Translations under genes and position numbers: made by a program
Notes under the pieces: generated by a model
What the model was told of the DNA's origin: nothing
Database searches by the model: none
What the model saw: only the letters and a program-made list of their open reading frames with translations
Part shown: piece by piece, positions 1 to 64,000 of the stretch
Position numbering within the stretch: position 1 is the stretch's first letter
Layout: each line of letters begins with the position of its first letter
NCBI GenBank assembly: GCA_035533075.1
Contig: DATLUO010000221.1
Coordinates: 1 to 64,000 of the forward strand
Reading direction: 5' to 3'
Source: Pirellulales bacterium
Lineage (GTDB): Bacteria > Planctomycetota > Planctomycetia > Pirellulales > JAICIG01
Length of the DNA: 64,000 nucleotides

Positions 1-152
1 AATTTATCAGCCACGCGGGCTGACCAAGCCGACGCGAGCTCTGTCTCGCGAATTACGGCTCAACGACTGCTGTTTTGCCGCCGCACCCAACGCGACGGCC
101 GGCTCGAACTATGTCCGGAAACCGCGAAACTTGAACTAAGACCGAAACCCAA
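1..152. other. Window edge, no assignable gene
   Basis: One plus-strand frame is open from the edge to a TAA at 137-139, 13 bp before the ABC ATPase start. That spacing would fit the tail of an upstream operon partner such as a permease. The roughly 45 translated residues are not hydrophobic and resemble no family I recognise, so I do not call a gene. Confidence 0.3.
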
Positions 153-923
153 ATGTCGAATCCCGACGCCGAACCGTTCATTGCCATCCGTGGTTTGACC
201 AAATCCTATGGCACGCGGCAGGTGCTCGACGGCGTCACGCTTTCCGTCGGCGCGGGCGAGACGCTGGTGGTGCTTGGCCCCAGCGGCAGCGGCAAATCGA
301 CGCTCTTGCGGTGCATCAATGGCCTGGCCCACTGGGACGGCGGCCAGATACGTGTTGGTCCGCACGCGGTCGACGCCGACCAGCCGCGTGCCAACGGCAA
401 GCTGACGTGGCCGCCCATTCGCCGCTTGGTGGGAATGGTATTTCAAGACTTTCAGCTTTTCCCGCATCTCACGGCGATGGAGAACGTCATCGAAGCCCCC
501 GTCCACGTGCTCAAGCTGCCTCGAAGCGAGGCGAATGCCCGTGGAAAAATGCTTCTCGACCGCGTCGGCCTGGCGGACCGCGCCTTGGCTTATCCCGAGC
601 AGCTTTCGGGCGGGCAGAAGCAACGGGTGGCGATTGCCCGTGCCTTGGCCATGCAGCCTCAAGGCTTGCTGTGCGATGAAATCACCAGCGCGCTCGATCC
701 CGAGTTGAAGCACGAGGTGTTGACGGTGCTCGAAGGTCTGAAGCGCGACGGGCTGACGCTGGTGATGGTGACGCACGAAATGGGTTTTGCCCGTCGGGCG
801 GCAGACCGGGTGGTGGTACTGGCCGATGGTCGCCTGATCGAGGAAGGCCCGCCCAGCCAGGTGCTTGACGCCCCGCGCCACGAGCGGACGAAACAGTTAT
901 TGGCCCAACAAATGCCGACCTAA
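153..923 (+). CDS. Polar amino-acid ABC transporter ATP-binding protein (GlnQ/HisP type)
   Basis: This is the 256-aa cytoplasmic ATPase subunit of an importer, probably for polar amino acids. Walker A is GPSGSGKS at residues 42-49. The signature LSGGQKQRVAIARAL lies near 151-165, followed by a Walker B segment ending LLCDEITSALDPE and a switch His in MVTHEMG. Length and motif order fit the GlnQ/HisP/ArtP group exactly. Walker B ends in DE as required for hydrolysis, although the more usual DEPTSALD is DEITSALD here. The permease and binding protein should lie upstream, outside the window. The gene converges with the minus-strand operon that ends at 1036. Substrate is inferred from subfamily resemblance only. 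Confidence 0.9.
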   Translation: MSNPDAEPFIAIRGLTKSYGTRQVLDGVTLSVGAGETLVVLGPSGSGKSTLLRCINGLAHWDGGQIRVGPHAVDADQPRANGKLTWPPIRRLVGMVFQDFQLFPHLTAMENVIEAPVHVLKLPRSEANARGKMLLDRVGLADRALAYPEQLSGGQKQRVAIARALAMQPQGLLCDEITSALDPELKHEVLTVLEGLKRDGLTLVMVTHEMGFARRAADRVVVLADGRLIEEGPPSQVLDAPRHERTKQLLAQQMPT

Positions 924-1035
924 TCTGCACCACCGTATCATTTCGGAATTGAAAACGCGGCGCTGGCCGAGGCCCGGAAAGGTGTTCAAAGCGGCGAGCC
1001 ACGCTACCGCGGGCGGCCGTGACGCCGGTTGCCTG

Positions 1036-1521
1036 TTATGCGCTCGCCGCTTTCCAGCACACGACACTTCGGCCCCCTAGGCGCTCGTAGGCCAGCCGGA
1101 AAAGGCGAATCGACTTGCGCACCGGACGTGGCTGCATGGGATCGTGATACCAAATCGACGCTTTGCTGACGCGAGTCGGAATAACCGTATGGATTCTTGC
1201 GTTTCGCAACGAATGCCGATCGCGCGCGGCGGGGGTCAACTCGAAGACGGCGCGATCGATGTATGCGATCGGCAGTTTTCCATCGGCCAATAATTGCCCT
1301 AGCTGATTGACATTCGGTTCCTGGATCTCCGCCGCCAGTCCGAATTGCCGCGCAAGTCGCTCAAGTTCGCCGATGTCCGTACCATCCACTTCCATGCGAG
1401 CCTCGTCCTCCAGATCGCGTTCCGCCACCACCGTGCCGCATGCAGCCAGCACCATGCGAAGGCAAGCCAACGCGCAAGTGTTACGGTTCTCCTGCTTGAA
1501 AAGTGGAAGCTTGATACTCAT
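1036..1521 (-). CDS. Peptidase C39-like protein
   Basis: A 161-aa stand-alone protein resembling the C39-like (bacteriocin-processing, papain-fold) peptidase domain. The N-terminal QENRNTCALACLRMVLA carries the expected nucleophile Cys with the preceding Gln (oxyanion) position. A later IHTVI provides a candidate His, and WYHDP a candidate Asp. No signal peptide and no attached ABC transporter domains are visible, so it is unlikely to be a conventional leader-peptide-processing exporter. The start codon (ATG at 1519-1521) lies inside the preceding gene, giving a 41-bp overlap that implies translational coupling to the small basic protein. Substrate is unknown; immunity, toxin or housekeeping roles are all possible. 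Confidence 0.65.
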   Translation of the reverse strand: MSIKLPLFKQENRNTCALACLRMVLAACGTVVAERDLEDEARMEVDGTDIGELERLARQFGLAAEIQEPNVNQLGQLLADGKLPIAYIDRAVFELTPAARDRHSLRNARIHTVIPTRVSKASIWYHDPMQPRPVRKSIRLFRLAYERLGGRSVVCWKAASA

Positions 1522-1876
1522 CCCACTGGCGCTTTCCTTCTGGATCGGCGGCGATTTGCCGCGCTCGCTCCTGCATTGTTTTCAGGTCGGTCAACTCCGT
1601 GATCCGCTCTCCGTCGACCGCGAGATCGCCCAAGTATCCCTCGAACCCCGTCGGATAACGAAGATTCACGGCCACAATCCAGCGACGGCAGCCGTCATCC
1701 GACTTCTCCTCCCGAATCCCGGCAACGGTCCACAGCATCGGGCGCTTCGCCTCGAACAACAAGTAGATTTGCGCTCTTTTGAGAATCGCCTCTTCTTCCA
1801 GGTCGACGGGCGGGATCTTTTTCCTGGCCGCCGTCTTCCGGGCCCTCGCTGGGACCGCTTTTTTGTGACTTTTCAT
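1481..1876 (-). CDS. Small basic-tailed hypothetical protein upstream of the C39-like peptidase
   Basis: A 131-aa protein. The ATG at 1874-1876 is preceded by a strong GGAGGTG ribosome-binding site, which decides this start over a much longer open frame that only shadows the dehydrogenase. The first 20 residues are rich in Lys and Arg. The rest is a mixed alpha/beta sequence with a WIVAVNLRYPTGFEGYLGDL segment and an acidic-basic helical tail. I do not recognise a family. It follows the dehydrogenase by 17 bp and overlaps the C39-like gene by 41 bp, so the two small genes look like one module; it could be a substrate or partner of the peptidase. Confidence 0.6.
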   Translation of the reverse strand: MKSHKKAVPARARKTAARKKIPPVDLEEEAILKRAQIYLLFEAKRPMLWTVAGIREEKSDDGCRRWIVAVNLRYPTGFEGYLGDLAVDGERITELTDLKTMQERARQIAADPEGKRQWDEYQASTFQAGEP

Positions 1877-1893
1877 GACAACACCTCCACCGG

Positions 1894-2898
1894 CTAGTTG
1901 ACCACGTTCCGCAACGGCAGACCGACGAGTGCCCGGCGGCAGGCTTCGGCGCCCTTGATGCGCATGTCGAGCAGACCCTCCTCGCTGTAGAAAGCCGTGT
2001 GCGGGTTGAGGATCACGCGGTGATGGGCCGGATGATCGGGGTTTCGCCAGGCCACGATCAGCGGGTCGTGGTCGGCGGGCGGCTCGAAGGGCAACACGTC
2101 GAGCGCCGCGCCGGCCAGCTTGCCCGAAGCGACGGCGGCCGGAATGGCCGCGGTATCGACCACCGCGCCCCGCGACGTGTTCACCAGGTAAGAGCCGTCG
2201 GCCATCTTCTCCAGCGTTTCGGCGCGCATCAGGTGGCGGGTTTCGTCGGTCAGCGGACAGTGCAGGCTGACGACATGGGCCTGGGCCAGCAGCTCGTCGA
2301 GCGATTCGACGCGGCGGACGCCGAGCGACTTGTCGCGGCCGTCGGGCGCAAACGGATCGTAGTAAACGACGTCCATACCCAGCGCCTTTCCCCGCAGCGC
2401 CGCCGCCGATCCGATCCGCCCCAGGCCGACGATGCCCAATACGCGCCCGCGCAATCGCCGCAGCGGCGCCGCATGACGATAGCTCCAGTCGATCTTTCCC
2501 TGCCGCAACTGCGAGTTCAACAGCGAGATGCCGCGGGTCATCGACAACATCAGGCCGATCGCCGAATCGGCCACTTCCTCGGTGCCATAGTCGGGCACGT
2601 TCGCCACCGGAATCCCGCGCTGGCGGGCGAACTTCCAGTCGACGTTGTCGAAGCCCACGCCGCAGCGCACGATGAGCTTGCACCGCGTGAGCCGCTCGAT
2701 CGACCGGGCGGTGAACTTCAAGCAGTGATAGATCATCACCGCGTCGGCGTCTTCGACGCGGCCGACGAGCTGCTCCTCGTGGTCGGCGCGGAGCACCTCG
2801 ACGCGGGCCAACTCGCCCAAGACGCTTTGTTCCGTTTCGGGCGGATGGGTGAGGAAATCGGTGATGACGACTTTGTTCGGGCGGTTGGATGTGGTCAT
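1894..2898 (-). CDS. C-terminal-binding-protein-like D-2-hydroxyacid dehydrogenase
   Basis: A 334-aa NAD(H)-dependent oxidoreductase acting on 2-hydroxyacids. The Rossmann dinucleotide motif is GIVGLGRIGSAAA near residue 155. The catalytic Arg is in NTSRGAVVD, the catalytic Glu in LDVLPFEPP, and the catalytic His in NPHTAFYSEEG, which is the CtBP-type arrangement (PHTAxYSE). Full length for the family. It starts 8 bp after the stop of the TIM-barrel gene (2907), so the two are co-transcribed and may act in one sugar-acid pathway. The exact substrate cannot be told from sequence. Confidence 0.88.
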   Translation of the reverse strand: MTTSNRPNKVVITDFLTHPPETEQSVLGELARVEVLRADHEEQLVGRVEDADAVMIYHCLKFTARSIERLTRCKLIVRCGVGFDNVDWKFARQRGIPVANVPDYGTEEVADSAIGLMLSMTRGISLLNSQLRQGKIDWSYRHAAPLRRLRGRVLGIVGLGRIGSAAALRGKALGMDVVYYDPFAPDGRDKSLGVRRVESLDELLAQAHVVSLHCPLTDETRHLMRAETLEKMADGSYLVNTSRGAVVDTAAIPAAVASGKLAGAALDVLPFEPPADHDPLIVAWRNPDHPAHHRVILNPHTAFYSEEGLLDMRIKGAEACRRALVGLPLRNVVN

Positions 2899-2906
2899 GG
2901 CGGCAA

Positions 2907-3956
2907 CTACACCTTCCTCGCCAACATGCGATCGAGCGCGTCGGACGTTTGATAGACGAGCGCTTCGGGGTAATGCTCAAAGGGATGGAAATACTCGAAG
3001 GTCAGGTATCCGTCGTAGCCCACCTTGTCGAGCGCCTCGATCACGGCCGGCCAATTGGTGGTGCCGTCGAGCAGCGTGCGGAAGGTGCTCAAGTTGAACT
3101 CGTGCGTCCGCTTGTCCCACTCCTTGAAATGAATGTTCTTGATCCGCTCGCCCAGAATCGGAATCCAATGTTCGGGGAACTGATACTGCATGATGTTGCC
3201 CGTGTCGAAGTGGACCCGCACGTGTGGGCTTCGAAAGCTGTCGACAAACTCGACCATCTCCTGCGGGCTGAACAGAAAGGCGTTGGCGAAGATGTTTTCC
3301 AGGTTGAGCGTGACACCCGCTTTCTCGGCTTCGGGCACGAGCTGACGAATCGCCTCGCGTGCCCGGCGGTCGCAAACGTCGTTGGGCACCGGTTCGGTCC
3401 CTTCGACCCACGGAATGTAGACCGCGCCGGGCACGACCAACAAGTTATCGGTGCCCAAGCGTTCGGCCGCCGCGATCATCTGCCGGGCAAGCTGGAGTCC
3501 TTTCTTTCGCCGCTGGGCGTCGTTGGAGGTGAGCGAGTAAGGCCAATAGAGGAACGAGCAGACGCCGCTGATGGCGATGCCGGTCTTGTCGGCCAGGTGG
3601 CGGATGCGGTCGATTTCTTCGGGACCCGACTCGGCCGAGAATTCACCCTGCAAGGCAAAATTGATCTCGACTCCATCGAAGCCCGCGTCTTTGGCCAACT
3701 GGAAACAGTCGGCCAGCGTCATCTTCTGGGGGTAGGGGAAGGCCCAGAGATTGATCGACTTTTTCATCGCGTAGCGCTTGCCCGGCCTGTTGACGGGTTG
3801 GCTTTCGGCCTTGGCGTCGCGCTCTTCGCCCTGGGCCAGCCCTTGGGCCGCCAGAAACGCGCTGCCGAAGGCGGCCGTGTAGGCCAACAGCTCGCGGCGA
3901 TCGAGCGGGCCGGCGCCGGAGGAAGACCGAAGTGGCTTGGTGGTTTGGTCGGCCAT
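2907..3956 (-). CDS. Secreted TIM-barrel sugar isomerase/epimerase (hydroxypyruvate-isomerase-like, AP endonuclease family 2 fold)
   Basis: A 349-aa protein. The start is set at ATG 3954-3956 because AGGAG lies just upstream; an earlier in-frame ATG has no such site. A twin-arginine-like signal, DRRELLAYTAAFGSAFLAAQ, lies near residues 19-38 and suggests Tat export. The mature part is a xylose-isomerase-like barrel beginning at KKSINLWAFPYPQKMTLAD, with GFDGVEINF, a metal-ligand Glu in LNLENIFAN, VRVHFDTGN and a C-terminal YLTFEYFHP. The family isomerises or epimerises sugars and keto-acids with a divalent metal. It heads a four-gene minus-strand operon. Confidence 0.82.
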   Translation of the reverse strand: MADQTTKPLRSSSGAGPLDRRELLAYTAAFGSAFLAAQGLAQGEERDAKAESQPVNRPGKRYAMKKSINLWAFPYPQKMTLADCFQLAKDAGFDGVEINFALQGEFSAESGPEEIDRIRHLADKTGIAISGVCSFLYWPYSLTSNDAQRRKKGLQLARQMIAAAERLGTDNLLVVPGAVYIPWVEGTEPVPNDVCDRRAREAIRQLVPEAEKAGVTLNLENIFANAFLFSPQEMVEFVDSFRSPHVRVHFDTGNIMQYQFPEHWIPILGERIKNIHFKEWDKRTHEFNLSTFRTLLDGTTNWPAVIEALDKVGYDGYLTFEYFHPFEHYPEALVYQTSDALDRMLARKV

Positions 3957-4132
3957 GGTGAGATGCTCCTGGAGGATTAGGCGTCGGGTTGCCGGCATCG
4001 GGCGTCAGGTTGCATGTGCGTTCAGCGCACCGCTGACGCGCGTCGCGCCGGACGCCTCATTCTGCAATGTCGGCCGGCTGCTGACAACCGTAGTGCCCGT
4101 CGCAAGCAGCGCCGCAACACGGACATCCGCCC

Positions 4133-4717
4133 TCATTTCCGCTCGTAGGTGCCGATCAGCACGCCTTCGGCCAGCAGGTGCCCTTTCATCGCATCGAGCA
4201 GTTCCTGCTTGGTCGCCTTGGCGTGGAGCGAAAGCGGCGCATCGAGCGCGTAGAGTCGGAAGTGGTAGTGGTGCGGGCCGTGGCCCTTCGGCGGCGCCGG
4301 ACCACGATAGCCGACCGTGCGGCCCGTTTTCCAGGTGTTCATTCCCTGTCGGGCGCCGGCCGGCGCCTTCAACTCCGCGTCGGGCGGCACCGCTTCGGGC
4401 AAATGAGTCGCGTCCGCCGGAATCTTGTAGAGCACCCAGTGGACCCACGGCTCGGCGGTGGGAGCGTCCGGATCGTCGCAGATCAGGGCCAGCTCTTTCG
4501 TGCCTTCGGGCACCTTCTGCCAGCTCAGGGGAGGCGAAACATCTTGCCCGTCTTCGGTACACTTTTTGGGAATCGGCGCCCCTGCTTTGAATGCCTCGCT
4601 ACTGACGGTGAGAGACATGCGTCCTCCTTTCTGCGGCGCGCCGTAGCACGCCAGCGCCATGCTGCCAACAACGAACATTGCCAATAAAACCGAGTTGTAC
4701 CGTTTAGCTGTGGGCAT
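4133..4717 (-). CDS. YbhB/YbcL-family PEBP-like protein, secreted
   Basis: A 194-aa phosphatidylethanolamine-binding-protein-like (Raf kinase inhibitor-like) protein. An N-terminal hydrophobic stretch, SVLLAMFVVGSMALACYG, looks like a signal peptide, possibly with a lipobox-like Cys. The ligand-pocket motif CDDPDAP and the second motif PHHYHFRLYAL are both present. I choose ATG 4715-4717 with a GCGAGG site upstream rather than the TTG two codons earlier. It begins 12 bp after the pepF stop, so it is probably the second gene of a pepF operon. The bacterial family has no firmly established physiological role. Confidence 0.85.
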   Translation of the reverse strand: MPTAKRYNSVLLAMFVVGSMALACYGAPQKGGRMSLTVSSEAFKAGAPIPKKCTEDGQDVSPPLSWQKVPEGTKELALICDDPDAPTAEPWVHWVLYKIPADATHLPEAVPPDAELKAPAGARQGMNTWKTGRTVGYRGPAPPKGHGPHHYHFRLYALDAPLSLHAKATKQELLDAMKGHLLAEGVLIGTYERK

Positions 4718-4729
4718 CGTCAAACCTCG

Positions 4730-6532
4730 CTACAAAAGTTGTTCCAACTGTTCCACAAGATCGCCAAAGTGCGCCAGCGCCGTGTCGACCGGTCCGGGCT
4801 GCTCCATGTCAACCCCGGCGTCGCGCAACAGGTCGAGCGGGTCTTTCGAGCAACCGCCTTGCAGGAAGCGGAGATATTGCTCGACCTCGCGCTTTCCGCC
4901 CGAGGTCACCCGCTCGGCCAGCGCGATCGCCGCCGACATGCCCGTGGCATATTTGTAAACGTAAAACGCCCGGTAAAAGTGCGGGATGCGAAAACACTCC
5001 AGCGACAGCTCGTCGTCGAGAGCGAAATCCGGGCCAAAGTAAGCTTCCAGCAACTCGCGGTACAGTTGCTTGGCGCGATCGACGGTGAGCGGTTCGTGCT
5101 GCTCGACCAGCTCGTGCGTGATTTTCTCGAACTCGGCGAACATCGTCTGCCGCACGATCGTGGCGCGGATCGAGTCGATCTCGCGGTTGATGAGGTACGC
5201 CCGCTGGCGATCGTGTTTGGCCTCGGCCATCAAGTGCTTGCTCAAAAGCTGTTCGTTGAAGGTGCTCGCCACCTCGGCCACGAAGATGGTGTAGTTGTAG
5301 TAGTGATACGGCTGGTGCCGGGCGGAGTAAAACGAATGCATCGAGTGGCCGGCTTCGTGGGCCAGCGTGAACACGTGGTCGAGCACGTCGGGCTGATAGT
5401 TCATCAAGATATACGGATCGCCGTCGAAGGAGCCGGAACTGAAGGCGCCGCTCTGCTTGCCCTGGTTTTCGTAGCGATCGCACCACCGCCCCACGAGGCC
5501 GGCTTTCAGCACGCCGCGATAGTCGTCGCCCAGCGGCGCCAGCGACTCGATCACCGTGTGGCAGGCATGGTTCCAGGTGTGCCGCGTTTCCAGATCGCTG
5601 AGAATGGGTACATAAGTGTCGTAATGATGGATGTCGCGCAGCTTCATCTTGCGCCGCCGCAGCTCGTAGTAACGATACAGTGAGGGCAGGTGCTTGCGGA
5701 CGGAGGCGATCAGATTGTCGTAGACCGCCGTCGGGACATTGTCGGGAAAGAGTGCCGCTTCCAGAGCGCTGGCGAAATTGCGGGCATGCGCGTGGAACAC
5801 ATCGCGTTGAATCGAGCCTTGCAGCGTGGCGGCCAGCGTGTTCTCGTGGGCCGAAAACTGCTGATAGTATTGTTTGAACGCTCGTTGCCGCACGCCGCGG
5901 TCGGGCGAGTGAAGCAGGGCCGAAAACGAAGCGTGGCTCAACTCGACCCGTTCGCCGCGCTCGTTTTCCACAAACCCGAATTTGAGGTCGGCGTTGTTCA
6001 ACTGGCGAAACACCAGGCCGGCCGTGCCCGACACCTCGCTTTGCATGGCCAGCAGTTTCTCTTCGCGGTCGGAGAGCGTGTGCGGCCGGTCGCGCAGCAG
6101 TCGTTCCAGCAGCAGTCGATAGGTTACCAACTCTTTGGCCGCCAGAAACTTCTTGATCTTCGCGGGTGGGACCGCCAGAATCTCCGGGCGAATGTAACTG
6201 GCTTCTTGACCGGCACGGCTGGCCGCATTGCGGTAGCGACCGAGCATCCGCTGATAGGTGCTGTTCGAGGTGTCCTCGGCGCTCTTCAGGAAGGCATAGG
6301 TGCCGAGTCTCTCGCCCGCCCGGTCGAAATCGGAATCGAATTTCAGGCAGGCCGCCAGCGCCTTGGGCGATTCGCCCAGCTTGCCGCGATGTCGGGCAAA
6401 TCCGGCAAGTTGCTTTTCCCATTTCGTGAAGGCCGCTTCCCAAGCGTCGTCGTCGGTGAACAGGCTGGAGAGATCCCAGGTGTCGGGTGTTTTGACCTGG
6501 CTGCGGCGAGGAAGCGATTTGACTTTAGGCAT
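4730..6532 (-). CDS. pepF: Oligoendopeptidase F (M3 family)
   Basis: A 600-aa cytoplasmic zinc metallopeptidase that degrades short peptides. The zinc-binding HEAGH motif is near residues 389-393 within LAHEAGHSMHSFYS, and the downstream substrate-binding region FRIPHFYRAFYVYKYATGMS is typical of the C-terminal M3 fold. The start is ATG 6530-6532 (MPKVKSLPRR), giving the family's usual length. The open frame continues upstream to 6706, but the extra 58 codons translate an intergenic repeat and are not credible protein. All catalytic residues are present. Downstream it is followed closely by the PEBP-like gene. Confidence 0.93.
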   Translation of the reverse strand: MPKVKSLPRRSQVKTPDTWDLSSLFTDDDAWEAAFTKWEKQLAGFARHRGKLGESPKALAACLKFDSDFDRAGERLGTYAFLKSAEDTSNSTYQRMLGRYRNAASRAGQEASYIRPEILAVPPAKIKKFLAAKELVTYRLLLERLLRDRPHTLSDREEKLLAMQSEVSGTAGLVFRQLNNADLKFGFVENERGERVELSHASFSALLHSPDRGVRQRAFKQYYQQFSAHENTLAATLQGSIQRDVFHAHARNFASALEAALFPDNVPTAVYDNLIASVRKHLPSLYRYYELRRRKMKLRDIHHYDTYVPILSDLETRHTWNHACHTVIESLAPLGDDYRGVLKAGLVGRWCDRYENQGKQSGAFSSGSFDGDPYILMNYQPDVLDHVFTLAHEAGHSMHSFYSARHQPYHYYNYTIFVAEVASTFNEQLLSKHLMAEAKHDRQRAYLINREIDSIRATIVRQTMFAEFEKITHELVEQHEPLTVDRAKQLYRELLEAYFGPDFALDDELSLECFRIPHFYRAFYVYKYATGMSAAIALAERVTSGGKREVEQYLRFLQGGCSKDPLDLLRDAGVDMEQPGPVDTALAHFGDLVEQLEQLL

Positions 6533-6539
6533 CAGGTAG

Positions 6540-6564
6540 GGTTCGGGGTTCGGGGTTCGGGGTT
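6540..6564. repeat. GGGTTC-rich tandem microrepeat
   Basis: Tandem copies of ggttcgg sit immediately upstream of the pepF start. A related ggttcagg string occurs within the kinase gene near 16440-16480. The same class of short tandem motif therefore appears both between and inside genes. Confidence 0.7.
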
Positions 6565-6586
6565 CAGGACTGGGGATTTTGAAAGC

Positions 6587-6633
6587 GTAGGGTGGGACCA
6601 GCGAGCTTGCGAGCGCCGGCCCACCGTGACGGA
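6587..6633. repeat. Dispersed palindromic repeat, family A (half-copy)
   Basis: The core, read on this strand, is gtgggaccagcgagcttgcg followed by agcgccggccca. The same core in the opposite orientation lies at 54948-54980 and 61921-61960, and shorter pieces at 14937-14957 and 39172-39197. All copies are between genes. The copy at 54859-54980 is a full inverted-repeat element, so this is a half-copy of a MITE-like sequence. Confidence 0.8.
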
Positions 6634-6687
6634 CTAAGATGACAAATCGGTGATGGAAGCGAAAGGAGGCGGCCCAGCCCACAAACG

Positions 6688-7206
6688 TCATACCGCGTTG
6701 CACCACATGAGCAGGCGCAGGGCCAGATTTGCGTAGACCGCGGCCGCGGAGTCGTCGGCCATAATTCCCAACCCGTCGGGCAGCCGCTCAAACTGCCGAG
6801 CCGGAGGAGGCTTGGTGATGTCGAACAGGCGGTGCAGCACAAAGCCGGCTGCGGCAATTCTCCAGTTGTTCATGTCGATGAGGAAAAACACAATCGGCAG
6901 GCTGGCGATCTCGTCCAGCACAATCGAGCCGGGGTCCTTCAGCCCGCCCATATATCGAGCGGCCCGCGTACAAATCGGAATGCCGGCCAGGAAGATGACG
7001 ACAATCGACGCGGCTTGAATGGCCGGCGAAAAGTGTTGCAGGCCCCACGTCAACGGAATTCCCCACACTGCTCCGACGGTGCCCGGAACGATGGGAAAAA
7101 ACCCCGCGCCCAGACCCGTCGCGCAAACCATTGCCAGTCTGCCGATTGCCTTGGGCGAACGATCGAATGCCGTGTCATTTTCGTTTGGCGGAGCTGATTC
7201 AGTCAT
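6688..7206 (-). CDS. pgpA: Phosphatidylglycerophosphatase A
   Basis: A 172-aa inner-membrane enzyme that dephosphorylates phosphatidylglycerol phosphate to phosphatidylglycerol. Family signatures are ATGLGAGFFPIVPGTVG, DPGSIVLDEIASLP and the C-terminal FDITKPPPARQFERLP followed by GLGIMADD. Several hydrophobic segments between these motifs fit the family's membrane topology. Start ATG at 7204-7206; an upstream extension in the same frame is unlikely to be translated. The length matches known PgpA. It precedes pepF on the same strand, separated by about 155 bp containing repeats. Confidence 0.93.
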   Translation of the reverse strand: MTESAPPNENDTAFDRSPKAIGRLAMVCATGLGAGFFPIVPGTVGAVWGIPLTWGLQHFSPAIQAASIVVIFLAGIPICTRAARYMGGLKDPGSIVLDEIASLPIVFFLIDMNNWRIAAAGFVLHRLFDITKPPPARQFERLPDGLGIMADDSAAAVYANLALRLLMWCNAV

Positions 7207-7267
7207 CACGTCGATCGTTCGCGGATGAGTCGGTTTATCCAAGGTTTTTCGCCAGCCTCCCCCGAAA

Positions 7268-8083
7268 TTACCCGCCCCGTCCCTGTCGCGTGCGCTGCAG
7301 TACTCCCTTCGCCCATTCCTCCTTATCGGCACGCAACGGCGGCACCAGGGCGTCTGCCTGATAGTTCACTTCGCGGGCGTAGGGTCCCGCGTCGTAGCAG
7401 TGGTCAAGCACCGCTTGCAAATCGATGATCACGGCCGGATCACCCGGTAGCAAGGGAATGGCAATCTGGGGCAGCCGTTCGTCAAGCTGAATCGGATAAA
7501 CGAAGTAGTCTTCGAGGTTGTCGAAGTGATGCACACAGACGTGGTAGTCGAAGGGGCCAACCTCCGCTAGGACGCATTGGCACGGCACGGCCGTGCTGTG
7601 CTCGCCGCCACGCAGGAGATCGATTTCGACCAGATGCACTTTGCTGCCCAATATCTCCCTCTGCTTGCGCAAGTAAAGCTCGCGGCCATGCTCGCCCGGC
7701 GTTTTGTTGGTCAGGCTCAGAATCTCGATGCTGGTGACCAGTCGCTTGTCGCTCCCCTGTCGAACATAGACCTCCAGGAAAGTTTCCCGGCGTTCATCAT
7801 GCGGCACGCGCACCACCTTGGCCTTGACGGCGGCAATGGCCACGCCTCCTGACAAATGCTCGACGGGAGGGGATCCTCCTCGCGAGCGCTGCACCTGGAC
7901 GTCCGGGCCGATGTAACGCTGTGACACTTCGATCCAGGTACGCCGGCCGATGACCGCGTAATAAGGCGACGGCAAGCCCACTTGGAGGACTTCGCTGAGG
8001 TGAGTATTTAGCCTATCGTGCAGGTCTGGGAAAATGTCCGGATGTTCCAGGAAGGGATCCATGCCCGGAAAAGGCGAAGACAT
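7268..8083 (-). CDS. DUF4058 family protein
   Basis: A 271-aa protein whose start, MSSPFPGMDPFLEHPDIFPD, is the hallmark of DUF4058, a family common in planctomycetes and cyanobacteria and of unknown function. Other conserved stretches are YVRQGSDKRLVTSIEILSLT and the lysine-containing motif NKTPGEHGRELYLRKQREIL followed by HLVEIDLLRGG. That combination (an E...D-E-x-K-like pattern after a beta strand) resembles a PD-(D/E)XK-like core, but this is inference. There is no signal peptide. It is transcribed divergently from the sulfite reductase gene. Confidence 0.88.
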   Translation of the reverse strand: MSSPFPGMDPFLEHPDIFPDLHDRLNTHLSEVLQVGLPSPYYAVIGRRTWIEVSQRYIGPDVQVQRSRGGSPPVEHLSGGVAIAAVKAKVVRVPHDERRETFLEVYVRQGSDKRLVTSIEILSLTNKTPGEHGRELYLRKQREILGSKVHLVEIDLLRGGEHSTAVPCQCVLAEVGPFDYHVCVHHFDNLEDYFVYPIQLDERLPQIAIPLLPGDPAVIIDLQAVLDHCYDAGPYAREVNYQADALVPPLRADKEEWAKGVLQRTRQGRGG

Positions 8084-8352
8084 TACTGTTCTCCTCTCAA
8101 ATCAAACAGGCAGAGTCCGGGAATCGTTCGTTCTTCATTATATGCTGTCGCCGTCGACCGCCGCACTTTCGCATTCGATGCTCAGTTTATGCCAGAAAAC
8201 GCCGAATTCGCCCACTGCGATAGTGACTTTTCCGGCCTGGCCGGTTATCCTTGTTGACGGGCGCCGTATAATCACGACAATAGTAGTAATGTTAGTCGGC
8301 TTTGTGCCGCACTGCCGCCGCCTACCCCCGTTTCGCCTGATCTGGCCCATTC
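8084..8352. promoter_or_regulatory. Divergent intergenic region between DUF4058 and sulfite reductase
   Basis: This 269-bp gap holds the promoters of both divergent genes. A perfect TATAAT is present at 8267-8272 on the plus strand, about 80 bp before the reductase ATG. No convincing -35 lies 17 bp upstream, and a TTGACG is only 8 bp away. No repeat or small gene seen. Confidence 0.35.
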
Positions 8353-10140
8353 ATGTCTGACGACGCAAAGTTAAGCCCCGTCGAGGGTATCAAGGCCCAA
8401 AGCCACAACCTGCGCGGAGAAATTGCCGCCGAACTGACCGATGGCAACGACTTCTTCGGCAAGGAGAGCATTCAGCTTCTTAAGCACCACGGCACGTATC
8501 AGCAGGACGATCGCGACCATCGGGCACACAAGTCGGGCGGCAAGTCCGCCAAGGCGTTCATCTTCATGGTCCGCACTCGCGTGCCCGGCGGAAAGCTGAC
8601 CAGCGACCAGCTTTTGGCCGAGATTGACCTGTGCGACGAGCTGGGCAACACCACCCTGCGCTGCACAAGCCGGCAGGGCCTGCAGTTGCACGGCATCGTC
8701 AAGGAAAACCTGCGGGAGGTCCTTGCCCGGATCAATCAGGTGCAGCTCACCACGCTGGCGGCCTGCGGCGATGTGGAACGCAACATCATGTGCTGCCCGG
8801 CCCCGCACCACTTCGATCCGGTACATGCCCAACTGCAAGACCTGGCCGACCGCCTGGCCGCGCATCTGGCGCCGCGCACGCGGGCCTACCACGAAATCTG
8901 GCTGAAGGACCAGGAAACCGGCGAAGAGGAGTTGGTGGCGGGCGGACCGAACGGCCACGAGATCGAGCCGATCTATGGGCCGACGTATCTGCCACGCAAG
9001 TTCAAAACGGCCATCGGGCTGCCGGGCGACAACTGCGTCGATCTCTATGCCAACGATCTGGCCCTGATGGCCATTTGCGAGAACTACCAGATCGTCGGCT
9101 ACAACGTGCTGGTGGGCGGCGGAATGGGCGTCACGCCCAGCGCCAAGAAGACGTTTCCGGCACTGGCCAGGCGGATGGCCTTCGTCACGCCCGACCAGGT
9201 GGTCGACGTGGCGACGGAAGTCATCAAGGTGCAACGCGACTTCGGCAATCGGGCCGACCGCAAGATCGCCCGGCTGAAATACCTGATCGCCGACCACGGC
9301 CTGGCCTGGTTCAAGGCGAAGGTGGAGGAATACTATGGCCACAAGCTGCCCGACCCTCATCCCGACGACGTCTGCGGCTTCGACGACCACCTGGGCTGGC
9401 ACGAGCAGGGCGACGGCCGCTGGTATTACGGCTTGAACGTGGAAAACGGCCGCATTCACGACACGGACGAGCTGCGCCTGAAGACCGCCCTGCGCGAAAT
9501 CTGCGGCAAGCTTCGCCCAGGCATTCGCCTGACCGCCCATCAGAGCATTCTGTTCACCGATGTGGTCGGCGGAGACCGGCCGGCGCTGGAGGAGATTCTG
9601 CGGCACCACGGCGTGAAGCTTTCGCACGAGATTTCCAATGCCCGCCGCTGGTCGATGGCCTGCGTGGCCTGGCCGACGTGCGGTCTGTCGATTACCGAAG
9701 CCGAACGCGCCTTGCCCAGCGTCATCGACAAGGTCGAAGTCGAGCTGGCGCGGCTGGGCCTGTCCAGCGAGCGCTTTACGATCCGCATGACCGGCTGCCC
9801 GAACGGCTGCGCCCGGCCCTATAACTCCGATGTCGGACTAGTTGGCAAGACCGCCGGCAAGTACACGCTTTTCCTGGGCGGCCGTTTGCTGGGAGATCGG
9901 CTGAACTTCGTTTACAAGGATTTGGTACCGGAAGAAGAGATCGCCTCGACGCTCATCCCCGTGCTGGTCTATTTCAAGCAAGACCGCTTGCCGGGTGAAA
10001 CGTTCGGCGATTTTTGCCATCGCAAGGGAGCCGACGATTTGCTGGCATGGACGACCAGTTTCGAAGCAGACACAGCCAGCACAAACGCCAGCGGCAACGG
10101 CCATGCGGCGGTTCTGGCCCCGGAGGCCGTGGCCAAGTGA
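8353..10140 (+). CDS. Ferredoxin/NADPH-type sulfite or nitrite reductase, siroheme-[4Fe-4S] hemoprotein
   Basis: A 595-aa enzyme of the assimilatory sulfite/nitrite reductase family, which carries out six-electron reduction of sulfite to sulfide or nitrite to ammonia. The four cluster ligands are in two pairs: CVAWPTC (C-x5-C, near residue 437) and CPNGC (C-x3-C, near 482, within TGCPNGCARPYNSDVGLVG). The N-terminal RTRVPGGKLTSDQLL and TSRQGLQLHGI are typical siroheme-domain segments. Length fits both the CysI hemoprotein and NirA/Sir; motif reading alone does not settle sulfite versus nitrite. The stop codon overlaps the GTG of the downstream membrane-protein gene. Confidence 0.88.
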   Translation: MSDDAKLSPVEGIKAQSHNLRGEIAAELTDGNDFFGKESIQLLKHHGTYQQDDRDHRAHKSGGKSAKAFIFMVRTRVPGGKLTSDQLLAEIDLCDELGNTTLRCTSRQGLQLHGIVKENLREVLARINQVQLTTLAACGDVERNIMCCPAPHHFDPVHAQLQDLADRLAAHLAPRTRAYHEIWLKDQETGEEELVAGGPNGHEIEPIYGPTYLPRKFKTAIGLPGDNCVDLYANDLALMAICENYQIVGYNVLVGGGMGVTPSAKKTFPALARRMAFVTPDQVVDVATEVIKVQRDFGNRADRKIARLKYLIADHGLAWFKAKVEEYYGHKLPDPHPDDVCGFDDHLGWHEQGDGRWYYGLNVENGRIHDTDELRLKTALREICGKLRPGIRLTAHQSILFTDVVGGDRPALEEILRHHGVKLSHEISNARRWSMACVAWPTCGLSITEAERALPSVIDKVEVELARLGLSSERFTIRMTGCPNGCARPYNSDVGLVGKTAGKYTLFLGGRLLGDRLNFVYKDLVPEEEIASTLIPVLVYFKQDRLPGETFGDFCHRKGADDLLAWTTSFEADTASTNASGNGHAAVLAPEAVAK

Positions 10141-10538
10141 GCTCGCAGCCCGCGCCGCGGCTTTCTCCCTGGATGACGCGGCTGCTGTGGTTTGTCGGCG
10201 GTTACAACCTGCTGGCCGGCGTGGGCATGTTTTGCTTCTACCACGAGGGCTTTAAGCTGCTCGGCGTGGAGAAGCCGCAACTTAACCTGCCGATTCAACT
10301 GGTCGGCATGCTGGTCGGGCTGTTCGGCGTCGGCTATTGGATGGTCGCGTCCAACCCCGTCGAGAACCGCAACCTTCTGCTGCTTGGCTTCTGGAGCAAA
10401 GCGTTGGGCAGCATGCTCGGCGTTTACTACGTCTGTGTCGGGAAGCTGCCGACCGTATTTCTGGCAATGCTGTTCTTTTCCGATATCGTGTATCTGCCGC
10501 CGTTTTACATGATTCTACGGCGGCTGGATTCGCATTGA
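10137..10538 (+). CDS. Small four-helix membrane protein coupled to sulfite/nitrite reductase
   Basis: A 133-aa protein starting with GTG at 10137-10139, which overlaps the TGA of the reductase gene (GTGA). A GGAGG site lies 12-16 bases upstream within the reductase coding region, so translation is coupled. Four hydrophobic segments are visible: near LLWFVGGYNLLAGVGMFCFY, LPIQLVGMLVGLFGVGYWMV, the LLLLGFWSKALGSMLGVYYV region and FLAMLFFSDIVYLPPFYMIL. I recognise no named family. The coupling suggests a role linked to the reductase, such as redox-partner or anion handling, but this is inference. Confidence 0.78.
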   Translation: MSSQPAPRLSPWMTRLLWFVGGYNLLAGVGMFCFYHEGFKLLGVEKPQLNLPIQLVGMLVGLFGVGYWMVASNPVENRNLLLLGFWSKALGSMLGVYYVCVGKLPTVFLAMLFFSDIVYLPPFYMILRRLDSH

Positions 10539-10600
10539 CGGCGGTGGCGGCCAATCGTACCATTCCCGCGCCTTCGCACCCTGCACTTCACCTCTGGTAG

Positions 10601-10660
10601 CAGAATTCGTGAGAATTCTGGGCGTAAACGCGACGACGGCCTGACTTCTCACGAAGTCAG
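10601..10660. terminator. Pair of hairpins with complementary loops
   Basis: Two perfect 8-bp-stem hairpins: cagaattc-gtga-gaattctg at 10601-10620 and ctgacttc-tcac-gaagtcag at 10641-10660. The four-base loops GTGA and TCAC are complementary, so a kissing interaction is possible. There is no U-tract, so ordinary intrinsic termination is uncertain. They lie between the small membrane protein and the anchored protein gene. Confidence 0.6.
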
Positions 10661-10691
10661 CAACACCCCTCACCGCTCCGCAGAGATCGCT

Positions 10692-11432
10692 ATGAACCGC
10701 CGCGTTGCCAAATGGGTAGCCGGTGCTCTGTTTGCCTTCGGCATGGGCCTGTTGGCCTGGGGCTATTGGGCTGCGCGGCGCGTCCCGCCGTTCTATGCCG
10801 CGGCGGCGGCGGTGCCGAGCGACAGCCATCGCGAGGCCGGCGAGCGTCTGCTGGAAAACGCGGCCGCCCTGGCCAGCAATGTCCAGAAAACCGGGCAGTG
10901 GCAAGCCATCTTCACCACCGGACAACTCAATGGCTGGCTGGCGACTCGGTTGGAAGAAACGTTCCCCGGACTCTTGCCCGATTATCTGGCCGATCCCAGG
11001 GTCACCGTCGGGCCCGACGGCGTGATGTTGGGTTGCCGTTATCTGAAAGGGAACGTCGAAACGGTCGTCTCGCTGAAGGCGGAGCTTTACGTCAACGAAC
11101 CAAACGTCTTGAAGGTCCGGTTGAGCCATGCGCGGGCCGGCGCGTTTCCGCTCCCGTTGGGAAACATCCTGCAGGGCGTGACGCGGGCCGCCGCCGAGGC
11201 GAAGGTGCAGTTGAGCTGGCTGCAGGCCGGCGGAGACCCGGTGGCCGTCATTCGCCTGCATCCCTCGGACGACAAGGCGTTTTACCGATTGGAAAAGCTG
11301 GAACTCGGCGACAACGAGGTGTTTGTGGCCGGCTATACGGTGCCGCGCGACTCCGGCCCGTCGGAACCAGAAACTTCGCCCGACCGACCGCTGGCTGCCG
11401 CACCTTCCACAAAGGAAAAGCGCCAACGCTGA
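10692..11432 (+). CDS. Membrane-anchored YpmS/DUF2140-like protein
   Basis: A 246-aa protein with one N-terminal membrane segment (VAGALFAFGMGLLAWGYWAA, residues 8-28) and an extracytoplasmic remainder. The segment QWQAIFTTGQLNGWLATRLE and the later beta-rich stretches (VTVGPDGVMLGCRY, VETVVSLKAELYV) resemble the YpmS (DUF2140) fold, whose function is unclear. The C-terminal 35 residues are a disordered Pro/Ser/Glu tail. The last 100 bp overlap the convergent LigD-like gene. Assignment to the family is by eye and only moderately firm. Confidence 0.65.
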   Translation: MNRRVAKWVAGALFAFGMGLLAWGYWAARRVPPFYAAAAAVPSDSHREAGERLLENAAALASNVQKTGQWQAIFTTGQLNGWLATRLEETFPGLLPDYLADPRVTVGPDGVMLGCRYLKGNVETVVSLKAELYVNEPNVLKVRLSHARAGAFPLPLGNILQGVTRAAAEAKVQLSWLQAGGDPVAVIRLHPSDDKAFYRLEKLELGDNEVFVAGYTVPRDSGPSEPETSPDRPLAAAPSTKEKRQR

Positions 11433-11767
11433 CCGTCCGCGGCGGGCCGCTCCAGCCGGGCCGTTCCTCGCAGCCGCCGGCCGTGTAGTTCGACGACGAC
11501 GCTCTCGCCCTCTGCCGGCAACGGCAGATAGTCTCCGGCGTCCCAACGCGTGACTGTTCCGCGCCCGCCGGACACTTCGCCTTCATAGTCGAGATAGGCG
11601 CGGCGATGGTCGGGCAACCGCTCGGCCAGGCAGGCCGCATCGGCCGACGGCTCCTCGGCCAGCGCCCAGGTTTGCAGTACGTCGGCCGCTTCGAGCATCA
11701 AGTCCCAGTGTAGGCCGCGGCCGGATTCCGGGGGAAGGTCATGTCGCAGGACAACGAAACGGGGCAT
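11333..11767 (-). CDS. LigD-type 3'-phosphoesterase-domain protein (DNA polymerase ligase N-terminal domain)
   Basis: A 144-aa stand-alone version of the domain that in LigD removes 3'-phosphates and ribonucleotides before end joining. The hallmark start is RFVVLRHDLPPESGRGLHWD followed by LML, with two candidate catalytic/metal-binding His (RHD and LHWD). The fold continues through WRFSFVEG near residue 120. The last 20 or so residues are low-complexity and lie in the 100-bp overlap with the plus-strand anchored protein. No ligase or polymerase domain is attached and no Ku gene is nearby. Confidence 0.82.
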   Translation of the reverse strand: MPRFVVLRHDLPPESGRGLHWDLMLEAADVLQTWALAEEPSADAACLAERLPDHRRAYLDYEGEVSGGRGTVTRWDAGDYLPLPAEGESVVVELHGRRLRGTARLERPAADGQRWRFSFVEGAAASGRSGEVSGSDGPESRGTV

Positions 11768-12387
11768 GACTATCGTTCGATGAATTGTGTTGCCGACGAT
11801 GAGGGGTGGTGGCTGGGGCAGAGCCTGGCCACGATCGCTATTCTAGTCAGGACAGACGACGAGGCCAGGCGATGCCCCGGTACGGCCCAGGTATGAGGTG
11901 GCTTCGCGAAAATCTATCGTGGCGGGCGAGTTCAACCTTCCTCTGGCCATCTAGGGCCGCAACTTGCGGGCATTCTTGACACCATCGAGGTCGCCGTCTG
12001 GCCGCCCCCGCCGCGAACGATTGGTGGAACAAATCCAGCGTCGGCATCAGCGGCACCGTCGTTCCGCCGCCCGAACCTCAATTGTCGGTTTCCGCCCTAG
12101 CCGGGTGCCAGTTTTTTTGGCAGTTCGGCGTTGTTATTGCCTACACGAAGGTGGCCATGATTACCCAACGCAGCAAGTACGTGCGCGCAACAAGGCCAGC
12201 GAGCAGAAGATGAGGGCCGACAATGAGGCGGCCATCGCCCGCGGAATCAGCGCTCTGGCCATCGGAACCGGGGCAGGTTTCTAAGGAGCGGACGATGAGT
12301 GTTTGTCCCTACTGCCAATACTCGCCCTTGGCGTGCCGGCTTAGGAAACAACTTGACTGGCGCGCTTGACCGGCGTATTCTCAAGAC
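11768..12387. other. 620-bp gap with repeat and gene debris
   Basis: The first part carries a partial copy of the family B repeat (11808-11900). Around 12160-12284 one frame translates as RADNEAAIARGISALAIGTG and ends at a TAA. It is followed by AAGGAGCG and a 24-codon frame at 12295-12369 (MSVCPYCQYSPLACRL, Cys-rich). These could be micro-genes or remnants of a lost zinc-ribbon gene; I see nothing firm enough to call. Confidence 0.4.
11808..11900. repeat. Dispersed repeat family B (partial copy)
   Basis: It begins with ggtggctggggcagagcctg and contains gaggccaggcgatgccccgg. Both segments recur in the element at 52289-52437, where the first forms one terminal inverted repeat. The right-hand terminus is missing here. 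Confidence 0.7.
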
Positions 12388-12627
12388 ATGCAAACCGATG
12401 AACTTGTTCAACAGTTAATCGCGCTTCCCTTGCCTGACCGAGTCACGGTCGCGCAAGCGCTATGGGAAAGCATCGACGAGGGTTTGGCCACGGATGTGGC
12501 CGATGAACAACGGGACGCCATTCAGGCTGCTGTGCGGCGCGACGACGAATTGAGTTCGGGTTCGGTTGTCGGTCGATCGCATGAGGAAGTAATGCAGGCC
12601 GTGCGCCAGGCCCTTAAATGCGGGTAG
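12388..12627 (+). CDS. Antitoxin, putative addiction-module component family
   Basis: A 79-aa protein of the small helical antitoxin family paired with ParE/RelE-type toxins. The stretch LVQQLIALPLPDRVTVAQAL followed by WESIDE matches the family's conserved core (LPxxERxxLAxxLWxSID). It should bind and neutralise the downstream toxin and, as usual in such pairs, may repress its own promoter. Its stop overlaps the toxin start by 10 bp, typical of a coupled pair. Confidence 0.85.
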   Translation: MQTDELVQQLIALPLPDRVTVAQALWESIDEGLATDVADEQRDAIQAAVRRDDELSSGSVVGRSHEEVMQAVRQALKCG

Positions 12628-12920
12628 TTTACCACCCCGACGCTGAGGCTGAATTAACCGAAGCGGCGCTCTACTACGACCAGCGAGTGCCTGGCTTGGG
12701 TGATTCCTTCCTTCGCGCGTTTGAGTCGGCGCTGGCCGAAATTGAAAAGCAACCCCAGTGGTGGCCGATCGTCGAAAGCGATCTACGTTACCGTTCTCTG
12801 CGGCGTTTTCCCTACGCGGTTTATTACCGAATCGTCGACGATGAATTGAGGATCCTCGTCGTTGAGCATCATAAACGTCACCCCGATTACTGGCGGTATC
12901 GACTGCGCGACGAACGTTAG
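12618..12920 (+). CDS. ParE/RelE-family toxin
   Basis: A 100-aa type II toxin. Conserved features are the start MRVVYHPDAEAELTEAALYY, the helix GLGDSFLRAFESALAEIEKQ, the strand RYRSLRRFPYAVYYRI and the C-terminal LVVEHHKRHPDYW. ParE members poison gyrase and RelE members cut mRNA; the RRFPYAVYYRI and VVEHHKRHPDYWR segments are closer to the ParE side. Full length with no frameshift, so the pair may be active. The surrounding gaps contain gene debris, consistent with an insertion-prone site. Confidence 0.87.
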   Translation: MRVVYHPDAEAELTEAALYYDQRVPGLGDSFLRAFESALAEIEKQPQWWPIVESDLRYRSLRRFPYAVYYRIVDDELRILVVEHHKRHPDYWRYRLRDER

Positions 12921-13150
12921 CACGCCGGCGTGCCGGCGGCGCCAAAAGGCAAAACCGGCCCCGCCCATTGTCGAAAACTGACCGCCGCCGCAAAGGGAAC
13001 CAAGATGCTAAAACTGGCCGCCGTCACGGTGGATGACGGACGCGAGCCCTTTGGACCCCGTCAGCCTTGTGGATTGGTGAACGAGGTTGACCGCCCGCCG
13101 CGGAGAAAACCAATGACTGCCCCCGTGCCACCCAATGCCCACTGGAATCG
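12921..13150. other. Intergenic gap after the toxin gene
   Basis: I see no gene, hairpin or clear promoter here. Short open frames have no ribosome-binding site and atypical composition. Confidence 0.4.
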
Positions 13151-14293
13151 ATGTCATTCATGGTTAACCAGCGCTTTCCCATGCACGTCACGCCGCTCGA
13201 TCTGACCAGGCTCAAGGTCTTGCCGCTCCGCGAGCGGCGCAGCCTGACGACGGTCGACGAAATCTTGATCGATCCCGACGCCGCTCCGCGCCCCTGCCCG
13301 GAACGGGTTCCTCCGCTCGTTCGCCAGTGCGCCGAAAATATCCGCAGGGCGCGAGAACGCGGGGCGACCGTGATGCTCATCTACGGCGCCCATCTGCTTC
13401 GCAACGGGGCGGCCCAGATCATCGAACGCATGCTGGCCGACGATTGGCTGACGCACCTGGCGACCAACGGGGCCGGCACGATCCACGATTGGGAATATGC
13501 CTGGTTCGGCGCTTCGACCGAGAGCGTCGAAATGAACGTCGCCAGCGGCACCTTCGGCACCTGGCACGAGACGGCCACCAACATCCACCTGGCCCTCCTG
13601 GCCGGCGCGCTCGACGGCCTGGGCTACGGCCGGGCACTCGGCAAGTTCATCCTGGACGACGGCACCACGCTGCCGGCCAGCGACGACCTTGCCCGCTCGA
13701 TCGCCGAAAAGCCACTCGATCGGCTCACGGCGGCCCGTGCCGATCTGCTACGGACGATGACCGAGCAACATTGGCCGGCGGGACGCATCGAAGTGAAGCA
13801 CCGTTGGAAGCAGGCCTCGATGGTGGCTCAGGCGTATCGTCACGGCGTGCCGCTGACGGTGCATCCGGGCATCGGCTACGACATCATCTCGAATCACCCC
13901 GTCTTCAACGGCGCGGCGCTGGGCCGGGCGGCCGAGTGGGATTTCAAGCTCTTCGGCGGCTCGCTGGAGCGTCTCGAAGGCGGCGTGGTGCTGAACGTCG
14001 GCTCGGCGATCATGGGTCCGCAGGTGTTCGAGAAATCGCTGAGCTGCGTCAATAATCTGCGGCTGCAAGCGGGCCTGGACGTGGTCCGCGGCCACAACAT
14101 CTACGTCGTCGACATTCAGGACGGCGGCGGCTGGGACTGGTCGCACGGCGAGCCGCCCAAGACGAATCCGGCCTATTACCTGCGGTTCTGCAAAAGCTTC
14201 GTGCGGATGGGCGGCGCGTTGAATTATGTGCAATGCGACAATGCGGCCTTCGTGCATCGGCTTTACCACGAACTGGCGCGGGGTAGCGATTGA
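13151..14293 (+). CDS. Conserved hypothetical enzyme, possibly deoxyhypusine-synthase-like fold
   Basis: A 380-aa soluble protein. Conserved-looking blocks are VMLIYGAHLLRNGAAQIIER, LATNGAGTIHDWEYAWFGAS followed by TESVEMNVASG, LTVHPGIGYDIISNHPVFNG and VVLNVGSAIMGPQVFEKSLS. The alternation of Gly-rich turns and hydrophobic strands suggests a Rossmann-like nucleotide-binding enzyme. The THLATNGAGTIHDWE region recalls deoxyhypusine-synthase-like proteins, but I am not certain of that match. The start may be ATG 13151 or the ATG three codons later (13160); neither has a strong ribosome-binding site. It is monocistronic. Confidence 0.6.
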   Translation: MSFMVNQRFPMHVTPLDLTRLKVLPLRERRSLTTVDEILIDPDAAPRPCPERVPPLVRQCAENIRRARERGATVMLIYGAHLLRNGAAQIIERMLADDWLTHLATNGAGTIHDWEYAWFGASTESVEMNVASGTFGTWHETATNIHLALLAGALDGLGYGRALGKFILDDGTTLPASDDLARSIAEKPLDRLTAARADLLRTMTEQHWPAGRIEVKHRWKQASMVAQAYRHGVPLTVHPGIGYDIISNHPVFNGAALGRAAEWDFKLFGGSLERLEGGVVLNVGSAIMGPQVFEKSLSCVNNLRLQAGLDVVRGHNIYVVDIQDGGGWDWSHGEPPKTNPAYYLRFCKSFVRMGGALNYVQCDNAAFVHRLYHELARGSD

Positions 14294-14410
14294 GATCGCA
14301 GGCTGGGACTGGCCTATGCAAAATCGTCGATTTCGGCTGTGAAAAAGCAGCCGGAATTGGCGCGGAAGCTGTTCCACTCGCCACATCCAGGCTTGGGCTG
14401 CGCGCGCAAA

Positions 14411-14426
14411 GCGACACGCGTGTCGC
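14411..14426. repeat. Perfect 16-bp palindrome, family C
   Basis: The sequence gcgacacgcgtgtcgc is a perfect palindrome, repeated exactly at 48084-48099. A version lengthened by one CG in the centre lies at the middle of the 44-bp palindrome at 14552-14595. All three copies are outside genes. Confidence 0.85.
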
Positions 14427-14461
14427 GTCCGCGCCGCGCCGACAAGCAACGGGCCACGAAT

Positions 14462-14595
14462 CAAAACGAGTCCCTCGTACATGAGAAGAAGCGCCGCGCG
14501 CGGCGCTTTTGTTCTGCGCCGTGTCGAAGGTCGGACCAAAACGAGTCCCTCGCGCAAAACAAAAGCGACACGCGCGTGTCGCTTTTGTTTTGCGC
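14462..14595. terminator. Duplicated motif with two strong hairpins
   Basis: The motif caaaacgagtccctcg occurs at 14462-14477 and 14537-14552, each followed by a palindrome. The first (14488-14510) is centred on gcgccgcgcgcggcgc. The second (14552-14595) is a perfect 44-bp palindrome with 22-bp arms containing aaaagcgacacg and its complement. Both end in T-rich runs and could act as bidirectional terminators behind the gene ending at 14293, or as a small mobile palindrome that duplicated. Confidence 0.7.
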
Positions 14596-15066
14596 ACCGT
14601 GTCCGCGTGACAGGGCGCCCGCCTGTCGGTATCGCCATAAAGTGTTACGCCGCAAATGTTTACAGAGGAACGCACGCAGACTTCCTCGTCTCGGCACCGA
14701 GCGGGTGCCTCTAGGGTGGTGGCTTGGGGCGAGGCGGGCCTGGGCAGAATCGTCGAAAACGCGGTCCAACCCGCGGGTTCTATTTAATTCGAGTATTGTT
14801 CCCAACGGCGAGGATGGCGCATGGCATGCCGCCGGCTTTCCAGGCGGTTGCTGACGCTCGCTTTCTACAGAGTGGCGGCATCCGGGGGAGCAAAAATGAC
14901 GTCATTCTTCGGCGGGGCCAAGCCACGATTTTGCACAAGCTGGTCCCACCCTACGACGATGGCCTGGCCGGCCGCTTGTTAAACCGCGCGTTCTGGCTAT
15001 GATGGCTGGCTGGCGAATGCCGGTCGAAGCACCAGCGGCTGTGGCATTCGCGTCACGTCTAACACA

Positions 15067-15624
15067 ATGCACACGACTCCCGTCAGTCTGCTCGTGCGGT
15101 TGAAGCAACCCGAGCCGGAGGCCGCCTGGCAACGGTTCGTGGAGCTTTATACTCCGCTGCTCTTTTTCTGGGCCCGCCAGGCCGGGGTCGGCGCGCCGGA
15201 CGACGCCGACCTGGTGCAGGACGTGTTGGCCCTGCTGGTGCAAAAAATGCCGGGCTTCGACTACGACCCGCAGCAAAGTTTTCGCGGCTGGATACGCACG
15301 ATGATGCGCAACCGCATCCGTGACCTGCGCCGCCGGCATCACGTTCCTGAAGCGGCGGTCGACGAGAGCTGGCTGGCCGAGTTGCCCGCTCCCAAAGACG
15401 ACGCCTGGGAAGAAGAACATCGCCAACTTCTCGTTTCCCGCGCGGCCGAGATGATGCAAGCGAGTTTTCACGAGACCACCTGGCGGGCCTGCTGGGAATC
15501 GACGGTCAACGAGCGTCCGGCGGCGGAAGTGGCCCGCATGCTCGGCATCAGCGAAAACGCCGTCTATATCGCCAAGGGAAGAGTCCTTCGGCGGCTGCGG
15601 CGGGAACTTGAAGGGCTGTTGTAG
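15067..15624 (+). CDS. ECF-type RNA polymerase sigma factor
   Basis: A 185-aa sigma-70-family protein. Region 2 spans WQRFVELYTPLLFFWARQAG, DADLVQDVLALLVQK and FRGWIRTMMRNRIRDLRRRH. Region 4 is the C-terminal helix-turn-helix RPAAEVARMLGISENAVYIA followed by KGRVLRRLRREL. There is no region 1 or 3, as expected for ECF factors. It lies 163 bp upstream of the giant kinase gene, an arrangement seen with planctomycete kinase-linked ECF factors. A conserved two-block promoter-like sequence precedes both the kinase and the giant surface-protein gene and is the natural candidate for its target. Confidence 0.93.
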   Translation: MHTTPVSLLVRLKQPEPEAAWQRFVELYTPLLFFWARQAGVGAPDDADLVQDVLALLVQKMPGFDYDPQQSFRGWIRTMMRNRIRDLRRRHHVPEAAVDESWLAELPAPKDDAWEEEHRQLLVSRAAEMMQASFHETTWRACWESTVNERPAAEVARMLGISENAVYIAKGRVLRRLRRELEGLL

Positions 15625-15638
15625 GTAGGCGGGAACAA

Positions 15639-15714
15639 GGTAGACGGTAGACGGGGGAGAGAATTGCAAATTGCAAATTGGCAATTGCCTGACGCCTGAC
15701 GTCTACCGTCTACC
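15639..15714. repeat. Inverted repeat between sigma factor and kinase genes
   Basis: ggtagacggtagacg at 15639-15653 and its complement cgtctaccgtctacc at 15700-15714 form a 15-bp stem. Between them is an AT-rich stretch with repeated aattgcaaatt. It may terminate the sigma transcript. The same taccgtctacc string recurs in frame inside the kinase gene near 20885-20915. Confidence 0.7.
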
Positions 15715-15719
15715 GATTT

Positions 15720-15753
15720 TCCTGACAGGTTTTGCCCCCTGCCAACGTACATG
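15720..15753 (+). promoter_or_regulatory. Putative ECF-sigma promoter of the kinase gene
   Basis: The block tcctgacaggttttgcc (15720-15736), 9 unconserved bases, then cgtacatg (15746-15753). The same 17-bp and 8-bp blocks with the same 9-bp spacing occur at 23159-23192 before the giant surface-protein gene. Conservation of both blocks and of the spacing, with different sequence between, is what a -35/-10 pair looks like. The ATG follows 34 bp after the second block. Confidence 0.75.
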
Positions 15754-15787
15754 CTGTTATGGCCCGCTTTTTATGGAGAATCGAACC

Positions 15788-18700
15788 ATGACCGACAAGG
15801 CGGTTTGCCCGGATGCGGCGGCGATCGAACGGCTGCTGCTGGGACGCACCAGCGACGCGGAAACCGACGATCTCGAGCGGCACCTGCTCGATTGCGACCG
15901 CTGTTGCGAGGTTTCGCGTTCGCTGCATCTCGACGACACGATGGTGGCCGGCTTGCGGCGCGACAACCACTTGGCCGCCATCGCCCAGGAGGCCCCGGTG
16001 CGAGCCACGATGGCCCGGCTGATGGCCCTGCGGACTGCCGCGGCCGCCAGCCAGCCGGAAGAGACGATGACGGTGGCCGGCGAGAGCACCGACGACGCCT
16101 GGGGGCTGCGCGAGCTGCTCGACCCGCCCCAGGCCGAGGGCGAGCTGGGCGGTTTCGCCGGCTACCGCGTGCTGCGCGTGCTCGGCGCCGGCGGCATGGG
16201 CATCGTCCTGGAGGCCGAAGATCCGCAGTTGCAACGCCGCGTGGCGCTGAAAATCATGAATCGCGGCCTGGCCGCCCGCAGCGAAAACCGCCAGCGGTTC
16301 CTGCGCGAGGCACGGGCGGCGGCGGCCATCGAGCACGCGCACATCGTCACGGTCCACCAGGTGGGCGAGCAGCGGGGCGTGCCCTTTCTGGCCATGCAGT
16401 TACTCAAGGGCGAGAGCTTGCACGACCGGCTCGAGAGAGAGGGTTCAGGCACCCAGAGGGTACCCCGGGTTCAGGGTTCAGAAAAGAGGGAAGCGGGAAT
16501 GGACAATCCAAAATCCAAAATCCAAAATCCAAAATCGCCTCTGCCGCTGGCCGAGTGCCTGCGCATCGGCCGCGAAACGGCCGAGGCCCTGGCCGTGGCG
16601 CACCAGCGGGGGCTGATCCATCGCGACATCAAGCCGGCCAACATCTGGCTCGAATCGCCGGGCGGCTGGGTGAAGCTGGTCGATTTCGGCCTGGCCCACG
16701 TCGTGGAAGACGAAGTCCATCTTACCCAGACCGGCGCCATCCTGGGCACACCGTCCTATATGTCGCCCGAACAGGCCCGCGGAGACAGCGTGGGTCCGCG
16801 GTCGGACCTGTTCAGCCTGGGCGTGGTGCTCTATCGGCTGACGACCGGGCAAACTCCTTTTCAGGGCCGTGGCACGCTGGCCGTGCTGACGGCGCTGGCC
16901 ACGGCCGATCCGCGGCCCGTGGGCGAGTTGAACCCGGAGCTACCGCCGGCGTTTGCCGACGTCATCATGCGGCTGTTGGCCAAGGATCCGGGCGAGCGGT
17001 TCGAGTCGGCGGAGGCGGTGGCCGAGGCGATTCGGGCAATCGAGGCGGCGGAGAGCGAGGGAGCGAGGGAGAGACAGAGAGACGGAGCGAGGGAGAGACG
17101 GAGCGAGGGAGAGATGGCGGGCAGACCGCCGCGGCGCCGATCGCGCTGGCCGTTGGTGGCCGCGGCGGCAGCGGCTTGTTTTCTGTTGGCGGGCATGGTG
17201 GTGGTCATCCGCGACAAGGAGGGCCGCGAGGTGGCGCGGATCAACGTGCCGGAAGGCGGCAGCGTCGCGACCGAAGAGAGTCCGGCGAGCCCCGCCGCGC
17301 CGGGACGTAAGCTTGCCGGTAGTACCGATGCGGCGAGCCGCCGCGCCACACCAACCCGAAGCGCCAGCGAGGAAAGCGCCAAAGCAGGCCCGGTCCCGGC
17401 GCGCCGGGGTGACGGGAGCGCCAGCCCGTCGCCCGAAGGGCGACCGGCGTCTCCGCCATCCCGGCGCGCCGGGATCGGAGCTACTTTGCCCGACCGTGCG
17501 AAGCCGTTCCTCTTGGTCCGCGAGGGAAAACAGGCCGCCGAGTTCAAGACCATCGCCGGCGCGCTGGGCGAAATGCAAGCCGGCGACGCGATCGAGGTCT
17601 ACGGCAATGGGCCCTTCACGCTGCCGATCGTCAATCTCGATGGCAAGCCGTTCACGCTCCGCGCCGGCGCCGGTTTTCGCCCGCGGTTCGTGCGCACCGA
17701 GGGGGCCAAGCAACAATTCCACAGCGCGTGGATCACAGTCAACAACGCGCCGCTGACACTGGAAGGCATCGAGCTGCGCGAAGATCTGCTTGCCCACAAT
17801 ATCCTGCACGGCGGCGGGGCACCCTGGGAAATCCGCCGCTGCCTGTTGCGCAGGGGGGATTCCCATGCTGCAGCACTGCTTCATTATGAACGTGGACCGC
17901 ACCTGCGAATCGTCGACAGCGTGTTGGCATCGGGGCATAGCCAATATTCGATCAAAATTGGCACATCGGCCGAGGTCCACTGCGAAAACAACCTGTATTG
18001 GAGCGGTGGCAGTTTCTTCACGCTCCAGGGCGGCGGCCAGAAGCTTCGCTTCACGCGGAACACGTTCGCCGGCCAGGGCACTTGGCTCCATTTTCCAGAT
18101 GCGGAACATGCCGCCGTGGAAGTGCTGGCGGAAGAGAACGTGTTTCGCGTCGGCCAATTGCTATGCACGCGCACCACCAGCATGGAGGTATTTCGCGAGG
18201 TCTGTCGCTGGAACGGTCGCCGCAATCTGCACGGTGTTGTCGGTGGTGCCAGCAGTTTGATCTTCAGTCAACCTCTTGAAGGTTCGGGCAGGGTGAGCAT
18301 CGCTGGCGACGACCTGGCCGCCTGGAGCAAGTTCTGGGGCGAGCATGAACAAGGCGCCATGCTCGGTACGACGCCGACGCTGAGGTATGAGGCCGCCTGG
18401 CTGGCCCCTAAGGCCGGCGACCCCCGGCGCGGCGGCAGAGGCATTGCGCTCCGCCGTGATGAAACTCCCCTACCGCGGCTGCACCACTGGCTCGACCCGC
18501 GCCCGCTCGACCCGCTGTCGCCCACCACGGCAGGCTCCGAAGGCGACGCTGGCCCCAGCGCCGCGGTCGGCCCCGATTGGCGCCTGGTCGGCCCCGGCGA
18601 AGCATACCTGCGCGCACTGGCCGATGCCGGGCATCCGGTCACCGACGAGCAGCTTGGCCTGGAGGGGACTGAAGAGGGCGCGGTGGTGCTGCTCCACGAG

Positions 18701-21700
18701 AATACGCTGGCCCGTGGTTACGCGACGGTCGCCGAGGCGGTCGCCGCCGCAGCCGACGGCGACACCGTGGCCATCCGCGCCAACGGCACGTTTCCGGGCT
18801 TCGACCGGCGCGGTGAGCGACAGGGCAAGCGGCTCACGCTGCGCGCCGGTTATGGCTATCAACCGACGATCGGCGATAACGTGCTGTTGGCCCCGGGCGA
18901 TGTGTGGTCGATCGAAGACTTGCACTTCAGTGGCCAGGTCTGGGTGGCGAACGGCGCGCCGGCGGCCGAGGGTCAACCGGCGCCGCGGCTGCTCAATTGC
19001 AGTTTCGAGCCTGCCCTGGCAGCCTCTGGTCCGATGCCGCAGGTCACGACCTACTCGGAAAGCGCTCCGCCGCTGGAGGTGGTGAATTGCCTGCTGCCGA
19101 ATGGGGTCAACTTCGCCGGCGCACGGCTGCGTGTGGTGAATTCGGTTATTGCCTCGGTCGGTCTCAATCCGATCGAGCCGCAACGGCCGCGCGCGCTGGA
19201 TCTCGACCGTTGCGTGGTCTGGAGCAACTTCTCGCCGGCCATTCAACACGGTACTGTTCAGTTGACGGTCAGCGCGCGGCGCACCTGGTTTGAGTTTAGC
19301 AGTTTCCTGCGCCAGGGTGACGACGCGGCATTTCAGTGGCAGGGCGACGAAAACGTCTACTGTCACGGGGCCGTGCGATGGCAGAGCGATTGTGATCTGA
19401 CCACCGCCGCCAATTATGTCGGTTCCCTGCCGGCATGGCAGGCGCGCTGGTCGAGCGACGCAGGCTCGCGCCAGGGCGACGCCGTGTTCATCGACCCGCG
19501 CTTCTGCGGGCTGTTGCCCAACAGCCCCGGCCATCAGGCCGCGCAAGACGGCGGCGACCTGGGCGTGGACCTGAGCCGTCTGGGCATGGCAACCCCGAGC
19601 GACAAGGTAGACCCGGCACTCCGTGACGGGGGCGCCAGCCCGTCGCCCGAAGGGCGACCGACGTCTCCGCCACGGAGTGTCGGAGCTACGTTGCCCGAAC
19701 CGCCGCCGCTCGACGAGTGGCTCAAGGGGCGAGAAATCCTGACCGTCGCCCAGGACGGCAGCGGACAGTTCAAGACCATTCAGGCGGCGCTCGATGCGCT
19801 TAAGCCGCACCAGGTGGTAAAGGTGCTCGACCGCGGGCCATATCGCGAAGTGGTCCGCGCAGACGGCCTGCCACACGATACCGGGCTCATCAGCGACCGG
19901 CAAGCGACCATCCAGCTTTCGGAATGGGACAAGCACGACGGAGCCTACTTAAGCGGGCACAGCTTCGGCCCGCTGGACGGCTTTCGCCTTGCCGGGTGCC
20001 GTTTCGTCGCGCCTCCGCATGAGAAGTGGGTCTGGGCTTCAATTATCGGCTTGCGACGAGTCGAGGGACTTGTGGTGGAAGATTGCTACTTCGGCTGGAC
20101 AGAGCCTCGGCCGGAAAACCGCATCGATCCCGAACCCGCGATCTGCTTGTACTCTGATGACGGCCAGCGCGGCAGTGCCCCGAATGTGGTGCGAAACTGC
20201 TTCTTCAACGCTGCGGCTCTCGGCCTCCAGGGCCCCAACCTCTTCGTCGACCGGAATTTCTTCGTCGACACGATCATCGCGCTGAGTGGACCGAAGCACG
20301 AGACGCGCATTCGGCACAATGTGTTGGTCCGCGATGGGTTTGTGCTCGATTTAGTCAAGATCGACGAGGTCACGGGATTCGTGGAAATCAGCAACAATAC
20401 GGTCTTCGGTGCCGGTTTCGATGTCCGCGACGGCGCACCGAGACAAGGCGTCGCCATTCGCAACAACATTACTACGCAAGGGGTTCGCCTCAGCGGTGAG
20501 GCCGACAAGCTGCGAGACCAAATCTTTAAGAACTGGCTGGTGGACCATAACAGTTACTTACGCCTCGGCTCGCTGCCGAAGGGGCGCGGCGACATCCTGG
20601 AAGATCCCGCGTTCCTTTCGACGGAGCCTGGCGGCCGGGACTACGCGCGCATTCCCGCCGACGGTCCCTTGGCCTCGGGCGGCGCCGGCGGCGACTTGCC
20701 GGACTACGTCGGCGCCTTGCCGCCCGGCCCCGCGCCCAAGGAAGGCGATTGGTTTACGCGGCTGCGAGAGCGGTGGCAGGCCGGCGAGGACAAAGTAGAC
20801 CCGGTCCCGGCGCGCCGGGATGATGTGGGCGCCAGCCCGTCGCCCGAAGGGCGACCAACGTCTCCGCCACGGACCGTTGTTCCCCGTCTACCGCCTACCG
20901 ACTACCGTCTACCTACCTTGGCCGACGAGCGGGCGGTGGCCAAGTGGGTCGTCGAGAACGGCGGCACGGCGGAATGCGGAGACTACCGAAGCTGGCGGAG
21001 CCTGCCCGTGAGGACGGTCCGGCTCAACGGCAACTTGTCGGTGTACGACGATTCGCTGGCACGTTTCCGGCACTGCCCCCGGCTGGACTTCATCGACTTG
21101 AAGCGCACGCTCATCTCCGACGCGGGCCTGGTGTACTTGGCGCCCCTGAGCATGCTTCGCCACCTCGACCTGCGCGAGACCGACGTTTCCGACGCCGGCG
21201 TGCAACGTCTCGCCGCGTTGAAGCTCCTGGAGCGGCTTGACTTAAGCGGCACGCGCGTCAGCAATGCGGCCCTGCCCACGCTGGCCACGGCGTTTCCCGT
21301 GCTACGTTTCCTGCTGCTCGAAGGCACAGCGATTACCGACGCGGGCCTGCCCGCACTGGCCGCACTGGAGCAATTGGACGAGCTCGACCTCAGCCACACC
21401 CAAGTGACCGATGCCGGGCTGGCGCGACTGCAACCGCTCACGGGTCTGATGCGCCTTTCACTCGCGGGCACCGAGACGACCGACGCGGGCATCGACGCGC
21501 TGCACAAGGCGCTCGTCGATTGCTGGATCACCGGGCCGGACGGACGCCTTCACGCCCCGCCGGTGCGCGACGACGATCCCGATCGAACGGCGGCCGAGGC
21601 CCTGCTGGAGAGAGGCTTCAAGGAGATCTGCCTGACGGCCGACGGAGTCAACGAGACGCGTTGCCGGGCCGCGGCGGATCTTCCGCGCGGGCCGTTCAAG

Positions 21701-22711
21701 GTGCTGCGCGTCGAGGTGCTCTGGATGGGCCACGCGCCGAACATCGCGGATGCCGGAGCCGTGGGCGACGCAGAAATCAAGCTGCTCGCGCGGCTGCGGC
21801 AGCTTCGCGTTGCGAATTTGAACGGCACGCAAGTCACAGACCGTGGGCTGGATTGCCTGAAGGGCTTGCCGAAACTCGCCGAGCTGGGCCTCAGCGGCTG
21901 CCGGCGCTTGACCGCTAACGCCCTGTCGCTCTTGGCGACGCTGCCGCGGCTTCGCCTGCTGTGGATCGACGGCGGGTGTTGCACCCCCGCCAGTCTCCAG
22001 CACGTCGCGGCGCTGGCGTATCTCGACTTCCTGCACATCAACGGCGACCAGTTCGCCGACGCGACGCTGAAAAGGCTCAGCGGATTGTCGAACCTGCGGT
22101 TCCTGCGACTGAGCGGCGGGAAAGTCAGCAGCGCTGGTCTGGGGCAGCTCGCATCCCTGCGCAGCCTTTTGTCTTTGGACCTGTCAGATGATGTGAGGTT
22201 GCAGACGAGCGACCTTGAGGGCCTTGCCGAGGTGCGCGGATTGGAAGAGCTTGGTCTGCCCGGCGTCCTCACTTCGCCCGACGTGTTCCGCCGGCTTGCC
22301 GCCCTGCCGCGCTTACTGGTTCTTACTACGCGCGGAACCAAGCTTGGCGACGACGGCTGTCGAGCGATCGCCGGACTGCGGTCATTGGAGGGGCTCGACG
22401 TGACTGGGCGTTTAGTGACCGACGCCGAACTGGCGCACCTCGCGCGGTTGTCGGATTTGCGATATCTGCTGCTGGATGCGGGACAAATCACCGACGCCGG
22501 CCTGGCGCACCTCGCGCAGTTGTCCAATCTGCGAGAGCTCGTGCTCCGCCCGGCGCTCAGCATGAGCGGCGCGGGCCTCGAGCATCTGCACGGCCTGAAG
22601 ATGCTCAAGGTGCTGAGGCTGGTGCAGTTGCCCGTCACTGAATCCACCGAGTCGGGCGTCGCGGCCTTCAAGGCCGCCGTGCCCGGCTGCAGCGTCGATT
22701 GGCCGAAATGA
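15788..22711 (+). CDS. Giant Hanks-type Ser/Thr kinase with beta-helix and leucine-rich-repeat sensor
   Basis: A 2307-aa protein. Start ATG 15788, with GGAG nine bases upstream. Residues 32-39 hold an HxxxCxxC motif (HLLDCDRC) like zinc anti-sigma domains. The kinase spans roughly 126-420, with GAGGMG, the ATP-binding Lys in VALKIM, HRDIKPAN, DFGLAH and GTPSYMSPEQARG all intact. A membrane helix lies near 450-474. Outside follow three parallel beta-helix units (about 573-895, 935-1271, 1305-1658), each opening with a FKTIAGAL/YATVAEAV/FKTIQAAL segment, then LRRs to the C terminus (1710-2304). Short DNA repeats have inserted in frame: one inside the kinase domain, three in interdomain linkers. 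Confidence 0.9.
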   Translation: MTDKAVCPDAAAIERLLLGRTSDAETDDLERHLLDCDRCCEVSRSLHLDDTMVAGLRRDNHLAAIAQEAPVRATMARLMALRTAAAASQPEETMTVAGESTDDAWGLRELLDPPQAEGELGGFAGYRVLRVLGAGGMGIVLEAEDPQLQRRVALKIMNRGLAARSENRQRFLREARAAAAIEHAHIVTVHQVGEQRGVPFLAMQLLKGESLHDRLEREGSGTQRVPRVQGSEKREAGMDNPKSKIQNPKSPLPLAECLRIGRETAEALAVAHQRGLIHRDIKPANIWLESPGGWVKLVDFGLAHVVEDEVHLTQTGAILGTPSYMSPEQARGDSVGPRSDLFSLGVVLYRLTTGQTPFQGRGTLAVLTALATADPRPVGELNPELPPAFADVIMRLLAKDPGERFESAEAVAEAIRAIEAAESEGARERQRDGARERRSEGEMAGRPPRRRSRWPLVAAAAAACFLLAGMVVVIRDKEGREVARINVPEGGSVATEESPASPAAPGRKLAGSTDAASRRATPTRSASEESAKAGPVPARRGDGSASPSPEGRPASPPSRRAGIGATLPDRAKPFLLVREGKQAAEFKTIAGALGEMQAGDAIEVYGNGPFTLPIVNLDGKPFTLRAGAGFRPRFVRTEGAKQQFHSAWITVNNAPLTLEGIELREDLLAHNILHGGGAPWEIRRCLLRRGDSHAAALLHYERGPHLRIVDSVLASGHSQYSIKIGTSAEVHCENNLYWSGGSFFTLQGGGQKLRFTRNTFAGQGTWLHFPDAEHAAVEVLAEENVFRVGQLLCTRTTSMEVFREVCRWNGRRNLHGVVGGASSLIFSQPLEGSGRVSIAGDDLAAWSKFWGEHEQGAMLGTTPTLRYEAAWLAPKAGDPRRGGRGIALRRDETPLPRLHHWLDPRPLDPLSPTTAGSEGDAGPSAAVGPDWRLVGPGEAYLRALADAGHPVTDEQLGLEGTEEGAVVLLHENTLARGYATVAEAVAAAADGDTVAIRANGTFPGFDRRGERQGKRLTLRAGYGYQPTIGDNVLLAPGDVWSIEDLHFSGQVWVANGAPAAEGQPAPRLLNCSFEPALAASGPMPQVTTYSESAPPLEVVNCLLPNGVNFAGARLRVVNSVIASVGLNPIEPQRPRALDLDRCVVWSNFSPAIQHGTVQLTVSARRTWFEFSSFLRQGDDAAFQWQGDENVYCHGAVRWQSDCDLTTAANYVGSLPAWQARWSSDAGSRQGDAVFIDPRFCGLLPNSPGHQAAQDGGDLGVDLSRLGMATPSDKVDPALRDGGASPSPEGRPTSPPRSVGATLPEPPPLDEWLKGREILTVAQDGSGQFKTIQAALDALKPHQVVKVLDRGPYREVVRADGLPHDTGLISDRQATIQLSEWDKHDGAYLSGHSFGPLDGFRLAGCRFVAPPHEKWVWASIIGLRRVEGLVVEDCYFGWTEPRPENRIDPEPAICLYSDDGQRGSAPNVVRNCFFNAAALGLQGPNLFVDRNFFVDTIIALSGPKHETRIRHNVLVRDGFVLDLVKIDEVTGFVEISNNTVFGAGFDVRDGAPRQGVAIRNNITTQGVRLSGEADKLRDQIFKNWLVDHNSYLRLGSLPKGRGDILEDPAFLSTEPGGRDYARIPADGPLASGGAGGDLPDYVGALPPGPAPKEGDWFTRLRERWQAGEDKVDPVPARRDDVGASPSPEGRPTSPPRTVVPRLPPTDYRLPTLADERAVAKWVVENGGTAECGDYRSWRSLPVRTVRLNGNLSVYDDSLARFRHCPRLDFIDLKRTLISDAGLVYLAPLSMLRHLDLRETDVSDAGVQRLAALKLLERLDLSGTRVSNAALPTLATAFPVLRFLLLEGTAITDAGLPALAALEQLDELDLSHTQVTDAGLARLQPLTGLMRLSLAGTETTDAGIDALHKALVDCWITGPDGRLHAPPVRDDDPDRTAAEALLERGFKEICLTADGVNETRCRAAADLPRGPFKVLRVEVLWMGHAPNIADAGAVGDAEIKLLARLRQLRVANLNGTQVTDRGLDCLKGLPKLAELGLSGCRRLTANALSLLATLPRLRLLWIDGGCCTPASLQHVAALAYLDFLHINGDQFADATLKRLSGLSNLRFLRLSGGKVSSAGLGQLASLRSLLSLDLSDDVRLQTSDLEGLAEVRGLEELGLPGVLTSPDVFRRLAALPRLLVLTTRGTKLGDDGCRAIAGLRSLEGLDVTGRLVTDAELAHLARLSDLRYLLLDAGQITDAGLAHLAQLSNLRELVLRPALSMSGAGLEHLHGLKMLKVLRLVQLPVTESTESGVAAFKAAVPGCSVDWPK
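16438..16537. repeat. In-frame low-complexity insertion in the kinase domain
   Basis: ggttcagg repeats are followed by four tandem copies of aatccaaa. They add about 33 codons (including NPKSKIQNPKS) between the hinge segment LLKGESLHDRLE and the helix PLPLAECLRIGRETAEALAV. Normal kinases have a short linker here. The same aatccaaaatccaaaat string is one arm of the internal hairpin of the family A element at 54903-54942. Confidence 0.8.
17387..17484. repeat. Palindromic repeat family D, copy 1, inside the kinase gene
   Basis: Two copies of the 14-bp palindrome cccggcgcgccggg (17395-17408 and 17460-17473) flank the core gccagcccgtcgcccgaagg. The right end reads cggagctac. It encodes a linker with SASPSPEGRPASPP just outside the membrane helix and keeps the frame. 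Confidence 0.85.
19607..19689. repeat. Palindromic repeat family D, copy 2, inside the kinase gene
   Basis: Starts gtagacccgg, has the same core gccagcccgtcgcccgaagg, and ends cggagctac. The flanking arms are ggcactccgtgac and its near-complement cacggagtgtcgg instead of the GC palindrome. That compensating change of both arms indicates selection on the hairpin. In frame, in the linker between beta-helix units 2 and 3. Confidence 0.85.
20795..20873. repeat. Palindromic repeat family D, copy 3, inside the kinase gene
   Basis: Starts gtagacccgg, with the palindrome cccggcgcgccggg at 20806-20819 and the same core. The right arm is lost and is replaced by a taccgcctaccgactaccgt string. It encodes GASPSPEGRPTSPP in the linker between beta-helix 3 and the LRR domain. 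Confidence 0.82.
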
Positions 22712-22746
22712 CGCCTCCATTGGGGAAGTGTTGATGTAGCACATCC

Positions 22747-23068
22747 GACCCCATCGAGCTCGCCTCGATTGGTGAAGAAGATGGCGGGCTAGGTTGAAAA
22801 AAGCGACGTGGCGCACGACCCCATCCAGCTCGCCTGGATGGTGAAGCAGATCGTGAGCTACCGAGCAGCCGCCGGAAATCTTATTCACCATCCAGGCGAG
22901 CCGGATGGGGTCTTTTCGCGGAATTCCCCGGCAACCGATTAGCCCGCCATCTCGTTCACCGATCCGCGCAAGGCGGATGGGGTCCTTACTTTCGCGGAAT
23001 CCCCCGGCAACCGATTAGCCCGCATCTTGGTCACTCCCGGCGCGCCGGGACACAAGGCGGATGGGGTC
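22747..23068. repeat. Array of five 45-bp elements, family E
   Basis: Copies at 22747-22791 and 22817-22860 (plus orientation) and at about 22878-22912, 22940-22984 and 23016-23068 (minus orientation). The consensus runs gaccccatcc, gctcgcct, ggatggtgaa, then agatggcgggcta. The last three are separated by a direct repeat ttcgcggaat..ccccggcaaccgat. Copy five is interrupted by the family D palindrome cccggcgcgccggg (23036-23049). The array fills the gap between the kinase and surface-protein genes; opposed copies can form large hairpins and may terminate the kinase transcript. Confidence 0.85.
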
Positions 23069-23158
23069 CGGCGCGCGCGACGTCAAGCCTCGCCCCGCCC
23101 AACACTTGGCGCGCGCCCAAAACCCAAGACCCACGCCCCAAGACCCATTTCGAAATTC

Positions 23159-23192
23159 TCCTGACAGGTTTTGCCTGTTGGGCTCGTACATG
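23159..23192 (+). promoter_or_regulatory. Putative ECF-sigma promoter of the giant surface-protein gene
   Basis: tcctgacaggttttgcc (23159-23175), 9 bases (tgttgggct), then cgtacatg (23185-23192). It is identical in both blocks and spacing to the site before the kinase gene. The ATG at 23254 follows 61 bp later, with AGGAG at 23241-23245. Confidence 0.75.
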
Positions 23193-23253
23193 CCTTTTGA
23201 AGCGGACTGTGTTGTCCGCGGGCCGAAATCTTTCAGCGTCAGGAGTCACCGAC

Positions 23254-26200
23254 ATGTTCGCCCACTGGACCGCCAAGCAGGCACGCGCTCAAAACCACCG
23301 CCGATCGAAGTCTCGCCGCCGCAAGGGCCAGCGGCACGCCGGACGCAAATCGCTGTTTCAGCTCTTGGAACAGCGCTCCCTGCTCTCTGCGGTGTTGTGG
23401 GTGGGCGGCAGCGGCAACTGGGACGACGGCACCCACTGGAGCGGCGGCCAAGTGCCCGGCAGCGGCGACAACGTGACGATCGACACCGGCGCCACGGCGG
23501 CCACCATCACCATCAAGTCGGGCGACGACATCCAGGTGGGCAGTCTCAACACCACCGCCAACGACACGCTGGCCATCACGGGCGGCTCGTTGGTGACCGC
23601 GGGAACGTCCACCCTCAGCGGGCCGCTCGACATGACCGGCGGCTCGCTCGAGGCCGACGCGAATCTGACGGCCAACGGCAGCACCACGGTTTCGCAGGCC
23701 AACCTGGACGCGGAGAATGGCGCGACCCTCAGCCTGCCCAAGCTGACGAGCACGATCACCAACGGCTCATTCACGGCCAACGGCACGGGCAGCGTGCTCG
23801 ACGTCTCGGCGCTGACCAAGGTCACGCAGCAGGCCGGCTGGAACGTCAACGCCACCGCTGGTGGCGAGGTCAAGCTCTCCGGCCTGACCAGCCTGACCAG
23901 CACCCAGGGCATCAACATCAACGATAGCGGCAACAGCACGCTCCTGGACGGCAAGCTGACCAGCCTCAACGGCGTCGGCGTCACGCTGGACGGCACCGAC
24001 CCGCACGTGGCCGACGCTTGGACCAAGTTCACCAGCGGCACGCTGACGGTATACGGAAACTCCGTAGGTACCGGCTACAGCCTGTCGGCCCTGACCGACG
24101 TCGATCAGTCGAACCTGGACGCCGAAAGCGGCGGCCAACTGGCGCTACCGAAAGTGACAAGCTATGTCTCCAACCAAACCTTCTTCCAGGCGAGCGGCAC
24201 GAACCCGGGCACGTCCGCGCCGAGCCTGCTCGACGTGTCGGCCCTGACGGGCCTGACGCAGCAGAGCTACTGGGACGTCCATGCGTACTTCGGGGGCGAG
24301 GTCAGGCTGACGGGCCTGACCAGTCTGACCAAGACGCAAGGCATCTTCTTCACCGACACCTACGGCAGCACGCTTGACTTGAGCGGCCTGACCAGCCTAG
24401 CGGGCACGGCTGGCGGCGACATCACCGAATCTGGCGGCAGCACGCTCGTGGATCCGAAGCTGACCACCCTCAACGGCGTCAATGTCCAGCTCGACGGCAC
24501 CGACGCGCAAGTGGCCGACTCTTGGACCACGCTGACTAACGGAAGCCTGGAGGTCGATACGGGTTCCTACAGCCTGCCCGCCCTGACCGACGTCGATCAG
24601 TCCAGTCTGGACGCCGAAAGCGGCGGCCAGCTCGCGCTGCCGAATCTGACGGGTTACGTGTCCAACGAAAATAACTTCCAGGCCAAGGGCACGAACACGG
24701 CTACGCTCCAGCCCAGCCTGCTCGACGTGTCGGCCCTGACCACGCTGACGGCGCAGCAGGGCAGTTGGGCCATCAACGCGCTCAACGGCGGCGAGGTCAA
24801 ACTGTCGGGCATGGCCAGCCTGATGAACGGCCCCAACCAGGGCATCAGCCTCACCGACACCGGCGGCAGCACGCTCGTGGATCCGAAGCTGACCACCCTC
24901 AGCGGCGTCAGCGTCACGCTGGACGGCACCGACGCGCACGTGGCCGACGCTTGGACCAAGCTCACCAGCGGCAGTCTGGAGGTCGATGGAAATCCATCGA
25001 ATTTCGGCTACAGCCTGTCCAGCCTGACCGACGTCGATCAGTCCAGTCTGTTCGCCGAGAGCGGCGGCCAGCTCGCACTGCCGAAGCTGACAAGTTACGT
25101 GTCCAACGGCTTCCTTCAAAACGGCACGTTCGAGGCCAATGGCATGAACACGGCTACGCTCCAGCCCAGCGTACTCGACGTGTCGGCCCTGACCACGCTG
25201 ACGGCGCAGCCGGGCAGTTGGACCATCAACGCGCTCAACGGCGGCGAGGTCGAGCTGTCGGGCCTGACCAGCCTGTCGACCAGCACCCAGGACATCAACA
25301 TAACCGACACCGGCGGCAGCACCGTCCTGGACGGCAAGCTCACCAGCCTCGACGGCGTCAATGTGACCACCGATGGCAGCGACACGCAGCTCGTCAACTC
25401 CTGGACCACGTTCACTAGCACCAGCGGTCACCCGGATCGCCTGACGGTCACGGGCGGTTCGCTCACCTTTCCGAAGCTGACCGACCTCGCCTCGTCGAGC
25501 CCCCTCGGCGGCACCGCGCTCGACTTTCCGGTGCTCGCGAAAGGCAGCCTGATCTTGGGCGACGGCACGAGCGCGACCATTCAAGGCACCCTCGTCGCTT
25601 TGCCGGCCTCGGGCGCCACCGGCGCCACCGTCAACGCGCCGGCCTCGCAGGGACTCAGCATCACGCTCGACAGCAGCGGCACCTTCAACGGCGGCACGAC
25701 CGTCAATGTCGGCGCGGGAACCACGCTCGCGCTGGCGGGCGGAACGTACCTCGGCGGCGTCAACTTCAACTTCGGCGCCGCGGCGACCGCCGATCTCACC
25801 GGCGGGCAAACGACCACCTATGGCGGCACGCTCGCTGCCACCGGCGCCGGCACGGTCGTCATCAGCGGCGGCATATTCTATCCCGCAACGGGTGGCGGCG
25901 CAACCCTGAATTTTCCCGGCGGCATGTTCCAGTGGACCGGCGGCGGGATGGAGCTTTCCGTCGGCGATGTGACCAACCGCGGCACGATCAACCTCTCCGG
26001 CTCGAATGACACGCAAATCTTCGCCGACGGTACGCTCGACAACTACGGCAGCATCATCCAGACTGGCAGCGGCGACTTCAATCTGCACAGCGACAGCATC
26101 ACGCCCACCACGCTCAAGATCGAACCAAGCGGGCAGTACCAGATGGAGTCGGATGCCGGCATCAACAACTTCTACGGCACCAACCTGATCGACAACGCCG

Positions 26201-29200
26201 GCACCATCGCCAAGAAGGCGGGAACCGGCACGTCGACGATCGGGGTGAATGGCCAAATCATCAACACCGGCACCATCGAGGCCGATTCGGGCACGCTCGA
26301 TCTCGAACCTAGCTCGTTCGCCCAGATCGACGCCAACGGCAACCTGACCGGCGGCACCTGGAAGGCCCTCAACGGCGCCGCGCTCAACTTTCCCAGCGGC
26401 ACCAGCATCACGACCAATGCGGCCACCATCGCCCTCGACGGCAGCGGCGCGGCCGTGACCGCAGTCTACCCCGGCGGGACGGGCTACTCCGCGCTGTCCG
26501 CCCTGGCCTCCAACAGCGGCACGCTGGCGCTCACCAACGGCGCCAGCCTGAACACGGCGGGCGATTTCGCCAACAGCGGCAGCCTGACACTCGGCGGCGC
26601 GCTGGCCGTCGGCGGAAACTTCACACAGACCTCCGCCGGCACGCTCGACGTGCAGATCGGCGGCAGCCCAACGAGCGGCAACTTCGGACAGGTCGCCGTC
26701 ACCGGTTCGGCCACGTTGGCCGGCAATTTCAACGTCTCCCTGGTCAACAGCTTCACGCCCGTCGCCGGCCAGGATTACCCGGTGCTGAAGTACACCAGCG
26801 CCACCGGCTCGTTCGCCACCGTGACCGGCCTGCCTTCGCGCATGACCGTCAACCAGACCGCGACGGAGCTTGACGTCGACATGCCCTCGGCCGGCGCCGA
26901 TCCGGGCCTGACCAGCGTCACCGCGCCGACGACGGCCTCCGACGGCCAGTCGATCACCGTCGACTGGCAGGTGAAAGACGAAAACGGCGCGGCCGCCAAC
27001 GGAAATTGGCTCGACAGCGTGTATCTCTCCACCATGCCGACCATCACCGCCGGCTCCATCATGTTGGGAAGGGTCGAGCACACGGGCGGCCTGGCCGCAA
27101 ACGGGTCCTACGACGGCAGCCTCAACGCCGCCGTGCCCGCCCTCGCGCCGGGCAACTATTACGTGCTCGTCGAGGCCGACAGCCATGACCAGGTGCCCGA
27201 CCCCGACCGGAGCAACAACACGTTGGCCGCCACGACGGGCCAGCTCGCCGTCAGCGTGCCGGCACTGACGCTCGGCAAGTCCACCAGCGGTTCTTTCACC
27301 GCCGCCGACCAAGACCAGTATTATCAGGTGACCGCGCCGGCAGGCGGCGCGCTGGTCGTCACGCTGACGAGTGCGGCCAGCTCGGGCGCCACCGCGGTCT
27401 ACGTCAGCCAGGGCATCGAGCCGACGCCCTATGGCTATCAACTCGCCGCCGTCGCCGACCAGCCGAACCAGACGCTTAACGTCCCGAACGCGGTGGGAGG
27501 CACGTACTATATTCTGGTCCACAGCGTCTCCGGCAATGCCGCCACAGCCGGCTACACCCTCACGGCCAGCCAGACCGCCGCGCTGAGCATCTCGTCCATC
27601 TCCTCGTATGCCGGCGGCGTCTTCGGCAGCGTGACCATCGAGATCGACGGCGCGAACTTCACGCCCAGCACCACGGCCAGTCTGACCCTGATTCCGTCGC
27701 CGGTCTCTCTCGGGCCGGCCACCATTCAGGCCTCGGCCGTCGACTTCGTAAGCCCCAGTCAACTCTTCGCCACGTTCTTGCTCGGAGACACCGGCAGCTA
27801 TACACTCAGCGTCCAGCAAGGCGCTCAGTCGGCGAAGGCCCCCACCCCGTTCCAGGCCGTCGTTCCGACCACCTTCGCGCTCGGTGCCACACTCGTCACG
27901 CCGCAGTTCGTTCGCTCCGGCCGCACCGGCAGCATCGTGATCACTTACACGAACGACTCTGCCAACGACCTGATGGCCACGTTGCTGGACATCTCGTCGA
28001 CCAACCCCAAGGTGCTGTTCAGCACGCCCGACGATCCGAACAACTTCGTGACCCAGGCCCAGGTGTTGGCCGTCGCGCCCAACGGGCCGGCGGGCATTTT
28101 GCGGCCCGGCCAGAGCGGCCAGCTTACGCTGCAACTGTTGTCCGACGACACGATCGATGGCGACGAGATGCCCGTGACGGTCAGCGAGGTCGCGCCCGCT
28201 CCGCCGCCGCACGTCTTCGGGGGGGCGACGATCAGCGAGGCGTCGACGGCCGCCCAGATCGATGAGAGCCAGACGATCGACTGGGCATCACAAGAGTCCG
28301 CGCTGCGGCCCGCCAGCATTCCGGCCGCGGCCTGGAGCGTGATCTACGGCAACCTGACCTCCGCGCTGGGCACGACTGTGGAATCGTACAACGCCGCACT
28401 GGCCCAAGCGGCGACCTACCTGGGCAACCTCGGCGACACGACCGCGCAGGTCAGCGACGTCAGCCGCCTCTGGTCGTTCCTCGTGGCGCAGGCCAACGCC
28501 TCCTTCCCGACGCCAACACTCGCGTCGGCCGTCGACGCCTCTTTGCCGACGCCCGGCGGCCTTTCGCTCGCCATCGGCCGCACTTTCAATTCGTCAATCG
28601 GCGGCCGCTCCACGCCCGGCATCTTCGGCCTGGGCTGGAGCACCTCCTGGCAGTCTTCGCTGAGCGTCGACGCCGCCGGCAACGTCACGATCGACTCCGG
28701 CGGCGCGGTCAGCTTTTTCGTCGCCCAGCCCAATGGCGACTATCTCGACACCGCCGGCGAATCTGGCACGCTCACCAGCTCCGGCGGCGTCTTTACGTTT
28801 ACCTCGATTTCCGGCACGCAGGACGTCTTCCTGGCCAGCGGCCTGTTGAACTACGTGCAAGACACCAACGGCAACCGCATCACGCTCGGTTACAACTCCG
28901 GCAAGCAACTCGTGACGCTCACCTATTCCAACCCCGCCGACGCCAGCGAGCCGAACGAGACGCTTACGCTCTCGTATAACTCGCAGGGCCTCGTGTCGCA
29001 GGTCGCCGACGGCACGGGCGCAAAGTGGTCGTATGTCTATGACACGTCGGCCCATCTTCTCTCCGTCACCGCGCCGGGCAACCTGACGACCTCTTACGCG
29101 TACGACACCGGCACGAACGCCGAAACGGCCAACGCCCTGCTTTCCATCACCAACCCCGACGGCTCGCAAGACAACTTCACCTACGACCCCGCAACGGGCC

Positions 29201-32200
29201 GGCTCACCGGCACGAGCGCGAACGGGGGCGCCGACGCGATCGCCTATGCCTTCCTGGGCCAGGGCGAAGTCTCGGCCACGGACAGCGCCGGCAACCAGAG
29301 CATCGTCTGGTTCGACGACCAGGGCGCGGCCGCCCGCGTGCAAGGCCCCAACGGCGGCGTCTCCAACTCGCTTTTCGACGACAATGGCAATCTTGTCCGT
29401 TACACCAATGCCGCCGCAGCGAGCTACCAATACGCCTATAGCCAAAACGGCGATTTGACCCAGATCACCGATCCGCTCGGACAGACCCAGACGCGCACCT
29501 ATGGGCCGCTCGGCACGCTGACCTCCTATTCCGACGCGTCCGGCAGCACGACCCAGATTTCGTCGGACTCAACGACCGGCAATGTCATGAGCATCACCTA
29601 TGCCGACGGCACATCCCGGCAGTTCAGCTACGATCCGCTGGGCGACCTCAAGGAAACGGTTCTGCAAAACGGCGACGCCATCGGCTATGAACACAATAAC
29701 CAGGGTCTGGTGAGCCAAATCACCTTCGCCGACAAGACGTACCAGGTGTTCGTTTACGACGCGCGTGGCAATCTGACCAAGGCCGAAACCTATGACGCGA
29801 CCGGGACGCTCACGGGCACGACCACGCTCGTCTACGATACGAACAATCCCGACGAGCTCGTATCGATCAGCTACCCCAACGGCCTCTCGCTCTCGTTCAC
29901 CTACAATCCCACGACGGGCCAGCGGATCCAAAGCAAGGACAACAACGGGTTCATCGTCAACTACCAATACGACGCTCAGGGCCGCCTCTCAAAACTGACC
30001 GACGGGACCGGAAAGCTGATCGTGCAATACACGTATAACGACCTGGGCCAACTCTCGGCGAAGAAAAACGGCAACGTCACCTCGACGGTCTACGGATACG
30101 ATCCGGCGGGCAATCTGACCAGCATCGTCAACTATGCGCCCGACGGCAAGACGGTCAATTCCTCGTTCACCTACAGCTACAACCTGCTGGGCGAAGTCAC
30201 CAAAATGGTCAGTGCGGCCGGCACGACCACCTACGGCTACGACGCCACCGGGCAATTGACCCAGGTGGGCCTGCCGGACGGCACGAGCATCTCCTACGCG
30301 TTTAATGCCGCCGGCGACCGCACGCAGGTCACTACCAACGGCACGGCCACTAACTACAAGAGCAACGCCGCCAACGAGATCACGCAGGTCGGCTCGGCCA
30401 CGTATTTCTACGACAAAAACGGCAACCTCCATACCGTCTCCGACAGTAGCGGCACGACCACCTACAACTACAACGACCTGAACCAGCTCGTTTCGATCGC
30501 GGCGCCCGACGGCACGGTCACCAATTTCCAATACAGCCCGCTGGGCTTCATGATGGGCAGCTCGACCACGCCGGCCGGAGGCAGTGCCAGCCAGACCAAC
30601 TACCTGGTCGATCCGACCGGCCTGGGCAACGTGGTCGGGGCCTATACCGGCTCAGGCTCAGTGATCGCCGACTACACTTACGGCCTGGGACTGGTCAGTC
30701 AGACCGGACTCAGCGGCACGGGCTACTACGACTTCGATCTCACCGGCAATACCGTGGGCATCACGGGGGCCAGCGGCTCGTACGTCAACCAATACAGCTA
30801 CCGGCCGTTCGGCGAGACGACCACGGTTGGCACCCCGCAACTGCCCAATGCGTTCACCTTCGCCGGGCAGAGCGGCGTGATGCAGATCGGCGATAACCTC
30901 TTCGACATGCGGGCCCGCGACTACACCCCGGCGACCGGGCAGTTCCTTTCCAACGACCCGACCGGCCTGGCGGGAGGCGACACCAATCTCAGGCGCTACG
31001 TTGCAAATGATCCCGTCGACGGCAACGATCCCAGCGGTCTGGTTCCGGTCCGTTTTGCGGCGCCCTCGTTGGCGGACGCGCTCGCCGGGGCGTCGGCCGC
31101 TGAGATGGCCGGGGCGTACTCTGCGGCAGTTTACCAGGCGGCTTACGCCAGCGCGATAGCCCAAGGCGGCTGGTGGGCGGCAAACGCCCAAAGCTACGCG
31201 ACCGCGCAGGCGCAAGATGCCTTGCTTTTCGCCCAAGGCCCGACGGCAAATGCAAGCTATATCCGGCAGTTTATCCTGGCCCACAGCCAGCCGGCGGCCT
31301 CCGCCGGTGGGGCGGGTCTCGAGGTTCCCATTTCGCGCGACACCAAGGTAGCCTTTGCAAGCCCGGTCGGCGTCGCCGGGGCGGGCCTGGTGGTTCCCAT
31401 TTTGCCCGGCACCAAGGTAGCGTTTGCAATCCCGGTCGTCGTCATCTCCACCGACCCCAACGCCCTCATCGGCCCTGGCGGCTTCGGCCCACAGAACTTC
31501 ATCCAGCCCAACGGCACCTGGTCCTACACGGTCGATTTCGAAAACGACGGCAGCGTCGCCGCACAGGACGTCACGGTCAGCGAGCAGCTCGACGCGAACC
31601 TCGATTGGTCGACGTTCCAACTCGGCTCGGTCGGCTTCGGCGCGGTCAACGTCAACGTGCCCGCGGGCCTCACGCAATATCAGACCACCGTCGCTTACCA
31701 GAATGTCGACGGCTCGTCGCTGAACGTGCAAGTCGCGCTCGACTTCAACGTGCAAACCGGCAAGTTGACCGCCACCTTCACCTCGCTCGACCCGCTCACC
31801 GGCCAGCCGCCGACAGGCGTTACCGACGGCTTCCTGCCGCCCGACGACAAGAACCACATCGGCGAAGGTTATGTCCAATACAGCGTCCGGCCGAAAGCCA
31901 ACCTGGCCACCGGCGCCGTCGTCAACGAAGCGGCGACGGTCGTCTTCGACACCAACGCGCCGATCAACACCAACACCGCCAGCAACACCATCGACGCCGA
32001 CCCGCCCACCAGCAGCGTGGCCGCACTGCCCGGTACGGAGACCGCGACGAGCTTCACGGTGAGCTGGTCCGGCACAGACGACAGTGGCGGGTCGGGCATC
32101 GCCAGCTACAATGTGTTCGTCAGCGACAACGGTGGACCCTTCACGGCCTTCCAAACGGACACCACGAAAACCTCGGCCACTTTCACCGGCGTCAATGGCC

Positions 32201-34212
32201 ACACCTACGCTTTTTATAGCGTGTCCACCGACAACGTGGGCAACGTGCAGACGACTCCGACCGCGGCCCAAACTACCACGAAGGTTTCGGTGGGCGCGGT
32301 GTTGCCTACCAGCAGCGTGGCGGCCCTGCCGGCCACGGAGACCTCGACCAGCTTCACCGTGAGCTGGTCGGGCAGCGACACTGGCGGGCCGGGAATCGCC
32401 GGGTATGACGTTTACGTCGCCGACAACGGCGGCGCCTTCACCGCCTTCAAGACCGACACCACGGCCACCTCGGCCACGTTCACCGGCGTCAGTGGCCACA
32501 CCTACGGCTTTTATAGCGTGGCCATCGACACCGCCGGCAATCGGCAGACGACGCCGACCGCGGCCCAGGCCACGACGAAGGTTTCGGTGGGCGCGGTGCT
32601 GCCCACCAGCAGCGTGGCGGCCCTGCCGGCCACGGAGACTTCGACCAGCTTCACCGTGAGCTGGTCGGGCAGCGACGTCGGCGGGCCGGGAATCGCCGCG
32701 TACGACATTTACGTCGCCGACGACGCCCAGGAGTTAACCGCGTTCAAGACCGACACCACGGCCACCTCGTTCACGTTCACCGGCGTCAATGGTCACACCT
32801 ACGGCTTTGCCAGCGTGGCCATCGACACCGCCGGCAATCGACAGCCGACCCCGTTTCTGCCCCAGGCCACGACGTTCGTTTCCGTGGGCGCGGTGCTGCC
32901 CACCAGCAGCGTGGCGGCCCTGCCAGCCACGGAGACCTCGACCAGCTTCACCGTAAGTTGGTCGGGCAGCGACGTCGGCGGCCCGGGGATCGCCGGGTAT
33001 GACGTCTTCGTCGCCGATAACGGCGGCGCCTTCACCGCCTTTAAGACGGACACCACGGCCACCTCGGCCACGTTCAGCGGCGTCAACGGCCACACCTACG
33101 GCTTCTACAGCGTGGCCATCGACAGCGCCGGCAATCGGCAGACGACCCCGACCGCGGCCCAGGCCACGACGACCGTGTCCACCGCCACCTTCTCTGTGAC
33201 CGACCACACCTACACGATCGGTTCGGGCACCGTGACGGTTTCGGCCGCCAACGGGCTGCTCACGGGCGACACCGGCCCGAGCCAGCTCACCGTGACCGCC
33301 GGCACGGTGACTGGCGCCCAGGGCGGCACCTTCGCGTTCCACGCCGACGGGTCTTTCACGTATACGCCGGGCGCGAGCTTCCCCGGCTATGACAACGCCC
33401 AGGTTACGGTGACCGACACGTCCGGCGACAAGGGCACGGCCACGGTGAATGTGCTCTCGCAACACGCCGGCGTGGTCTGGAAGTTTTACGAATCGGCGCT
33501 CAATCGCGTGCCCGACGCGGCCGGCCTGCAATACTGGACCAACTATTTCAACAGCGGCGGCAACACCGGCGACATGGCGTTTGGCTTCTTCGAGAGCGAC
33601 GAGCTGCTGGACAAGGTGCTCGGCAACTACTACGAGCAGTATCTCTTGCGGCCGCTCGATTCCGGCGGGCTGGCCTACTGGAAGGGCATCTGGCACGCCA
33701 CCGGCGGCCCGGAGCAGATCAAGGCCGGCTTTGCCGACAGCCCCGAATTCTTCAACTCGGCCGGCGCCACGCCCGACGCCTGGATCGACGCGCTTTATCA
33801 GCGGATTTTGAACCGCACGCCGGATCCCAACGGCAAGACGTTCTGGCTGAATTACTACCAGCAGCAGACGGCGGCGGGCGTCGACGCCGGCACGGTGCGC
33901 TACAACATCGCGCTGGGCTTTTTCGACAGCCCGGAGGCTTATGGCAACGACGTGACCGGCTGGTTCCAGGAGTATCTGTTCCGCGCGCCCACCGATGCCG
34001 AGAAGTCGCAGTACGCCAACCAGATGGAGGCCGGCGCGACCGACCGCACGATTGAGCAGGCCATCACGAACCTGCCGGAGTATGCGAACAATCCGGCGCA
34101 ACCGGGGGCTGGCACGGCGACGACGTTGCCCGACTACTACCAGACGTCTCCTGCGTCGAGTCAATCAGAGGCCGTGGTCGCGGCTAAAGACGCCTTGTTT
34201 TCGCGACTTTAG
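23254..34212 (+). CDS. Giant LEPR-XLL-type surface protein with RHS, Fn3 and DUF4214 domains
   Basis: A 3652-aa protein. ATG 23254 has AGGAG eight bases upstream. A very basic N terminus leads to LEQRSLLSA (residues 38-46), the planctomycete LEPR-XLL-type export motif. Then: four long tandem repeats (about 45-750); beta-rich autotransporter-like segments; CARDB-like (1213-1338); PPC-like (1339-1440); an RHS/YD block from IGRTFNSSIGGRSTPGIFGL to RARDYTPATGQFLSNDPTGL (about 1763-2599); a DUF11-like domain (2730-2916); four nearly identical Fn3 domains (2918-3309); a cadherin-like domain; and three DUF4214 units (3406-3620). No toxin domain directly follows the RHS core. Probably cell-surface or secreted, for adhesion or structure. 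Confidence 0.88.
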   Translation: MFAHWTAKQARAQNHRRSKSRRRKGQRHAGRKSLFQLLEQRSLLSAVLWVGGSGNWDDGTHWSGGQVPGSGDNVTIDTGATAATITIKSGDDIQVGSLNTTANDTLAITGGSLVTAGTSTLSGPLDMTGGSLEADANLTANGSTTVSQANLDAENGATLSLPKLTSTITNGSFTANGTGSVLDVSALTKVTQQAGWNVNATAGGEVKLSGLTSLTSTQGININDSGNSTLLDGKLTSLNGVGVTLDGTDPHVADAWTKFTSGTLTVYGNSVGTGYSLSALTDVDQSNLDAESGGQLALPKVTSYVSNQTFFQASGTNPGTSAPSLLDVSALTGLTQQSYWDVHAYFGGEVRLTGLTSLTKTQGIFFTDTYGSTLDLSGLTSLAGTAGGDITESGGSTLVDPKLTTLNGVNVQLDGTDAQVADSWTTLTNGSLEVDTGSYSLPALTDVDQSSLDAESGGQLALPNLTGYVSNENNFQAKGTNTATLQPSLLDVSALTTLTAQQGSWAINALNGGEVKLSGMASLMNGPNQGISLTDTGGSTLVDPKLTTLSGVSVTLDGTDAHVADAWTKLTSGSLEVDGNPSNFGYSLSSLTDVDQSSLFAESGGQLALPKLTSYVSNGFLQNGTFEANGMNTATLQPSVLDVSALTTLTAQPGSWTINALNGGEVELSGLTSLSTSTQDINITDTGGSTVLDGKLTSLDGVNVTTDGSDTQLVNSWTTFTSTSGHPDRLTVTGGSLTFPKLTDLASSSPLGGTALDFPVLAKGSLILGDGTSATIQGTLVALPASGATGATVNAPASQGLSITLDSSGTFNGGTTVNVGAGTTLALAGGTYLGGVNFNFGAAATADLTGGQTTTYGGTLAATGAGTVVISGGIFYPATGGGATLNFPGGMFQWTGGGMELSVGDVTNRGTINLSGSNDTQIFADGTLDNYGSIIQTGSGDFNLHSDSITPTTLKIEPSGQYQMESDAGINNFYGTNLIDNAGTIAKKAGTGTSTIGVNGQIINTGTIEADSGTLDLEPSSFAQIDANGNLTGGTWKALNGAALNFPSGTSITTNAATIALDGSGAAVTAVYPGGTGYSALSALASNSGTLALTNGASLNTAGDFANSGSLTLGGALAVGGNFTQTSAGTLDVQIGGSPTSGNFGQVAVTGSATLAGNFNVSLVNSFTPVAGQDYPVLKYTSATGSFATVTGLPSRMTVNQTATELDVDMPSAGADPGLTSVTAPTTASDGQSITVDWQVKDENGAAANGNWLDSVYLSTMPTITAGSIMLGRVEHTGGLAANGSYDGSLNAAVPALAPGNYYVLVEADSHDQVPDPDRSNNTLAATTGQLAVSVPALTLGKSTSGSFTAADQDQYYQVTAPAGGALVVTLTSAASSGATAVYVSQGIEPTPYGYQLAAVADQPNQTLNVPNAVGGTYYILVHSVSGNAATAGYTLTASQTAALSISSISSYAGGVFGSVTIEIDGANFTPSTTASLTLIPSPVSLGPATIQASAVDFVSPSQLFATFLLGDTGSYTLSVQQGAQSAKAPTPFQAVVPTTFALGATLVTPQFVRSGRTGSIVITYTNDSANDLMATLLDISSTNPKVLFSTPDDPNNFVTQAQVLAVAPNGPAGILRPGQSGQLTLQLLSDDTIDGDEMPVTVSEVAPAPPPHVFGGATISEASTAAQIDESQTIDWASQESALRPASIPAAAWSVIYGNLTSALGTTVESYNAALAQAATYLGNLGDTTAQVSDVSRLWSFLVAQANASFPTPTLASAVDASLPTPGGLSLAIGRTFNSSIGGRSTPGIFGLGWSTSWQSSLSVDAAGNVTIDSGGAVSFFVAQPNGDYLDTAGESGTLTSSGGVFTFTSISGTQDVFLASGLLNYVQDTNGNRITLGYNSGKQLVTLTYSNPADASEPNETLTLSYNSQGLVSQVADGTGAKWSYVYDTSAHLLSVTAPGNLTTSYAYDTGTNAETANALLSITNPDGSQDNFTYDPATGRLTGTSANGGADAIAYAFLGQGEVSATDSAGNQSIVWFDDQGAAARVQGPNGGVSNSLFDDNGNLVRYTNAAAASYQYAYSQNGDLTQITDPLGQTQTRTYGPLGTLTSYSDASGSTTQISSDSTTGNVMSITYADGTSRQFSYDPLGDLKETVLQNGDAIGYEHNNQGLVSQITFADKTYQVFVYDARGNLTKAETYDATGTLTGTTTLVYDTNNPDELVSISYPNGLSLSFTYNPTTGQRIQSKDNNGFIVNYQYDAQGRLSKLTDGTGKLIVQYTYNDLGQLSAKKNGNVTSTVYGYDPAGNLTSIVNYAPDGKTVNSSFTYSYNLLGEVTKMVSAAGTTTYGYDATGQLTQVGLPDGTSISYAFNAAGDRTQVTTNGTATNYKSNAANEITQVGSATYFYDKNGNLHTVSDSSGTTTYNYNDLNQLVSIAAPDGTVTNFQYSPLGFMMGSSTTPAGGSASQTNYLVDPTGLGNVVGAYTGSGSVIADYTYGLGLVSQTGLSGTGYYDFDLTGNTVGITGASGSYVNQYSYRPFGETTTVGTPQLPNAFTFAGQSGVMQIGDNLFDMRARDYTPATGQFLSNDPTGLAGGDTNLRRYVANDPVDGNDPSGLVPVRFAAPSLADALAGASAAEMAGAYSAAVYQAAYASAIAQGGWWAANAQSYATAQAQDALLFAQGPTANASYIRQFILAHSQPAASAGGAGLEVPISRDTKVAFASPVGVAGAGLVVPILPGTKVAFAIPVVVISTDPNALIGPGGFGPQNFIQPNGTWSYTVDFENDGSVAAQDVTVSEQLDANLDWSTFQLGSVGFGAVNVNVPAGLTQYQTTVAYQNVDGSSLNVQVALDFNVQTGKLTATFTSLDPLTGQPPTGVTDGFLPPDDKNHIGEGYVQYSVRPKANLATGAVVNEAATVVFDTNAPINTNTASNTIDADPPTSSVAALPGTETATSFTVSWSGTDDSGGSGIASYNVFVSDNGGPFTAFQTDTTKTSATFTGVNGHTYAFYSVSTDNVGNVQTTPTAAQTTTKVSVGAVLPTSSVAALPATETSTSFTVSWSGSDTGGPGIAGYDVYVADNGGAFTAFKTDTTATSATFTGVSGHTYGFYSVAIDTAGNRQTTPTAAQATTKVSVGAVLPTSSVAALPATETSTSFTVSWSGSDVGGPGIAAYDIYVADDAQELTAFKTDTTATSFTFTGVNGHTYGFASVAIDTAGNRQPTPFLPQATTFVSVGAVLPTSSVAALPATETSTSFTVSWSGSDVGGPGIAGYDVFVADNGGAFTAFKTDTTATSATFSGVNGHTYGFYSVAIDSAGNRQTTPTAAQATTTVSTATFSVTDHTYTIGSGTVTVSAANGLLTGDTGPSQLTVTAGTVTGAQGGTFAFHADGSFTYTPGASFPGYDNAQVTVTDTSGDKGTATVNVLSQHAGVVWKFYESALNRVPDAAGLQYWTNYFNSGGNTGDMAFGFFESDELLDKVLGNYYEQYLLRPLDSGGLAYWKGIWHATGGPEQIKAGFADSPEFFNSAGATPDAWIDALYQRILNRTPDPNGKTFWLNYYQQQTAAGVDAGTVRYNIALGFFDSPEAYGNDVTGWFQEYLFRAPTDAEKSQYANQMEAGATDRTIEQAITNLPEYANNPAQPGAGTATTLPDYYQTSPASSQSEAVVAAKDALFSRL
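23940..25420 (+). repeat. Tandem long repeats in the N-terminal part of the surface protein
   Basis: The motif GVNVTLDGTDAHVADAWTKL (with variants) recurs at about 23965, 24480, 24900 and 25360, so units are 140-170 aa. Each also contains SLSALTDVDQSSLDAESGGQ and LLDVSALTTLTAQ. The repeats are conserved at DNA level too, a likely source of copy-number change. Confidence 0.85.
31312..31449 (+). repeat. 69-bp tandem duplication after the RHS core
   Basis: Two 23-codon units with the pattern AGLEVPISRDTKVAFASPV / AGLVVPILPGTKVAFAIPV, offset by exactly 69 bp. They lie where RHS toxins would normally carry their variable C-terminal toxin. Confidence 0.8.
32005..33180 (+). repeat. Four tandem fibronectin type III repeats
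   Basis: Units begin at 32005, 32305, 32602 and 32899, so periods are 300, 297 and 297 bp. Each starts with PTSSVAALPATETSTSFTVS and includes FTGVNGHTYGFYSVAIDTAG or close variants. Near identity at DNA level points to recent expansion or gene conversion. Confidence 0.9.
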
Positions 34213-34240
34213 GTCCCGACCCCGAGGGGTTTGTACTCGA

Positions 34241-34440
34241 AAGCCCAGGGTACACGCAGCGGAACCCTGGGTTACTGGCGGGAAGAGAATTGTGATCGCC
34301 AACGGGGCGTCATTCCGCGGGGGCCGCGCCCGATGGTTGCCTCTCCCACGATTCGGTGCGCAGGATGGGGGAATGACGCCCTTACAGGGCTACGACGATT
34401 TGTGTCTTCCCGATACCCAGGGTTCCACCCTGGGCTATCG
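34241..34440. repeat. Nested inverted-repeat element, family F
   Basis: Left arm 34241-34316 and right arm 34370-34438 are imperfect complements. Both contain agcccagggt...ggaaccctggg, then cgggaaga, and both end with gcgtcattcc at the inner side. The arms carry their own small hairpins. It resembles a MITE-like element and sits directly after the giant gene, where it could also terminate transcription. Confidence 0.75.
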
Positions 34441-34441
34441 A

Positions 34442-34709
34442 ATGACAAAACTCGCAGGGCTTTTCCGCCAGGTGGCCGCCGACCCGCACGGTGCGGGCCT
34501 GGGCACGCGAAACTATCGCGACATTGAACGCGCGGTCGACGACATGAGCGATAAACTCCATTCCGAGATTGCCCGGTTCAAGCCGAAGGACTACATCGTT
34601 TGGCATCGAACTCGACGCCGCCCCCGAGCTGCTGGACGCGACCGATCGCGGCTTGCTGGTCGGCGCCGGCCGCGACGCTCGTTGCTTCGCCCGGCCCGCA
34701 CCAGGATAG
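34442..34709 (+). pseudogene. Possible frameshifted gene remnant
   Basis: From ATG 34442 one frame reads MTKLAGLFRQVAADPHGAGL and onward to KPKDYIVW. It then continues sensibly only in another frame, as GIELDAAPELLDATDRGLLV up to a TAG at 34707-34709. The switch falls near 34600. The amphipathic composition is protein-like in each half, but I recognise no family, so this is tentative. Confidence 0.3.
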
Positions 34710-34811
34710 TCCGTGGTACGACGGATAGCAAGTTTGGGGTAGACTTGCGAAACAATCAGTCGGCCGGAGATACTCAAGATCGCGAGTGCGGTCTCTTGAG
34801 GGAGAATCCTT

Positions 34812-36629
34812 GTGAAAACATGCCCCGCCTGTCACCGGCCGGTTCCGGATACGGCAACAATATGTCCGCATCAAGGCTGCGGCCATGCTTTTCCGGTGGC
34901 GCACACCGGCATCAAGCGTCCGCCGCCTCCGCCCACTCGTGTAAAGATCACGAGCAACGATGCGCATCCGGCGACGCCGCCGCCGGCTGCTTCGCAAGCG
35001 GCGGTCGGTCGGACGAGCTCGCGATGGACGATGGTCGTTTGGCTTGCCGGCATCCTCATTGGATCGGCGCTGGTGGGCGTGGGCTTGCTCGCCTACTTTC
35101 CGTTGCCTCATGAAGCAACGGAAGTGGCGTCGATCAACGCGACCGCACAGCCTCCTCGGCAGAAACGTCCATCGGCCGCGAGCAAGGCTCCGCCCGTACC
35201 ATTACCCGGCGACCACACCAAGTCTCGTGACAAGTCCGCCACCGCAACCGACAAAAAAGTCGCCGGCGAGGCCGCTTCACAAGCGGCGCCGCCGGCCGCC
35301 AAGCCCGACGAACCGCTGGGGATCGTCGACAATCCGCCCAAAAAAATGCGCCCAGACGACCCCAAGGGCATCGTCGCCGACGAACCTACGGGACTGCTGG
35401 CCGACGCGCCACGTAAGCCCGAGCCGCTCGGTATTCCGAAGGAGCCGAAGCTGGGCGTCGTCGCCGACACGCCCAAGGGACTCTACGAGGAACGGACGAA
35501 ACCCAAAACACCCGAATGGCTCGGCGAGCGCGGCGGAACGATCGAGTCGCAGAAGGCGGTCGAAGACGGCCTGAACTGGCTGGCCCGCCACCAAGGCGCC
35601 GACGGACACTGGGGCGCCGATTGCCTGGGCACCGATCCCAACTCGCGCTGCGATCAGAAAGCTCCTTGCCAGGGGACCGGCCAGGCCTACGAAATCGCCC
35701 AAACCGGCCTGGCGCTGCTTGCGTTTCAGGCTGCCGGCCACTATTACTTCAATGGCCAAAAATACTCCGGCCAGGTGGCGAAAGGCCTGGATTATTTCGT
35801 CCAGGAGCAGGCACCCGATGGTTCGATCGTCGGTTCGCAAAACCCCTCCGCGGAACAAATCAAGGCCGGCGCCAAGTTCCAGCAATACTTCATGTACGAG
35901 CACGCCCTGGGAACGTTCGCCTTGTGCGAGGCCTGCGCCGTGGCGATCGCCGAAGGAAAGAAGCCCGACCCACGATATCTGAAGGCCGCCGAACGCGCGG
36001 TGTACTTCATCCAACGCCTGCAACACGACGACGGCGGCTGGCGCTATACGACGAACGCTCGCGACCCGAGCGATTGCTCGGTTTCGGGCTGGGTGATGCT
36101 CGCTCTGAAAACGGCCCGCGAGGCAAAGCTCAGCGTTTCGCCGCAAACCGTTTCCAGGATGATGGACTTCTTTGCCGCGCATTACGCAAACGGTCGGACC
36201 TACTACCAACCCCCGAACCCGGGCACCGACGCCATGACGGGCGTAGGCATGATGGCGGTCGAGTTCTTTCAGCACACGGTCGACGCGCCGATCGTGCAAG
36301 GCGGCGCCGACTATCTGGCCGATCAGGCCGACGGGCACGGCCTGTTTTTCCTCCCCAATTACTATCTCTGGTACAATTGCACGATGGCCATGTTTCAGGT
36401 CGGCGGCGGGCCGTGGAAGCGATGGAACAGCCCTGTGCGCGACCGCGTGACCGGCTTGCAGGCGCAAGGCGAAGGGTGCGAACGTGGAAGCTGGCCTCCC
36501 AACGATCAGTGGGGCGGTCAGGGCGGCCGCATCTATTCCACCGCGCTGGCGGTGCTGACGCTGGAGGTCTACTACCGCTTTCAGCGCGTCGCCGGCCAGC
36601 AAGAAAATGATAAGTTCTTCAAGAAATAA
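34812..36629 (+). CDS. Zinc-ribbon, membrane-anchored protein with terpenoid-cyclase/prenyltransferase-like fold
   Basis: A 605-aa protein starting with GTG 34812 behind a GGGAG site. Residues 4-23 form a zinc ribbon (CPACHRPVPDTATICPHQGC). A single membrane helix follows near 75-97 (VVWLAGILIGSALVGVGLLA). Then comes a Pro/Lys-rich stalk with a repeated PLGIVDNPP / PKGIVADEP / PKLGVVADTP motif. The C-terminal 370 residues are an alpha-alpha barrel like squalene cyclases and prenyltransferases: GLNWLARHQGADGHWGADC, FIQRLQHDDGGWRY, VSGWVMLALKTA and IYSTALAVLTLEVYYRF. No cyclase DxDD motif is visible, so it is probably not a cyclase but a binding protein of this planctomycete-rich type. Confidence 0.78.
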   Translation: MKTCPACHRPVPDTATICPHQGCGHAFPVAHTGIKRPPPPPTRVKITSNDAHPATPPPAASQAAVGRTSSRWTMVVWLAGILIGSALVGVGLLAYFPLPHEATEVASINATAQPPRQKRPSAASKAPPVPLPGDHTKSRDKSATATDKKVAGEAASQAAPPAAKPDEPLGIVDNPPKKMRPDDPKGIVADEPTGLLADAPRKPEPLGIPKEPKLGVVADTPKGLYEERTKPKTPEWLGERGGTIESQKAVEDGLNWLARHQGADGHWGADCLGTDPNSRCDQKAPCQGTGQAYEIAQTGLALLAFQAAGHYYFNGQKYSGQVAKGLDYFVQEQAPDGSIVGSQNPSAEQIKAGAKFQQYFMYEHALGTFALCEACAVAIAEGKKPDPRYLKAAERAVYFIQRLQHDDGGWRYTTNARDPSDCSVSGWVMLALKTAREAKLSVSPQTVSRMMDFFAAHYANGRTYYQPPNPGTDAMTGVGMMAVEFFQHTVDAPIVQGGADYLADQADGHGLFFLPNYYLWYNCTMAMFQVGGGPWKRWNSPVRDRVTGLQAQGEGCERGSWPPNDQWGGQGGRIYSTALAVLTLEVYYRFQRVAGQQENDKFFKK

Positions 36630-36670
36630 TGTAGAGATTTCGAGCGGAAACTCGATCAGAACCAGATTCC

Positions 36671-38140
36671 ATGCAGCAACACCAGAAAGCTTTTTGGGCC
36701 GCCGTCAAACGAGCGGCTGCCGCGCGCGACGAACGCGCAACCTTGCCGAAGGCCAGCCCGGTATTGTCGCCCTGGGCCTTTTGGCTGTTGGTGGCCCTGG
36801 TGCAGCAACGAAGGCGGCAGCGGTGGGTGGCCGACGTTGTCAGGAACCATCTGCAAGGCGACCCGGAAGCACTCGCCACGGCCGGCGCGCTCGGCCAACC
36901 GGAAGAGATCAGCCAGCAAGGCATCGTGCCGGGCATGCCGGAATGGGAATATCGCTTTCACGGCCGAGGCTGCGAGTTGACGCACCGAATTACCGGCGAG
37001 TCGATCGACGTCGATTTCTATGACGATGAGGGCGAATGGTTCGACGGCTGGTTCTATTGCCGCTATTTGAAGAAGGCCCGCCAGTTGACCCCGCCAGAGC
37101 AACGGCTGATCGAGCTTCACCCGTCGATCGACACCATCATGGTCAGCCTCGCCGAATTGAAGCTCACGCGATTTGCGACAGGCATCAAGGAGAACCGGGC
37201 AGTCTTTAAGTTGGCCGACGACGTGGTGGCCAACACGGCTCTGGTGGAAGCGTTCTGCGATGCGTGGAGCGGCGGCAAAAACCGCTTCTCCGCGGCCGTC
37301 GAGGTCGGCGATTGGCTGGCCGCAAGCGATCGCCTGCCCGAGGGCATCGACGAAACAACGGCCCGTCTGCTGCAAGCGGCCGCCGACGAGTGCCGCCGCG
37401 CGAGGGCCCAGATCGTGCTGCGGCAACTCGAAGAGGGCCGAGGCGATCGTACGGCCATGTTCGCCTTGGCCGAAGTTGGGCCGCCCGAACTGGATGCCGT
37501 CATCGAGAAGGTGCTTCAAGGCCAGCCGAGCAGCATGATGGTCGGAGCTCTCGACGTGATCGCGCGGCGCGGCGGTCCGGCCTGGTGCGATCGTGTTTTT
37601 GCCTTATTCGAGCGACTCGATCCCAACGCCGACATTCCCCAGCCGGCCGCCTGGATGCGCTGCGCGGTGTTCCTGATCAGGCAGGCTTACCGCGTGCCCG
37701 AAGTGCTGACGGCACTCTCGCGGGCCCGCAGCCATGAAGCGGCCGACGCGGCCCTGTTGCTGTTGGAGCATGCTCCGGAACTGAGCCGGCCGCAGTTTCG
37801 CGCGGCGCTGAGATCGAGCGTTCCTTTCGACCGGGCCAGGGCCGCGGCGATTCTCGCCATTCTGGACGAGGAGTGGGGGCGCCGCGAAATGATCGAGGCC
37901 CTGTGGGCGTCGGAAGACCAGCGAATGACTTCCGATTGCCGCGCGGCGCTTTGTTGCAGCCGCTCACCGGAGGCGCATCGAGCGGCGGAAGAGTGGGAAG
38001 AACGGTTTCCGCACGTGCCTGAGAGTGGGCCGTTTTACTCGGCGGCCGATGTGGCTTTGCGCAACTCTGATTCGTTTCTGCAATATGAGATGAGTCAGTT
38101 GCACGATCGGGTGCTGCCGTTGCGGGGCCGCGTGAAATAA
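36671..38140 (+). CDS. DUF6896-like domain plus HEAT-like helical repeats
   Basis: A 489-aa soluble protein. Around residues 95-140, EYRFHGRGCELTHRITGESI followed by DVDFYDDEGEWFDGWF resembles the DUF6896 domain found in immunity-like proteins. From about 210 onward, two-helix repeats of HEAT type dominate (for example TAMFALAEVGPPELDAVIEK, MMVGALDVIARRGGPAWCDR, AADAALLLLEHAPELSRPQF). No signal peptide. It starts 41 bp after the zinc-ribbon protein and probably shares its transcript. Function unknown; domain naming is by eye. Confidence 0.6.
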   Translation: MQQHQKAFWAAVKRAAAARDERATLPKASPVLSPWAFWLLVALVQQRRRQRWVADVVRNHLQGDPEALATAGALGQPEEISQQGIVPGMPEWEYRFHGRGCELTHRITGESIDVDFYDDEGEWFDGWFYCRYLKKARQLTPPEQRLIELHPSIDTIMVSLAELKLTRFATGIKENRAVFKLADDVVANTALVEAFCDAWSGGKNRFSAAVEVGDWLAASDRLPEGIDETTARLLQAAADECRRARAQIVLRQLEEGRGDRTAMFALAEVGPPELDAVIEKVLQGQPSSMMVGALDVIARRGGPAWCDRVFALFERLDPNADIPQPAAWMRCAVFLIRQAYRVPEVLTALSRARSHEAADAALLLLEHAPELSRPQFRAALRSSVPFDRARAAAILAILDEEWGRREMIEALWASEDQRMTSDCRAALCCSRSPEAHRAAEEWEERFPHVPESGPFYSAADVALRNSDSFLQYEMSQLHDRVLPLRGRVK

Positions 38141-38175
38141 GGGTTGATCCACCGTTTTTTAGCGAGACGATTGCG

Positions 38176-38919
38176 ATGAGACGTTTGACGGTTACGGCGG
38201 CTGCATGGACCATCACCGCCATTTGTCTTTGCGGTTTGTCATTGGCCGATGACAGCAGCGAGGCGGCCAAGGCTCGCGCTGAGGCCGATGAGTCCAAGCC
38301 GGCCCCGCCAAAGCCGCGTCAACCAGCGAAGATTACGTTTGCGATTCACGCCCATGACGGCGTGATCCAGACGATGGGGTGGTCGCCGCTGAAAGCGGAG
38401 TTCGAAAAGCGCGGCTTTTCGTGCCGGATTATTCGCTCGCCGAAAACCGAGACGAAAACACCGAATCAGGACCGGGCGAGAATTATGGTCGAGGCGCTGA
38501 AGAATGTCGAAGGCGATATCGTCCTCGTCGGCATCTCCAACGAAGGATTGTTCATGCCGCTGGTGGCAGCCGAGCGTCCGATACGGCGGATCGTGATGAT
38601 CAACGCCGTCGTTCCGACGCCGGGCAAGTCGTTCAAAGAGGTGTTCGATTTCGAAGACGTGTTCGCGTCGAAGATTGCGGTTCGGCTCGCCGAGCGCGCC
38701 CCTGGCATGTCGGAGGTTTGCCCGCTCAAGGAATTGCCGGCGGTCGAATATGTCTACGTCTGCGGCGAAAAGGACGACGCGATACGGCCGGAATGGGAGC
38801 AGCGGACGGCGCGCGAGTATCTGCATGTCGAACCGGTCGTCGTCAAATTCGCGGGCCACGCGAATATCATTTGGTTGTGCGCGAAAGAGGTCGCAGACGC
38901 CGCGACGAAAGGACTCTGA
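38176..38919 (+). CDS. Secreted alpha/beta-hydrolase-like protein
   Basis: A 247-aa protein with a signal peptide (MRRLTVTAAAWTITAICLCG, then LSLA). The mature part is an alpha/beta hydrolase: strand KITFAIHAHDG, nucleophile elbow VGISNEG (G-x-S-x-x-G, an unusual elbow), acid in GEKDDAIRPEW and His in FAGHANII. The catalytic triad is therefore plausible. Third gene of a plus-strand series with 35 bp to its predecessor. Substrate unknown. Confidence 0.7.
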   Translation: MRRLTVTAAAWTITAICLCGLSLADDSSEAAKARAEADESKPAPPKPRQPAKITFAIHAHDGVIQTMGWSPLKAEFEKRGFSCRIIRSPKTETKTPNQDRARIMVEALKNVEGDIVLVGISNEGLFMPLVAAERPIRRIVMINAVVPTPGKSFKEVFDFEDVFASKIAVRLAERAPGMSEVCPLKELPAVEYVYVCGEKDDAIRPEWEQRTAREYLHVEPVVVKFAGHANIIWLCAKEVADAATKGL

Positions 38920-39234
38920 CGGGGCTCGGAACCGTTTGCCGCCACATTGTGGTGGCGTCGTCCGTTCTCGTGCCACCATGCCTCGGCGTCGTCCCGCGAC
39001 GGCCGCCTCGCCGTGTGGGGTTGGGGGTCGAATCCGTTGCGTTTTTTTGTGGCTTTGGCTGCCCCTCGCGCTATCGTGAGTGAGATGCCGAGACTGATGC
39101 TACCCCCCAGGATGTCCACCTGCGGCCCTCCTTGCTCCACGTTCCGAAAGGTCGCAGCCATGCCCACATGCCAGTCCCACCCTACGACGATGGCTGCGTC
39201 CGTGAGACGTCGGTCACCAGCAACAGATCGACAA
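38920..39234. other. Convergent gap with a family A fragment
   Basis: The gap lies between the hydrolase gene and the end of queA. It holds a partial family A repeat at 39172-39197 (agtcccaccctacgacgatg) that shares the ccaccctacgacgatggc junction with 14937-14960. No gene seen. Confidence 0.5.
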
Positions 39235-40284
39235 TCAGACGATGAGCATCGCGTCTCCGTAGCTATAGAACCGGTACTTTTCGCGGACCGCCTCGTCATA
39301 GGCCCGCATGATCAGCTCGGCGCCGCCGAAAGTGCGCACCAGCACCAACAGCGAGGTGCGCGGCAAATGAAAGTTCGTCATCAGGGCGTCGACGATCTGG
39401 AATTCGTAGGGCGGACGAATGAAGAGCTCCGTGCGGCCCGCCCAGGGTTTCAGCGCGCCGGAAGCGGCGGCCGTCTCCAGAATGCGGACGGATGTGGTTC
39501 CCACCGTGACGACCCGTCCGCCGAGCGACCGGCAATGCTCGATCCGCTCGACGGCCGCCGCCGCGATCTCTCCGCGTTCGCTGTGCATGTGGTGCTCGGC
39601 GAGAGTGGCGGCGGTGATCGGCCGAAACGTGTCGAGGCCGACGTGCAGCGTCACGCGGACCGGCGTAACTCCCGTGTCGATCAGCCGGCCCAGCAGCTCG
39701 TCGGTGAAGTGCAGGCCGGCGGTGGGCGCGGCGGCCGAACCGGGATGCCGGGCATAGACCGTCTGATACCGCCGCCGGTCGTCTTCGACCATCTCGCCGC
39801 CGCGAATGTAATGCGGCAGCGGCACGCGGCCCACGCGGTCGAGCAACGCAAACGTCTCGTCGTTCGATTCGATCCGGGCGAGCCAGACGCCGCCAGGCTG
39901 CTTTTCGATCAATCGGAGTTGAAGGTCGTCGACGCCGCGGCGGTTGATGAGCGTCACGGTTTCGCCGGGCATCAGCTTGCCGCGCGTCTTGCACAACAGC
40001 CGCCACTGGCCCGGCTCATCGACGGAAAGAAAAAGGCCCTCCCAGTGGCCGCCGGTGAGCGTCCGCTTGCCCAGCAAACGGGCCGGCACTACGCGGCTGT
40101 CGTTGATCACCAGGCAGTCGTTCGCTCGCAACAACTCCGGCAGGTCGCGCACGTGGCGGTGCTGGATCGAGCCGTCGGCACGGTCGATGACCATCAGCCG
40201 CGCGTCGCTGCGGCGGCCCAACGGTTGCTGGGCGATCAGCGGGCGAGGAAGATCGTAATCGTAGTGAGACAGCTCCGAGCTCAT
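39235..40284 (-). CDS. queA: S-adenosylmethionine:tRNA ribosyltransferase-isomerase
   Basis: A 349-aa enzyme that transfers and isomerises the ribosyl group of SAM onto 7-aminomethyl-7-deazaguanine in tRNA to make epoxyqueuosine. It starts [20 protein letters not shown], the typical N terminus (YDLPxxLIAQxP). Other motifs are [41 protein letters not shown] and [10 protein letters not shown], all family hallmarks. Start ATG 40282-40284 overlaps the stop of the upstream gene (ATGA), so translation is coupled. The open frame continues upstream but only shadows the neighbour. No other queuosine gene is in the window. Confidence 0.94.
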
Positions 40285-41129
40285 GAGCCCGCTCGAAAAC
40301 GCAGCCCTGTGAATTCGCGCACGCGGTTGGCGATGGCAGGCTCGACGGGCAAGCGCTCCATGCTGCTCGCCCCATAGAAACCGACGACGCCTTCCGTTCG
40401 GTCGAGCACGTATTGGGCATCGGCCGGTTCGGCGATCGGCCCCCCGTGGCACAGCACCAGGATGTCGCGACGGACGCGCACCGCCGCGTCGCGCATGTCT
40501 TGCACACGGCCCACGGCGTCGTCGAGCGTCACGGCGGTCGAGGCCCCGATGCTTCCCTTGGTGGTCAGGCCCATGTGAGGAATGAGAATATCGGCCCCGG
40601 CTTCGGCCATCGCGCGGGCCTCGTCGGCATGGAAGCAATACGGGGTGGTGAGCAGGTTCATCTCGCGGGCCAGGCGGACCATATCAACTTCCAGGCCGAA
40701 GCCCATGCCGGTTTCTTCCAGGCCGGTGCGGAAGGTGCCGTCGTAAAGGCCGACGGTGGGAAAGTTTTGCACGCCCGAAAAACCCGCCGCGGCCACGTCG
40801 CGCAAGAAGAGCTGCATCAGGCGAAAGGGATCGGTGCCGCAGACTCCGGCCAGCACGGGCGTGTGCTTGACGACCGGCAGCACCTCGCGGGCCATGTCCA
40901 TGACGATGGCGTTGGCGTCACCGTAGGGCATCATGCCGGCCAGCGAGCCGCGGCCGGCCATGCGAAAGCGTCCGGAGTTGTAAATCACCAGCAGGTCGAT
41001 GCCGCCGGCCTCCGACATTTTGGCACTGATGCCGGTGCCCGCTCCGCCGCCGACGATCGGTTTGCCGGCGGCGACCTTGGCCCGCAGCCGCGTGAGGATT
41101 TGGTCGCGAGGGAATTGAGACATTGTCAT
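40281..41129 (-). CDS. Phosphoenolpyruvate hydrolase-like TIM-barrel protein
   Basis: A 282-aa protein of the family annotated as phosphoenolpyruvate hydrolase (PF09370-like TIM barrel). Signature stretches are [61 protein letters not shown] and [18 protein letters not shown]. True biochemical activity of most members is untested. It starts within ATGA shared with the truncated DUF4038 gene and ends within ATGA shared with queA, making a tightly coupled run of three. Second ATG at 41121-41123 is an alternative start. Confidence 0.85.
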
Positions 41130-41788
41130 GCCTTGAAGAACCAGAAAAGGTCGAGCGCGCCGCAGGCGTGGCCCGCCGCGCCGGCGAGCATCGCGGCGTA
41201 GGCCTGCGTTCGCACCTTATGGGCGTCCACACGGGGCTTTCCCGCACCGGTGGGATGGTTCTCATAGGCGTTCGTCTCGTTGAACACTTTCTCCGGATGA
41301 TTGTTGACGTGCCACGACTTGGCGGTGACCAGGCCCAGCACCAGACCGAGCTCGTTCGCGCGGTTGATCACATCATCGACGTTCTTGAAGAACGCTTCAT
41401 TGGGCCTCGTGGGATCACGGTCGATAAACGGCGGTTGCCCGACGAGCGAGCGGTTCCCATCCGGATGTCGCTTGTCGAGGCCCCGGATGAGATAGGCTTG
41501 GATTACGGTAAACCCTTTGCCGGCCCGGTCCTTCAGGTACTCGTCTACTTCTTCGTGATTTGGCCTCTGAAACAGCAGCCAGCAGGTGCCCGCGAGGTAG
41601 AAGAAGGGCTTGCCGTCCTGGTCGACAAAATAGCGCCCGTTCGAGCTGACCTTGAGCCTCGCACTCTTGGTCGAAGGCGCGACTGCACCTCCGCCGTTAT
41701 TCGCCGCAGAAACGGGCATGCCGGCCAGCAAAACCGCGGCGCAAAGCACCTGCGGATTACCGTTTTGGAGTCGTGCGAAGCGGAGCAT
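41126..41788 (-). CDS. Internally deleted DUF4038 (apiosidase-like) secreted glycosidase
   Basis: A 220-aa protein with signal peptide ([20 protein letters not shown]). Start ATG 41786-41788 with GAGAGG upstream. The N-terminal half matches DUF4038: [53 protein letters not shown]. Full members are about 430-470 aa. Here the chain jumps from [16 protein letters not shown] straight into the family's late motif, [10 protein letters not shown], and [20 protein letters not shown]. About 150 internal residues, including the middle of the barrel, appear to be missing in frame. It may be inactive or keep only a coupling role. Confidence 0.7.
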
Positions 41789-41859
41789 GGAAAGCCTCTC
41801 TTCAACTTGCGAGTGCGTCAGGCCAGCCGCCAGCATCCTAACCGTAACCGTAACCGGGA

Positions 41860-43206
41860 TCAATCTTCGGGCAGTTCTTCGTGCTTCGGCTCCGGCAGCC
41901 AGAAGCAGGCCAGGCTGCCGACGGCATACACCAACAGCGCGACCGCGGCGGCGGCGTTCGCCAACTTGATCGAATATGTCGAACCGGGCATCCATGCAGT
42001 CAGCTTCGTCGTGAGCACTGCGGCGGACGTGCCGATGACCCGCCCGCCGATGTTGGCCGCGAAGCTTTCACCGGTGCCGCGCAGGTGAAGCGGGTAGACC
42101 CGCGGCAAATAGTTGCCCCAGAAACTGAACTGGGCAATCGTAAAGAAACTGGCGAAAAAAATGCCGACCAGCAAAAGGTTGAGGTTGTCTTTGGCCGGGT
42201 AGAAGAACACCAACGGCACGACAACCAAGCCCGGCACCTGGAACACGCGCAGCAGACCTTGACGGCTGACGATCCGCACCGCCAACACGGCCAATGCACA
42301 ACGGCCCACCAGGCCGCCAATCTCCTGCGAGAACAGCACGTTCTTGACCACGCCCTCTTTTTCCACCGGCTTGGAAAGAGTAGCCACGCCCGGCATGTTG
42401 GGCACGATTTGCGGCAACTGCTGAATCGCCCCAAAGGCCGCCCCGAAGCTGCAAGCGAACATCAGGGTGGTCACCAGCGTCGTGCGCCGGTAGGCCGGCT
42501 GAAAGAGTTCCCTGATGCTCGGCCGCTTCAAGGTGCCGGCCAATTTCTTCCGCTGCCATTCGGGCGACTCGGGCAAGAACGGCCGGATGATGATTAAGGG
42601 AATCGCCGGGATCACGCCCGAAATCACCTCGTATCGCCAGGCATCGTGGGCGCCGAGGATTTGCGGAAGGTATTGGGCGAAGCTGGGGTTGTGGGCCAAC
42701 CAGTGAGCGCCGGGAACCAGCAGCCCCCCGATCGACGAAAAGGCCTGCGTGTAGCCGAGCACCGCCTCGCGGCGCTTCGGGTCCGGAAACAGCTCCGCCA
42801 ACCAGGCGACCGCGGCCACAAATTCGACGCACACACCCACAAAGGTCGCGCAGCGGAAGAACAGGAACATGCCCGGCGACGTGCAGAATCCGGCGGCCAA
42901 CGTTGAAAACGCGTAGAGCAAGATGCTCCAGGTCAGGATTCGCCGTCGTCCCAGCAGGTCGGTCAAGTATCCGCCCAGCAACCCGAAAACCCCGCCGAAC
43001 AAAGCAGGGATGAAGAAGAGCTGCCAGGTCCATGACTTGTAGGCATCGGTACCAAACTCGATGCCGAACGTGTCCAGCATCGGCTTCAGCACCGGCGGCA
43101 GCATGAGCAGCACGTAAATGTCGAACGCGAAGCCGATGGCCGCCATCGTGCAGATCAGCCATTGGACGGCGGTCAGCTTTTGCGGCGCGGCGGACGAAGT
43201 GCTCAT
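41860..43206 (-). CDS. Major facilitator superfamily transporter
   Basis: A 448-aa inner-membrane secondary transporter with about 12 hydrophobic segments. The MFS cytoplasmic loop motif GGYLTDLLGRRRILTW lies near residue 80 between helices 2 and 3, and FLPESPEWQRKK in the central loop resembles sugar/organic-acid porters. Start ATG 43204-43206. It is the first gene of the minus-strand operon with the DUF4038 gene, the PEP-hydrolase-like gene and queA, so it may import a product of carbohydrate breakdown. The substrate cannot be read from sequence. Confidence 0.87.
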   Translation of the reverse strand: MSTSSAAPQKLTAVQWLICTMAAIGFAFDIYVLLMLPPVLKPMLDTFGIEFGTDAYKSWTWQLFFIPALFGGVFGLLGGYLTDLLGRRRILTWSILLYAFSTLAAGFCTSPGMFLFFRCATFVGVCVEFVAAVAWLAELFPDPKRREAVLGYTQAFSSIGGLLVPGAHWLAHNPSFAQYLPQILGAHDAWRYEVISGVIPAIPLIIIRPFLPESPEWQRKKLAGTLKRPSIRELFQPAYRRTTLVTTLMFACSFGAAFGAIQQLPQIVPNMPGVATLSKPVEKEGVVKNVLFSQEIGGLVGRCALAVLAVRIVSRQGLLRVFQVPGLVVVPLVFFYPAKDNLNLLLVGIFFASFFTIAQFSFWGNYLPRVYPLHLRGTGESFAANIGGRVIGTSAAVLTTKLTAWMPGSTYSIKLANAAAAVALLVYAVGSLACFWLPEPKHEELPED

Positions 43207-43405
43207 CAATCAGTCCTGGCGGGAAAACGAAGGCGGGGCGGGCAACCGCGACGGGCCGACGGTTGTTCCAACGAGCATAGCAAGCCGCCGACCGACATGC
43301 CAGCCGCCCAGCCGCGTCTTCGGCCGTCTTTCGGTTCCCACTGCCAACGGTGCCGCTCTGACGTTAGACTTTATTGTATTGCCCGTTCGTCCCGCAGGTC
43401 CGCCC

Positions 43406-44731
43406 ATGCCTCGCCGAAACCTTTACCTGTTGTGTGCCGTCGCGGTGGTCTCGTTGGCCTGCTATGTGAAGGCCGACAGTGCCTATCGCAGCCGCTACGG
43501 CCAGATGTCGGAGACGTTCATCGAGGCGCTGAAGCAGATCGACCAGAACTACATCGAGCCGGTTCAAGAGCGGCAGTTGTTCGAGGCGGCGTTGACCGGC
43601 ATGGTGGCCCGGCTGGGCGATCCCTACTCCGCCTACGAACCGCCCCAGGAGGCGCTCGAATTCCGCCAACAGCTCGATCAGAAGTTCGGCGGCATCGGCG
43701 TCGAGATTACGCTCGACCCCGAAACGAAGCGGCTCACCGTCGCCAGCCCCATGATCGGCACGCCCGCTTACGAGGCGGGCATCCTGGCTGGTGACCAGAT
43801 CGTGGCCATTGACGGGCAAAGCACCGAAGGCCTCGACTATGAAGAGGCCCGCCGCCGCATGCGTGGCGAACCGGGCGAGCCGGTGACGCTTTCCGTCTTG
43901 CACCCAGGTCAATCCGCGGCGCGGGAAGTGAAGCTCGTGCGTGCCGTCATTGAAATCCCCAGCGTGCTGGGCGACGCCCGCGACGAGCGGGGCCAATGGA
44001 ACTTCACGCTGGCCGAGCATCCCGCCATCGGCTACCTGCGGATCATCAGCTTCGGCGAACAGACCGTCGACGAGTTGCAGGCCGCGATTGTCGAGCTGGA
44101 GAAAAAGCAGGTGCAAGCGGTGGTGATCGACCTGCGGCACAACTTCGGCGGAATTCTTCGGGCGGCGGTCGCCACCTGCGACCTCTTTGTGCCGAAGGGG
44201 GTGATCGTCACCACGCGCGGCCGCGACAAGAAGCAGGTGCTCGAACCTTTTTACGCCTCCGGCAAGGCCCGCTGTACGAAGTGGCCGATTGCCGTGCTCG
44301 TCGACCATCTCACCGCCAGTGCCGCCGAGATTGTGGCCGCTTGCCTGCAAGACCACCATCGGGCCGTCGTCGTCGGCGAGCGGACCTGGGGCAAGGGAAC
44401 CGTGCAAAACGTGCTGCCGTTGGAGGGCGGCAAAAGTGCCCTCAAACTCACCGTGGCCACCTACTGGCGCCCCAACGAGTTGAACATCCACCGCTCGCTT
44501 ACGGCGAAAGAAGAAGACGAATGGGGAGTGAAGCCCGATTCCGGTTTCGAGGTTAAACTCAGCCCAGACGATCAGGTCCGCTCGGCCGAAGCTCGTCGTC
44601 AGCGCGACATGAACGGCGGCAAGGCGGAGGGAAACGAGTTGCCGCCGCTCTACGATCCGCCGCTCGACAAGGCGGTCGAGCATCTTCGGCGAAAGCTGGA
44701 TGCCCAGCCGTCCTCCATGGATGCAGCCTGA
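43406..44731 (+). CDS. S41-family C-terminal processing protease with PDZ domain
   Basis: A 441-aa periplasmic serine protease of the Ctp/Prc type. An N-terminal signal anchor (LYLLCAVAVVSLACYVKA) is followed by a PDZ domain (FGGIGVEITLDPETKRLTVA to EARRRMRGEPG). The catalytic Ser is in LTASAAEIVA (near 305) and the general-base Lys in GERTWGKGTVQ (near 329). The start is ATG 43406; the frame is open further upstream but has no signal there. Such proteases trim C termini of envelope proteins. Divergent from the MFS operon. Confidence 0.9.
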   Translation: MPRRNLYLLCAVAVVSLACYVKADSAYRSRYGQMSETFIEALKQIDQNYIEPVQERQLFEAALTGMVARLGDPYSAYEPPQEALEFRQQLDQKFGGIGVEITLDPETKRLTVASPMIGTPAYEAGILAGDQIVAIDGQSTEGLDYEEARRRMRGEPGEPVTLSVLHPGQSAAREVKLVRAVIEIPSVLGDARDERGQWNFTLAEHPAIGYLRIISFGEQTVDELQAAIVELEKKQVQAVVIDLRHNFGGILRAAVATCDLFVPKGVIVTTRGRDKKQVLEPFYASGKARCTKWPIAVLVDHLTASAAEIVAACLQDHHRAVVVGERTWGKGTVQNVLPLEGGKSALKLTVATYWRPNELNIHRSLTAKEEDEWGVKPDSGFEVKLSPDDQVRSAEARRQRDMNGGKAEGNELPPLYDPPLDKAVEHLRRKLDAQPSSMDAA

Positions 44732-44935
44732 TGTACGCTTTTGCAATTGTTGTCGCATCGCCCGGCTGGCCCCGCCGGCATTTTCGACTGGCGGCTGAGC
44801 TGTTAACTGGTTACGCTGGAAGTAGCTACATACAGATACCGTGGACGGCGAGGCAGGCCGGCAACGATTGGCCTCGGAATTGCTGGGGTAGGCTTGCCAA
44901 CGAAGTCCGATGGTAGTTGAGAAAGGAAGCGATCC

Positions 44936-45166
44936 ATGTCCTCTCGAGTTTCACGCTGTGTGGTGGTCGAAGTTCCTGAACTGAGTCCGGGCGTGCCCGA
45001 CCTGATGGCCGGGCCGAAAGACGTTCTTCCCTGGGCCGATCCTTACGTTGCGGCCCTGCTGACGAATCGCCGCTTGCAAGCCGCCCTGGACGATTCGTTG
45101 CGGTTTATCGAGCGCGAGCAAAAGGCAGACTGGCGCGTGTCCAGCGGCGAGTGGGGCGAGGGATAG
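44936..45166 (+). CDS. Small hypothetical protein
   Basis: A 76-aa protein with AAAGGAAG about 10 bases before its ATG, which argues that it is real. The sequence has a central DPYVAALLTNRRLQAALDDS helix and no Cys, His pair or signal. I recognise no family. It sits alone between the S41 protease and a convergent small gene. Confidence 0.5.
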   Translation: MSSRVSRCVVVEVPELSPGVPDLMAGPKDVLPWADPYVAALLTNRRLQAALDDSLRFIEREQKADWRVSSGEWGEG

Positions 45167-45177
45167 TTCTCGGTGGC

Positions 45178-45510
45178 TTATGCCGCGCGGCCCAGCATCT
45201 GGCGAGTGCGTTCGCGGTTCAGATCGGTCAGTACCGACTGCACCACGCGATCGCTGGCCTGCGACACCGCGATGCCCAAAGACGCGACCGACAAACCGGG
45301 GTAGCGGCCCGCCAGGGCCCGTGCTTCCGACCGGATCACCGGCGCGGCCTTGGCTCGAACATAGCCCCGCGCTTCGGCCCGGCTGAAGGCGAACACCTGC
45401 GGACCTACCGAATCGCGAACCAAGGCGTAGCTGCGTTGCGCGAGCTGGCGCGACAGTTCGGCAATCGAGGGTGCGTGGCAAAGCGCGTCGAGCCAGTTCT
45501 TCAGTCCCAT
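45178..45510 (-). CDS. Small hypothetical helical protein
   Basis: A 110-aa basic, helical protein starting at ATG 45508-45510 with AAGGACGAG upstream. It has an Arg-rich sequence (QLAQRSYALVRD, EARALAGRYPGLSVASLGIA) and no membrane segment. The frame extends upstream into the inverted repeat at 45576-45670, which is not credible coding sequence. Family unknown. Convergent with the 76-aa gene, 11 bp apart. Confidence 0.5.
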   Translation of the reverse strand: MGLKNWLDALCHAPSIAELSRQLAQRSYALVRDSVGPQVFAFSRAEARGYVRAKAAPVIRSEARALAGRYPGLSVASLGIAVSQASDRVVQSVLTDLNRERTRQMLGRAA

Positions 45511-46137
45511 GGTGTTTCTCGTCCTTTCCAGCAAGCCGGGGGTTGTGTTACCGTTTAGCAAGATATAAAGAGAATCTCTGTAGGGAACGGACTCCGTGCC
45601 GTTCCGGGAACCCGCCAAATACCGTCGAATCGCACTTCCCGGAACGGCACGGAGTCCGTTCCCTACAGAGCACGGCGGCTTTTTCTTGACAGCGCTCCAA
45701 ACGGTATCACTACCCAAGCGAACCGTCGCTTGAATATCAATCGAGCGTCAGCCGCCGGGTTCTTGACTTGCAATCGAACTCACTTCCAGCGGCAGCCGGC
45801 GACCGTGACGAACGCAAATCGTTATCGGGCAAGCGGTAGCGGAGGGCCGAGAGCGGAATTGCGTCGCCCTACCGTCGATGGCACGTGCCGGTCAGGCAAG
45901 CCTTGACGCCGCGGCCCCCGCTACCACGGCTGGATTGCCGCGCTCACCAGAATCTCATCCGACTGCCATTCTCTTTTGCAGGGGATCTCCCCTAGAATAG
46001 TGCAAGCCCGCCAAGAGCCACCCGGAACAGGCTCGTCCGAACACTTGCTTTACTGATACTTCAGGCAGGCTTTGCACGCGTCGCAGAGTTCCTGAGGACT
46101 CTGACCTCCACGCTGCTCGAAAAACCCCCTGGAAACT
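45511..46137. other. Gap upstream of typA with a large palindrome
   Basis: Apart from the palindrome at 45576-45670 I see no gene. The last 200 bp must carry the typA promoter, but no clear -35/-10 pair stands out. Confidence 0.45.
45576..45670. repeat. Perfect long inverted repeat, family G
   Basis: Left arm 45576-45610 and right arm 45636-45670 are perfect 35-bp complements beginning ctctgtagggaacggactcc. The 25-base loop is cccgccaaat...cgcac. A perfect 35-bp stem suggests recent arrival or ongoing correction, as in MITE-like palindromes. Confidence 0.9.
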
Positions 46138-47973
46138 ATGTCGAATACTGTTTGCCTGCAACGCCGCACCGATATCCGCAACATCGCCATCATCGCCCAC
46201 GTCGATCATGGCAAAACCACGCTCGTCGACTGCCTGCTGCGGCAAAGCGGTGAGTTTCGTGCCAGCCAGCTCGTGGGCGAGCAGATTCTCGATTCCAACG
46301 AGCTGGAACGCGAACGGGGCATCACCATCCTGGCCAAGAACATCGCCATCCCCTACCGCGGCGTGAAGATCAACCTGATCGACACGCCCGGCCACGCCGA
46401 TTTCGGCGGCGAGGTGGAACGCGTGCTGCGGATGGCCGACGGCGCCTTGGTGCTGGTCGATGCCGCCGAAGGCCCCATGCCCCAGACCCGCTTCGTGCTC
46501 TCCAAGGCCCTGGAATTCGGCCTCAAGCCGGTGGTGGTGATTAACAAGATCGACCGCTCCGATGCCCGGCCCGACGAAGTGCTCAACGAAACATTCGAGT
46601 TGTTCGTCGAGCTGGGGGCCGACGACGCCCTGGCCGATTTCCCTTATATCTTTTCCAGCTCGCGGGAAGGCTTCGCCACGCACGACTTCAACGAGCGGGG
46701 CGACTCGATGCAGCCGCTGCTCGATCTGGTTTTGGAATCGGTGCCCGGCCCGGAAATTGACGCCGAGGCTCCGTTGCAGCTTCTGGTGACCACGCTCGAC
46801 TGGTCGGAGTACGTGGGCCGCATCGCCATTGGCCGCATCCAATCGGGGCGCATTGCCCGCGGACAGCGGGTGGCCTTGCTGCAGGCCGGCGACGTGGAGT
46901 TGCCGGCGAAGGTCAGCCAGCTCTACGTGTTTGCCAAACTGGGCCGCGTGGAGGTCGAAGAAGCGACCGCCGGCGACGTGGTGGCGGTGGTCGGGCTGGA
47001 AGAGGTCGAAATCGGCGACACGATCAGCGATTATGAGCTCCGCCGCCCGTTGCCCCGCCTGGAGATCGACCAGCCCACGCTGGAGATGATTTTCAGCATC
47101 AACACCTCGCCCTTCGCCGGCCGCGCGGGCAAATACGTCACGACTCGCAATCTGCGCGACCGGCTGAACAAGGAGCTGGAGCGGAACGTCGCCCTGCGCG
47201 TCGAACCGGAGCCGGGTTCCGACGCCTTCGTGGTGGCCGGCCGCGGCTTGCTGCACCTTTCGGTGCTGATTGAGACCATGCGCCGCGAGGGTTTTGAGCT
47301 GTCGGTGGGGAAGCCGCGAGTGATCACGCGCGAGCGCGACGGCATCATCGAAGAACCGTTTGAGACGCTGGTCGTGGAAGTGCCGCCCGACCGGCTGGGA
47401 GCGGTAATGGAGCTGGTCGGCACGCGCCGCGGACAGATGCGCGGCATGCACAGCCGCGGCGATTACTCGCACGTGTCGTTTTCGATTCCGGCACGCGGGC
47501 TGATCGGTCTGCGCACGCGGCTGTTGAACGCCACGCAGGGGACGGCGACCATGCACCACCGCTTCGAGGGCTATCGGCCCTTGGAGGGTGACATCGCCGG
47601 CCGGCCCAATGGCGTACTGGTGTCGATCGTCACCGGCAAGGCGGTGGCCTTTGGCCTGGATGGATTGCAAGAACGGGCGGAGCTGTTTGTCGCTCCGGGC
47701 GATGAAGTTTATGAAGGGATGATCGTCGGCGAGAACAGCCGCACGGGCGACATGACGGTGAACCCGACGAAGGAGAAGAAGCTGACGAACATGCGTGCCT
47801 CCGGCAGCGACCGCAACATCATCCTCAAGCCGCCGCGCCAGATGACGTTGGAGATGGCGCTGGAGTATATTGAAGAGGACGAGTTGGTCGAGATCACGCC
47901 TTCGCACATACGCTTGCGCAAGGCGATGCTGAGCGAGCATGACCGCCGCCGCGCCGCCCGCCGCGGGGCCTAA
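46138..47973 (+). CDS. typA: Ribosome-associated translational GTPase TypA/BipA
   Basis: A 611-aa GTPase involved in ribosome assembly and stress adaptation. G1 is [10 protein letters not shown] (about 21-30), switch II is [14 protein letters not shown], and G4 is NKIDR. The TypA-specific C-terminal domain is recognisable by [20 protein letters not shown] and [20 protein letters not shown]. Full length with every motif intact. Monocistronic, preceded by a 600-bp gap. Confidence 0.95.
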
Positions 47974-48337
47974 GGCGGCGCTCGACTGGCGCCGCTTCCA
48001 CCGGCTCTGTGAGAGGGCCCGGGGGAGGGGCGTGGCGCCGCTTTCCGTTCGACCCTGCCAGGTCGCCTTGGCACACGCGGCCTGCGACACGCGTGTCGCA
48101 TCGGCCGCCATCTGGCGCCGCGTCCGGGTCAAGGACTGCATTCTGCTTGACTTGTATCAGATTATTTTGGCGACCTTCGGCTTCGAGGGCGGTTGGTGGC
48201 ATATTCGCTGGCAGCGCAGAACGAGCCGTCCGTATCGACGCTGATGCCGCTGAAATCGCCGGTCGGGCTGTTGGGGGCGTCGACGTCGCCGACGTCCGCG
48301 GCGCCGGCCGATTTCACTGCGAGAGTGAAAAAAGGGG
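47974..48337. other. Convergent gap between typA and glnE
   Basis: Contains the 16-bp family C palindrome at 48084-48099. No credible gene seen on either strand. The remaining sequence is GC-rich without clear signals. Confidence 0.5.
48084..48099. repeat. Perfect 16-bp palindrome, family C
   Basis: gcgacacgcgtgtcgc, identical to 14411-14426. Flanking bases differ between the copies (ct/at here, aa/gt there), so the repeat unit is essentially the palindrome itself. Confidence 0.85.
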
Positions 48338-51300
48338 TCATTCTACCGCCGCGGCGGATTCCGAGAGCGACGGGGCTTCCGCGGCAATCAGGGCATCGAA
48401 CCGCTCGCGGTTGCGGCGCAGGTAACGCCGGCACTCGGCTTGCAACTCGGCCCCGTCCGAATAGCCCAAAGCGCCGGCCAGTTTGGTCAACTCAATGGGG
48501 TCGTCGGGCAAAACACGCGTCGGCGCTTGCATCAGCCGCAGACGCGACTCGACCGTCCGCAAAAAATGATAGCTGGTGGTGAAGTATTCATAGTCTTCGC
48601 TGTTGAGATAACCGTGCTGGTGCAGCAGCGAAAGAGCGGCCAGCGTGCTTGGGTTGCGAACGGCGGCATTCTCGCAGCCGATTTTCAGTTGCAGCATCTG
48701 CACGATGAATTCGATGTCGACAATGCCGCCCGGCCCGCGCTTGATGTTGTTCGCCGGCGCGTTTTCCTCCATCCGCCGACGCATGTCGCGAATCGCCGCG
48801 GCATGCGTACTCTGCCAGGGATGATCGTAGGCGGCGCGGGCCACGATCTCACTGAGCGTTTCGACCACGTCGGGCGGGGCGATCGCCACACGGGCCTTGG
48901 TCAGCGCCTGCCGCTCCCAGAGCTGGCCGGCGCCTTCGGCGAAGTAGCGGGCGAATTCATCGAACGTGGTCGCCAGCGCGCCGCTCTTGCCCGTCGGACG
49001 CAGCCGCAAGTCGACCTCATACAGTTTTCCGTAAGGGCCGAGCCGCGTGCAGATTTTCACGATCCGCTGGCCCAGCTCGCTGTAAAAGTGCTGGTTGGTC
49101 GTGGTGGTCGCGTTGCGCCGGGCGCGCGGCCCGTGAAAGGTCGGCCCGTCGGCCTCGTAAAGAAACACCAGGTCCAGGTCGCTGTGATAGTTCAACTCAT
49201 GCCCGCCCAGCTTGCCCAAGGCGACAATCGCCAGCCTCGAGCGCTCGCCGGTGCGCGGGCCGCCGGCCACGGTCGGTTCGCCCCACTTGGCAACCAGCTT
49301 CTCGTATTCGGCTTTGGCGACCGCCTCGACGCAGGTTTCGGCAATGTCCGAAAGCGCCGCGGTGCTGGCGTGTACGTCCACCTTGCCCAGGATATCGCGC
49401 ACGCCGACGCCCAACTGCATCGTGTTCTTGAAGCTGTGCAGGATCGGCTCGAGGTCTTCGGCGCCGCGCGACAGCTCGTCGAGCGTCTCGCGCAGCGACT
49501 CGCGCGTGGGCGGCTTGTTCAGCACCAGGCTGTCCATCAGCTCGTCGATCATGCCCGGATTGCTGATCAAGATGCTCGACAAATACGGGCTCGACGAGCA
49601 GAGGTCGACGTACAGTTTCATCGAGGGCGGGTTGAAGCTGAACAGCTCCCACAACACGCCCTTGCCGCCCAACGAGTCGCTGACTTTCTCCAGGTTGACG
49701 AGCGTCGAGTCGGGGTCGGGCGTGGCGGCGATGGCTTTCAGCAGTCCCGGCGCGATCGACGCCAAGAAGTGGCGGCAGCGCCGCGTGAGCAGAAAGCGCA
49801 GCTTCTCGGTCGCCAGCGAGACCAGGTTCTGATAGGCCAGCGGCACGTCGCGAAACGGATAACGGCCCAAGACGGCGGCGATCTTTTCCGGCGGCGGATC
49901 GGGGTCGAGCACCAGATCGACCTCGGGCTCGGTCTGGGCGTCGTCGCCAAAGGCGTCGTGCAACAAATGGTCGAGAATCTTGCGGTTGACGGCGGTCTTC
50001 GACTGATAGTCGGCGTCAAACGCGGCCAAGGCCGTTTTCTGCGGCGCATCGCGATAGCCCATGCGAATCGCCAGCTTGCGCAGCTCGCCGGGCTGTTCCG
50101 GCAAGAGGTGCGTTTGCAAGTCGAACATGATTTGCAGCCGGTGCTCGATCTTCCGCAGGAAACGGTAGTTCTCGTCCAGCAACGACCGCTCTTGGTGCGT
50201 CAGGCAGCCGACGTTCTCCAGCTCGGCGATCGCCTCGAGCGTGTTGCCCGTGCGCAGTTCGGGCAAATCGCCGCCGTTGAGCAACTGCAGGAACTGAATG
50301 GCGAATTCGATGTCGCGAATGCCGCCGCGGCCGGTTTTGACGTTGCGCGACTCGTCGCCCTCGTGGATCACGCGGTGCTCGATGCGCCGCTTGAGGGCCT
50401 TGATGCCCGTAATGTCGGCCAGCGACAAATAGCGCCGATAAATCCACGGCTCGAGCGACTGCAAGAATTCGCGTCCCAGATCGCGGTCGCCCGCCACGGG
50501 ACGCGCCTTGACGTAGGCCTGGCGCTCCCAGGTGCGGCCCATCACGTCGTAATAGGCCAGTGCGGCTTCGAGGCTGTGGGCCACCGGGCCGCGCTCGCCT
50601 TCCGGCCGCAAGCGAACGTCGACGCGATAGGCATAGCTCAGATCGGTCGGTTCGGTGAGCAGCTTGACCACGTCGCGGACCAGGCGGTCGAAAAACTCGA
50701 CGTTCGTGGTCGGACGCGGACCGTCGGTCTTGCCGTCGCACTCGTAGAGAAACACCAGGTCGATGTCGCTGGAATAGTTCAGCTCGACACCGCCCAGCTT
50801 GCCCATGGCCAAGGCCACGAAGCGTGCCGGTTGGCCGTCGGGCCGACGCGGCCGGCCACGCTTTTCCGTCAACTGCCGTCGGGCGAACCGCACGGCGGCC
50901 TCGACGATGGCGTCGGCCAAAAACGAAATCTGCGAGGCCACCGTTTCCAACGCCTGGCCGCGGATCAAGTCGCCGTAGGCGATGCGCAGGGTTTCGCGTC
51001 GTTTGTAGCGCCGCAGTGCGGCGCTGACGGCGGCGGGGTCGGCCAACGCATCGATCTCGGCGGCCAACTCGGCGACGAGCACGTCGCGGTGTACCGGCTG
51101 CCCTTCCGTCACACGCAACAGGTCGTAGCCGCCCGGATCCTGAATCAACAGATCGCTGAAGTATTGGCTGGTCGAAAAGATTTGCAGCAGGATGGGCAGG
51201 GCGTCACGGTCGCGCTCGAACAGCGAGCCGAGGGCCAAGGGACTGCGCGCGGCGGCCACGAACCGGTCGAGGTTGTTCAGCGCCATGTCGGGGTCGCTGG

Positions 51301-51484
51301 TCTGCGGAAGCTGGTCGGCCAGGCAATCGCAAACGGCAGCCAGCAGATCGAGCGTCAGGCCGGCCGTGGCCATGCTCAGAAGATTGGCATGAGCGTGGCC
51401 GGGGTCATTCAGCCCCCACGAACGCAGCCGGGCCTCCGCCTCGGCCGGGCTGTCAAGATAGCGACGAAGTTGATCGAGTTGCAT
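48338..51484 (-). CDS. glnE: Bifunctional glutamine synthetase adenylyltransferase/adenylyl-removing enzyme
   Basis: A 1048-aa regulator of glutamine synthetase. Two nucleotidyltransferase cores are present: GKLGGVELNYSSDIDLVFL near 225-243 (deadenylylase side) and GKLGGHELNYHSDLDLVFL near 760-778 (adenylylase side). Each carries the G-G-x-E-L-N-Y-x-S-D-x-D signature. Each core is followed by a helical regulatory segment with LKRRIEHRVIHEGDESRNVK or MRRRMEENAPANNIKRGPGG. Length is at the long end of the family (about 950 aa in enterics). It responds to PII proteins, none of which is in the window. Confidence 0.95.
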   Translation of the reverse strand: MQLDQLRRYLDSPAEAEARLRSWGLNDPGHAHANLLSMATAGLTLDLLAAVCDCLADQLPQTSDPDMALNNLDRFVAAARSPLALGSLFERDRDALPILLQIFSTSQYFSDLLIQDPGGYDLLRVTEGQPVHRDVLVAELAAEIDALADPAAVSAALRRYKRRETLRIAYGDLIRGQALETVASQISFLADAIVEAAVRFARRQLTEKRGRPRRPDGQPARFVALAMGKLGGVELNYSSDIDLVFLYECDGKTDGPRPTTNVEFFDRLVRDVVKLLTEPTDLSYAYRVDVRLRPEGERGPVAHSLEAALAYYDVMGRTWERQAYVKARPVAGDRDLGREFLQSLEPWIYRRYLSLADITGIKALKRRIEHRVIHEGDESRNVKTGRGGIRDIEFAIQFLQLLNGGDLPELRTGNTLEAIAELENVGCLTHQERSLLDENYRFLRKIEHRLQIMFDLQTHLLPEQPGELRKLAIRMGYRDAPQKTALAAFDADYQSKTAVNRKILDHLLHDAFGDDAQTEPEVDLVLDPDPPPEKIAAVLGRYPFRDVPLAYQNLVSLATEKLRFLLTRRCRHFLASIAPGLLKAIAATPDPDSTLVNLEKVSDSLGGKGVLWELFSFNPPSMKLYVDLCSSSPYLSSILISNPGMIDELMDSLVLNKPPTRESLRETLDELSRGAEDLEPILHSFKNTMQLGVGVRDILGKVDVHASTAALSDIAETCVEAVAKAEYEKLVAKWGEPTVAGGPRTGERSRLAIVALGKLGGHELNYHSDLDLVFLYEADGPTFHGPRARRNATTTTNQHFYSELGQRIVKICTRLGPYGKLYEVDLRLRPTGKSGALATTFDEFARYFAEGAGQLWERQALTKARVAIAPPDVVETLSEIVARAAYDHPWQSTHAAAIRDMRRRMEENAPANNIKRGPGGIVDIEFIVQMLQLKIGCENAAVRNPSTLAALSLLHQHGYLNSEDYEYFTTSYHFLRTVESRLRLMQAPTRVLPDDPIELTKLAGALGYSDGAELQAECRRYLRRNRERFDALIAAEAPSLSESAAAVE

Positions 51485-51548
51485 GGCACAGACATTTTAC
51501 CATGCCTTCAGTATTCGAGGCTACGCCTATGTTCAGGACTTCAGGACA

Positions 51549-52184
51549 TCAGGACCCGAACAACCCTCTGCTTTCACCGATCAAAACTCCCGCGTTCGCC
51601 ATGTCGTCCAGTGCGCGGCCGACGTCGCCCGTTGCGGCGTCGACGCCGCGGCAGCCATCGGCGACGAGTACCACGCCCAAGCCGAGCCGCCGAGCATCGA
51701 GCGCCGTCGCCTTGACGCAGTAGTCGGTCGCCAGACCCACCAGATAAATGCTATAGGCGCCGCGCTGGCGCAGGTAATCAGCCAAACTGGTGGCGCGGCC
51801 GCGGAAGTCGAAGAAACCGCTGTAGCTATCGACCGACGGATCGGTGCCCTTTTGAACGACGTGCGCGATGCGGCGGGTGTCGAGAGCGCCGGCCAGCGCG
51901 GCCCCATGCGTGTTCTGCACGCAATGCACCGGCCAAAGTCTCTGTTCGGTTCCATCCATTTCGATCGCGTCGCCCACGCGCTTGCCCGGATGGCTGGCCG
52001 CGAAGCTGACATGATTCGGCGGGTGCCAGTCTTGTGTGGCAATCACCAGATCGAAGTGCGCCTGCAGTCGGTTCGCGACCGGCAAGATCGCGTCGCCATC
52101 GGGCACCGGCAGCGCACCGCCGGGCAAGAAATCGTTTTGTAGGTCCACCAGCAGCAGGGCCGTACCCGACAGAGGTGATTGCAT
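51549..52184 (-). CDS. pncA: Nicotinamidase / isochorismatase-family amidohydrolase
   Basis: A 211-aa enzyme converting nicotinamide to nicotinate in NAD salvage. The catalytic triad is visible: Asp in LLVDLQNDF (near 14), Lys in VVQKGTD and Cys in GLATDYCVKAT (near 155). The metal-site motif TQDWHPPNHVSF is also present. Start ATG 52182-52184; the frame is open further but the added residues do not belong to the family. Length fits PncA. It lies 64 bp upstream of glnE's convergent side, on the same strand. Confidence 0.9.
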   Translation of the reverse strand: MQSPLSGTALLLVDLQNDFLPGGALPVPDGDAILPVANRLQAHFDLVIATQDWHPPNHVSFAASHPGKRVGDAIEMDGTEQRLWPVHCVQNTHGAALAGALDTRRIAHVVQKGTDPSVDSYSGFFDFRGRATSLADYLRQRGAYSIYLVGLATDYCVKATALDARRLGLGVVLVADGCRGVDAATGDVGRALDDMANAGVLIGESRGLFGS

Positions 52185-52563
52185 CGCAAATACCGGCTCA
52201 GCCGGAACCTCGCAGCGAATTTGGCAATGCGGGCGAAAAGGCAATACAATTTACTTATGCTTCACGCGGCCGAGAATGTGACATCGGCGGTGGCTGGGGA
52301 GCCTGGCAAGGTGGAGGTGGCACTCCGTTGATCTCGAGGGCCAGGCGATGCCCCGGTACGTCCAACCGGGGCATCGCTTGGCCGCCACGCCGTTGATGGG
52401 CGCCAGCCGCTATCGGGCCAAGCTCTGCCCCAGCCACCGCTTTTGCTCGCGGCAAAACGTCTCATTCTCGGCCGCGTGAAGTCTACGTCCGCAATGAATC
52501 CCAGGTTCCAAGGGAGCCTGTGAATTTCCACGTTGGCTGGCCGAAAGGCGCACGCATTGATCT
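52185..52563. other. Gap between export cassette and pncA
   Basis: Mostly occupied by the family B element at 52289-52437. The last third before the M50-HlyD stop shows no gene or hairpin that I can support. Confidence 0.5.
52289..52437. repeat. Dispersed repeat family B (complete element)
   Basis: The ends are inverted: ggtggctggggagcctggc on the left and gccaagctctgccccagcca (then cc) on the right. The centre has a hairpin aggcgatgccccgg / ccggggcatcgctt. A half-copy lies at 11808-11900. No reading frame of any length inside, so it is a non-autonomous MITE-like element. Confidence 0.75.
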
Positions 52564-54801
52564 TTAGAGCCGGATATTGAACGTCTGCATCAGCAGCCGC
52601 CACAGCCTCCGGCCGAGCGGTTGCGGCGCGGTGTGAATGCGGGCACGCCCCTTGTAGCCGATCCGCAGCAGGCCCTCTGGATCGTCCAACGGCACGCGCG
52701 CCTGATACGACGTGTTCTGCGGCCGCTCGACCCCCGACTCGTCCGTCTTGGTCGCCAACTCGCCGCCCGCCTTGTTCGACAAATGCCGCGGGCTGACGCG
52801 CAGCGGCTCGCTCGCGATCTCGCTGATCTTGCCGTGCAACGTGTCGAACGGCAACTCGTCGAGCTTGATGTCGACCCGTTGCTCCTTCTTGATGTATTCG
52901 ATGTCGTTCTGCTCGATGACTAATTGCGCCTCCATCTTCGCCGGATCGCCGACCTGACAGAAGAACGTCCCCTCCTGCAAAAAGGCGCCGCGGTTGCGCT
53001 CCGCCAGCGGCGTGCCCGTCCACGAGGCAAGCTGCGTGTCGGCGGTCGGTTTGTCCATTTCGGGCGGGGGCAAGACCATGCCGGCCACGGGCGTCACCAA
53101 TGCCAATCGCGTCAGATCGGTGCGCTTCTCGGCCAACTGTTGTTTGACGGACCGCAGCGTGGCTTCGAGCGGTTCCATTTTCAGTCCGGCCGTTTCGTGC
53201 CGGTCGCGGATCAGCTCGCTTTGCAGGTTCGCCAGTCGGATCTCCGTCAGATCGCGCTCGCCTTCGAGCCGCGCCACTTCCAAATCGGCGTCGACATTCT
53301 GGAGCTGGGCCAGCAGCGTGTCTCCTTCCACCCGATCTCCCGGCTTGACCCGGACGTCGACCAACTCTCCGGGCACCGTGACATAGACCTTGTAGGCGTC
53401 GCGAGGCTCGATCTCGAAGGTACAATAGACGCGGTGCGGCAACGGCACAAAAAAGACGGCCAACAGTGCGGCCGCAATCACTCCCAGCGTGGCGTACATC
53501 CGCGGCTTCTTCACTTTTTCGATCCTCCCAGGAACCCAAAAGAATTTGCCCAGCTTCCAAAACGGTTGCACCACCAGGCCGTACAGCGACATCGAGCCGA
53601 TGATTTGTCCGATGATTTCCAGGCGGTACGGCTTCCAGACTTCGTACAAGAAGAACAAGATCGAGAACACGATCACCCAGCGATAGATGGCCGAGGCCAC
53701 GCTGTAGAGCGCGAACAGAAACTGGTTCCGCTCCGGTAGGAAAGGGTCGTCCTGCGGTTCCAGGCCCAGGCACCACTCGCCCATTTTGCGGTTGAGAATG
53801 TCGGTCGCCTTTTGTCGCAGGTTCGGTATCTCGAGCACGTCGGCGAGAATGTAGTAACCGTCGTAGCGCAAGAGCGGGTTCGAATTGAACATCAGCGTGC
53901 TGACCGAGCACACGAACATAGTGCTCAGGCAGAGGTGGTTGAGCAGTCCGGGCTCGGTATACCACCAGATGAATGTGCAGATCGAAGCGATGACGATCTC
54001 GATGTACATTCCGGCCGCGCCGATGGCAGCGCGGTGCCACTTGTTCGGCAACATCCAAGAATCGGAGACGTTGCAATACAGACACGGCGTGAGCACCAGG
54101 AGCATGACGCCCATCTCGTGACATTCGCCGCCAAAGTGCTTGCACGTCAGGCCGTGGCCAAACTCGTGAATGACCTTCGTCACGCCCAGCGCGATCGAAA
54201 GATAGACCGCGTTCTTCAAATTGAAAAACTGGTGGAATTCGGGCAGCTTCGATTGGAAGACGTCGAACTGCACCAGCACCAGCGACAACGCCGACAGGGC
54301 CAAAAGCATGCAGGCGACGACGGCCGGCCTGGAATAGATCCACTTCATCCGTGGATACAGCCAGTTGAGAATGCGTTCAGGGTCGATGCCTTTGAAACGG
54401 ACCGAGAGGATATTGCTCATCCGGCCGATCCACTCTTTGCGCCAACGATCGCTGCGCCGCAACAATAATTGGTGCCCCTGTCCGGGCACGTTGGCGACGA
54501 TCAGACCGCTGCGGTGGAGCATGCCGACGAACTGCTGCAGCTCCTCGATGCCGATTTTTTGGGGCGGGAAGAGGGCCTCGAACCGCTCCTTGATCTCGTC
54601 CAGACTGGTGTATCCGTCGAGCATCTTGAGGATGGCGTATTCCTCTTCCTGGAAGCGGAAGTAGTTCAGCCCGACCGGCTCCTTGACGACCCAGTAAAGC
54701 CGGCCCTGATAGCGATGCTGCCGCGCGGTCAAATCGGGCCGCATGCGCATGGCAAGCTTGCGCGCGGAACTCGAGACCAAGCTGTCGTGGAGGGTCAGCA
54801 T
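52564..54801 (-). CDS. PqqD-like / M50 site-2 protease / HlyD adaptor fusion
   Basis: A 745-aa membrane protein. Residues 1-100 resemble a PqqD-like peptide-binding winged domain (FRFQEEEYAILKMLDGYTSL). A membrane metalloprotease core follows, with zinc motif HEFGH (about 211-215) and the second ligand region FNSNPLLRYDGYYIL (about 305). After another membrane segment (LGVIAAALLAVFFVPL), residues 460-745 form a HlyD-type adaptor: VTVPGELVDVRVKPGDRVEG, a coiled coil, then a beta barrel. Last gene of a three-gene minus-strand cassette of adaptors. Probably processes and/or exports a peptide or protein; substrate unknown. Confidence 0.85.
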   Translation of the reverse strand: MLTLHDSLVSSSARKLAMRMRPDLTARQHRYQGRLYWVVKEPVGLNYFRFQEEEYAILKMLDGYTSLDEIKERFEALFPPQKIGIEELQQFVGMLHRSGLIVANVPGQGHQLLLRRSDRWRKEWIGRMSNILSVRFKGIDPERILNWLYPRMKWIYSRPAVVACMLLALSALSLVLVQFDVFQSKLPEFHQFFNLKNAVYLSIALGVTKVIHEFGHGLTCKHFGGECHEMGVMLLVLTPCLYCNVSDSWMLPNKWHRAAIGAAGMYIEIVIASICTFIWWYTEPGLLNHLCLSTMFVCSVSTLMFNSNPLLRYDGYYILADVLEIPNLRQKATDILNRKMGEWCLGLEPQDDPFLPERNQFLFALYSVASAIYRWVIVFSILFFLYEVWKPYRLEIIGQIIGSMSLYGLVVQPFWKLGKFFWVPGRIEKVKKPRMYATLGVIAAALLAVFFVPLPHRVYCTFEIEPRDAYKVYVTVPGELVDVRVKPGDRVEGDTLLAQLQNVDADLEVARLEGERDLTEIRLANLQSELIRDRHETAGLKMEPLEATLRSVKQQLAEKRTDLTRLALVTPVAGMVLPPPEMDKPTADTQLASWTGTPLAERNRGAFLQEGTFFCQVGDPAKMEAQLVIEQNDIEYIKKEQRVDIKLDELPFDTLHGKISEIASEPLRVSPRHLSNKAGGELATKTDESGVERPQNTSYQARVPLDDPEGLLRIGYKGRARIHTAPQPLGRRLWRLLMQTFNIRL

Positions 54802-54858
54802 CGGGAGAAAACGTCTATGTTGCTTTTTTGGACCGCATTAGGGATCAGGGGCCGTTGG

Positions 54859-54980
54859 GTGGGAGCGAGCGAGCTTGCCAGCGCCGGCCCATCATCGGCG
54901 CGATTTTGGATTTTGGATTGGTTGGAATCCAAAATCCAAAATGGTTGTGGGCCGGCGCTCGCAAGCTCGCTGGTCCCACC
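54859..54980. repeat. Dispersed repeat family A (complete inverted-repeat element)
   Basis: Left arm 54859-54891 and right arm 54948-54980 are near-perfect complements (tgggccggcgctcgcaagct on the right). The centre is a perfect hairpin with 17-bp stem attttggattttggatt (54903-54919), loop ggttgg and the complementary arm to 54942. It lies between two genes of the export cassette. Confidence 0.9.
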
Positions 54981-54989
54981 CTACGTCGT

Positions 54990-55928
54990 TTACCGTCGTG
55001 ACGCTTTGGGCTTCTCGGCGGCCACGCCCGCGTCGACCTTCATCACCGGCGTCATACCGGGCAACAACAGCCAGGCCCCGCGCTCCTCGCGGTTTTCGAC
55101 TTCCGCGATCACGCGGTACTTGTCGCCCGCCTTCAATTCGGGGGCCACGAACACAATCTGCCCCTTGAACTCGACCGAGCGGTTTCCGGTCAAGGTGGCG
55201 ACGACCGTCACCGGCCGGTCCACAACTTGGGTTTGCGCAACGTCGGCCAGCCGCAAACTTCCCTCGACGCGCACGGTTTTCATATGCACGACGCGGACGA
55301 TGGGATCGCCCGGATTGACCCATTCGCCGACGTGCCGATAAACCTCGATCACCACGGCGTCGATGGGCGAGAGCACGCGACGACGGTGAATGTCGTCGTC
55401 GGCGGCCTCGACCGACGCCTCTTTGACCTTGGCCGTAAGCTTGGCCACGTCCAATTCGAGTTGCGCTTTGTCGACTTCCAGCATGCCCTTTTGCCATTGC
55501 AACAGCAGCTTCATCATCTCGGCCTTGGGAGTCGAGCCGGGGGCCTGCTTGTTGGCGTCGCGGTGAGCTTCGAAATCAAAGTGAGCGACCTCTTGGGCCT
55601 TGTCGGCATAGCGCACGGAAATGTCGTTGGTTGCCTCCGCCAAGGCCACCTCGTGCTCGGCCTGGGCCACCTTCTTGGCGACTTGGGCCTTACTGTCGTT
55701 GATCTGCGCCAACTTGTCGCCGGCCTTCACCTCCGCGCCTTCGCGGACCTTCACCTCGGTGAGCACGCCCGGCTCCTGAGCGGCGACGTCGATCTCCCCG
55801 CCGTCGATAAAGGTGACCATCGCGTTGTCGACTTCGAATTGGCCGGCGGCGCGGCGGCCCGGCGATTCGCCATTGTCGGGCCCCGTCAGGGCAAGCGCGG
55901 CGGACAAGAACCAAATGCTGGCGGACAT
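54990..55928 (-). CDS. HlyD-family periplasmic adaptor protein
   Basis: A 312-aa secreted adaptor. A short signal peptide (MSASIWFLSAALALTG) precedes a lipoyl-like half-motif (EVKVREGAEVKAGDKLAQIN). A long charged coiled coil spans about 80-185 (KVAQAEHEVALAEATND onward). The second lipoyl half is VLSPIDAVVIEVYRHVGEWV followed by NPGDPIVRV, then a beta barrel (GSLRLADVAQTQVVDRPVTV). Such proteins bridge an inner-membrane pump and an outer-membrane channel. Middle gene of the cassette, 10 bp after the GAF-HlyD stop. Confidence 0.87.
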   Translation of the reverse strand: MSASIWFLSAALALTGPDNGESPGRRAAGQFEVDNAMVTFIDGGEIDVAAQEPGVLTEVKVREGAEVKAGDKLAQINDSKAQVAKKVAQAEHEVALAEATNDISVRYADKAQEVAHFDFEAHRDANKQAPGSTPKAEMMKLLLQWQKGMLEVDKAQLELDVAKLTAKVKEASVEAADDDIHRRRVLSPIDAVVIEVYRHVGEWVNPGDPIVRVVHMKTVRVEGSLRLADVAQTQVVDRPVTVVATLTGNRSVEFKGQIVFVAPELKAGDKYRVIAEVENREERGAWLLLPGMTPVMKVDAGVAAEKPKASRR

Positions 55929-55938
55929 GCGTTTTTCC

Positions 55939-57972
55939 TCACATATTCATCGGGAACAAGACGCGCGACTCCAGGAAGCCGAACGCGTCGTGGAATAACC
56001 AATAGCCGACCGATGTGCGGCCGCAGTACACGCGGGCCTTCACGTTCGCGCCCGGACGAAGCAAGGCAGCGTGTTGCTCTTTGTCGATTTTCACCTTGAT
56101 CATCACGACGCTGCCGTCTTCGCCGTGGACCTCGGCGCTTTCGTGAACCTCGGCGATTTTGCCTTCGTAGTTCGTGCCCGGCTCCGTCGCCAGGTGGTAG
56201 GTGACGGGCAGGTCCGGCCCGCGGTCCTTCTGGGCCCACACGATGTGCCCCATGCGGTCTTCGGGCGTGTCGAGCTCGAGCTGCCAGTCTCCGCTGTCGT
56301 CGGCCACGGTCAACAGCGCGTCGCCCGGCTTCACGGGCCGCGCGAGCAGGTCTTTTTCGAAGTCCCACGTGGTAATCAGGCCGTCAATGGGACTGGTGAT
56401 CTTCGTTTTTTCTTTTTTCTCTTCGAGCAGAGCCAGTTGCCGCCGGAAGCTCTTGACTTCCACGTCGTGCTCGGAAATCTCCCGCTCGGCGGCGGATTTG
56501 GCGTCTTGATCGTCGTTGCGAGAGACGCGGCTGTTTCGAGCGTGCAACGCCGCGAACAACGATTCCTGCGCATGCTCTAGCTTGCCGCGCACGTCTTCGA
56601 GGGCCACGTCGAGATCGGTGCTCTTCATTTCGACGAGTACCTGGCCCTTGTGGACGTGCTGCCCGTGCTTCACCAGTATGCGCTCGATCGTGCCGTCGGT
56701 GGTGGCAAACACCTCGCGGCGGACCACCGGCTGCAGCTTGCCTTCGCTGGTGAAGCTGAAATCGATCGGGTAGATGAACAGGAACAGCAGCACCAGCAGG
56801 ACGGCCACGGAAATGGAAATGGTCTTGGGCAGCGTGCGCGCCTCGACCACCCACTTCGCCTTGCCGATCGTGCGCCACACCGGCATCAAGAACAGGCTGT
56901 TGTGCTCCAGCGCGTTGGCCAGCGCCAGCGAGCTATGATCGCAGACCACGTTCACGCGCTGCACCATTCCTTCGCGCGGCCGAGCGTCTTCGATTTGTTC
57001 GACCACCAGCGCGCCGATCGTCTCCGGTTCTTCGGCCTCTTCGTCGGTGGGGTCGATCACGGCACGCTTCAAGGGCAGAACGGCCACGTGCTTGGAGTGC
57101 GATTCATCGACGTAGGCCTGCACGGCGTCTTCGACCTGCGGGGCCAGGTCGCTGGTGTCGCCCGAATACCACAGCGGCTCACCCGCCATCACCACGGCAC
57201 TAGTCAGCTTGTTCAGCAGCGCGATGACGTTCGAGCGTTTGTCGAAAGTGTCCTGTCCGCTGACCGCTTCGATTTTGCACTTGCGGCCGTGGCGAATGGC
57301 CACGCTGACGCGGTCGCACTCGATCAAGCGGCGGCCCTCGTTGGCGATGGTGTAAGAGGTTTCACGCGGGTCGAGACTAGTGTGGGCCACGCGGCTGAAG
57401 TTTTCGAGTTGGTTCCAGAGCGTTTGGCGGTCGGTAAAGTGCCGCAACTGGCGGTTCTTCAGATAATCGCTGGCCAGCTCGCACATCTGCAGCAGGAACT
57501 TCAAGTATCCGCGCTGCGTGGTGGGAGGGGCGCCGGGACGCTGAAAGACCTCGATCACCCCCTTCGACTCCTGATCGACCTTGATCGGTCCGAGAATCAG
57601 CAGGAAATCGGTGGGGTTGCCGGGCTGGTTTCCGTCGCCTTCGCCCGAATGGGGCGTGATCAGAGCGCCTTCGCCGGCGGCCATCGTCTTTTGCAACAGC
57701 AAGCCGTGCTTTTGCAGGTTAGGCTGATTGTCGGCCAGACGGGTTTCGCGGAAATTGATCTGGTATTGCAACTCCAGCGCGCCGCCCTCGCCCAGGATCC
57801 AGACCGCGCCGCCGGCCGCAGCCAAGGCCGACACGACCCGGTCGAGGAAGGCGCCATAAAACTCACGAGCGTTGACGTCCTGCTTGGCAAGCTGGGCAAT
57901 CTCGACCACCAGCCCGCGGATCTGGTTCTTGGTTTGTTCGATGAGATGCGGGTCGACTTGTTCGGTGCTCAT
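55939..57972 (-). CDS. GAF-domain HlyD-family membrane adaptor
   Basis: A 677-aa protein. Two GAF-like sensor domains occupy about 35-190 (AAGGAVWILGEGGALELQYQ) and 205-370 (IECDRVSVAIRHGRKCKIEA, ETIGALVVEQIED). One membrane helix follows (TISISVAVLLVLLFLFIYPI, about 380-400), then a HlyD adaptor: FTSEGKLQPVVRREVFATTD, ILVKHGQHVHKGQVLVEMKS, a coiled coil and ITSPIDGLITTWDFEKDLLA. The cytoplasmic GAF pair suggests that export is gated by a small ligand or redox signal. First gene of the cassette. Confidence 0.87.
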   Translation of the reverse strand: MSTEQVDPHLIEQTKNQIRGLVVEIAQLAKQDVNAREFYGAFLDRVVSALAAAGGAVWILGEGGALELQYQINFRETRLADNQPNLQKHGLLLQKTMAAGEGALITPHSGEGDGNQPGNPTDFLLILGPIKVDQESKGVIEVFQRPGAPPTTQRGYLKFLLQMCELASDYLKNRQLRHFTDRQTLWNQLENFSRVAHTSLDPRETSYTIANEGRRLIECDRVSVAIRHGRKCKIEAVSGQDTFDKRSNVIALLNKLTSAVVMAGEPLWYSGDTSDLAPQVEDAVQAYVDESHSKHVAVLPLKRAVIDPTDEEAEEPETIGALVVEQIEDARPREGMVQRVNVVCDHSSLALANALEHNSLFLMPVWRTIGKAKWVVEARTLPKTISISVAVLLVLLFLFIYPIDFSFTSEGKLQPVVRREVFATTDGTIERILVKHGQHVHKGQVLVEMKSTDLDVALEDVRGKLEHAQESLFAALHARNSRVSRNDDQDAKSAAEREISEHDVEVKSFRRQLALLEEKKEKTKITSPIDGLITTWDFEKDLLARPVKPGDALLTVADDSGDWQLELDTPEDRMGHIVWAQKDRGPDLPVTYHLATEPGTNYEGKIAEVHESAEVHGEDGSVVMIKVKIDKEQHAALLRPGANVKARVYCGRTSVGYWLFHDAFGFLESRVLFPMNM

Positions 57973-58215
57973 GCCGGATGGTGCTCTTCAAGCCTGACGT
58001 GCGTGGAAATAACAATATCCCAGGGTTATTCAGCCTAGCCGCTTTCTCGACCCCGGTCTAGCGCTTTTGGCTGTGCAATCATAGTTTAAGCCGTGGAAAA
58101 AAGCTCCCAAGACGTCACGACTTGCGCCATCGGCCTTTTCGCTATCGCCGGCAAAGCACAGGCTGCACGCTCGCCGGAGTTGCCCCGGCCGCTCGCGGGA
58201 AACTAGACTGGCGTG

Positions 58216-58791
58216 ATGCGGGTCTTGCTGGCGGATTACGATTGGGCCTCGGTGTCGCCGCCCGCGGCGGTCGCTTTTTTTCTTTTGCAACTTGTGCGCC
58301 AGACGGCGGTTGCGGGTCATGAACTTCGCAGACTTGTGCCCAATGCTACGGATGCGGGCAAGGACTTCGAGGCGGGTCGCCGCGAGTGGCGGCGACGACT
58401 CGACCGCGAAGTGCGGGAATTCGACCCACAAATCGTCCACGTGCAGGGCATCGGCATGATTGGACATCTGGTCTTGGAAAGCGGGCTGCCCTACCTCTTA
58501 TCGACCTGGGGGCACGAGGTGCCCGAATGTCAGCGGGACGGGCGGTTGTACGATCTTGCGCGACAGGTGTTGGAAAACGCGGGTCGGGTGCTGGTTGACG
58601 GGCAAGCGACGCGCCGCGCGGTGGAGGCGGCATTTGGAGAGCCAGAGCGGCCGATTGTCTGCCTGGCCGACCGGGGCTGGCCGGCCATTTCAGCCTTGCC
58701 CGCCGAGAAGGTGGCGCCCTCGCTGGATTGGCTGTGGGGGATCTATCGGGAGATTGTGGACCGGCGTGCGGGGATTTTCCAGGGGGAATAG
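58216..58791 (+). CDS. Truncated GT4-like glycosyltransferase N-terminal domain
   Basis: A 191-aa protein starting at ATG 58216 (a GTG lies one codon earlier). MRVLLADYDWASVSPPAAVA and FDPQIVHVQGIGMIGHLVLE followed by GLPYLLSTWGHEV match the acceptor-binding N-terminal Rossmann domain of GT-B family 4 enzymes. The sugar-nucleotide-binding C-terminal domain with its E-x7-E motif is missing. The C terminus (LDWLWGIYREIVDRRAGIF) looks like the natural last helix, so an internal deletion is as likely as a 3' loss. Probably non-catalytic alone. Confidence 0.6.
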   Translation: MRVLLADYDWASVSPPAAVAFFLLQLVRQTAVAGHELRRLVPNATDAGKDFEAGRREWRRRLDREVREFDPQIVHVQGIGMIGHLVLESGLPYLLSTWGHEVPECQRDGRLYDLARQVLENAGRVLVDGQATRRAVEAAFGEPERPIVCLADRGWPAISALPAEKVAPSLDWLWGIYREIVDRRAGIFQGE

Positions 58792-58824
58792 CGACCGTGA
58801 TACTTCACGCGGCGAGGTGACCGA

Positions 58825-58947
58825 TGACTCCACCAACCGCACGGCGAGGGAGCGTCGGGCACGGCCGGCCAGGAGGTCGTTCGGTTAGCCCTCCGGTGTT
58901 AGCCGCTTGTATTCGCCGGCCAGGCAGAGGGAAACGTCGTTGCGATA
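58825..58947. repeat. Duplicated fragments of the 60.9-62.0 kb region
   Basis: 58828-58880 (from ccaaccgcacggcgag through ggccggccaggaggtcgtt) matches 60948-61008. 58885-58947 (from ttagccctccggtg to cgtcgttgcgatac) matches 61983-62046, the last codons of the penicillin acylase gene. The two pieces are joined directly here but lie about 1 kb apart at the source. Confidence 0.75.
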
Positions 58948-58970
58948 CCCGGGCGATTGGGTTCGACGCA

Positions 58971-60013
58971 TCAATCGTCCTGGGAGAGAGGAATCGCGTC
59001 GTTTGCCGACGGAGTGCATAAGGCCCGCAGCACGGCCGGGTCAATCTTGTTCGAGATGGCGTGCGTGTGGCCGTCGGCGAAGACGAACTGCGTGACATTG
59101 GCAAGCGGGCCGCCGAAGCTGTTCGGCATCTGGCCGATGCCGGCGGCCGGGTCGCGCCAGTTGACCGGGTCGCCCCACGGGCGAGGCTGAAAGGTGGCTT
59201 CGCCGCACAGGATCGTTTTGGCCGCGCCGTCGGTAATTCTGTCGCGCGTCCATTTTCGCGAACCGCCCAACAAGTATGCGTTGCCTGCGTAGCCGGAAAG
59301 CCCGTAACCGTTCTTGTCTCGTAGCGGGCCGAGTTTGGGATGCATATAAACCGGCGGATGTTGGCTGAACGCCCAATGGTTTTCCGGGGCATCCCACGGT
59401 AGCGACCGATCCAACCGATCGTAAAGAGGCTTTTGTTCGACGAATGGCAGGAGATACGTCTGCCAGCCATGCTGTGGCCAGCCGCCTTGATCGAAGGTTG
59501 CGCCAGCCGGAAAGGCGCGGTTGACATCATGGTAGGTCAACAGTCCCAGACCGACCTGCTTCAAGTTGTTATTGGACTGGGATCGGTAAGCGGCCTCCAT
59601 GGAATAGGTAAAAAGCCGCTGTTTCGAGGTCAGCAGCCATCCGGTTTGGTGGACGATTCCAACAATGCCGATCCCCGATGCGAACATCAGCACGACGCTG
59701 CCGATGACGCCGACCGTCCAACGCGGCGACCATCGCTTCGGCGGCTGCCCGTCGCATTCTGGGCGCCGGATGTTCGCGTAAAGCCAGCGCATGAACGCGT
59801 GCGTCGCTACGACCAGACCGATAAGGCACAGAGCCCCCGTCGCCAGGCCCGACACATTGAACGTCATCTGAGGAACCACGCGCCTGACGAAGCCAATCCA
59901 GCCAAAGCACGCGTAGAACGCGAGGAGGGCCGGGAGCGAAACCCTCCGCAGGCTAAGAGAAGAACGGCCACACAGCAGAGCACCGCCCATATTACGACGC
60001 GCGGCGCCTCCAT
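58971..60013 (-). CDS. DUF1559-type membrane protein with probable N-terminal frameshift
   Basis: The DUF1559 region is clear: NNNLKQVGLGLLTYHDVNRA, FPAGATFD, GWQTYLLPFVEQKPLYDRLD, RDRITDGAAKTILCGEA and FADGHTHAISNKIDPAVLRA. Three membrane helices precede it (LPALLAFYACFGWIGFV, LATGALCLIGLVVATHAFMR, VGVIGSVVLMFASGIGIVGI) instead of the usual prepilin-type N terminus. The best start is ATG 60011-60013, which overlaps the upstream TGA (TGATG) and begins MEAPRVVIWAVLCCVAVLL. That start is in another frame from the DUF1559 part, so a single-base shift near 59950 is likely. Otherwise the gene starts at ATG 59990, without a good ribosome-binding site. Confidence 0.65.
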
Positions 60014-60792
60014 CAGTCAGGTCTCGGCGGACCGTAGGTGAGATCGATGTCGCCCAACCGCCCCACAACGCCGCCCGCCGTCAGTGCTAGCTGCCGGTCA
60101 TGAAAAACGGCCGGCTCCAACGCCACCAACCGCGTGTCGGCTTTGGCAATTGTCCCGCCGAAAAAGAGATACCTCATGCCAGAGGCGTCAGGCACGCGCC
60201 AAAGGTCGTCGGCCAAGCCTGATGACTCGATATCGACGGGCAACTGTCCCTCGTGCTGCTTGGCATATTGCCATAATGCGTCACGGAGCATTGCCAGCTT
60301 TTCCAGGCGAGCGGCGTAAACGTGGTCGTCCGCCGGTTTCTCTTCCGGTGGACCGGCTGCAAGCTTGTAAGTCAGCCCGTTCTTTTGCCAAGCGCCGGGC
60401 GTCATCAATTCGCGAGCGCCGGAAATCATCGTGAGCACCAACAAAAACATCAGCCCCCAAATCAAGGTCAGCCCAACGGATTTGGCGTAGGTCAGCCGCG
60501 GCAAGCGCGCAAGCTCGCGCAGGACGCCATTCCAAAGCAATTGGATAAACCAGGCACAAACGAGAAAGCCGACCAGGAAAAACGAAATGGCCTCCAGCCG
60601 GAGGCTGGCGATGTCGGTGAAGGTGAGGCCGGGCATTCCGGCCAGGGCGACGGACGGCACTGCTACGATCGCCAGGACCGCCAGCAGCAGCCTTCGGACA
60701 TCGCGCTGCGGCACATAACGCAGCGGGCGCGCAAGGACGTAGCAGTTGGATCGTATAGAGTGCGTTGACACATTCCGCCGACGGTTTGCCAT
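60013..60792 (-). CDS. Membrane protein coupled to the DUF1559 gene
   Basis: A 259-aa protein. Start ATG 60790-60792 with AAAGGTG upstream. Three hydrophobic segments (LLLAVLAIVAVPSVALAG, AISFFLVGFLVCAWFIQLLW, SVGLTLIWGLMFLLVLTMIS) are followed by an extracytoplasmic domain with KLAMLRDALWQYAKQHEGQL and MRYLFFGGTIAKADTRLVAL. The YAKQHEGQLP stretch resembles the post-helix region of type II pseudopilins, as does the partner gene. I know no family name. Its stop overlaps the next start (TGATG). Confidence 0.6.
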   Translation of the reverse strand: MANRRRNVSTHSIRSNCYVLARPLRYVPQRDVRRLLLAVLAIVAVPSVALAGMPGLTFTDIASLRLEAISFFLVGFLVCAWFIQLLWNGVLRELARLPRLTYAKSVGLTLIWGLMFLLVLTMISGARELMTPGAWQKNGLTYKLAAGPPEEKPADDHVYAARLEKLAMLRDALWQYAKQHEGQLPVDIESSGLADDLWRVPDASGMRYLFFGGTIAKADTRLVALEPAVFHDRQLALTAGGVVGRLGDIDLTYGPPRPD

Positions 60793-61052
60793 CGCGACAC
60801 CTTTGACAGGCAAGGAAAAACGATGCCAGAGTCATTGTAACATTGCCGGGCGGCTTCGTGGAGCGATCGACCTCGTCGACGCGCACCAACGACAGTTTCA
60901 CGGGACCAGGTGGGGGGTGATCACCAATTCGTTGGCGATCTCCCCCAACCGCACGGCGAGCCCGCGTCGGGCAAGGCCGGCCAGGAGGCCCGCCGGGCGG
61001 TCGTTGCGCGGCGCCAACGGGCGACGCGCGACACGCCGCGAGAGGAGATTCT
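60793..61052. other. Divergent gap with the source copy of a duplicated fragment
   Basis: It separates the minus-strand membrane pair from the plus-strand 68-aa gene. 60948-61008 is repeated at 58828-58880. A GAGGAG site for the 68-aa gene ends the gap. No other feature seen. Confidence 0.5.
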
Positions 61053-61259
61053 ATGAATCGGAATGAGCCCTTGCCCGACGAGCAAATGCGCAGCGAATAC
61101 GACCCTTCCATACTCAAGGGCGGTGTTCGCGGCAAGTACTTCCATCGCTACCGAAGCAGGACCAACCTTGCCCTGCTGGCGCCCGACGTTCGCGCCGCGT
61201 TTCCGACCGATGAGGCCGTCAACGAAGCGCTGCGGTCGCTGATGAAAGCCAAGGTTTGA
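61053..61259 (+). CDS. Small antitoxin-like protein
   Basis: A 68-aa protein with GAGGAG before its ATG. SEYDPSILKGGVRGKYFHRY followed by RSRTNLALLAPDVRAAFPTD and VNEALRSLMKA matches a common small family (EYDFS...GVRGKY...VVLLDPDVAxxFPDSxxVNEALR) often found beside toxin genes. No toxin gene is adjacent here, so it is an orphan. The family role is inferred, not proven. Confidence 0.7.
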   Translation: MNRNEPLPDEQMRSEYDPSILKGGVRGKYFHRYRSRTNLALLAPDVRAAFPTDEAVNEALRSLMKAKV

Positions 61260-61319
61260 TATGCCCGTCGCTTTCCGGCCCCAGGCATCGCTCGATGTAC
61301 GCTGATGGGTCTCCCCTGA

Positions 61320-61841
61320 TCAGCCCTTGCCCGGCCGGCGCCTGGTTCGCCCAGTGTCGGCGGACCCGGCGTCGAGCAATTCGCCGACTTTGATGCCCAG
61401 CGCGGCGGCCATGGCAATCAGGTGATCCAGGCCGGGGTTGCTGACCACACCCAACTCGTAAGCGGACCATTGCGGCTGGGTTAGCCCGGCGATCGCCGCC
61501 GCGTCGGCTTGCGTTAATCCGGCCGCCTGGCGACGGTGGCGGAGCGATGCCGCAAAGTGCGCCTTGATGCTTCCGGCGACCCGGGGAAGTCGATCGGCCA
61601 CTTGCGCGCGGCGCGCCTGTACCAAGGCCTCGTACTCTTTGAGTTTTTGGCGCAGGCGCTCGTAGTCGGCCAGCAGTTTGTCGAGCTTGCGCACCGCCGG
61701 CAACAACCCAGCGGCTCGGCCTTGCGCTTCATGTGCTGGATATGCTGCCGGCTTATGGACCGCTCGGCGCAAATCTGCGGCATGGGCTTGCCTCGCGCGA
61801 TGTCGCCTGCCTCTATCAAGGCTGCCGACCCGTTTCGGCAT
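61320..61841 (-). CDS. XRE-type helix-turn-helix protein, probably with two compensating frameshifts
   Basis: The C-terminal domain is a clear Cro/C1-type HTH: HFAASLRHRRQAAGLTQADA, AAIAGLTQPQWSAYELG, HLIAMAAALGIKVGELLD. Before it lies a coiled coil (KLLADYERLRQKLKEYEAL). The N-terminal part reads well only by starting MPKRVGSL (ATG 61839-61841), moving to another frame for IEAGDIARGKPMPQICAERS and ISRQHIQHMKRKAEPLG (about 61815 to 61705), then returning to LLPAVRKLDKLL. In the uninterrupted frame this stretch is Arg/His/Ala-rich and not protein-like. Two opposite single-base shifts would explain it. Confidence 0.6.
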   Translation of the reverse strand: MPKRVGSLDRGRRHRARQAHAADLRRAVHKPAAYPAHEAQGRAAGLLPAVRKLDKLLADYERLRQKLKEYEALVQARRAQVADRLPRVAGSIKAHFAASLRHRRQAAGLTQADAAAIAGLTQPQWSAYELGVVSNPGLDHLIAMAAALGIKVGELLDAGSADTGRTRRRPGKG

Positions 61842-61920
61842 TGTCAGGGCTGCGGCGGGGAGCGAAAAAAGGGGCGCTGCGTCGGAGCAACGGACCACTC
61901 GCATCAGCCACGTCGCTAAC

Positions 61921-61960
61921 GGTGGGCCGGCGCTCGCAAGCTCGCTGGTCCCACCCTACC
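61921..61960. repeat. Dispersed repeat family A (half-copy)
   Basis: ggtgggccggcgctcgcaag followed by ctcgctggtcccaccctacc. It lies just after the stop of the penicillin acylase gene and before the HTH gene. Same orientation as the right arm at 54948-54980. Confidence 0.85.
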
Positions 61961-61982
61961 GCGTCGGTGACGCGGGCCGGAC

Positions 61983-64000
61983 TTAGCCATCCGGTGCCAG
62001 CCGCTTGTATTCGCCGGCCAGCCAGAGGGGAACGTCGTTGCGATACCAGCGCGAAAACCAACTCTCCTGTGGGCCGCCGGGAAGGTTCGTCCAGGCTTCG
62101 TCGCTGCCCAGATCGGTCACGAAATGATAGGAGGGGGCGAACGTCGTCTCACGCTTCGCCGAGCGAAGCAAGTGGCCCTGAAACGGCGTGGCGTGGCAGC
62201 CGAGCATCGGCAGCTCCTGCGAGTGCATGCCCAACGCGCGGCCCACGAACTGGCTCTCGAAATAGCGGTTCGTGAACTTGAAGGCGTTGGTCTGCGACCA
62301 GGGCTGATCGACTTCGCCCGACAGCTTGGCCGCCGCCGTGCGAATCAGCTTTCCCTTCTCGCCGCTCTGCCACCACAATGACTCGTCCTTTTTCAACAGC
62401 CGGTCGATGCAGGTGACCACCATCATCGAGAAGCCGGCCCGCGAGCAAAGATAGAGCACCCGCCGCCAGCCGATGCCCTGCCCGAAAACCTCCAACAGCA
62501 CGTTGCGGAAAAGCCGCTGAAACAGCGTGGCCTCCGTACTTTCCGGGTTGTATCGGCAGTCCCAGCCGGCCAGCCGCTCTTTGATCGCTCCCTCCGGCAG
62601 GTGCGGCAAAAAAACTTGCAGCAGATCGCGGGCCTGCGTGCTCACCACGTCGTATTGCACCGATTGCATGTCGCTCAGCGTGGCGCCGCTCAGCTCGCGG
62701 AGCCGTTCGTCGATGCGCCGGCGGCGATAATCGGGCAACACCTGCGAGACGAGCCGCGGGCCGCCCGGCTGGTTGATGTCTTCGTTGGCGCTGGCCACGT
62801 AGCCCTCCGGCGGATCGTAGAGCCGCGGCAGCTCGGCCGTCGGCACCCAGCCTTGCCAATGGTTCGCCGGGTCCCAGGCCGGTATCGGCAAGATGCCGCT
62901 GTAGGGCGGCGGACGGCGCGGAAAGCGGCCGTTGGCCTGCCAGCCGATGTGCCCGTCGCGGTCGGCAAAAATCCAGCACAGCGTCGGCTGCGGACAGTCG
63001 CGCACCAGGTCCATCGCTTCGCTCGTGCCTTGGCAAGCGGCGAGGCGCAGCCAGGTGGCGATCGAGCCGCCTGCCCCTTCCGAGTCGCCCGACCAGGCCG
63101 TCGACAGGCAAAGTCCGCTGCTCGGGTCGGGCTCGCACTCCAGCGTGCCGACCTCGTTGAAATAAACCGGCATGATTTCGGCGTCGTCGCCCTTGCGCTC
63201 GATCCGTTCCAGCCGCACGTTGAAGTCGTGCCACTCGTCGCCGCGCCGATACTGCCACCCGTCGCCGCCCGGCCGGCAATCTTCGATGAAATAGTCGGAG
63301 ATGTCGCCCTTCAGGTAAGTGACGCCCCAGGCCAGGCGTTCGGTGCGTGCCACGGCGAACAAGGGGCAGCCGGGCAGCGTGGCGCCCATCAGGTAGTGGT
63401 CGCCCCACTCAAGCACGGCTTCATACCAGATGGCCGGCAAGCGGTTCACCTCCAGGTGCGGATCGGAGGCCAGCAGGGCATGGCCGCTGGCGCTGCGGCC
63501 CGGCGCGATGGCCCAGGCGTTGCTGCCGGCCAGACGCGGCAAATCGGTGATCCGTTCCAGAGCTTCGTCCGAGAGACGGCTGGCGATCTTGATCCGCTCA
63601 AGCAGGTCGAAGTCGGCGTGGTCCAACAGCGGCGAAAAAAGCTCTCGCAGCTTGTCGCGATCGACGCCCGCCTGGATCAACTCCAACAGCAGCCGCTCGT
63701 TCTGCTGCTGACTGACCACCAACCCCGCGTAATTGAGCAGGTTGCCGATCAACAGCACGGCCTGCTGGTTCCAGGGGTGCGGACGAAAGCCCACGGCCCA
63801 CATCGGCAGCGAGCGGCCGCTCGTCTTCATGCCGTCGTTCACGCCTTCGCAATAGGCCGTCAGATAGCCGAAGATCAGGTCGTCGAGCCGGGCGATCTCG
63901 CGCTCCAGGTTGCGGTCGAGGCCGATGCGGCGGAAGAAGCGATCGGTCTCGACCAGTTCCGGCTGGTTGGCGATCAGCTCGGCCGAGCGTCCCCCGGCCG
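61983..64000 (-). CDS. Penicillin acylase family protein (partial, N terminus beyond window)
   Basis: An Ntn-hydrolase precursor; about 672 residues are visible and the start lies beyond 64000. The nucleophile Ser that begins the beta subunit is in LAGSNAWAIAPG, the classic G-S-N autocleavage site. DPHLEVNRLPAIWYEA, CPLFAVARTERLAWGVTYLK and YVASANEDIN are typical of the beta subunit. The part before Ser is alpha subunit (FFRRIGLDRNLEREIARLDD, YCEGVNDGM). These enzymes hydrolyse amides such as acyl-homoserine lactones or beta-lactam side chains. The frame remains open to the window end. Its last codons are duplicated at 58885-58947. Confidence 0.9.
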   Translation of the reverse strand, partial: AGGRSAELIANQPELVETDRFFRRIGLDRNLEREIARLDDLIFGYLTAYCEGVNDGMKTSGRSLPMWAVGFRPHPWNQQAVLLIGNLLNYAGLVVSQQQNERLLLELIQAGVDRDKLRELFSPLLDHADFDLLERIKIASRLSDEALERITDLPRLAGSNAWAIAPGRSASGHALLASDPHLEVNRLPAIWYEAVLEWGDHYLMGATLPGCPLFAVARTERLAWGVTYLKGDISDYFIEDCRPGGDGWQYRRGDEWHDFNVRLERIERKGDDAEIMPVYFNEVGTLECEPDPSSGLCLSTAWSGDSEGAGGSIATWLRLAACQGTSEAMDLVRDCPQPTLCWIFADRDGHIGWQANGRFPRRPPPYSGILPIPAWDPANHWQGWVPTAELPRLYDPPEGYVASANEDINQPGGPRLVSQVLPDYRRRRIDERLRELSGATLSDMQSVQYDVVSTQARDLLQVFLPHLPEGAIKERLAGWDCRYNPESTEATLFQRLFRNVLLEVFGQGIGWRRVLYLCSRAGFSMMVVTCIDRLLKKDESLWWQSGEKGKLIRTAAAKLSGEVDQPWSQTNAFKFTNRYFESQFVGRALGMHSQELPMLGCHATPFQGHLLRSAKRETTFAPSYHFVTDLGSDEAWTNLPGGPQESWFSRWYRNDVPLWLAGEYKRLAPDG

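Follow-up and report, generated by a model that had tools for sequence, protein, structure and literature searches.

An AAC in the -35 element is typical of promoters read by ECF sigma factors. The -10 element of such promoters carries a CGT as its hallmark, and in the groups ECF43, ECF59 and ECF60 the acidic DAED motif of sigma2 is replaced by uncharged residues and phosphorylation is needed (PMC8103513). Most ECFs of Sinorhizobium meliloti control narrow regulons with limited cross-talk (PMC6180224). In planctomycetes, ECF genes number in the dozens and giant proteins are likewise numerous; little is known of how the latter are regulated or what they do, and a search of the open-access literature brought up no study in which an ECF controls a giant protein of a planctomycete.

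The locus described here lies within a window of 64,000 nucleotides, namely positions 1 to 64,000 of contig DATLUO010000221.1 (denoted C221) from a Pirellulales bacterium (assembly GCA_035533075.1). It comprises an ECF gene, a kinase gene and a gene for a giant protein (Table 1). We consider it very probable that two sites, identical outside a 9-bp spacer and located before the kinase gene and before the giant gene, are promoters of the adjacent ECF, that the kinase restrains this ECF by way of an anti-sigma domain, and that kinase and giant genes are the targets of the circuit, with the giant protein as its output.

Table 1. Features of the ECF-kinase-giant locus and of its paralog on contig C135; promoter assignments are predictions.
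Feature	Position	Strand	Basis
ECF sigma factor, 185 aa, sigma2 + sigma4	15067..15624	+	Pfam, NCBIfam, sequence
ECF-type promoter (predicted), kinase gene	15720..15753	+	exact two-block match, genome-unique pair, footprint in relatives
Predicted boxes, kinase-gene promoter	-35 TGACAG 15723-15728; 17-bp spacer; -10 CGTACA 15746-15751	+	
Anti-sigma/Ser-Thr kinase fusion (predicted), 2307 aa	15788..22711	+	Pfam, TM peak
Zinc-binding anti-sigma motif (predicted) C-x24-H-x3-C-x2-C, kinase residues 7-39	15806..15904	+	conservation, profile matches
Protein kinase domain, residues 126-412	16163..17023	+	Pfam
ECF-type promoter (predicted), giant gene	23159..23192	+	exact match, genome-unique pair, within-locus match
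Predicted boxes, giant-gene promoter	-35 TGACAG 23162-23167; -10 CGTACA 23185-23190	+	
Giant secreted-type protein, 3652 aa	23254..34212	+	Pfam, NCBIfam, translation
C135 giant protein, 4373 aa	C135:39460-52581	-	

An earlier note on this DNA had pointed to two blocks with identical 9-bp spacing before the kinase and giant genes, with unrelated sequence in between and an ECF gene directly upstream of the first site, and each of these observations is borne out. The pattern TCCTGACAGGTTTTGCC-N9-CGTACATG occurs exactly at both places, and the two 34-bp sites agree in all bases except for the 9-bp spacers, which are unrelated; common flanks do not extend beyond a few bases. A third copy is missing from the window even when 3 mismatches are tolerated, and 100 dinucleotide shuffles of the window did not yield a single match. 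In the genome (8.54 Mb) a scan allowing up to 3 mismatches returned these two sites only, both before start codons; a much looser core with 2 mismatches gave 16 matches genome-wide versus 21 for a reversed control pattern. Since the pair is exact, unique in the genome and absent from the shuffles, it is real, non-random and private to the C221 locus.

The proposed assignment of the two blocks to -35 and -10 elements is supported as such, with the refinement that the 17-bp block is more than the -35 element: it is made up of three bases, the putative -35 box TGACAG and 8 further bases, with which the 17-bp spacer begins. The putative -10 box CGTACA fits the CGT type, the -35 box TGACAG is devoid of AAC, and the link between the ECF and these boxes is an inferred one. 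The sites end 34 bp and 61 bp ahead of the ATG codons of the kinase gene and the giant gene, respectively. The ECF gene has no such site upstream, neither in C221 nor in C135, and therefore is probably not autoregulated; the regulon appears to contain the kinase gene and the giant gene only. The interval between these two genes harbors inverted repeats of 35-45 nt based on GACCCCATCCAG...GGATGGGGTC (22747-22984), which possibly insulate the two transcripts from each other. No Rfam match was obtained in the window.

About a dozen ECFs related to the window ECF are present in this genome. The closest paralog of the ECF, 55% identical to it, is located on contig C135 of the same genome, and the gene order of C221 is repeated there: after the ECF come a zinc-finger kinase of 1529 aa and then a giant protein of 4373 aa. 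The kinases of both loci are 52% identical across the N-terminal half-thousand residues. A BLASTP comparison of the C221 giant with residues 1-3694 of its C135 counterpart gave no match at 1e-3, and DUF4214 is found at the C-terminal end of both. The C135 kinase gene is preceded by GCGCGCAAGGGTTCGCCGGTTCGACTCGTA and the giant gene by GCGCGCAAGGTTTCGGCGGCCCGACTCGTA; in a genome scan with up to 3 mismatches the pair GCGCAAGGNTTCG...CGACTCGTA was confined to those two places. In all four sites of the two loci AGG is separated from CGTA by 16 bp (AGG-N16-CGTA). Comparison of the regions upstream of kinase and giant genes gave best 34-bp matches of 27/34 within C221 and 28/34 within C135 (no shuffle exceeded 24 in either case, p<=0.001), versus only 20 and 22 between the loci (p=0.24 and 0.05). 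Because the match is strong within and weak or absent between the loci, kinase and giant promoters are judged, from their sequences, to have drifted together in each locus. This joint drift is the strongest evidence for a single specificity factor acting at both sites of each locus.

Further ECF-kinase paralogs of this genome, on C269 and C240 (L045, L046), carry a different element, TGTWAG...CTCGCGCATA, which in this genome is present only before their own kinases. Paralogous ECF-kinase loci of the genome thus appear to use different promoter sequences, the C221 promoter being private. An asparagine in the sigma4 motif (S/T)xN is found in 8/9 ECFs with TGACAG-like sites and in 0/4 with TGTWAG-like sites; as this comparison was made post hoc, a tie between the residue and the promoter type is only a lead. 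Many of the loci L045, L046, L044, L062, L092, L048 and L050 contain a run of A or T that precedes the putative -35 box by about 10-25 bp and resembles an UP element.

Similar sites were also sought in related loci with a position-weight model, which was derived from the four sites of C221 and C135 and used to score a 350-bp stretch following each of 22 related ECFs, two of which are paralogs from the same genome. At the ECF-kinase junction Fisher's combined p is 3e-6, compared to 0.72 upstream of the same 22 ECFs and 0.83 downstream of ECFs of another clade. The strongest junction sites are those in genomes G050 (TGCAAGGTTTCC-11-CGTAAA), G261 (TGACAGGTTTTC-10-TGTACT), G335 (TGACAGGTTTCC-11-CGTCAA) and G060 (TGAAAGGTTGCT-11-AGTACT). 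G050 and G335 each have a single mismatch-free match to the N11 form, and G261 has a single one to the N10 form; all three lie at the ECF-kinase junction beside an ECF of the window-ECF family. For over half of the 22 loci no convincing match was obtained, and several appear to use other sequences. The gap between ECF and kinase genes, mostly 13-65 bp in the other clade, usually measures 58-665 bp in the subfamily of the window ECF and thereby leaves room for a separate kinase promoter. An order-wide scan with the full motif and 2 mismatches stayed at the control level apart from the two sites of this genome. A relaxed consensus matched exactly in 17 of 397 genomes, beside an ECF of the window-ECF family only in G261 and G335; the other matches look like chance or repeats and were dismissed.

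The giant-protein target is seen only in this genome, there twice (C221 and C135), whereas the relatives display the kinase site only. In other genomes a scan of about 18 kb downstream did not reveal a further site ahead of a giant gene; many contigs of these incomplete assemblies are short, and strongly diverged sites would escape such a scan. Among about 45 related loci in which a repetition of the kinase promoter was sought, C135 alone yielded a promoter-like pair that includes a site ahead of a giant gene. In G309:C156 a sequence found ahead of the ECF recurs ahead of the kinase, and the remaining second-copy matches were discarded as simple or dispersed repeats or as chance-level. Taken together, the genome-unique pair, the paralog with its co-diverged pair and the footprint at ECF-kinase junctions elsewhere uphold the suggestion of the earlier note that kinase and giant genes have an ECF promoter in common.

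The pair of sites might alternatively be the product of chance or of a functionless mobile short repeat, and small repeats are indeed plentiful in the region. However, such matches are absent from shuffled sequence, the copies share neither spacer nor flanks beyond a few bases, each is closely followed by a start codon, and at C135 the same arrangement is built from a different sequence, which leaves this explanation next to no chance. An operator for a separate DNA-binding regulator, organized around the inverted repeat CCTGACAGG and distinct from a sigma promoter, would account for the perfect repeat CCTG-A-CAGG inside the 17-bp block as well as for an exact block longer than a usual -35 box. 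Yet neither the C135 pair nor the relatives preserve this repeat (GGTGACAGG, GCTGACAGG, GCTGAAAGG, TCTGCAAGG), while their AGG-to-CGTA spacing is kept at 16 or 15. In addition, the second block, a canonical ECF -10 element, lies at promoter distance from the start codons, so that an operator is very unlikely.

Finally, the sites could be ECF promoters read by a different or shared ECF, with the adjacent ECF not being the dedicated activator. The genome contains many ECF genes, 51 candidates at first look, and cross-talk between sigma factors is possible. Against such an assignment, promoter types are specific to the individual ECF-kinase loci, the pairs within a locus co-diverge, and similar sites in other genomes occur just downstream of an ECF of the same family, so that we rate it as unlikely. 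Proximity and co-divergence both point to recognition of the sites by the window ECF itself.

The protein encoded by the ECF gene matches Pfam Sigma70_r2 (3e-11) and NCBIfam sigma70-ECF (3.7e-19); the TIGR02937 match covers residues 20-181 and, with sigma2 and sigma4 as the only domains, places it in the ECF family (group IV). Profile comparison with the PDB retrieved CnrH, RpoE/SigE and SigL, and the acidic sigma2 motif is retained and reads DDAD. Elsewhere in the genome a 55-residue fragment (C184:2977-3141, L051) is 87% identical to residues 96-150 of this ECF; the remainder of the gene is absent, and the fragment is a remnant of a recent duplication. At C281:26098-26652 (L050) an ECF gene of the wider family is directly followed by a gene for a 3017-aa giant without a kinase in between, and the leader of that giant, IEPLEQRQL, resembles the one of the C221 giant.

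The kinase (Pfam Pkinase 1.7e-41, LRR_14 8.5e-20) is composed of a zinc anti-sigma domain, the kinase domain, one TM helix with a peak beginning near residue 456, and a large extracytoplasmic region with leucine-rich repeats at its end. Residues C7, H32, C36 and C39 are invariant in 17/17 homologous kinases, 10 of which match Pfam zf-HC2; the window kinase alone gives an E-value of 0.033, below the Pfam cut-off. An N-terminal profile matched the anti-sigma structures DdvA, ChrR, 3hug (which we take to be RslA) and RsiW with E-values from 1.8e-7 to 3.6e-4. Because of the invariant residues, the zf-HC2 matches and the profile matches to solved anti-sigma factors, the N-terminus is assigned by sequence as a zinc-binding anti-sigma domain and the protein as a predicted membrane anti-sigma/kinase fusion. 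A C...HxxxCxxC domain combined with a TM helix, as looked for in a zinc-binding anti-sigma neighbour, is thus present. Related kinases at L104 (G335) and L106 (G208) are devoid of the N-terminal zinc-finger anti-sigma motif, and the ECFs that go with them have an altered acidic motif in sigma2.

The C221 giant protein displays an arginine-rich leader with LEQRSLLSA, CARDB, RHS/YD repeats, fn3 and two C-terminal DUF4214 domains; it is presumably secreted and surface-located. A DUF6896 protein is encoded at 36671-38140, about 2.5 kb downstream of this RHS-containing gene.

In the proposed mechanism, the transmembrane kinase would use its N-terminal zinc anti-sigma domain to keep the ECF at the membrane in the resting state. 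A signal received by the extracytoplasmic region, which the kinase activity may help to relay, would free the ECF, and RNA polymerase carrying it would read both sites (-35 TGACAG, 17 bp, -10 CGTACA). Transcription of the kinase gene would replenish the inhibitor of the ECF in a negative feedback, while that of the giant gene would supply a secreted protein as output. Release mechanism, feedback and the sensing role of the kinase are all inferred here.

The design suggests a sigma factor that controls its inhibitor and one output and not itself. Whether ECF/anti-sigma-kinase loci in general are plug-in circuits, in which each paralog has a private promoter regulating its inhibitor and not itself, at least two of them with different giants as sole output, is an evenly balanced question. 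If they are, one genome would operate parallel, insulated lines from sensor to giant protein. A concrete and testable regulator, promoter and target can now be proposed for two giant proteins, and C221 and C135 constitute a natural pair of paralogous sigma-promoter systems with swappable specificity.

With ECFs governed by membrane zinc anti-sigma factors of the ChrR/RslA/RsiW type the system shares the acidic sigma2 motif, the adjacent C...HxxxCxxC domain and the CGT-type -10 element, and with the membrane-bound members of that type also the TM helix of the anti-sigma protein. Unlike in these, the anti-sigma domain is predicted to be fused to a Ser/Thr kinase with a very large extracytoplasmic region, and the site precedes the kinase gene and not the ECF gene. 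An ECF gene adjoining a Ser/Thr kinase gene is also characteristic of ECF43, ECF59 and ECF60 (EcfP/PknT, EcfK/PknS). Identity with their phospho-switch was rejected because of the acidic DDAD motif, and in contrast to these groups the kinase itself carries an anti-sigma domain. The very small number of targets is reminiscent of the narrow-regulon ECFs of S. meliloti; here, however, a single giant gene next door is the target other than the regulator, and the same layout is found again at a paralogous locus under a different promoter.

Follow-up and report, generated by a model that had tools for sequence, protein, structure and literature searches.

A GTAG-tagged palindromic repeat lies in frame in protein linkers of a Pirellulales genome

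Results

The window analysed here, a 64,000-nucleotide stretch of DNA from a Pirellulales bacterium, is part of contig C221 of an 8.54-Mb draft genome (G000). Its open frames and Pfam matches define, on the forward strand at 15671-22711, a gene for a Ser/Thr kinase that continues into a membrane helix, parallel beta-helix-like regions and leucine-rich repeats (LRRs). The longest frame encodes 2346 aa, and the true start probably lies 35-40 codons inside it. The Pfam envelopes place the kinase domain at residues 165-451 and the LRRs from residue 1795, with the membrane helix at residue ~493; the putative beta-helix regions were assigned by sequence pattern and not from a model. A single-sequence AlphaFold prediction of the linker region, with a pLDDT of 33, was discarded.

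Three copies of a palindromic repeat lie within this gene between 17384 and 20879, all on the forward strand and all keeping the reading frame (15671-22711), as a first-pass annotation of this DNA had reported. Copy 1 (17384-17484) is a complete head-to-head pair of repeat units, both with the 14-bp palindrome CCCGGCGCGCCGGG as their tip (17395-17408 and 17460-17473), around a spacer with a stem-loop at 17428-17444. Copy 2 (19607-19689) is likewise complete, with consensus units at 19607-19631 (+) and 19665-19689 (-) and a spacer stem-loop at 19642-19658, and encodes the peptide VDPALRDGGASPSPEGRPTSPPRSVGAT. Copy 3 (about 20795-20879) is a decayed pair that has a 5′ unit with the CCCGGCGCGCCGGG tip (20806-20819) and a spacer stem-loop (20839-20855), and its 3′ unit is truncated after CTCCGCCACGGA. 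The annotation had correctly noted the palindrome in copies 1 and 3; it occurs once more in the window, at 23036-23049. A further shared sequence, cccggcgcgccggg, is found at each end of copy 1 and at the 5′ end of copy 3. Folded as DNA, copies 1 and 2 form full hairpins (z -5.2 and -4.4), and copy 3, having lost most of its 3′ arm, does not (z -2.0). The interdomain placement proposed for the copies also holds, in that none of the three overlaps the Pfam envelopes of the kinase and the LRRs: copy 1 comes after the membrane helix, copy 2 abuts beta-helix domain 3, and copy 3 lies 5′ of the LRRs.

The core GCCAGCCCGTCGCCCGAAGG has three matches against 0.01 expected from shuffles, and an exact-core search of the genome, which the annotation had suggested, found the spacer core shared by copies 1-3 in the kinase gene only. 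Because this core is unique to the gene, three independent insertions are unlikely, and the shared private spacer argues that the three copies probably spread locally. The exact core alone also suggested a repeat private to this gene, a candidate that was overturned when BLAST with copy 2 matched elsewhere in the genome.

The kinase gene contains other short repeats. An in-frame array of 8-mers of the GAGCGAGG/GAGAGACG type occupies 17053-17124, in the juxtamembrane linker; a resembling array adjoins the repeat in the linker of a UvrA protein (L085), and a paralogous kinase on contig C135 has a repeat pair in the linker that corresponds to the array-bearing linker of the window kinase. A short in-frame tandem repeat of the AATCCAAAATC type lies in the kinase-domain region (16498-16529), and CCTACCGTCTACC-type repeats are found at 15693-15714, before the kinase start region, and at 20892-20913, directly after copy 3.

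BLAST with copy 2 revealed a dispersed family, with about 20 more copies or fragments in the genome. Its unit is 25 bp long (GTAGnYCCGrCACTCCGTGrCGGrG), and the whole element, about 75-101 bp, consists of two units that face each other head to head across a spacer, which forms a stem-loop of its own. By this anatomy the element is a GTAG-tagged REP arranged in head-to-head pairs (BIME/REPIN). At up to 3 mismatches we count 27 units in the 8.54-Mb genome, against 0 for a reversed-pattern control, and 6 additional units (0-2 mismatches) in which the tip CACTCCG is replaced by TCCCGGCGCGCCGGG, that is, the CCCGGCGCGCCGGG-tip form. The units group at about 22 sites, and most of the 27 listed units carry the GTAG tag (GTCG or GCAA in 3). 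Alignment and folding of 18 dimers showed that the pair structure is retained, with little covariation, the stems being nearly invariant. Among 396 genomes of the order, units at no more than 1 mismatch occur in only 4. The annotation had proposed that copy 2 replaced both of its arms; the census reverses this, since the copy 2 tip CACTCCGTG is the genome-wide consensus and copies 1 and 3 have the variant. Mixed pairs, with one unit of either tip, exist at C135:56253-56344 and C45:34324-34409, and thus the tip changes per hairpin unit, not per arm pair.

About 17 of the 22 sites are intragenic, lying in long high-GC3 frames of 13 genes. The hosts are the window kinase and its C135 paralogue (three copies each), four other kinases with WD40, FGE-sulfatase or FG-GAP/PQQ domains, a UvrA, an Lhr-like helicase, a LysR regulator, an efflux protein, a DUF4175 protein, a TPR/F5-8C protein and a giant cadherin-type protein. 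No insert falls within a Pfam envelope, taking best-stretch envelopes only, and genic copies are found in both orientations. Where more than one phase is free of stops, 14/14 sites use the phase in which GTA of the tag is a codon (GTA|G), giving peptides of the form VAPTLRGGx or PPRSVGAT; for this small family, and in a test that treats open phases as equally likely, the bias has p about 1e-5, or 1e-4 once the two multi-copy kinases are collapsed. Intragenic pairs measure 80 (five times), 83, 86, 92 and 101 bp, all 2 mod 3, with a single exception of 76, and intergenic pairs measure 75-79 bp with mixed remainders; this length test is marginal (p = 0.057). The sole same-family relative compared, the Pirellulales MAG GZL_HY_2_bin.141 of a sister genus (G001/G077), has the same repeat mostly in intergenic positions, with 2 of 13 sampled sites, covering roughly two thirds of its copies, lying in genes, and the difference in intragenic share is significant by site (Fisher p 0.0005) and by gene (0.003).

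The comparison of orthologues that the annotation had called for could be made for other host genes, and not for the window kinase, for which we found no orthologue among 76 relatives. The sister-genus DUF4175 orthologue lacks the insert, reading EQLEAGGNDAPAKSLRE where this genome has AERLAEPTVAPTLRGGEPVAAGDGLAPPSRSAGPTRSLRD, and so does its UvrA orthologue; in this genome's UvrA the repeat enlarges a variable linker that joins two tandem halves. In Lhr of other families the insert is absent, with a short turn, RAAVATIGDGRPFW, against about 40 residues here, and the matches break at about query 1055-1099. The sister-genus Lhr has one decayed REP unit at the same place, and on this comparison the insertion probably predates the split of the two genera. 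A search of solved structures found relatives of Lhr (7lhl), in an alignment that, as shown, ends before the insert site. The LysR copy lies within a variable C-terminal tail. In the C135 kinase a pair occupies the equivalent position in front of beta-helix 3, in opposite orientation and with a different spacer; the beta-helix domain that follows is 38% identical to that of the window kinase. Two more linkers of the C135 kinase hold a copy, where the window kinase has either no repeat or a different one. Since orthologues of DUF4175, UvrA and, in other families, Lhr are found without it, the repeat is, as we read these alignments, an insertion tolerated in pre-existing linkers and not a conserved linker. 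The annotation had pictured it as a source of interdomain linkers; variable linkers are already present at these places in the relatives and in the C135 paralogue, and the repeat lands in them. The linkers are too divergent between the genera for exact target-site duplications to be read.

A REP-type transposase (TnpA-REP) had been suggested as a likely companion. The genome has 12 Y1_Tnp domain matches, and none has this REP within 1.5 kb, a test limited by contig ends. The sister-genus genome has 4, and there a REP pair and a Y1 gene are ~1 kb apart, the pair lying between two other genes. No RAYT gene flanked by this REP was found in either genome, and the mover may have been lost or may lie outside the assembly. 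In 3 cases a different GTAG hairpin (gtagggtgggaccag...) lies 1.2-1.4 kb from a RAYT gene, which chance could explain should that hairpin family be abundant.

Discussion

The kinase gene of this window holds three members of a repeat family that is dispersed through the genome and found mostly inside genes. We consider it very probable that these are dispersed in-frame REPINs/BIMEs that spread as non-autonomous elements, with the survivors tolerated in linkers and tails. In this model a Y1/HUH transposase of the RAYT type would have mobilized REP pairs as single-stranded hairpins, and selection would then have purged most harmful insertions. The copies left would be those that are in frame, free of stops and located in linkers, surface loops or tails, where they would be read as low-complexity peptides (VAPTLRGGx...PPSRSAGST). 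In the kinase, one insertion would have served as the seed for the other two through local copying. The first-pass view of a small mobile palindrome is supported as far as dispersal, insertion into genes and tolerance in linkers and tails are concerned; with no flanking transposase gene, movement itself is something we infer. The most likely status of the inserts, judged from sequence, is that of near-neutral passengers in linkers that were already tolerant.

The occurrence of one peptide (VAPTLRGG or PPRSVGAT) in several proteins might also reflect an ordinary conserved protein linker whose DNA is palindromic by chance. This idea, which retains hardly any probability, is refuted by the presence of the same DNA in both orientations and in intergenic copies, by DNA identity that persists across unrelated protein contexts, and by the orthologues from which the insert is missing; nor was the same linker peptide found in distant orthologues, the outcome that the annotation had named as decisive for it. 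A different route to the observed pattern would be recombination or duplication of domain-plus-linker modules, shuffled at REPs, with no movement of the repeat itself. Such shuffling would account for the pair directly 5′ of the same beta-helix domain in the two kinases and for the private spacer common to the three in-gene copies. It is nonetheless unlikely: the C135 pair is inverted with another spacer and its kinase has two extra linker copies, BLAST found no self-similar domain repeats in the window protein, and UvrA, Lhr, LysR, the DUF4175 protein and the efflux protein are unrelated and have only the repeat in common.

The peptides may have been selected as useful flexible spacers, so that benefit and not tolerance would underlie the bias in frame and location; such an exaptation may coexist with the spread of REPINs. 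The single phase throughout and the retention of an Lhr remnant in two genera fit such a role, but the inserts vary in length and state of decay, relatives manage without them, microsatellite-like repeats occupy the same linkers, and purifying selection alone accounts for the bias. We therefore regard selection for the peptides as improbable, and favor tolerated spread of REPINs.

REPs were named for being extragenic. GTAG REPs, as described by Di Nocera et al. (2013, PMC3733652), have a terminal unpaired GTAG, a short stem-loop, alternative loops, head-to-head dimers with structured spacers, and copies in frame within genes, uvrA among them; intragenic copies are there a recorded minority, most of them in Opitutus terrae, and Rhodopirellula baltica is listed with REP families. 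The element described here resembles them in its tag, a stem-loop unit within the 20-40 bp range (25 bp here), dispersal, head-to-head dimers, alternative loops and in-frame copies, whereas the GTAG REPs described there are mostly intergenic and here about three quarters of the sites are genic and in one phase. REPINs are single hairpins built from two inverted REPs and the variable spacer between them; RAYT transposases move them, and single REPs resemble their decay products (PMC8049555). Our element shares the inverted-pair hairpin, and differs from these elements, described as extragenic and RAYT-moved, in being mostly genic and in having no linked RAYT that we could find. A parallel in coding sequence is offered by the RPEs of Rickettsia, palindromic elements that, as described in PMC10969869 (citing Ogata et al. 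2000, 2002), sit in frame in numerous unrelated genes and are read through; Di Nocera et al. (PMC3733652) class two intragenic repeats of R. conorii, RPE-4 and RPE-6, among the CGTC REPs. Insertion in frame in unrelated genes, here 13, is common to both, with read-through predicted in our case. Ends and host set the two apart: RPEs are ~150 bp long and belong to an obligate intracellular bacterium, in contrast to GTAG-ended elements of 75-101 bp in an 8.5-Mb Pirellulales genome.

Intragenic REPs and RPEs are thus already described, and what the present case adds is a genic-biased family in Pirellulales. In the library of papers searched, none was found on it, and we regard it as a probably new, unusually genic REP family of this order. 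It extends the Rickettsia type of protein-coding palindrome to another phylum. The contrast between genic copies here and mostly intergenic copies in the sister genus lets insertion be compared directly with the selection that follows it, and the genome pair allows a test of whether REPs make the linkers of very large multidomain proteins longer.

The tip palindrome CCCGGCGCGCCGGG has a distribution of its own. It occurs at 60 sites in this genome and at 60 in G018, from another Pirellulales family, against 0-3 in 55 other genomes; its reversed form is found 0 times in these two genomes and 0-4 times elsewhere. The 60 sites may be an artefact. The palindrome is usually flanked T...A and is spread over unrelated repeat contexts, including this REP, a hairpin GTAGGGTGGGACCAG...CGCCGGCCCACC whose tip it replaces at loci L105 and L132 relative to the L025 form, and TTCAGGG heptamer arrays, which it interrupts with an apparent TT duplication. 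A longer hairpin around it is in general unsupported (flank complementarity 5.3, versus 5.6 for mismatched flanks). Its replacement of hairpin tips in at least 2 different REP-like families of this genome raises the possibility, which we consider less likely than not, that the 16-bp palindrome TCCCGGCGCGCCGGGA, of which CCCGGCGCGCCGGG is the 14-bp core, can itself be exchanged or move as a unit. If so, it would be among the smallest spreading DNA units known.

Related hairpins occur in this genome and in the order. A second GTAG-tagged family (GTAGGGTGGGACCAGCGAGCTTGCGAGCGCCGGCCCACC) is present at L132, L105, L025, L026 and L029, with some copies bearing the CCCGGCGCGCCGGG tip. In G191, of another Pirellulales family, a related REP, GTAGGCCCGTCACTCCGTGACGGGC, is found at L239-L244; it is partly intragenic and forms short direct arrays, with a spacing of 41 bp in L239.

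Follow-up and report, generated by a model that had tools for sequence, protein, structure and literature searches.

A three-gene GAF, HlyD and M50 cassette of a Pirellulales bacterium as a candidate part of a SecA-powered exporter of LEPR-XLL proteins

Three adjacent genes (A, B and C) in a 64,000-nucleotide stretch of a Pirellulales genome (positions 1 to 64,000 of contig DATLUO010000221.1, assembly GCA_035533075.1; the whole stretch is referred to as the window) probably encode the components that a SecA-powered, type-I-like exporter of large LEPR-XLL surface or secreted proteins has in the membrane and periplasm. In a wider interpretation, for which we see the balance as even, LEPR-XLL would be a RiPP-type leader by which diderm bacteria address giant proteins to a separate secretion pathway, composed of an RRE-M50-HlyD reader, a SecA-family motor and a type-I-like conduit. 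If this is true, Planctomycetota, Pseudomonadota, Desulfobacterota, Nitrospirota and Omnitrophota export very large proteins by means of RiPP leader recognition that was either co-opted for this purpose or arose from it.

The interpretation pairs two orphans: a secretion module published in 2015 without a substrate, and LEPR-XLL, an orphan NCBI domain found on giant proteins. It also offers a mechanism, recognition of a leader by an RRE, that can be addressed with a short peptide and a domain of ~90 residues. If right, it would provide a route by which many bacteria export proteins of 2,000 to 14,000 residues without a Sec signal or an adjacent ABC exporter, and a means of finding such substrates genome-wide.

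Gene content of the cassette

The three open reading frames lie on the minus strand exactly where the original prediction had placed them, and the domain order that it had proposed (GAF-GAF-TM-HlyD, HlyD and PqqD-M50-HlyD) was borne out by Pfam, AlphaFold folds and sequence motifs (Table 1). Pfam detected HlyD domains in all three products and Peptidase_M50 in C. The cassette arrangement is not due to chance, because A, B and C co-cluster in most of the relatives examined.

Table 1. Positions of the cassette genes, their domains and the candidate substrate in the window
Feature	Position	Strand	Basis or remark
Gene A, GAF-GAF-TM-HlyD adaptor, 677 aa	55939..57972	-	ORF, Pfam, AlphaFold model
First GAF-like domain of A, aa 12-178	57439..57939	-	AF2 fold comparison
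Second GAF domain of A, aa 180-360	56893..57435	-	Pfam GAF 1.1e-5; fold
HlyD/MacA-like periplasmic adaptor part of A, aa 402-655	56008..56769	-	Pfam HlyD_3 1.9e-12; fold
Gene B, HlyD family protein, 312 aa	54990..55928	-	Pfam HlyD_3 7.9e-15; NCBIfam RND_mfp
Gene C, RRE(PqqD-like)-M50-HlyD fusion, 745 aa	52564..54801	-	ORF, Pfam, NCBIfam, AF2
RRE/PqqD-like domain of C, aa 16-105, predicted leader-binding	54487..54756	-	fold match
HEFGH zinc motif of C, aa 212-216	54154..54168	-	motif
Second catalytic motif NSNPLLRYD of C, aa 306-314	53860..53886	-	motif
HlyD/MacA-like periplasmic part of C, aa 453-728	52618..53445	-	MacA 3fpp Z 15.5
Giant RHS/YD-repeat, Big_9, DUF4214 protein, 3671 aa	23197..34212	+	candidate substrate
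Variant LEPR-XLL motif LEQRSLLSA of the giant	23365..23391	+	not matched by NF012209

The Pfam matches of A were HlyD_3, Biotin_lipoyl_2 and one GAF domain; the other GAF domain, the first in the chain, was not detected by Pfam. In the AlphaFold model both residues ~12-178 and residues ~180-360 align to GAF structures with Z scores of 14-16, the former to GAF 4g3v (Z 16.2) and the NifA GAF 8jrc (Z 15.8), the latter to 3ci6 (Z 15.7). A membrane helix (residues 385-403) is followed by the adaptor part, whose model aligns to MacA 3fpp and 4dk1 (Z 14.8-15.6). Gene B starts 10 bp after A, and its product has a hydrophobic N-terminal signal segment and scores above the cut-off of NCBIfam RND_mfp. 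The gap between B and C is 188 bp long. It contains one copy of an exact 23-base repeat, GTGGGACCAGCGAGCTTGCGAGC, which occurs three times in the window (6592-6614, 54957-54979 and 61932-61954; chance expectation 0) and looks like a piece of a longer dispersed intergenic element.

By sequence the PqqD-like domain of C is weak (NCBIfam PqqD, E 0.08), but it is supported by a profile match to PqqD 3g2b (E 0.024), by relatives (Pfam PqqD match of 4.5e-5 at locus L072) and by structure. In the AlphaFold model of C (mean pLDDT 83) residues 16-105 adopt a winged-helix RRE fold, which aligns to the RRE of TbiB1 with its bound leader peptide (5v1v; Z 11.4, rmsd 2.7, 86 of 88 residues) and to a lasso-peptide B1 protein (6jx3; Z 10.9). 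The N-terminus of C thus models as a leader-peptide-binding RRE. The M50 core is assigned from motifs, Pfam and NCBIfam. The nearest curated model of C is NF041824, the daptide intramembrane protease, whose match (E 2.4e-53, aa 27-382) spans the RRE and the M50 core together and remains under the curated cut-off (181.7 vs 300 bits). Judged by NCBIfam, the AlphaFold model and fold comparison, C has the fusion of an RRE to an intramembrane M50 protease by which daptide proteases are recognized. A diverged M50-HlyD paralogue of 958 aa is encoded on another contig of the source genome (C203; L062:9580-12456), with an OmpA-family gene nearby but neither A nor B.

The secondary SecA module and its gene neighbours

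The original prediction had regarded the system as unrecognised. This was not supported, because a module consisting of a 'secondary SecA_DEAD' and three type-I-related proteins had been described by Kamneva, Poudel and Ward in 2015 (PMC4452313). In the parts of that paper cited here, the truncated 'secondary SecA' is the presumed motor, with SecA proposed to be the ATPase and M50 to form the pore; the biological role of the module is called completely unknown and no substrate is named. The cassette products fit the three type-I-related components: A the GAF plus HlyD/biotin_lipoyl protein, C the Peptidase_M50 plus HlyD protein, and B the separate HlyD/biotin_lipoyl protein. A secondary SecA_DEAD protein is encoded in the source genome as well. 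Its gene stands alone at C283:11748-13628 (also L198:6701-8638), on a separate contig from the cassette. The protein has SecA_DEAD, preprotein-binding and P-loop domains, and SecA_SW is absent; its Walker A, DEAD and TNMAGRG motifs are intact.

Homologues of C (E<=1e-20) were found in 97 of 392 planctomycete genomes. Of the 58 planctomycete genomes with at least two SecA matches, 57 have C, which supports SecA as the motor. At 40 planctomycete C loci the recurrent neighbours were A, B, a SecA-like ATPase of ~660 aa (16 loci), DUF3467 (14) and a TolC-like protein (5). A scan of public genomes yielded 80 module loci in Alpha-, Beta-, Gamma- and Deltaproteobacteria, Nitrospirota and Omnitrophota, in which the common gene order is giant, DUF3467, A, C, SecA, B. 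Outside the planctomycetes, in 86 loci, C had as its fixed neighbours A (78), the secondary SecA (76), B (59), DUF3467 (34) and TolC (9). An ABC transporter was not a recurrent neighbour of C in either the 40 planctomycete or the 86 non-planctomycete loci.

This survey of the relatives of C, with A, B, the secondary SecA, DUF3467 and TolC recurring, agrees with the original prediction in part. ABC and RND pumps are indeed absent from the window's cassette, but the claim that the system works without its own pump was rejected, because relatives encode a SecA-type ATPase beside the cassette; the source genome encodes such an ATPase elsewhere, and relatives sometimes encode TolC too. TolC-family proteins gave 23 OEP matches elsewhere in the source genome and none beside the cassette.

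DUF3467 (~100 aa) often directly follows the LEPR giant (examples are L089:17854-18135, L091:17744-18040 and L046:7472-7855). The cited parts of the 2015 paper (PMC4452313) do not name it, and it may act as a chaperone for the giant. In public annotation the secondary SecA appears as 'prepilin peptidase' or 'DEAD/DEAH box helicase' (L087:23068-25092, L088:20225-22141 and L089:22130-24115); the L089 copy was confirmed to be SecA-like, and the L087 and L088 copies were assigned by similarity.

LEPR-XLL proteins as candidate substrates

In alphaproteobacterial plasmids of Pseudosulfitobacter, Pontibrevibacter and Thalassospira, the gene preceding the module carries the NCBI annotation 'LEPR-XLL domain-containing protein'. 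Whole-genome searches detected LEPR-XLL in 29 of 30 module-bearing genomes of phyla other than Planctomycetota. In 16 of these 30, with contigs matched by their length, the gene of the LEPR giant shares the strand of C and stops 1.8-3.6 kb upstream of it, an interval that has room for A and little beyond; in the remaining linked cases one giant is divergent upstream and one lies downstream. The pairing of module and tag also joins two separately published facts on Methylobacterium extorquens AM1: the module corresponds to META1p2399-2402 according to the cited parts of PMC4452313, with META1p2400 as the secondary SecA, META1p2401 as M50-HlyD and META1p2402 as GAF-HlyD, all but META1p2402 showing little expression under the conditions of that study, and it borders the genomic island META1_2402-2415, which has been labelled 'giant META1_2412 gene' (PMC2680597).

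Among Planctomycetota, C is present in 35 of the 37 genomes with a LEPR-XLL match (E<=0.01) vs 62 of 355 others (odds ratio 83, Fisher p 1e-21). Permutation within families, which reduces the effect of shared ancestry and for which the family counts were entered by hand, gave a p value of about 5e-6. The 62 C-bearing genomes have no LEPR match at this threshold, and two LEPR genomes (G165 and G173) have no C. In an even draw of Alphaproteobacteria, with the centre genome left out, C was found in 4 of 10 LEPR genomes vs 6 of 229. Gene order and co-occurrence thus support the link to LEPR-XLL proteins that the original prediction had called speculative, and together with the module relatives they argue for its idea of an export or processing system. 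They suggest that the LEPR-XLL tag may be the address label of an export machine. No earlier report of a LEPR-XLL/SecA/HlyD link was found among open-licence papers, a coverage that does not prove priority.

The leaders have the consensus phi-E-x-L-E-P-R-x-L-L-S-A-D. In the 39 examined, the motif is preceded by a median of 37 residues with a median net charge of +7, and a Sec-like hydrophobic core was found in none. The pattern phi-E-x-phi-E is strictly present in 31 of 39, and phi-E precedes LE in 2% of the background. The daptide leader consensus, ELExMEAP, is recognized by an RRE protein; its Leu and Met have been modelled into hydrophobic pockets of the RRE and are essential for processing (PMC10036551). 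The LEPR and daptide motifs can be aligned without gaps, both as phi-E-x-phi-E; this likeness, compared after both motifs had been seen, is a lead. Giant alphaproteobacterial proteins near the module at L191, L192 and L211 carry a sister tag, ALEPRMMFDAA, which is possibly a second leader type.

The source genome encodes at least 12 proteins with LEPR-XLL-like leaders. In a profile search for them the six best matches were part of the profile itself, so that only the further matches are independent. The 3671-residue giant of the window is among these proteins, and its profile match is circular, its own sequence being in the profile. The original prediction had named this giant as a LEPR-XLL protein. 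Its N-terminal region does contain a variant of the motif (LFQLLEQRSLLSA), but the curated model NF012209 (17-bit cut-off) does not match it. By a wider definition, a basic N-terminal stretch followed by LExRxLL[ST][AG], it belongs to the group (RRSKSRRRKGQRHAGRKSLFQLLEQRSLLSA). The strict LEPR pattern occurs in the DNA of the window at chance level. The gene of the giant is on the opposite strand to the cassette, 18 kb away, and we infer its link to the cassette. The gene directly before that of the giant (15671-22711) encodes a protein of 2346 residues in which a kinase domain is combined with leucine-rich repeats.

At five planctomycete loci (L046-L050) a gene for a protein of ~1150 aa lies next to DUF3467 beside the cassette. 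The L046 copy has cyclophilin, Big_9 and dockerin domains. These proteins have N-terminal LExRxxL variants (LEVREVF, LESRQLL) and are probable planctomycete substrates with a diverged tag.

The proposed export route, its alternatives and known systems

On the basis of gene content, linkage, co-occurrence, motifs and modelled folds, all read from sequence, the following route can be envisaged. On the cytoplasmic side, the RRE/PqqD domain of C would bind the leader, as RREs bind RiPP leaders. The secondary SecA ATPase would then push the unfolded chain across the inner membrane, either through SecYEG or through a pore of the C/A complex. From there a conduit built in the periplasm by the HlyD portions of A, B and C would lead to a TolC-family channel whose gene lies elsewhere. 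Clipping or release of the leader may fall to the M50 site, and gating of assembly to the tandem GAF domains of A. One-step export of an unfolded chain would fit the RTX repeats of the Thalassospira LEPR protein, because such repeats fold with calcium outside the cell; another RTX-containing LEPR-XLL protein, of ~8000 residues, is on record in Vibrio (PMC10868602).

The H, E and second H of HExxH and the N, N, P, L, L and D of NSNPLLRYD are invariant across 51 diverse homologues of C, and because these catalytic positions are invariant the M50 enzyme is probably active. Intramembrane M50 enzymes usually need a transmembrane stretch in their substrate. Cleavage of the LEPR leader by C is doubtful, because the leader has no clear transmembrane stretch. 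The same feature favours an alternative, rather unlikely in our estimate, in which the module exports LEPR-XLL proteins without cutting them, M50 being a channel and not a protease, C the inner-membrane pore and SecA the motor. A pore of this kind was proposed in the cited parts of the 2015 paper because SecA cannot form one (PMC4452313), and it would agree with the single SecY of the source genome (99% complete assembly), in which a search for a second SecY gave none. On the other hand, conservation of both HExxH and NxNPxxxxD is as expected for a working zinc protease, and the daptide protease, the nearest curated relative, has been credited with leader removal, with leader binding tested on MpaB, another RRE protein, and not on the protease (PMC10036551).

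If C were a leader-removal protease only, LEPR-XLL proteins would exit by canonical type I or Sec secretion, and the module would mature or anchor them at the surface. This appears less probable still. The presence of C in genomes without a detected second SecA speaks for it: 40 C-bearing planctomycete genomes, the single-contig genomes G024, G283 and G291 among them, show no second SecA at E<=1e-60 among the three candidates scored per genome. So does the Thalassospira LEPR protein, which is full of RTX repeats of the kind usual in ABC-driven type I substrates. Against a role restricted to proteolysis, the three HlyD adaptors and the frequent TolC in the gene row argue for a conduit, the leaders have no Sec signal, and no ABC transporter recurs as a neighbour. 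That the co-occurrence stems from genome size or a giant-rich lifestyle, the cassette having another cargo, for example a peptide or metabolite, is very improbable and, judged by linkage, largely excluded: many module genomes are large and the window's cassette does not adjoin a LEPR gene, but LEPR giants come first in the gene row across many unrelated lineages and the association holds within families.

The SecA-powered exporter of LEPR-XLL proteins proposed here shares features with four known systems. With the type I secretion system (HlyB-HlyD-TolC) it has in common HlyD adaptors, TolC in some loci and RTX repeats in one presumed substrate; in contrast, no ABC transporter is found among the neighbours of the HlyD gene in the window or as a recurrent neighbour in the relatives, and the tag is N-terminal whereas the type I signal is usually C-terminal. 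Like the accessory SecA2-SecY2 system, it would use a second SecA ATPase for special substrates, but the source genome has one SecY, the partners are HlyD and M50 proteins, and the secondary SecA is without SecA_SW. The module of Kamneva et al. has the same GAF-HlyD, M50-HlyD, HlyD/biotin_lipoyl and truncated SecA proteins and no ABC transporter, and the difference is that the SecA of the source genome is encoded on another contig; LEPR-XLL, RRE and DUF3467 are not mentioned in the cited parts of that paper (PMC4452313). Finally, C resembles the daptide protease MpaP (NF041824; PMC10036551) in the fusion of an RRE to an M50-type protease and in a leader motif with phi-E-x-phi-E, and differs from it in the added HlyD adaptor and in its presumed substrates, which are giant proteins instead of short peptides.
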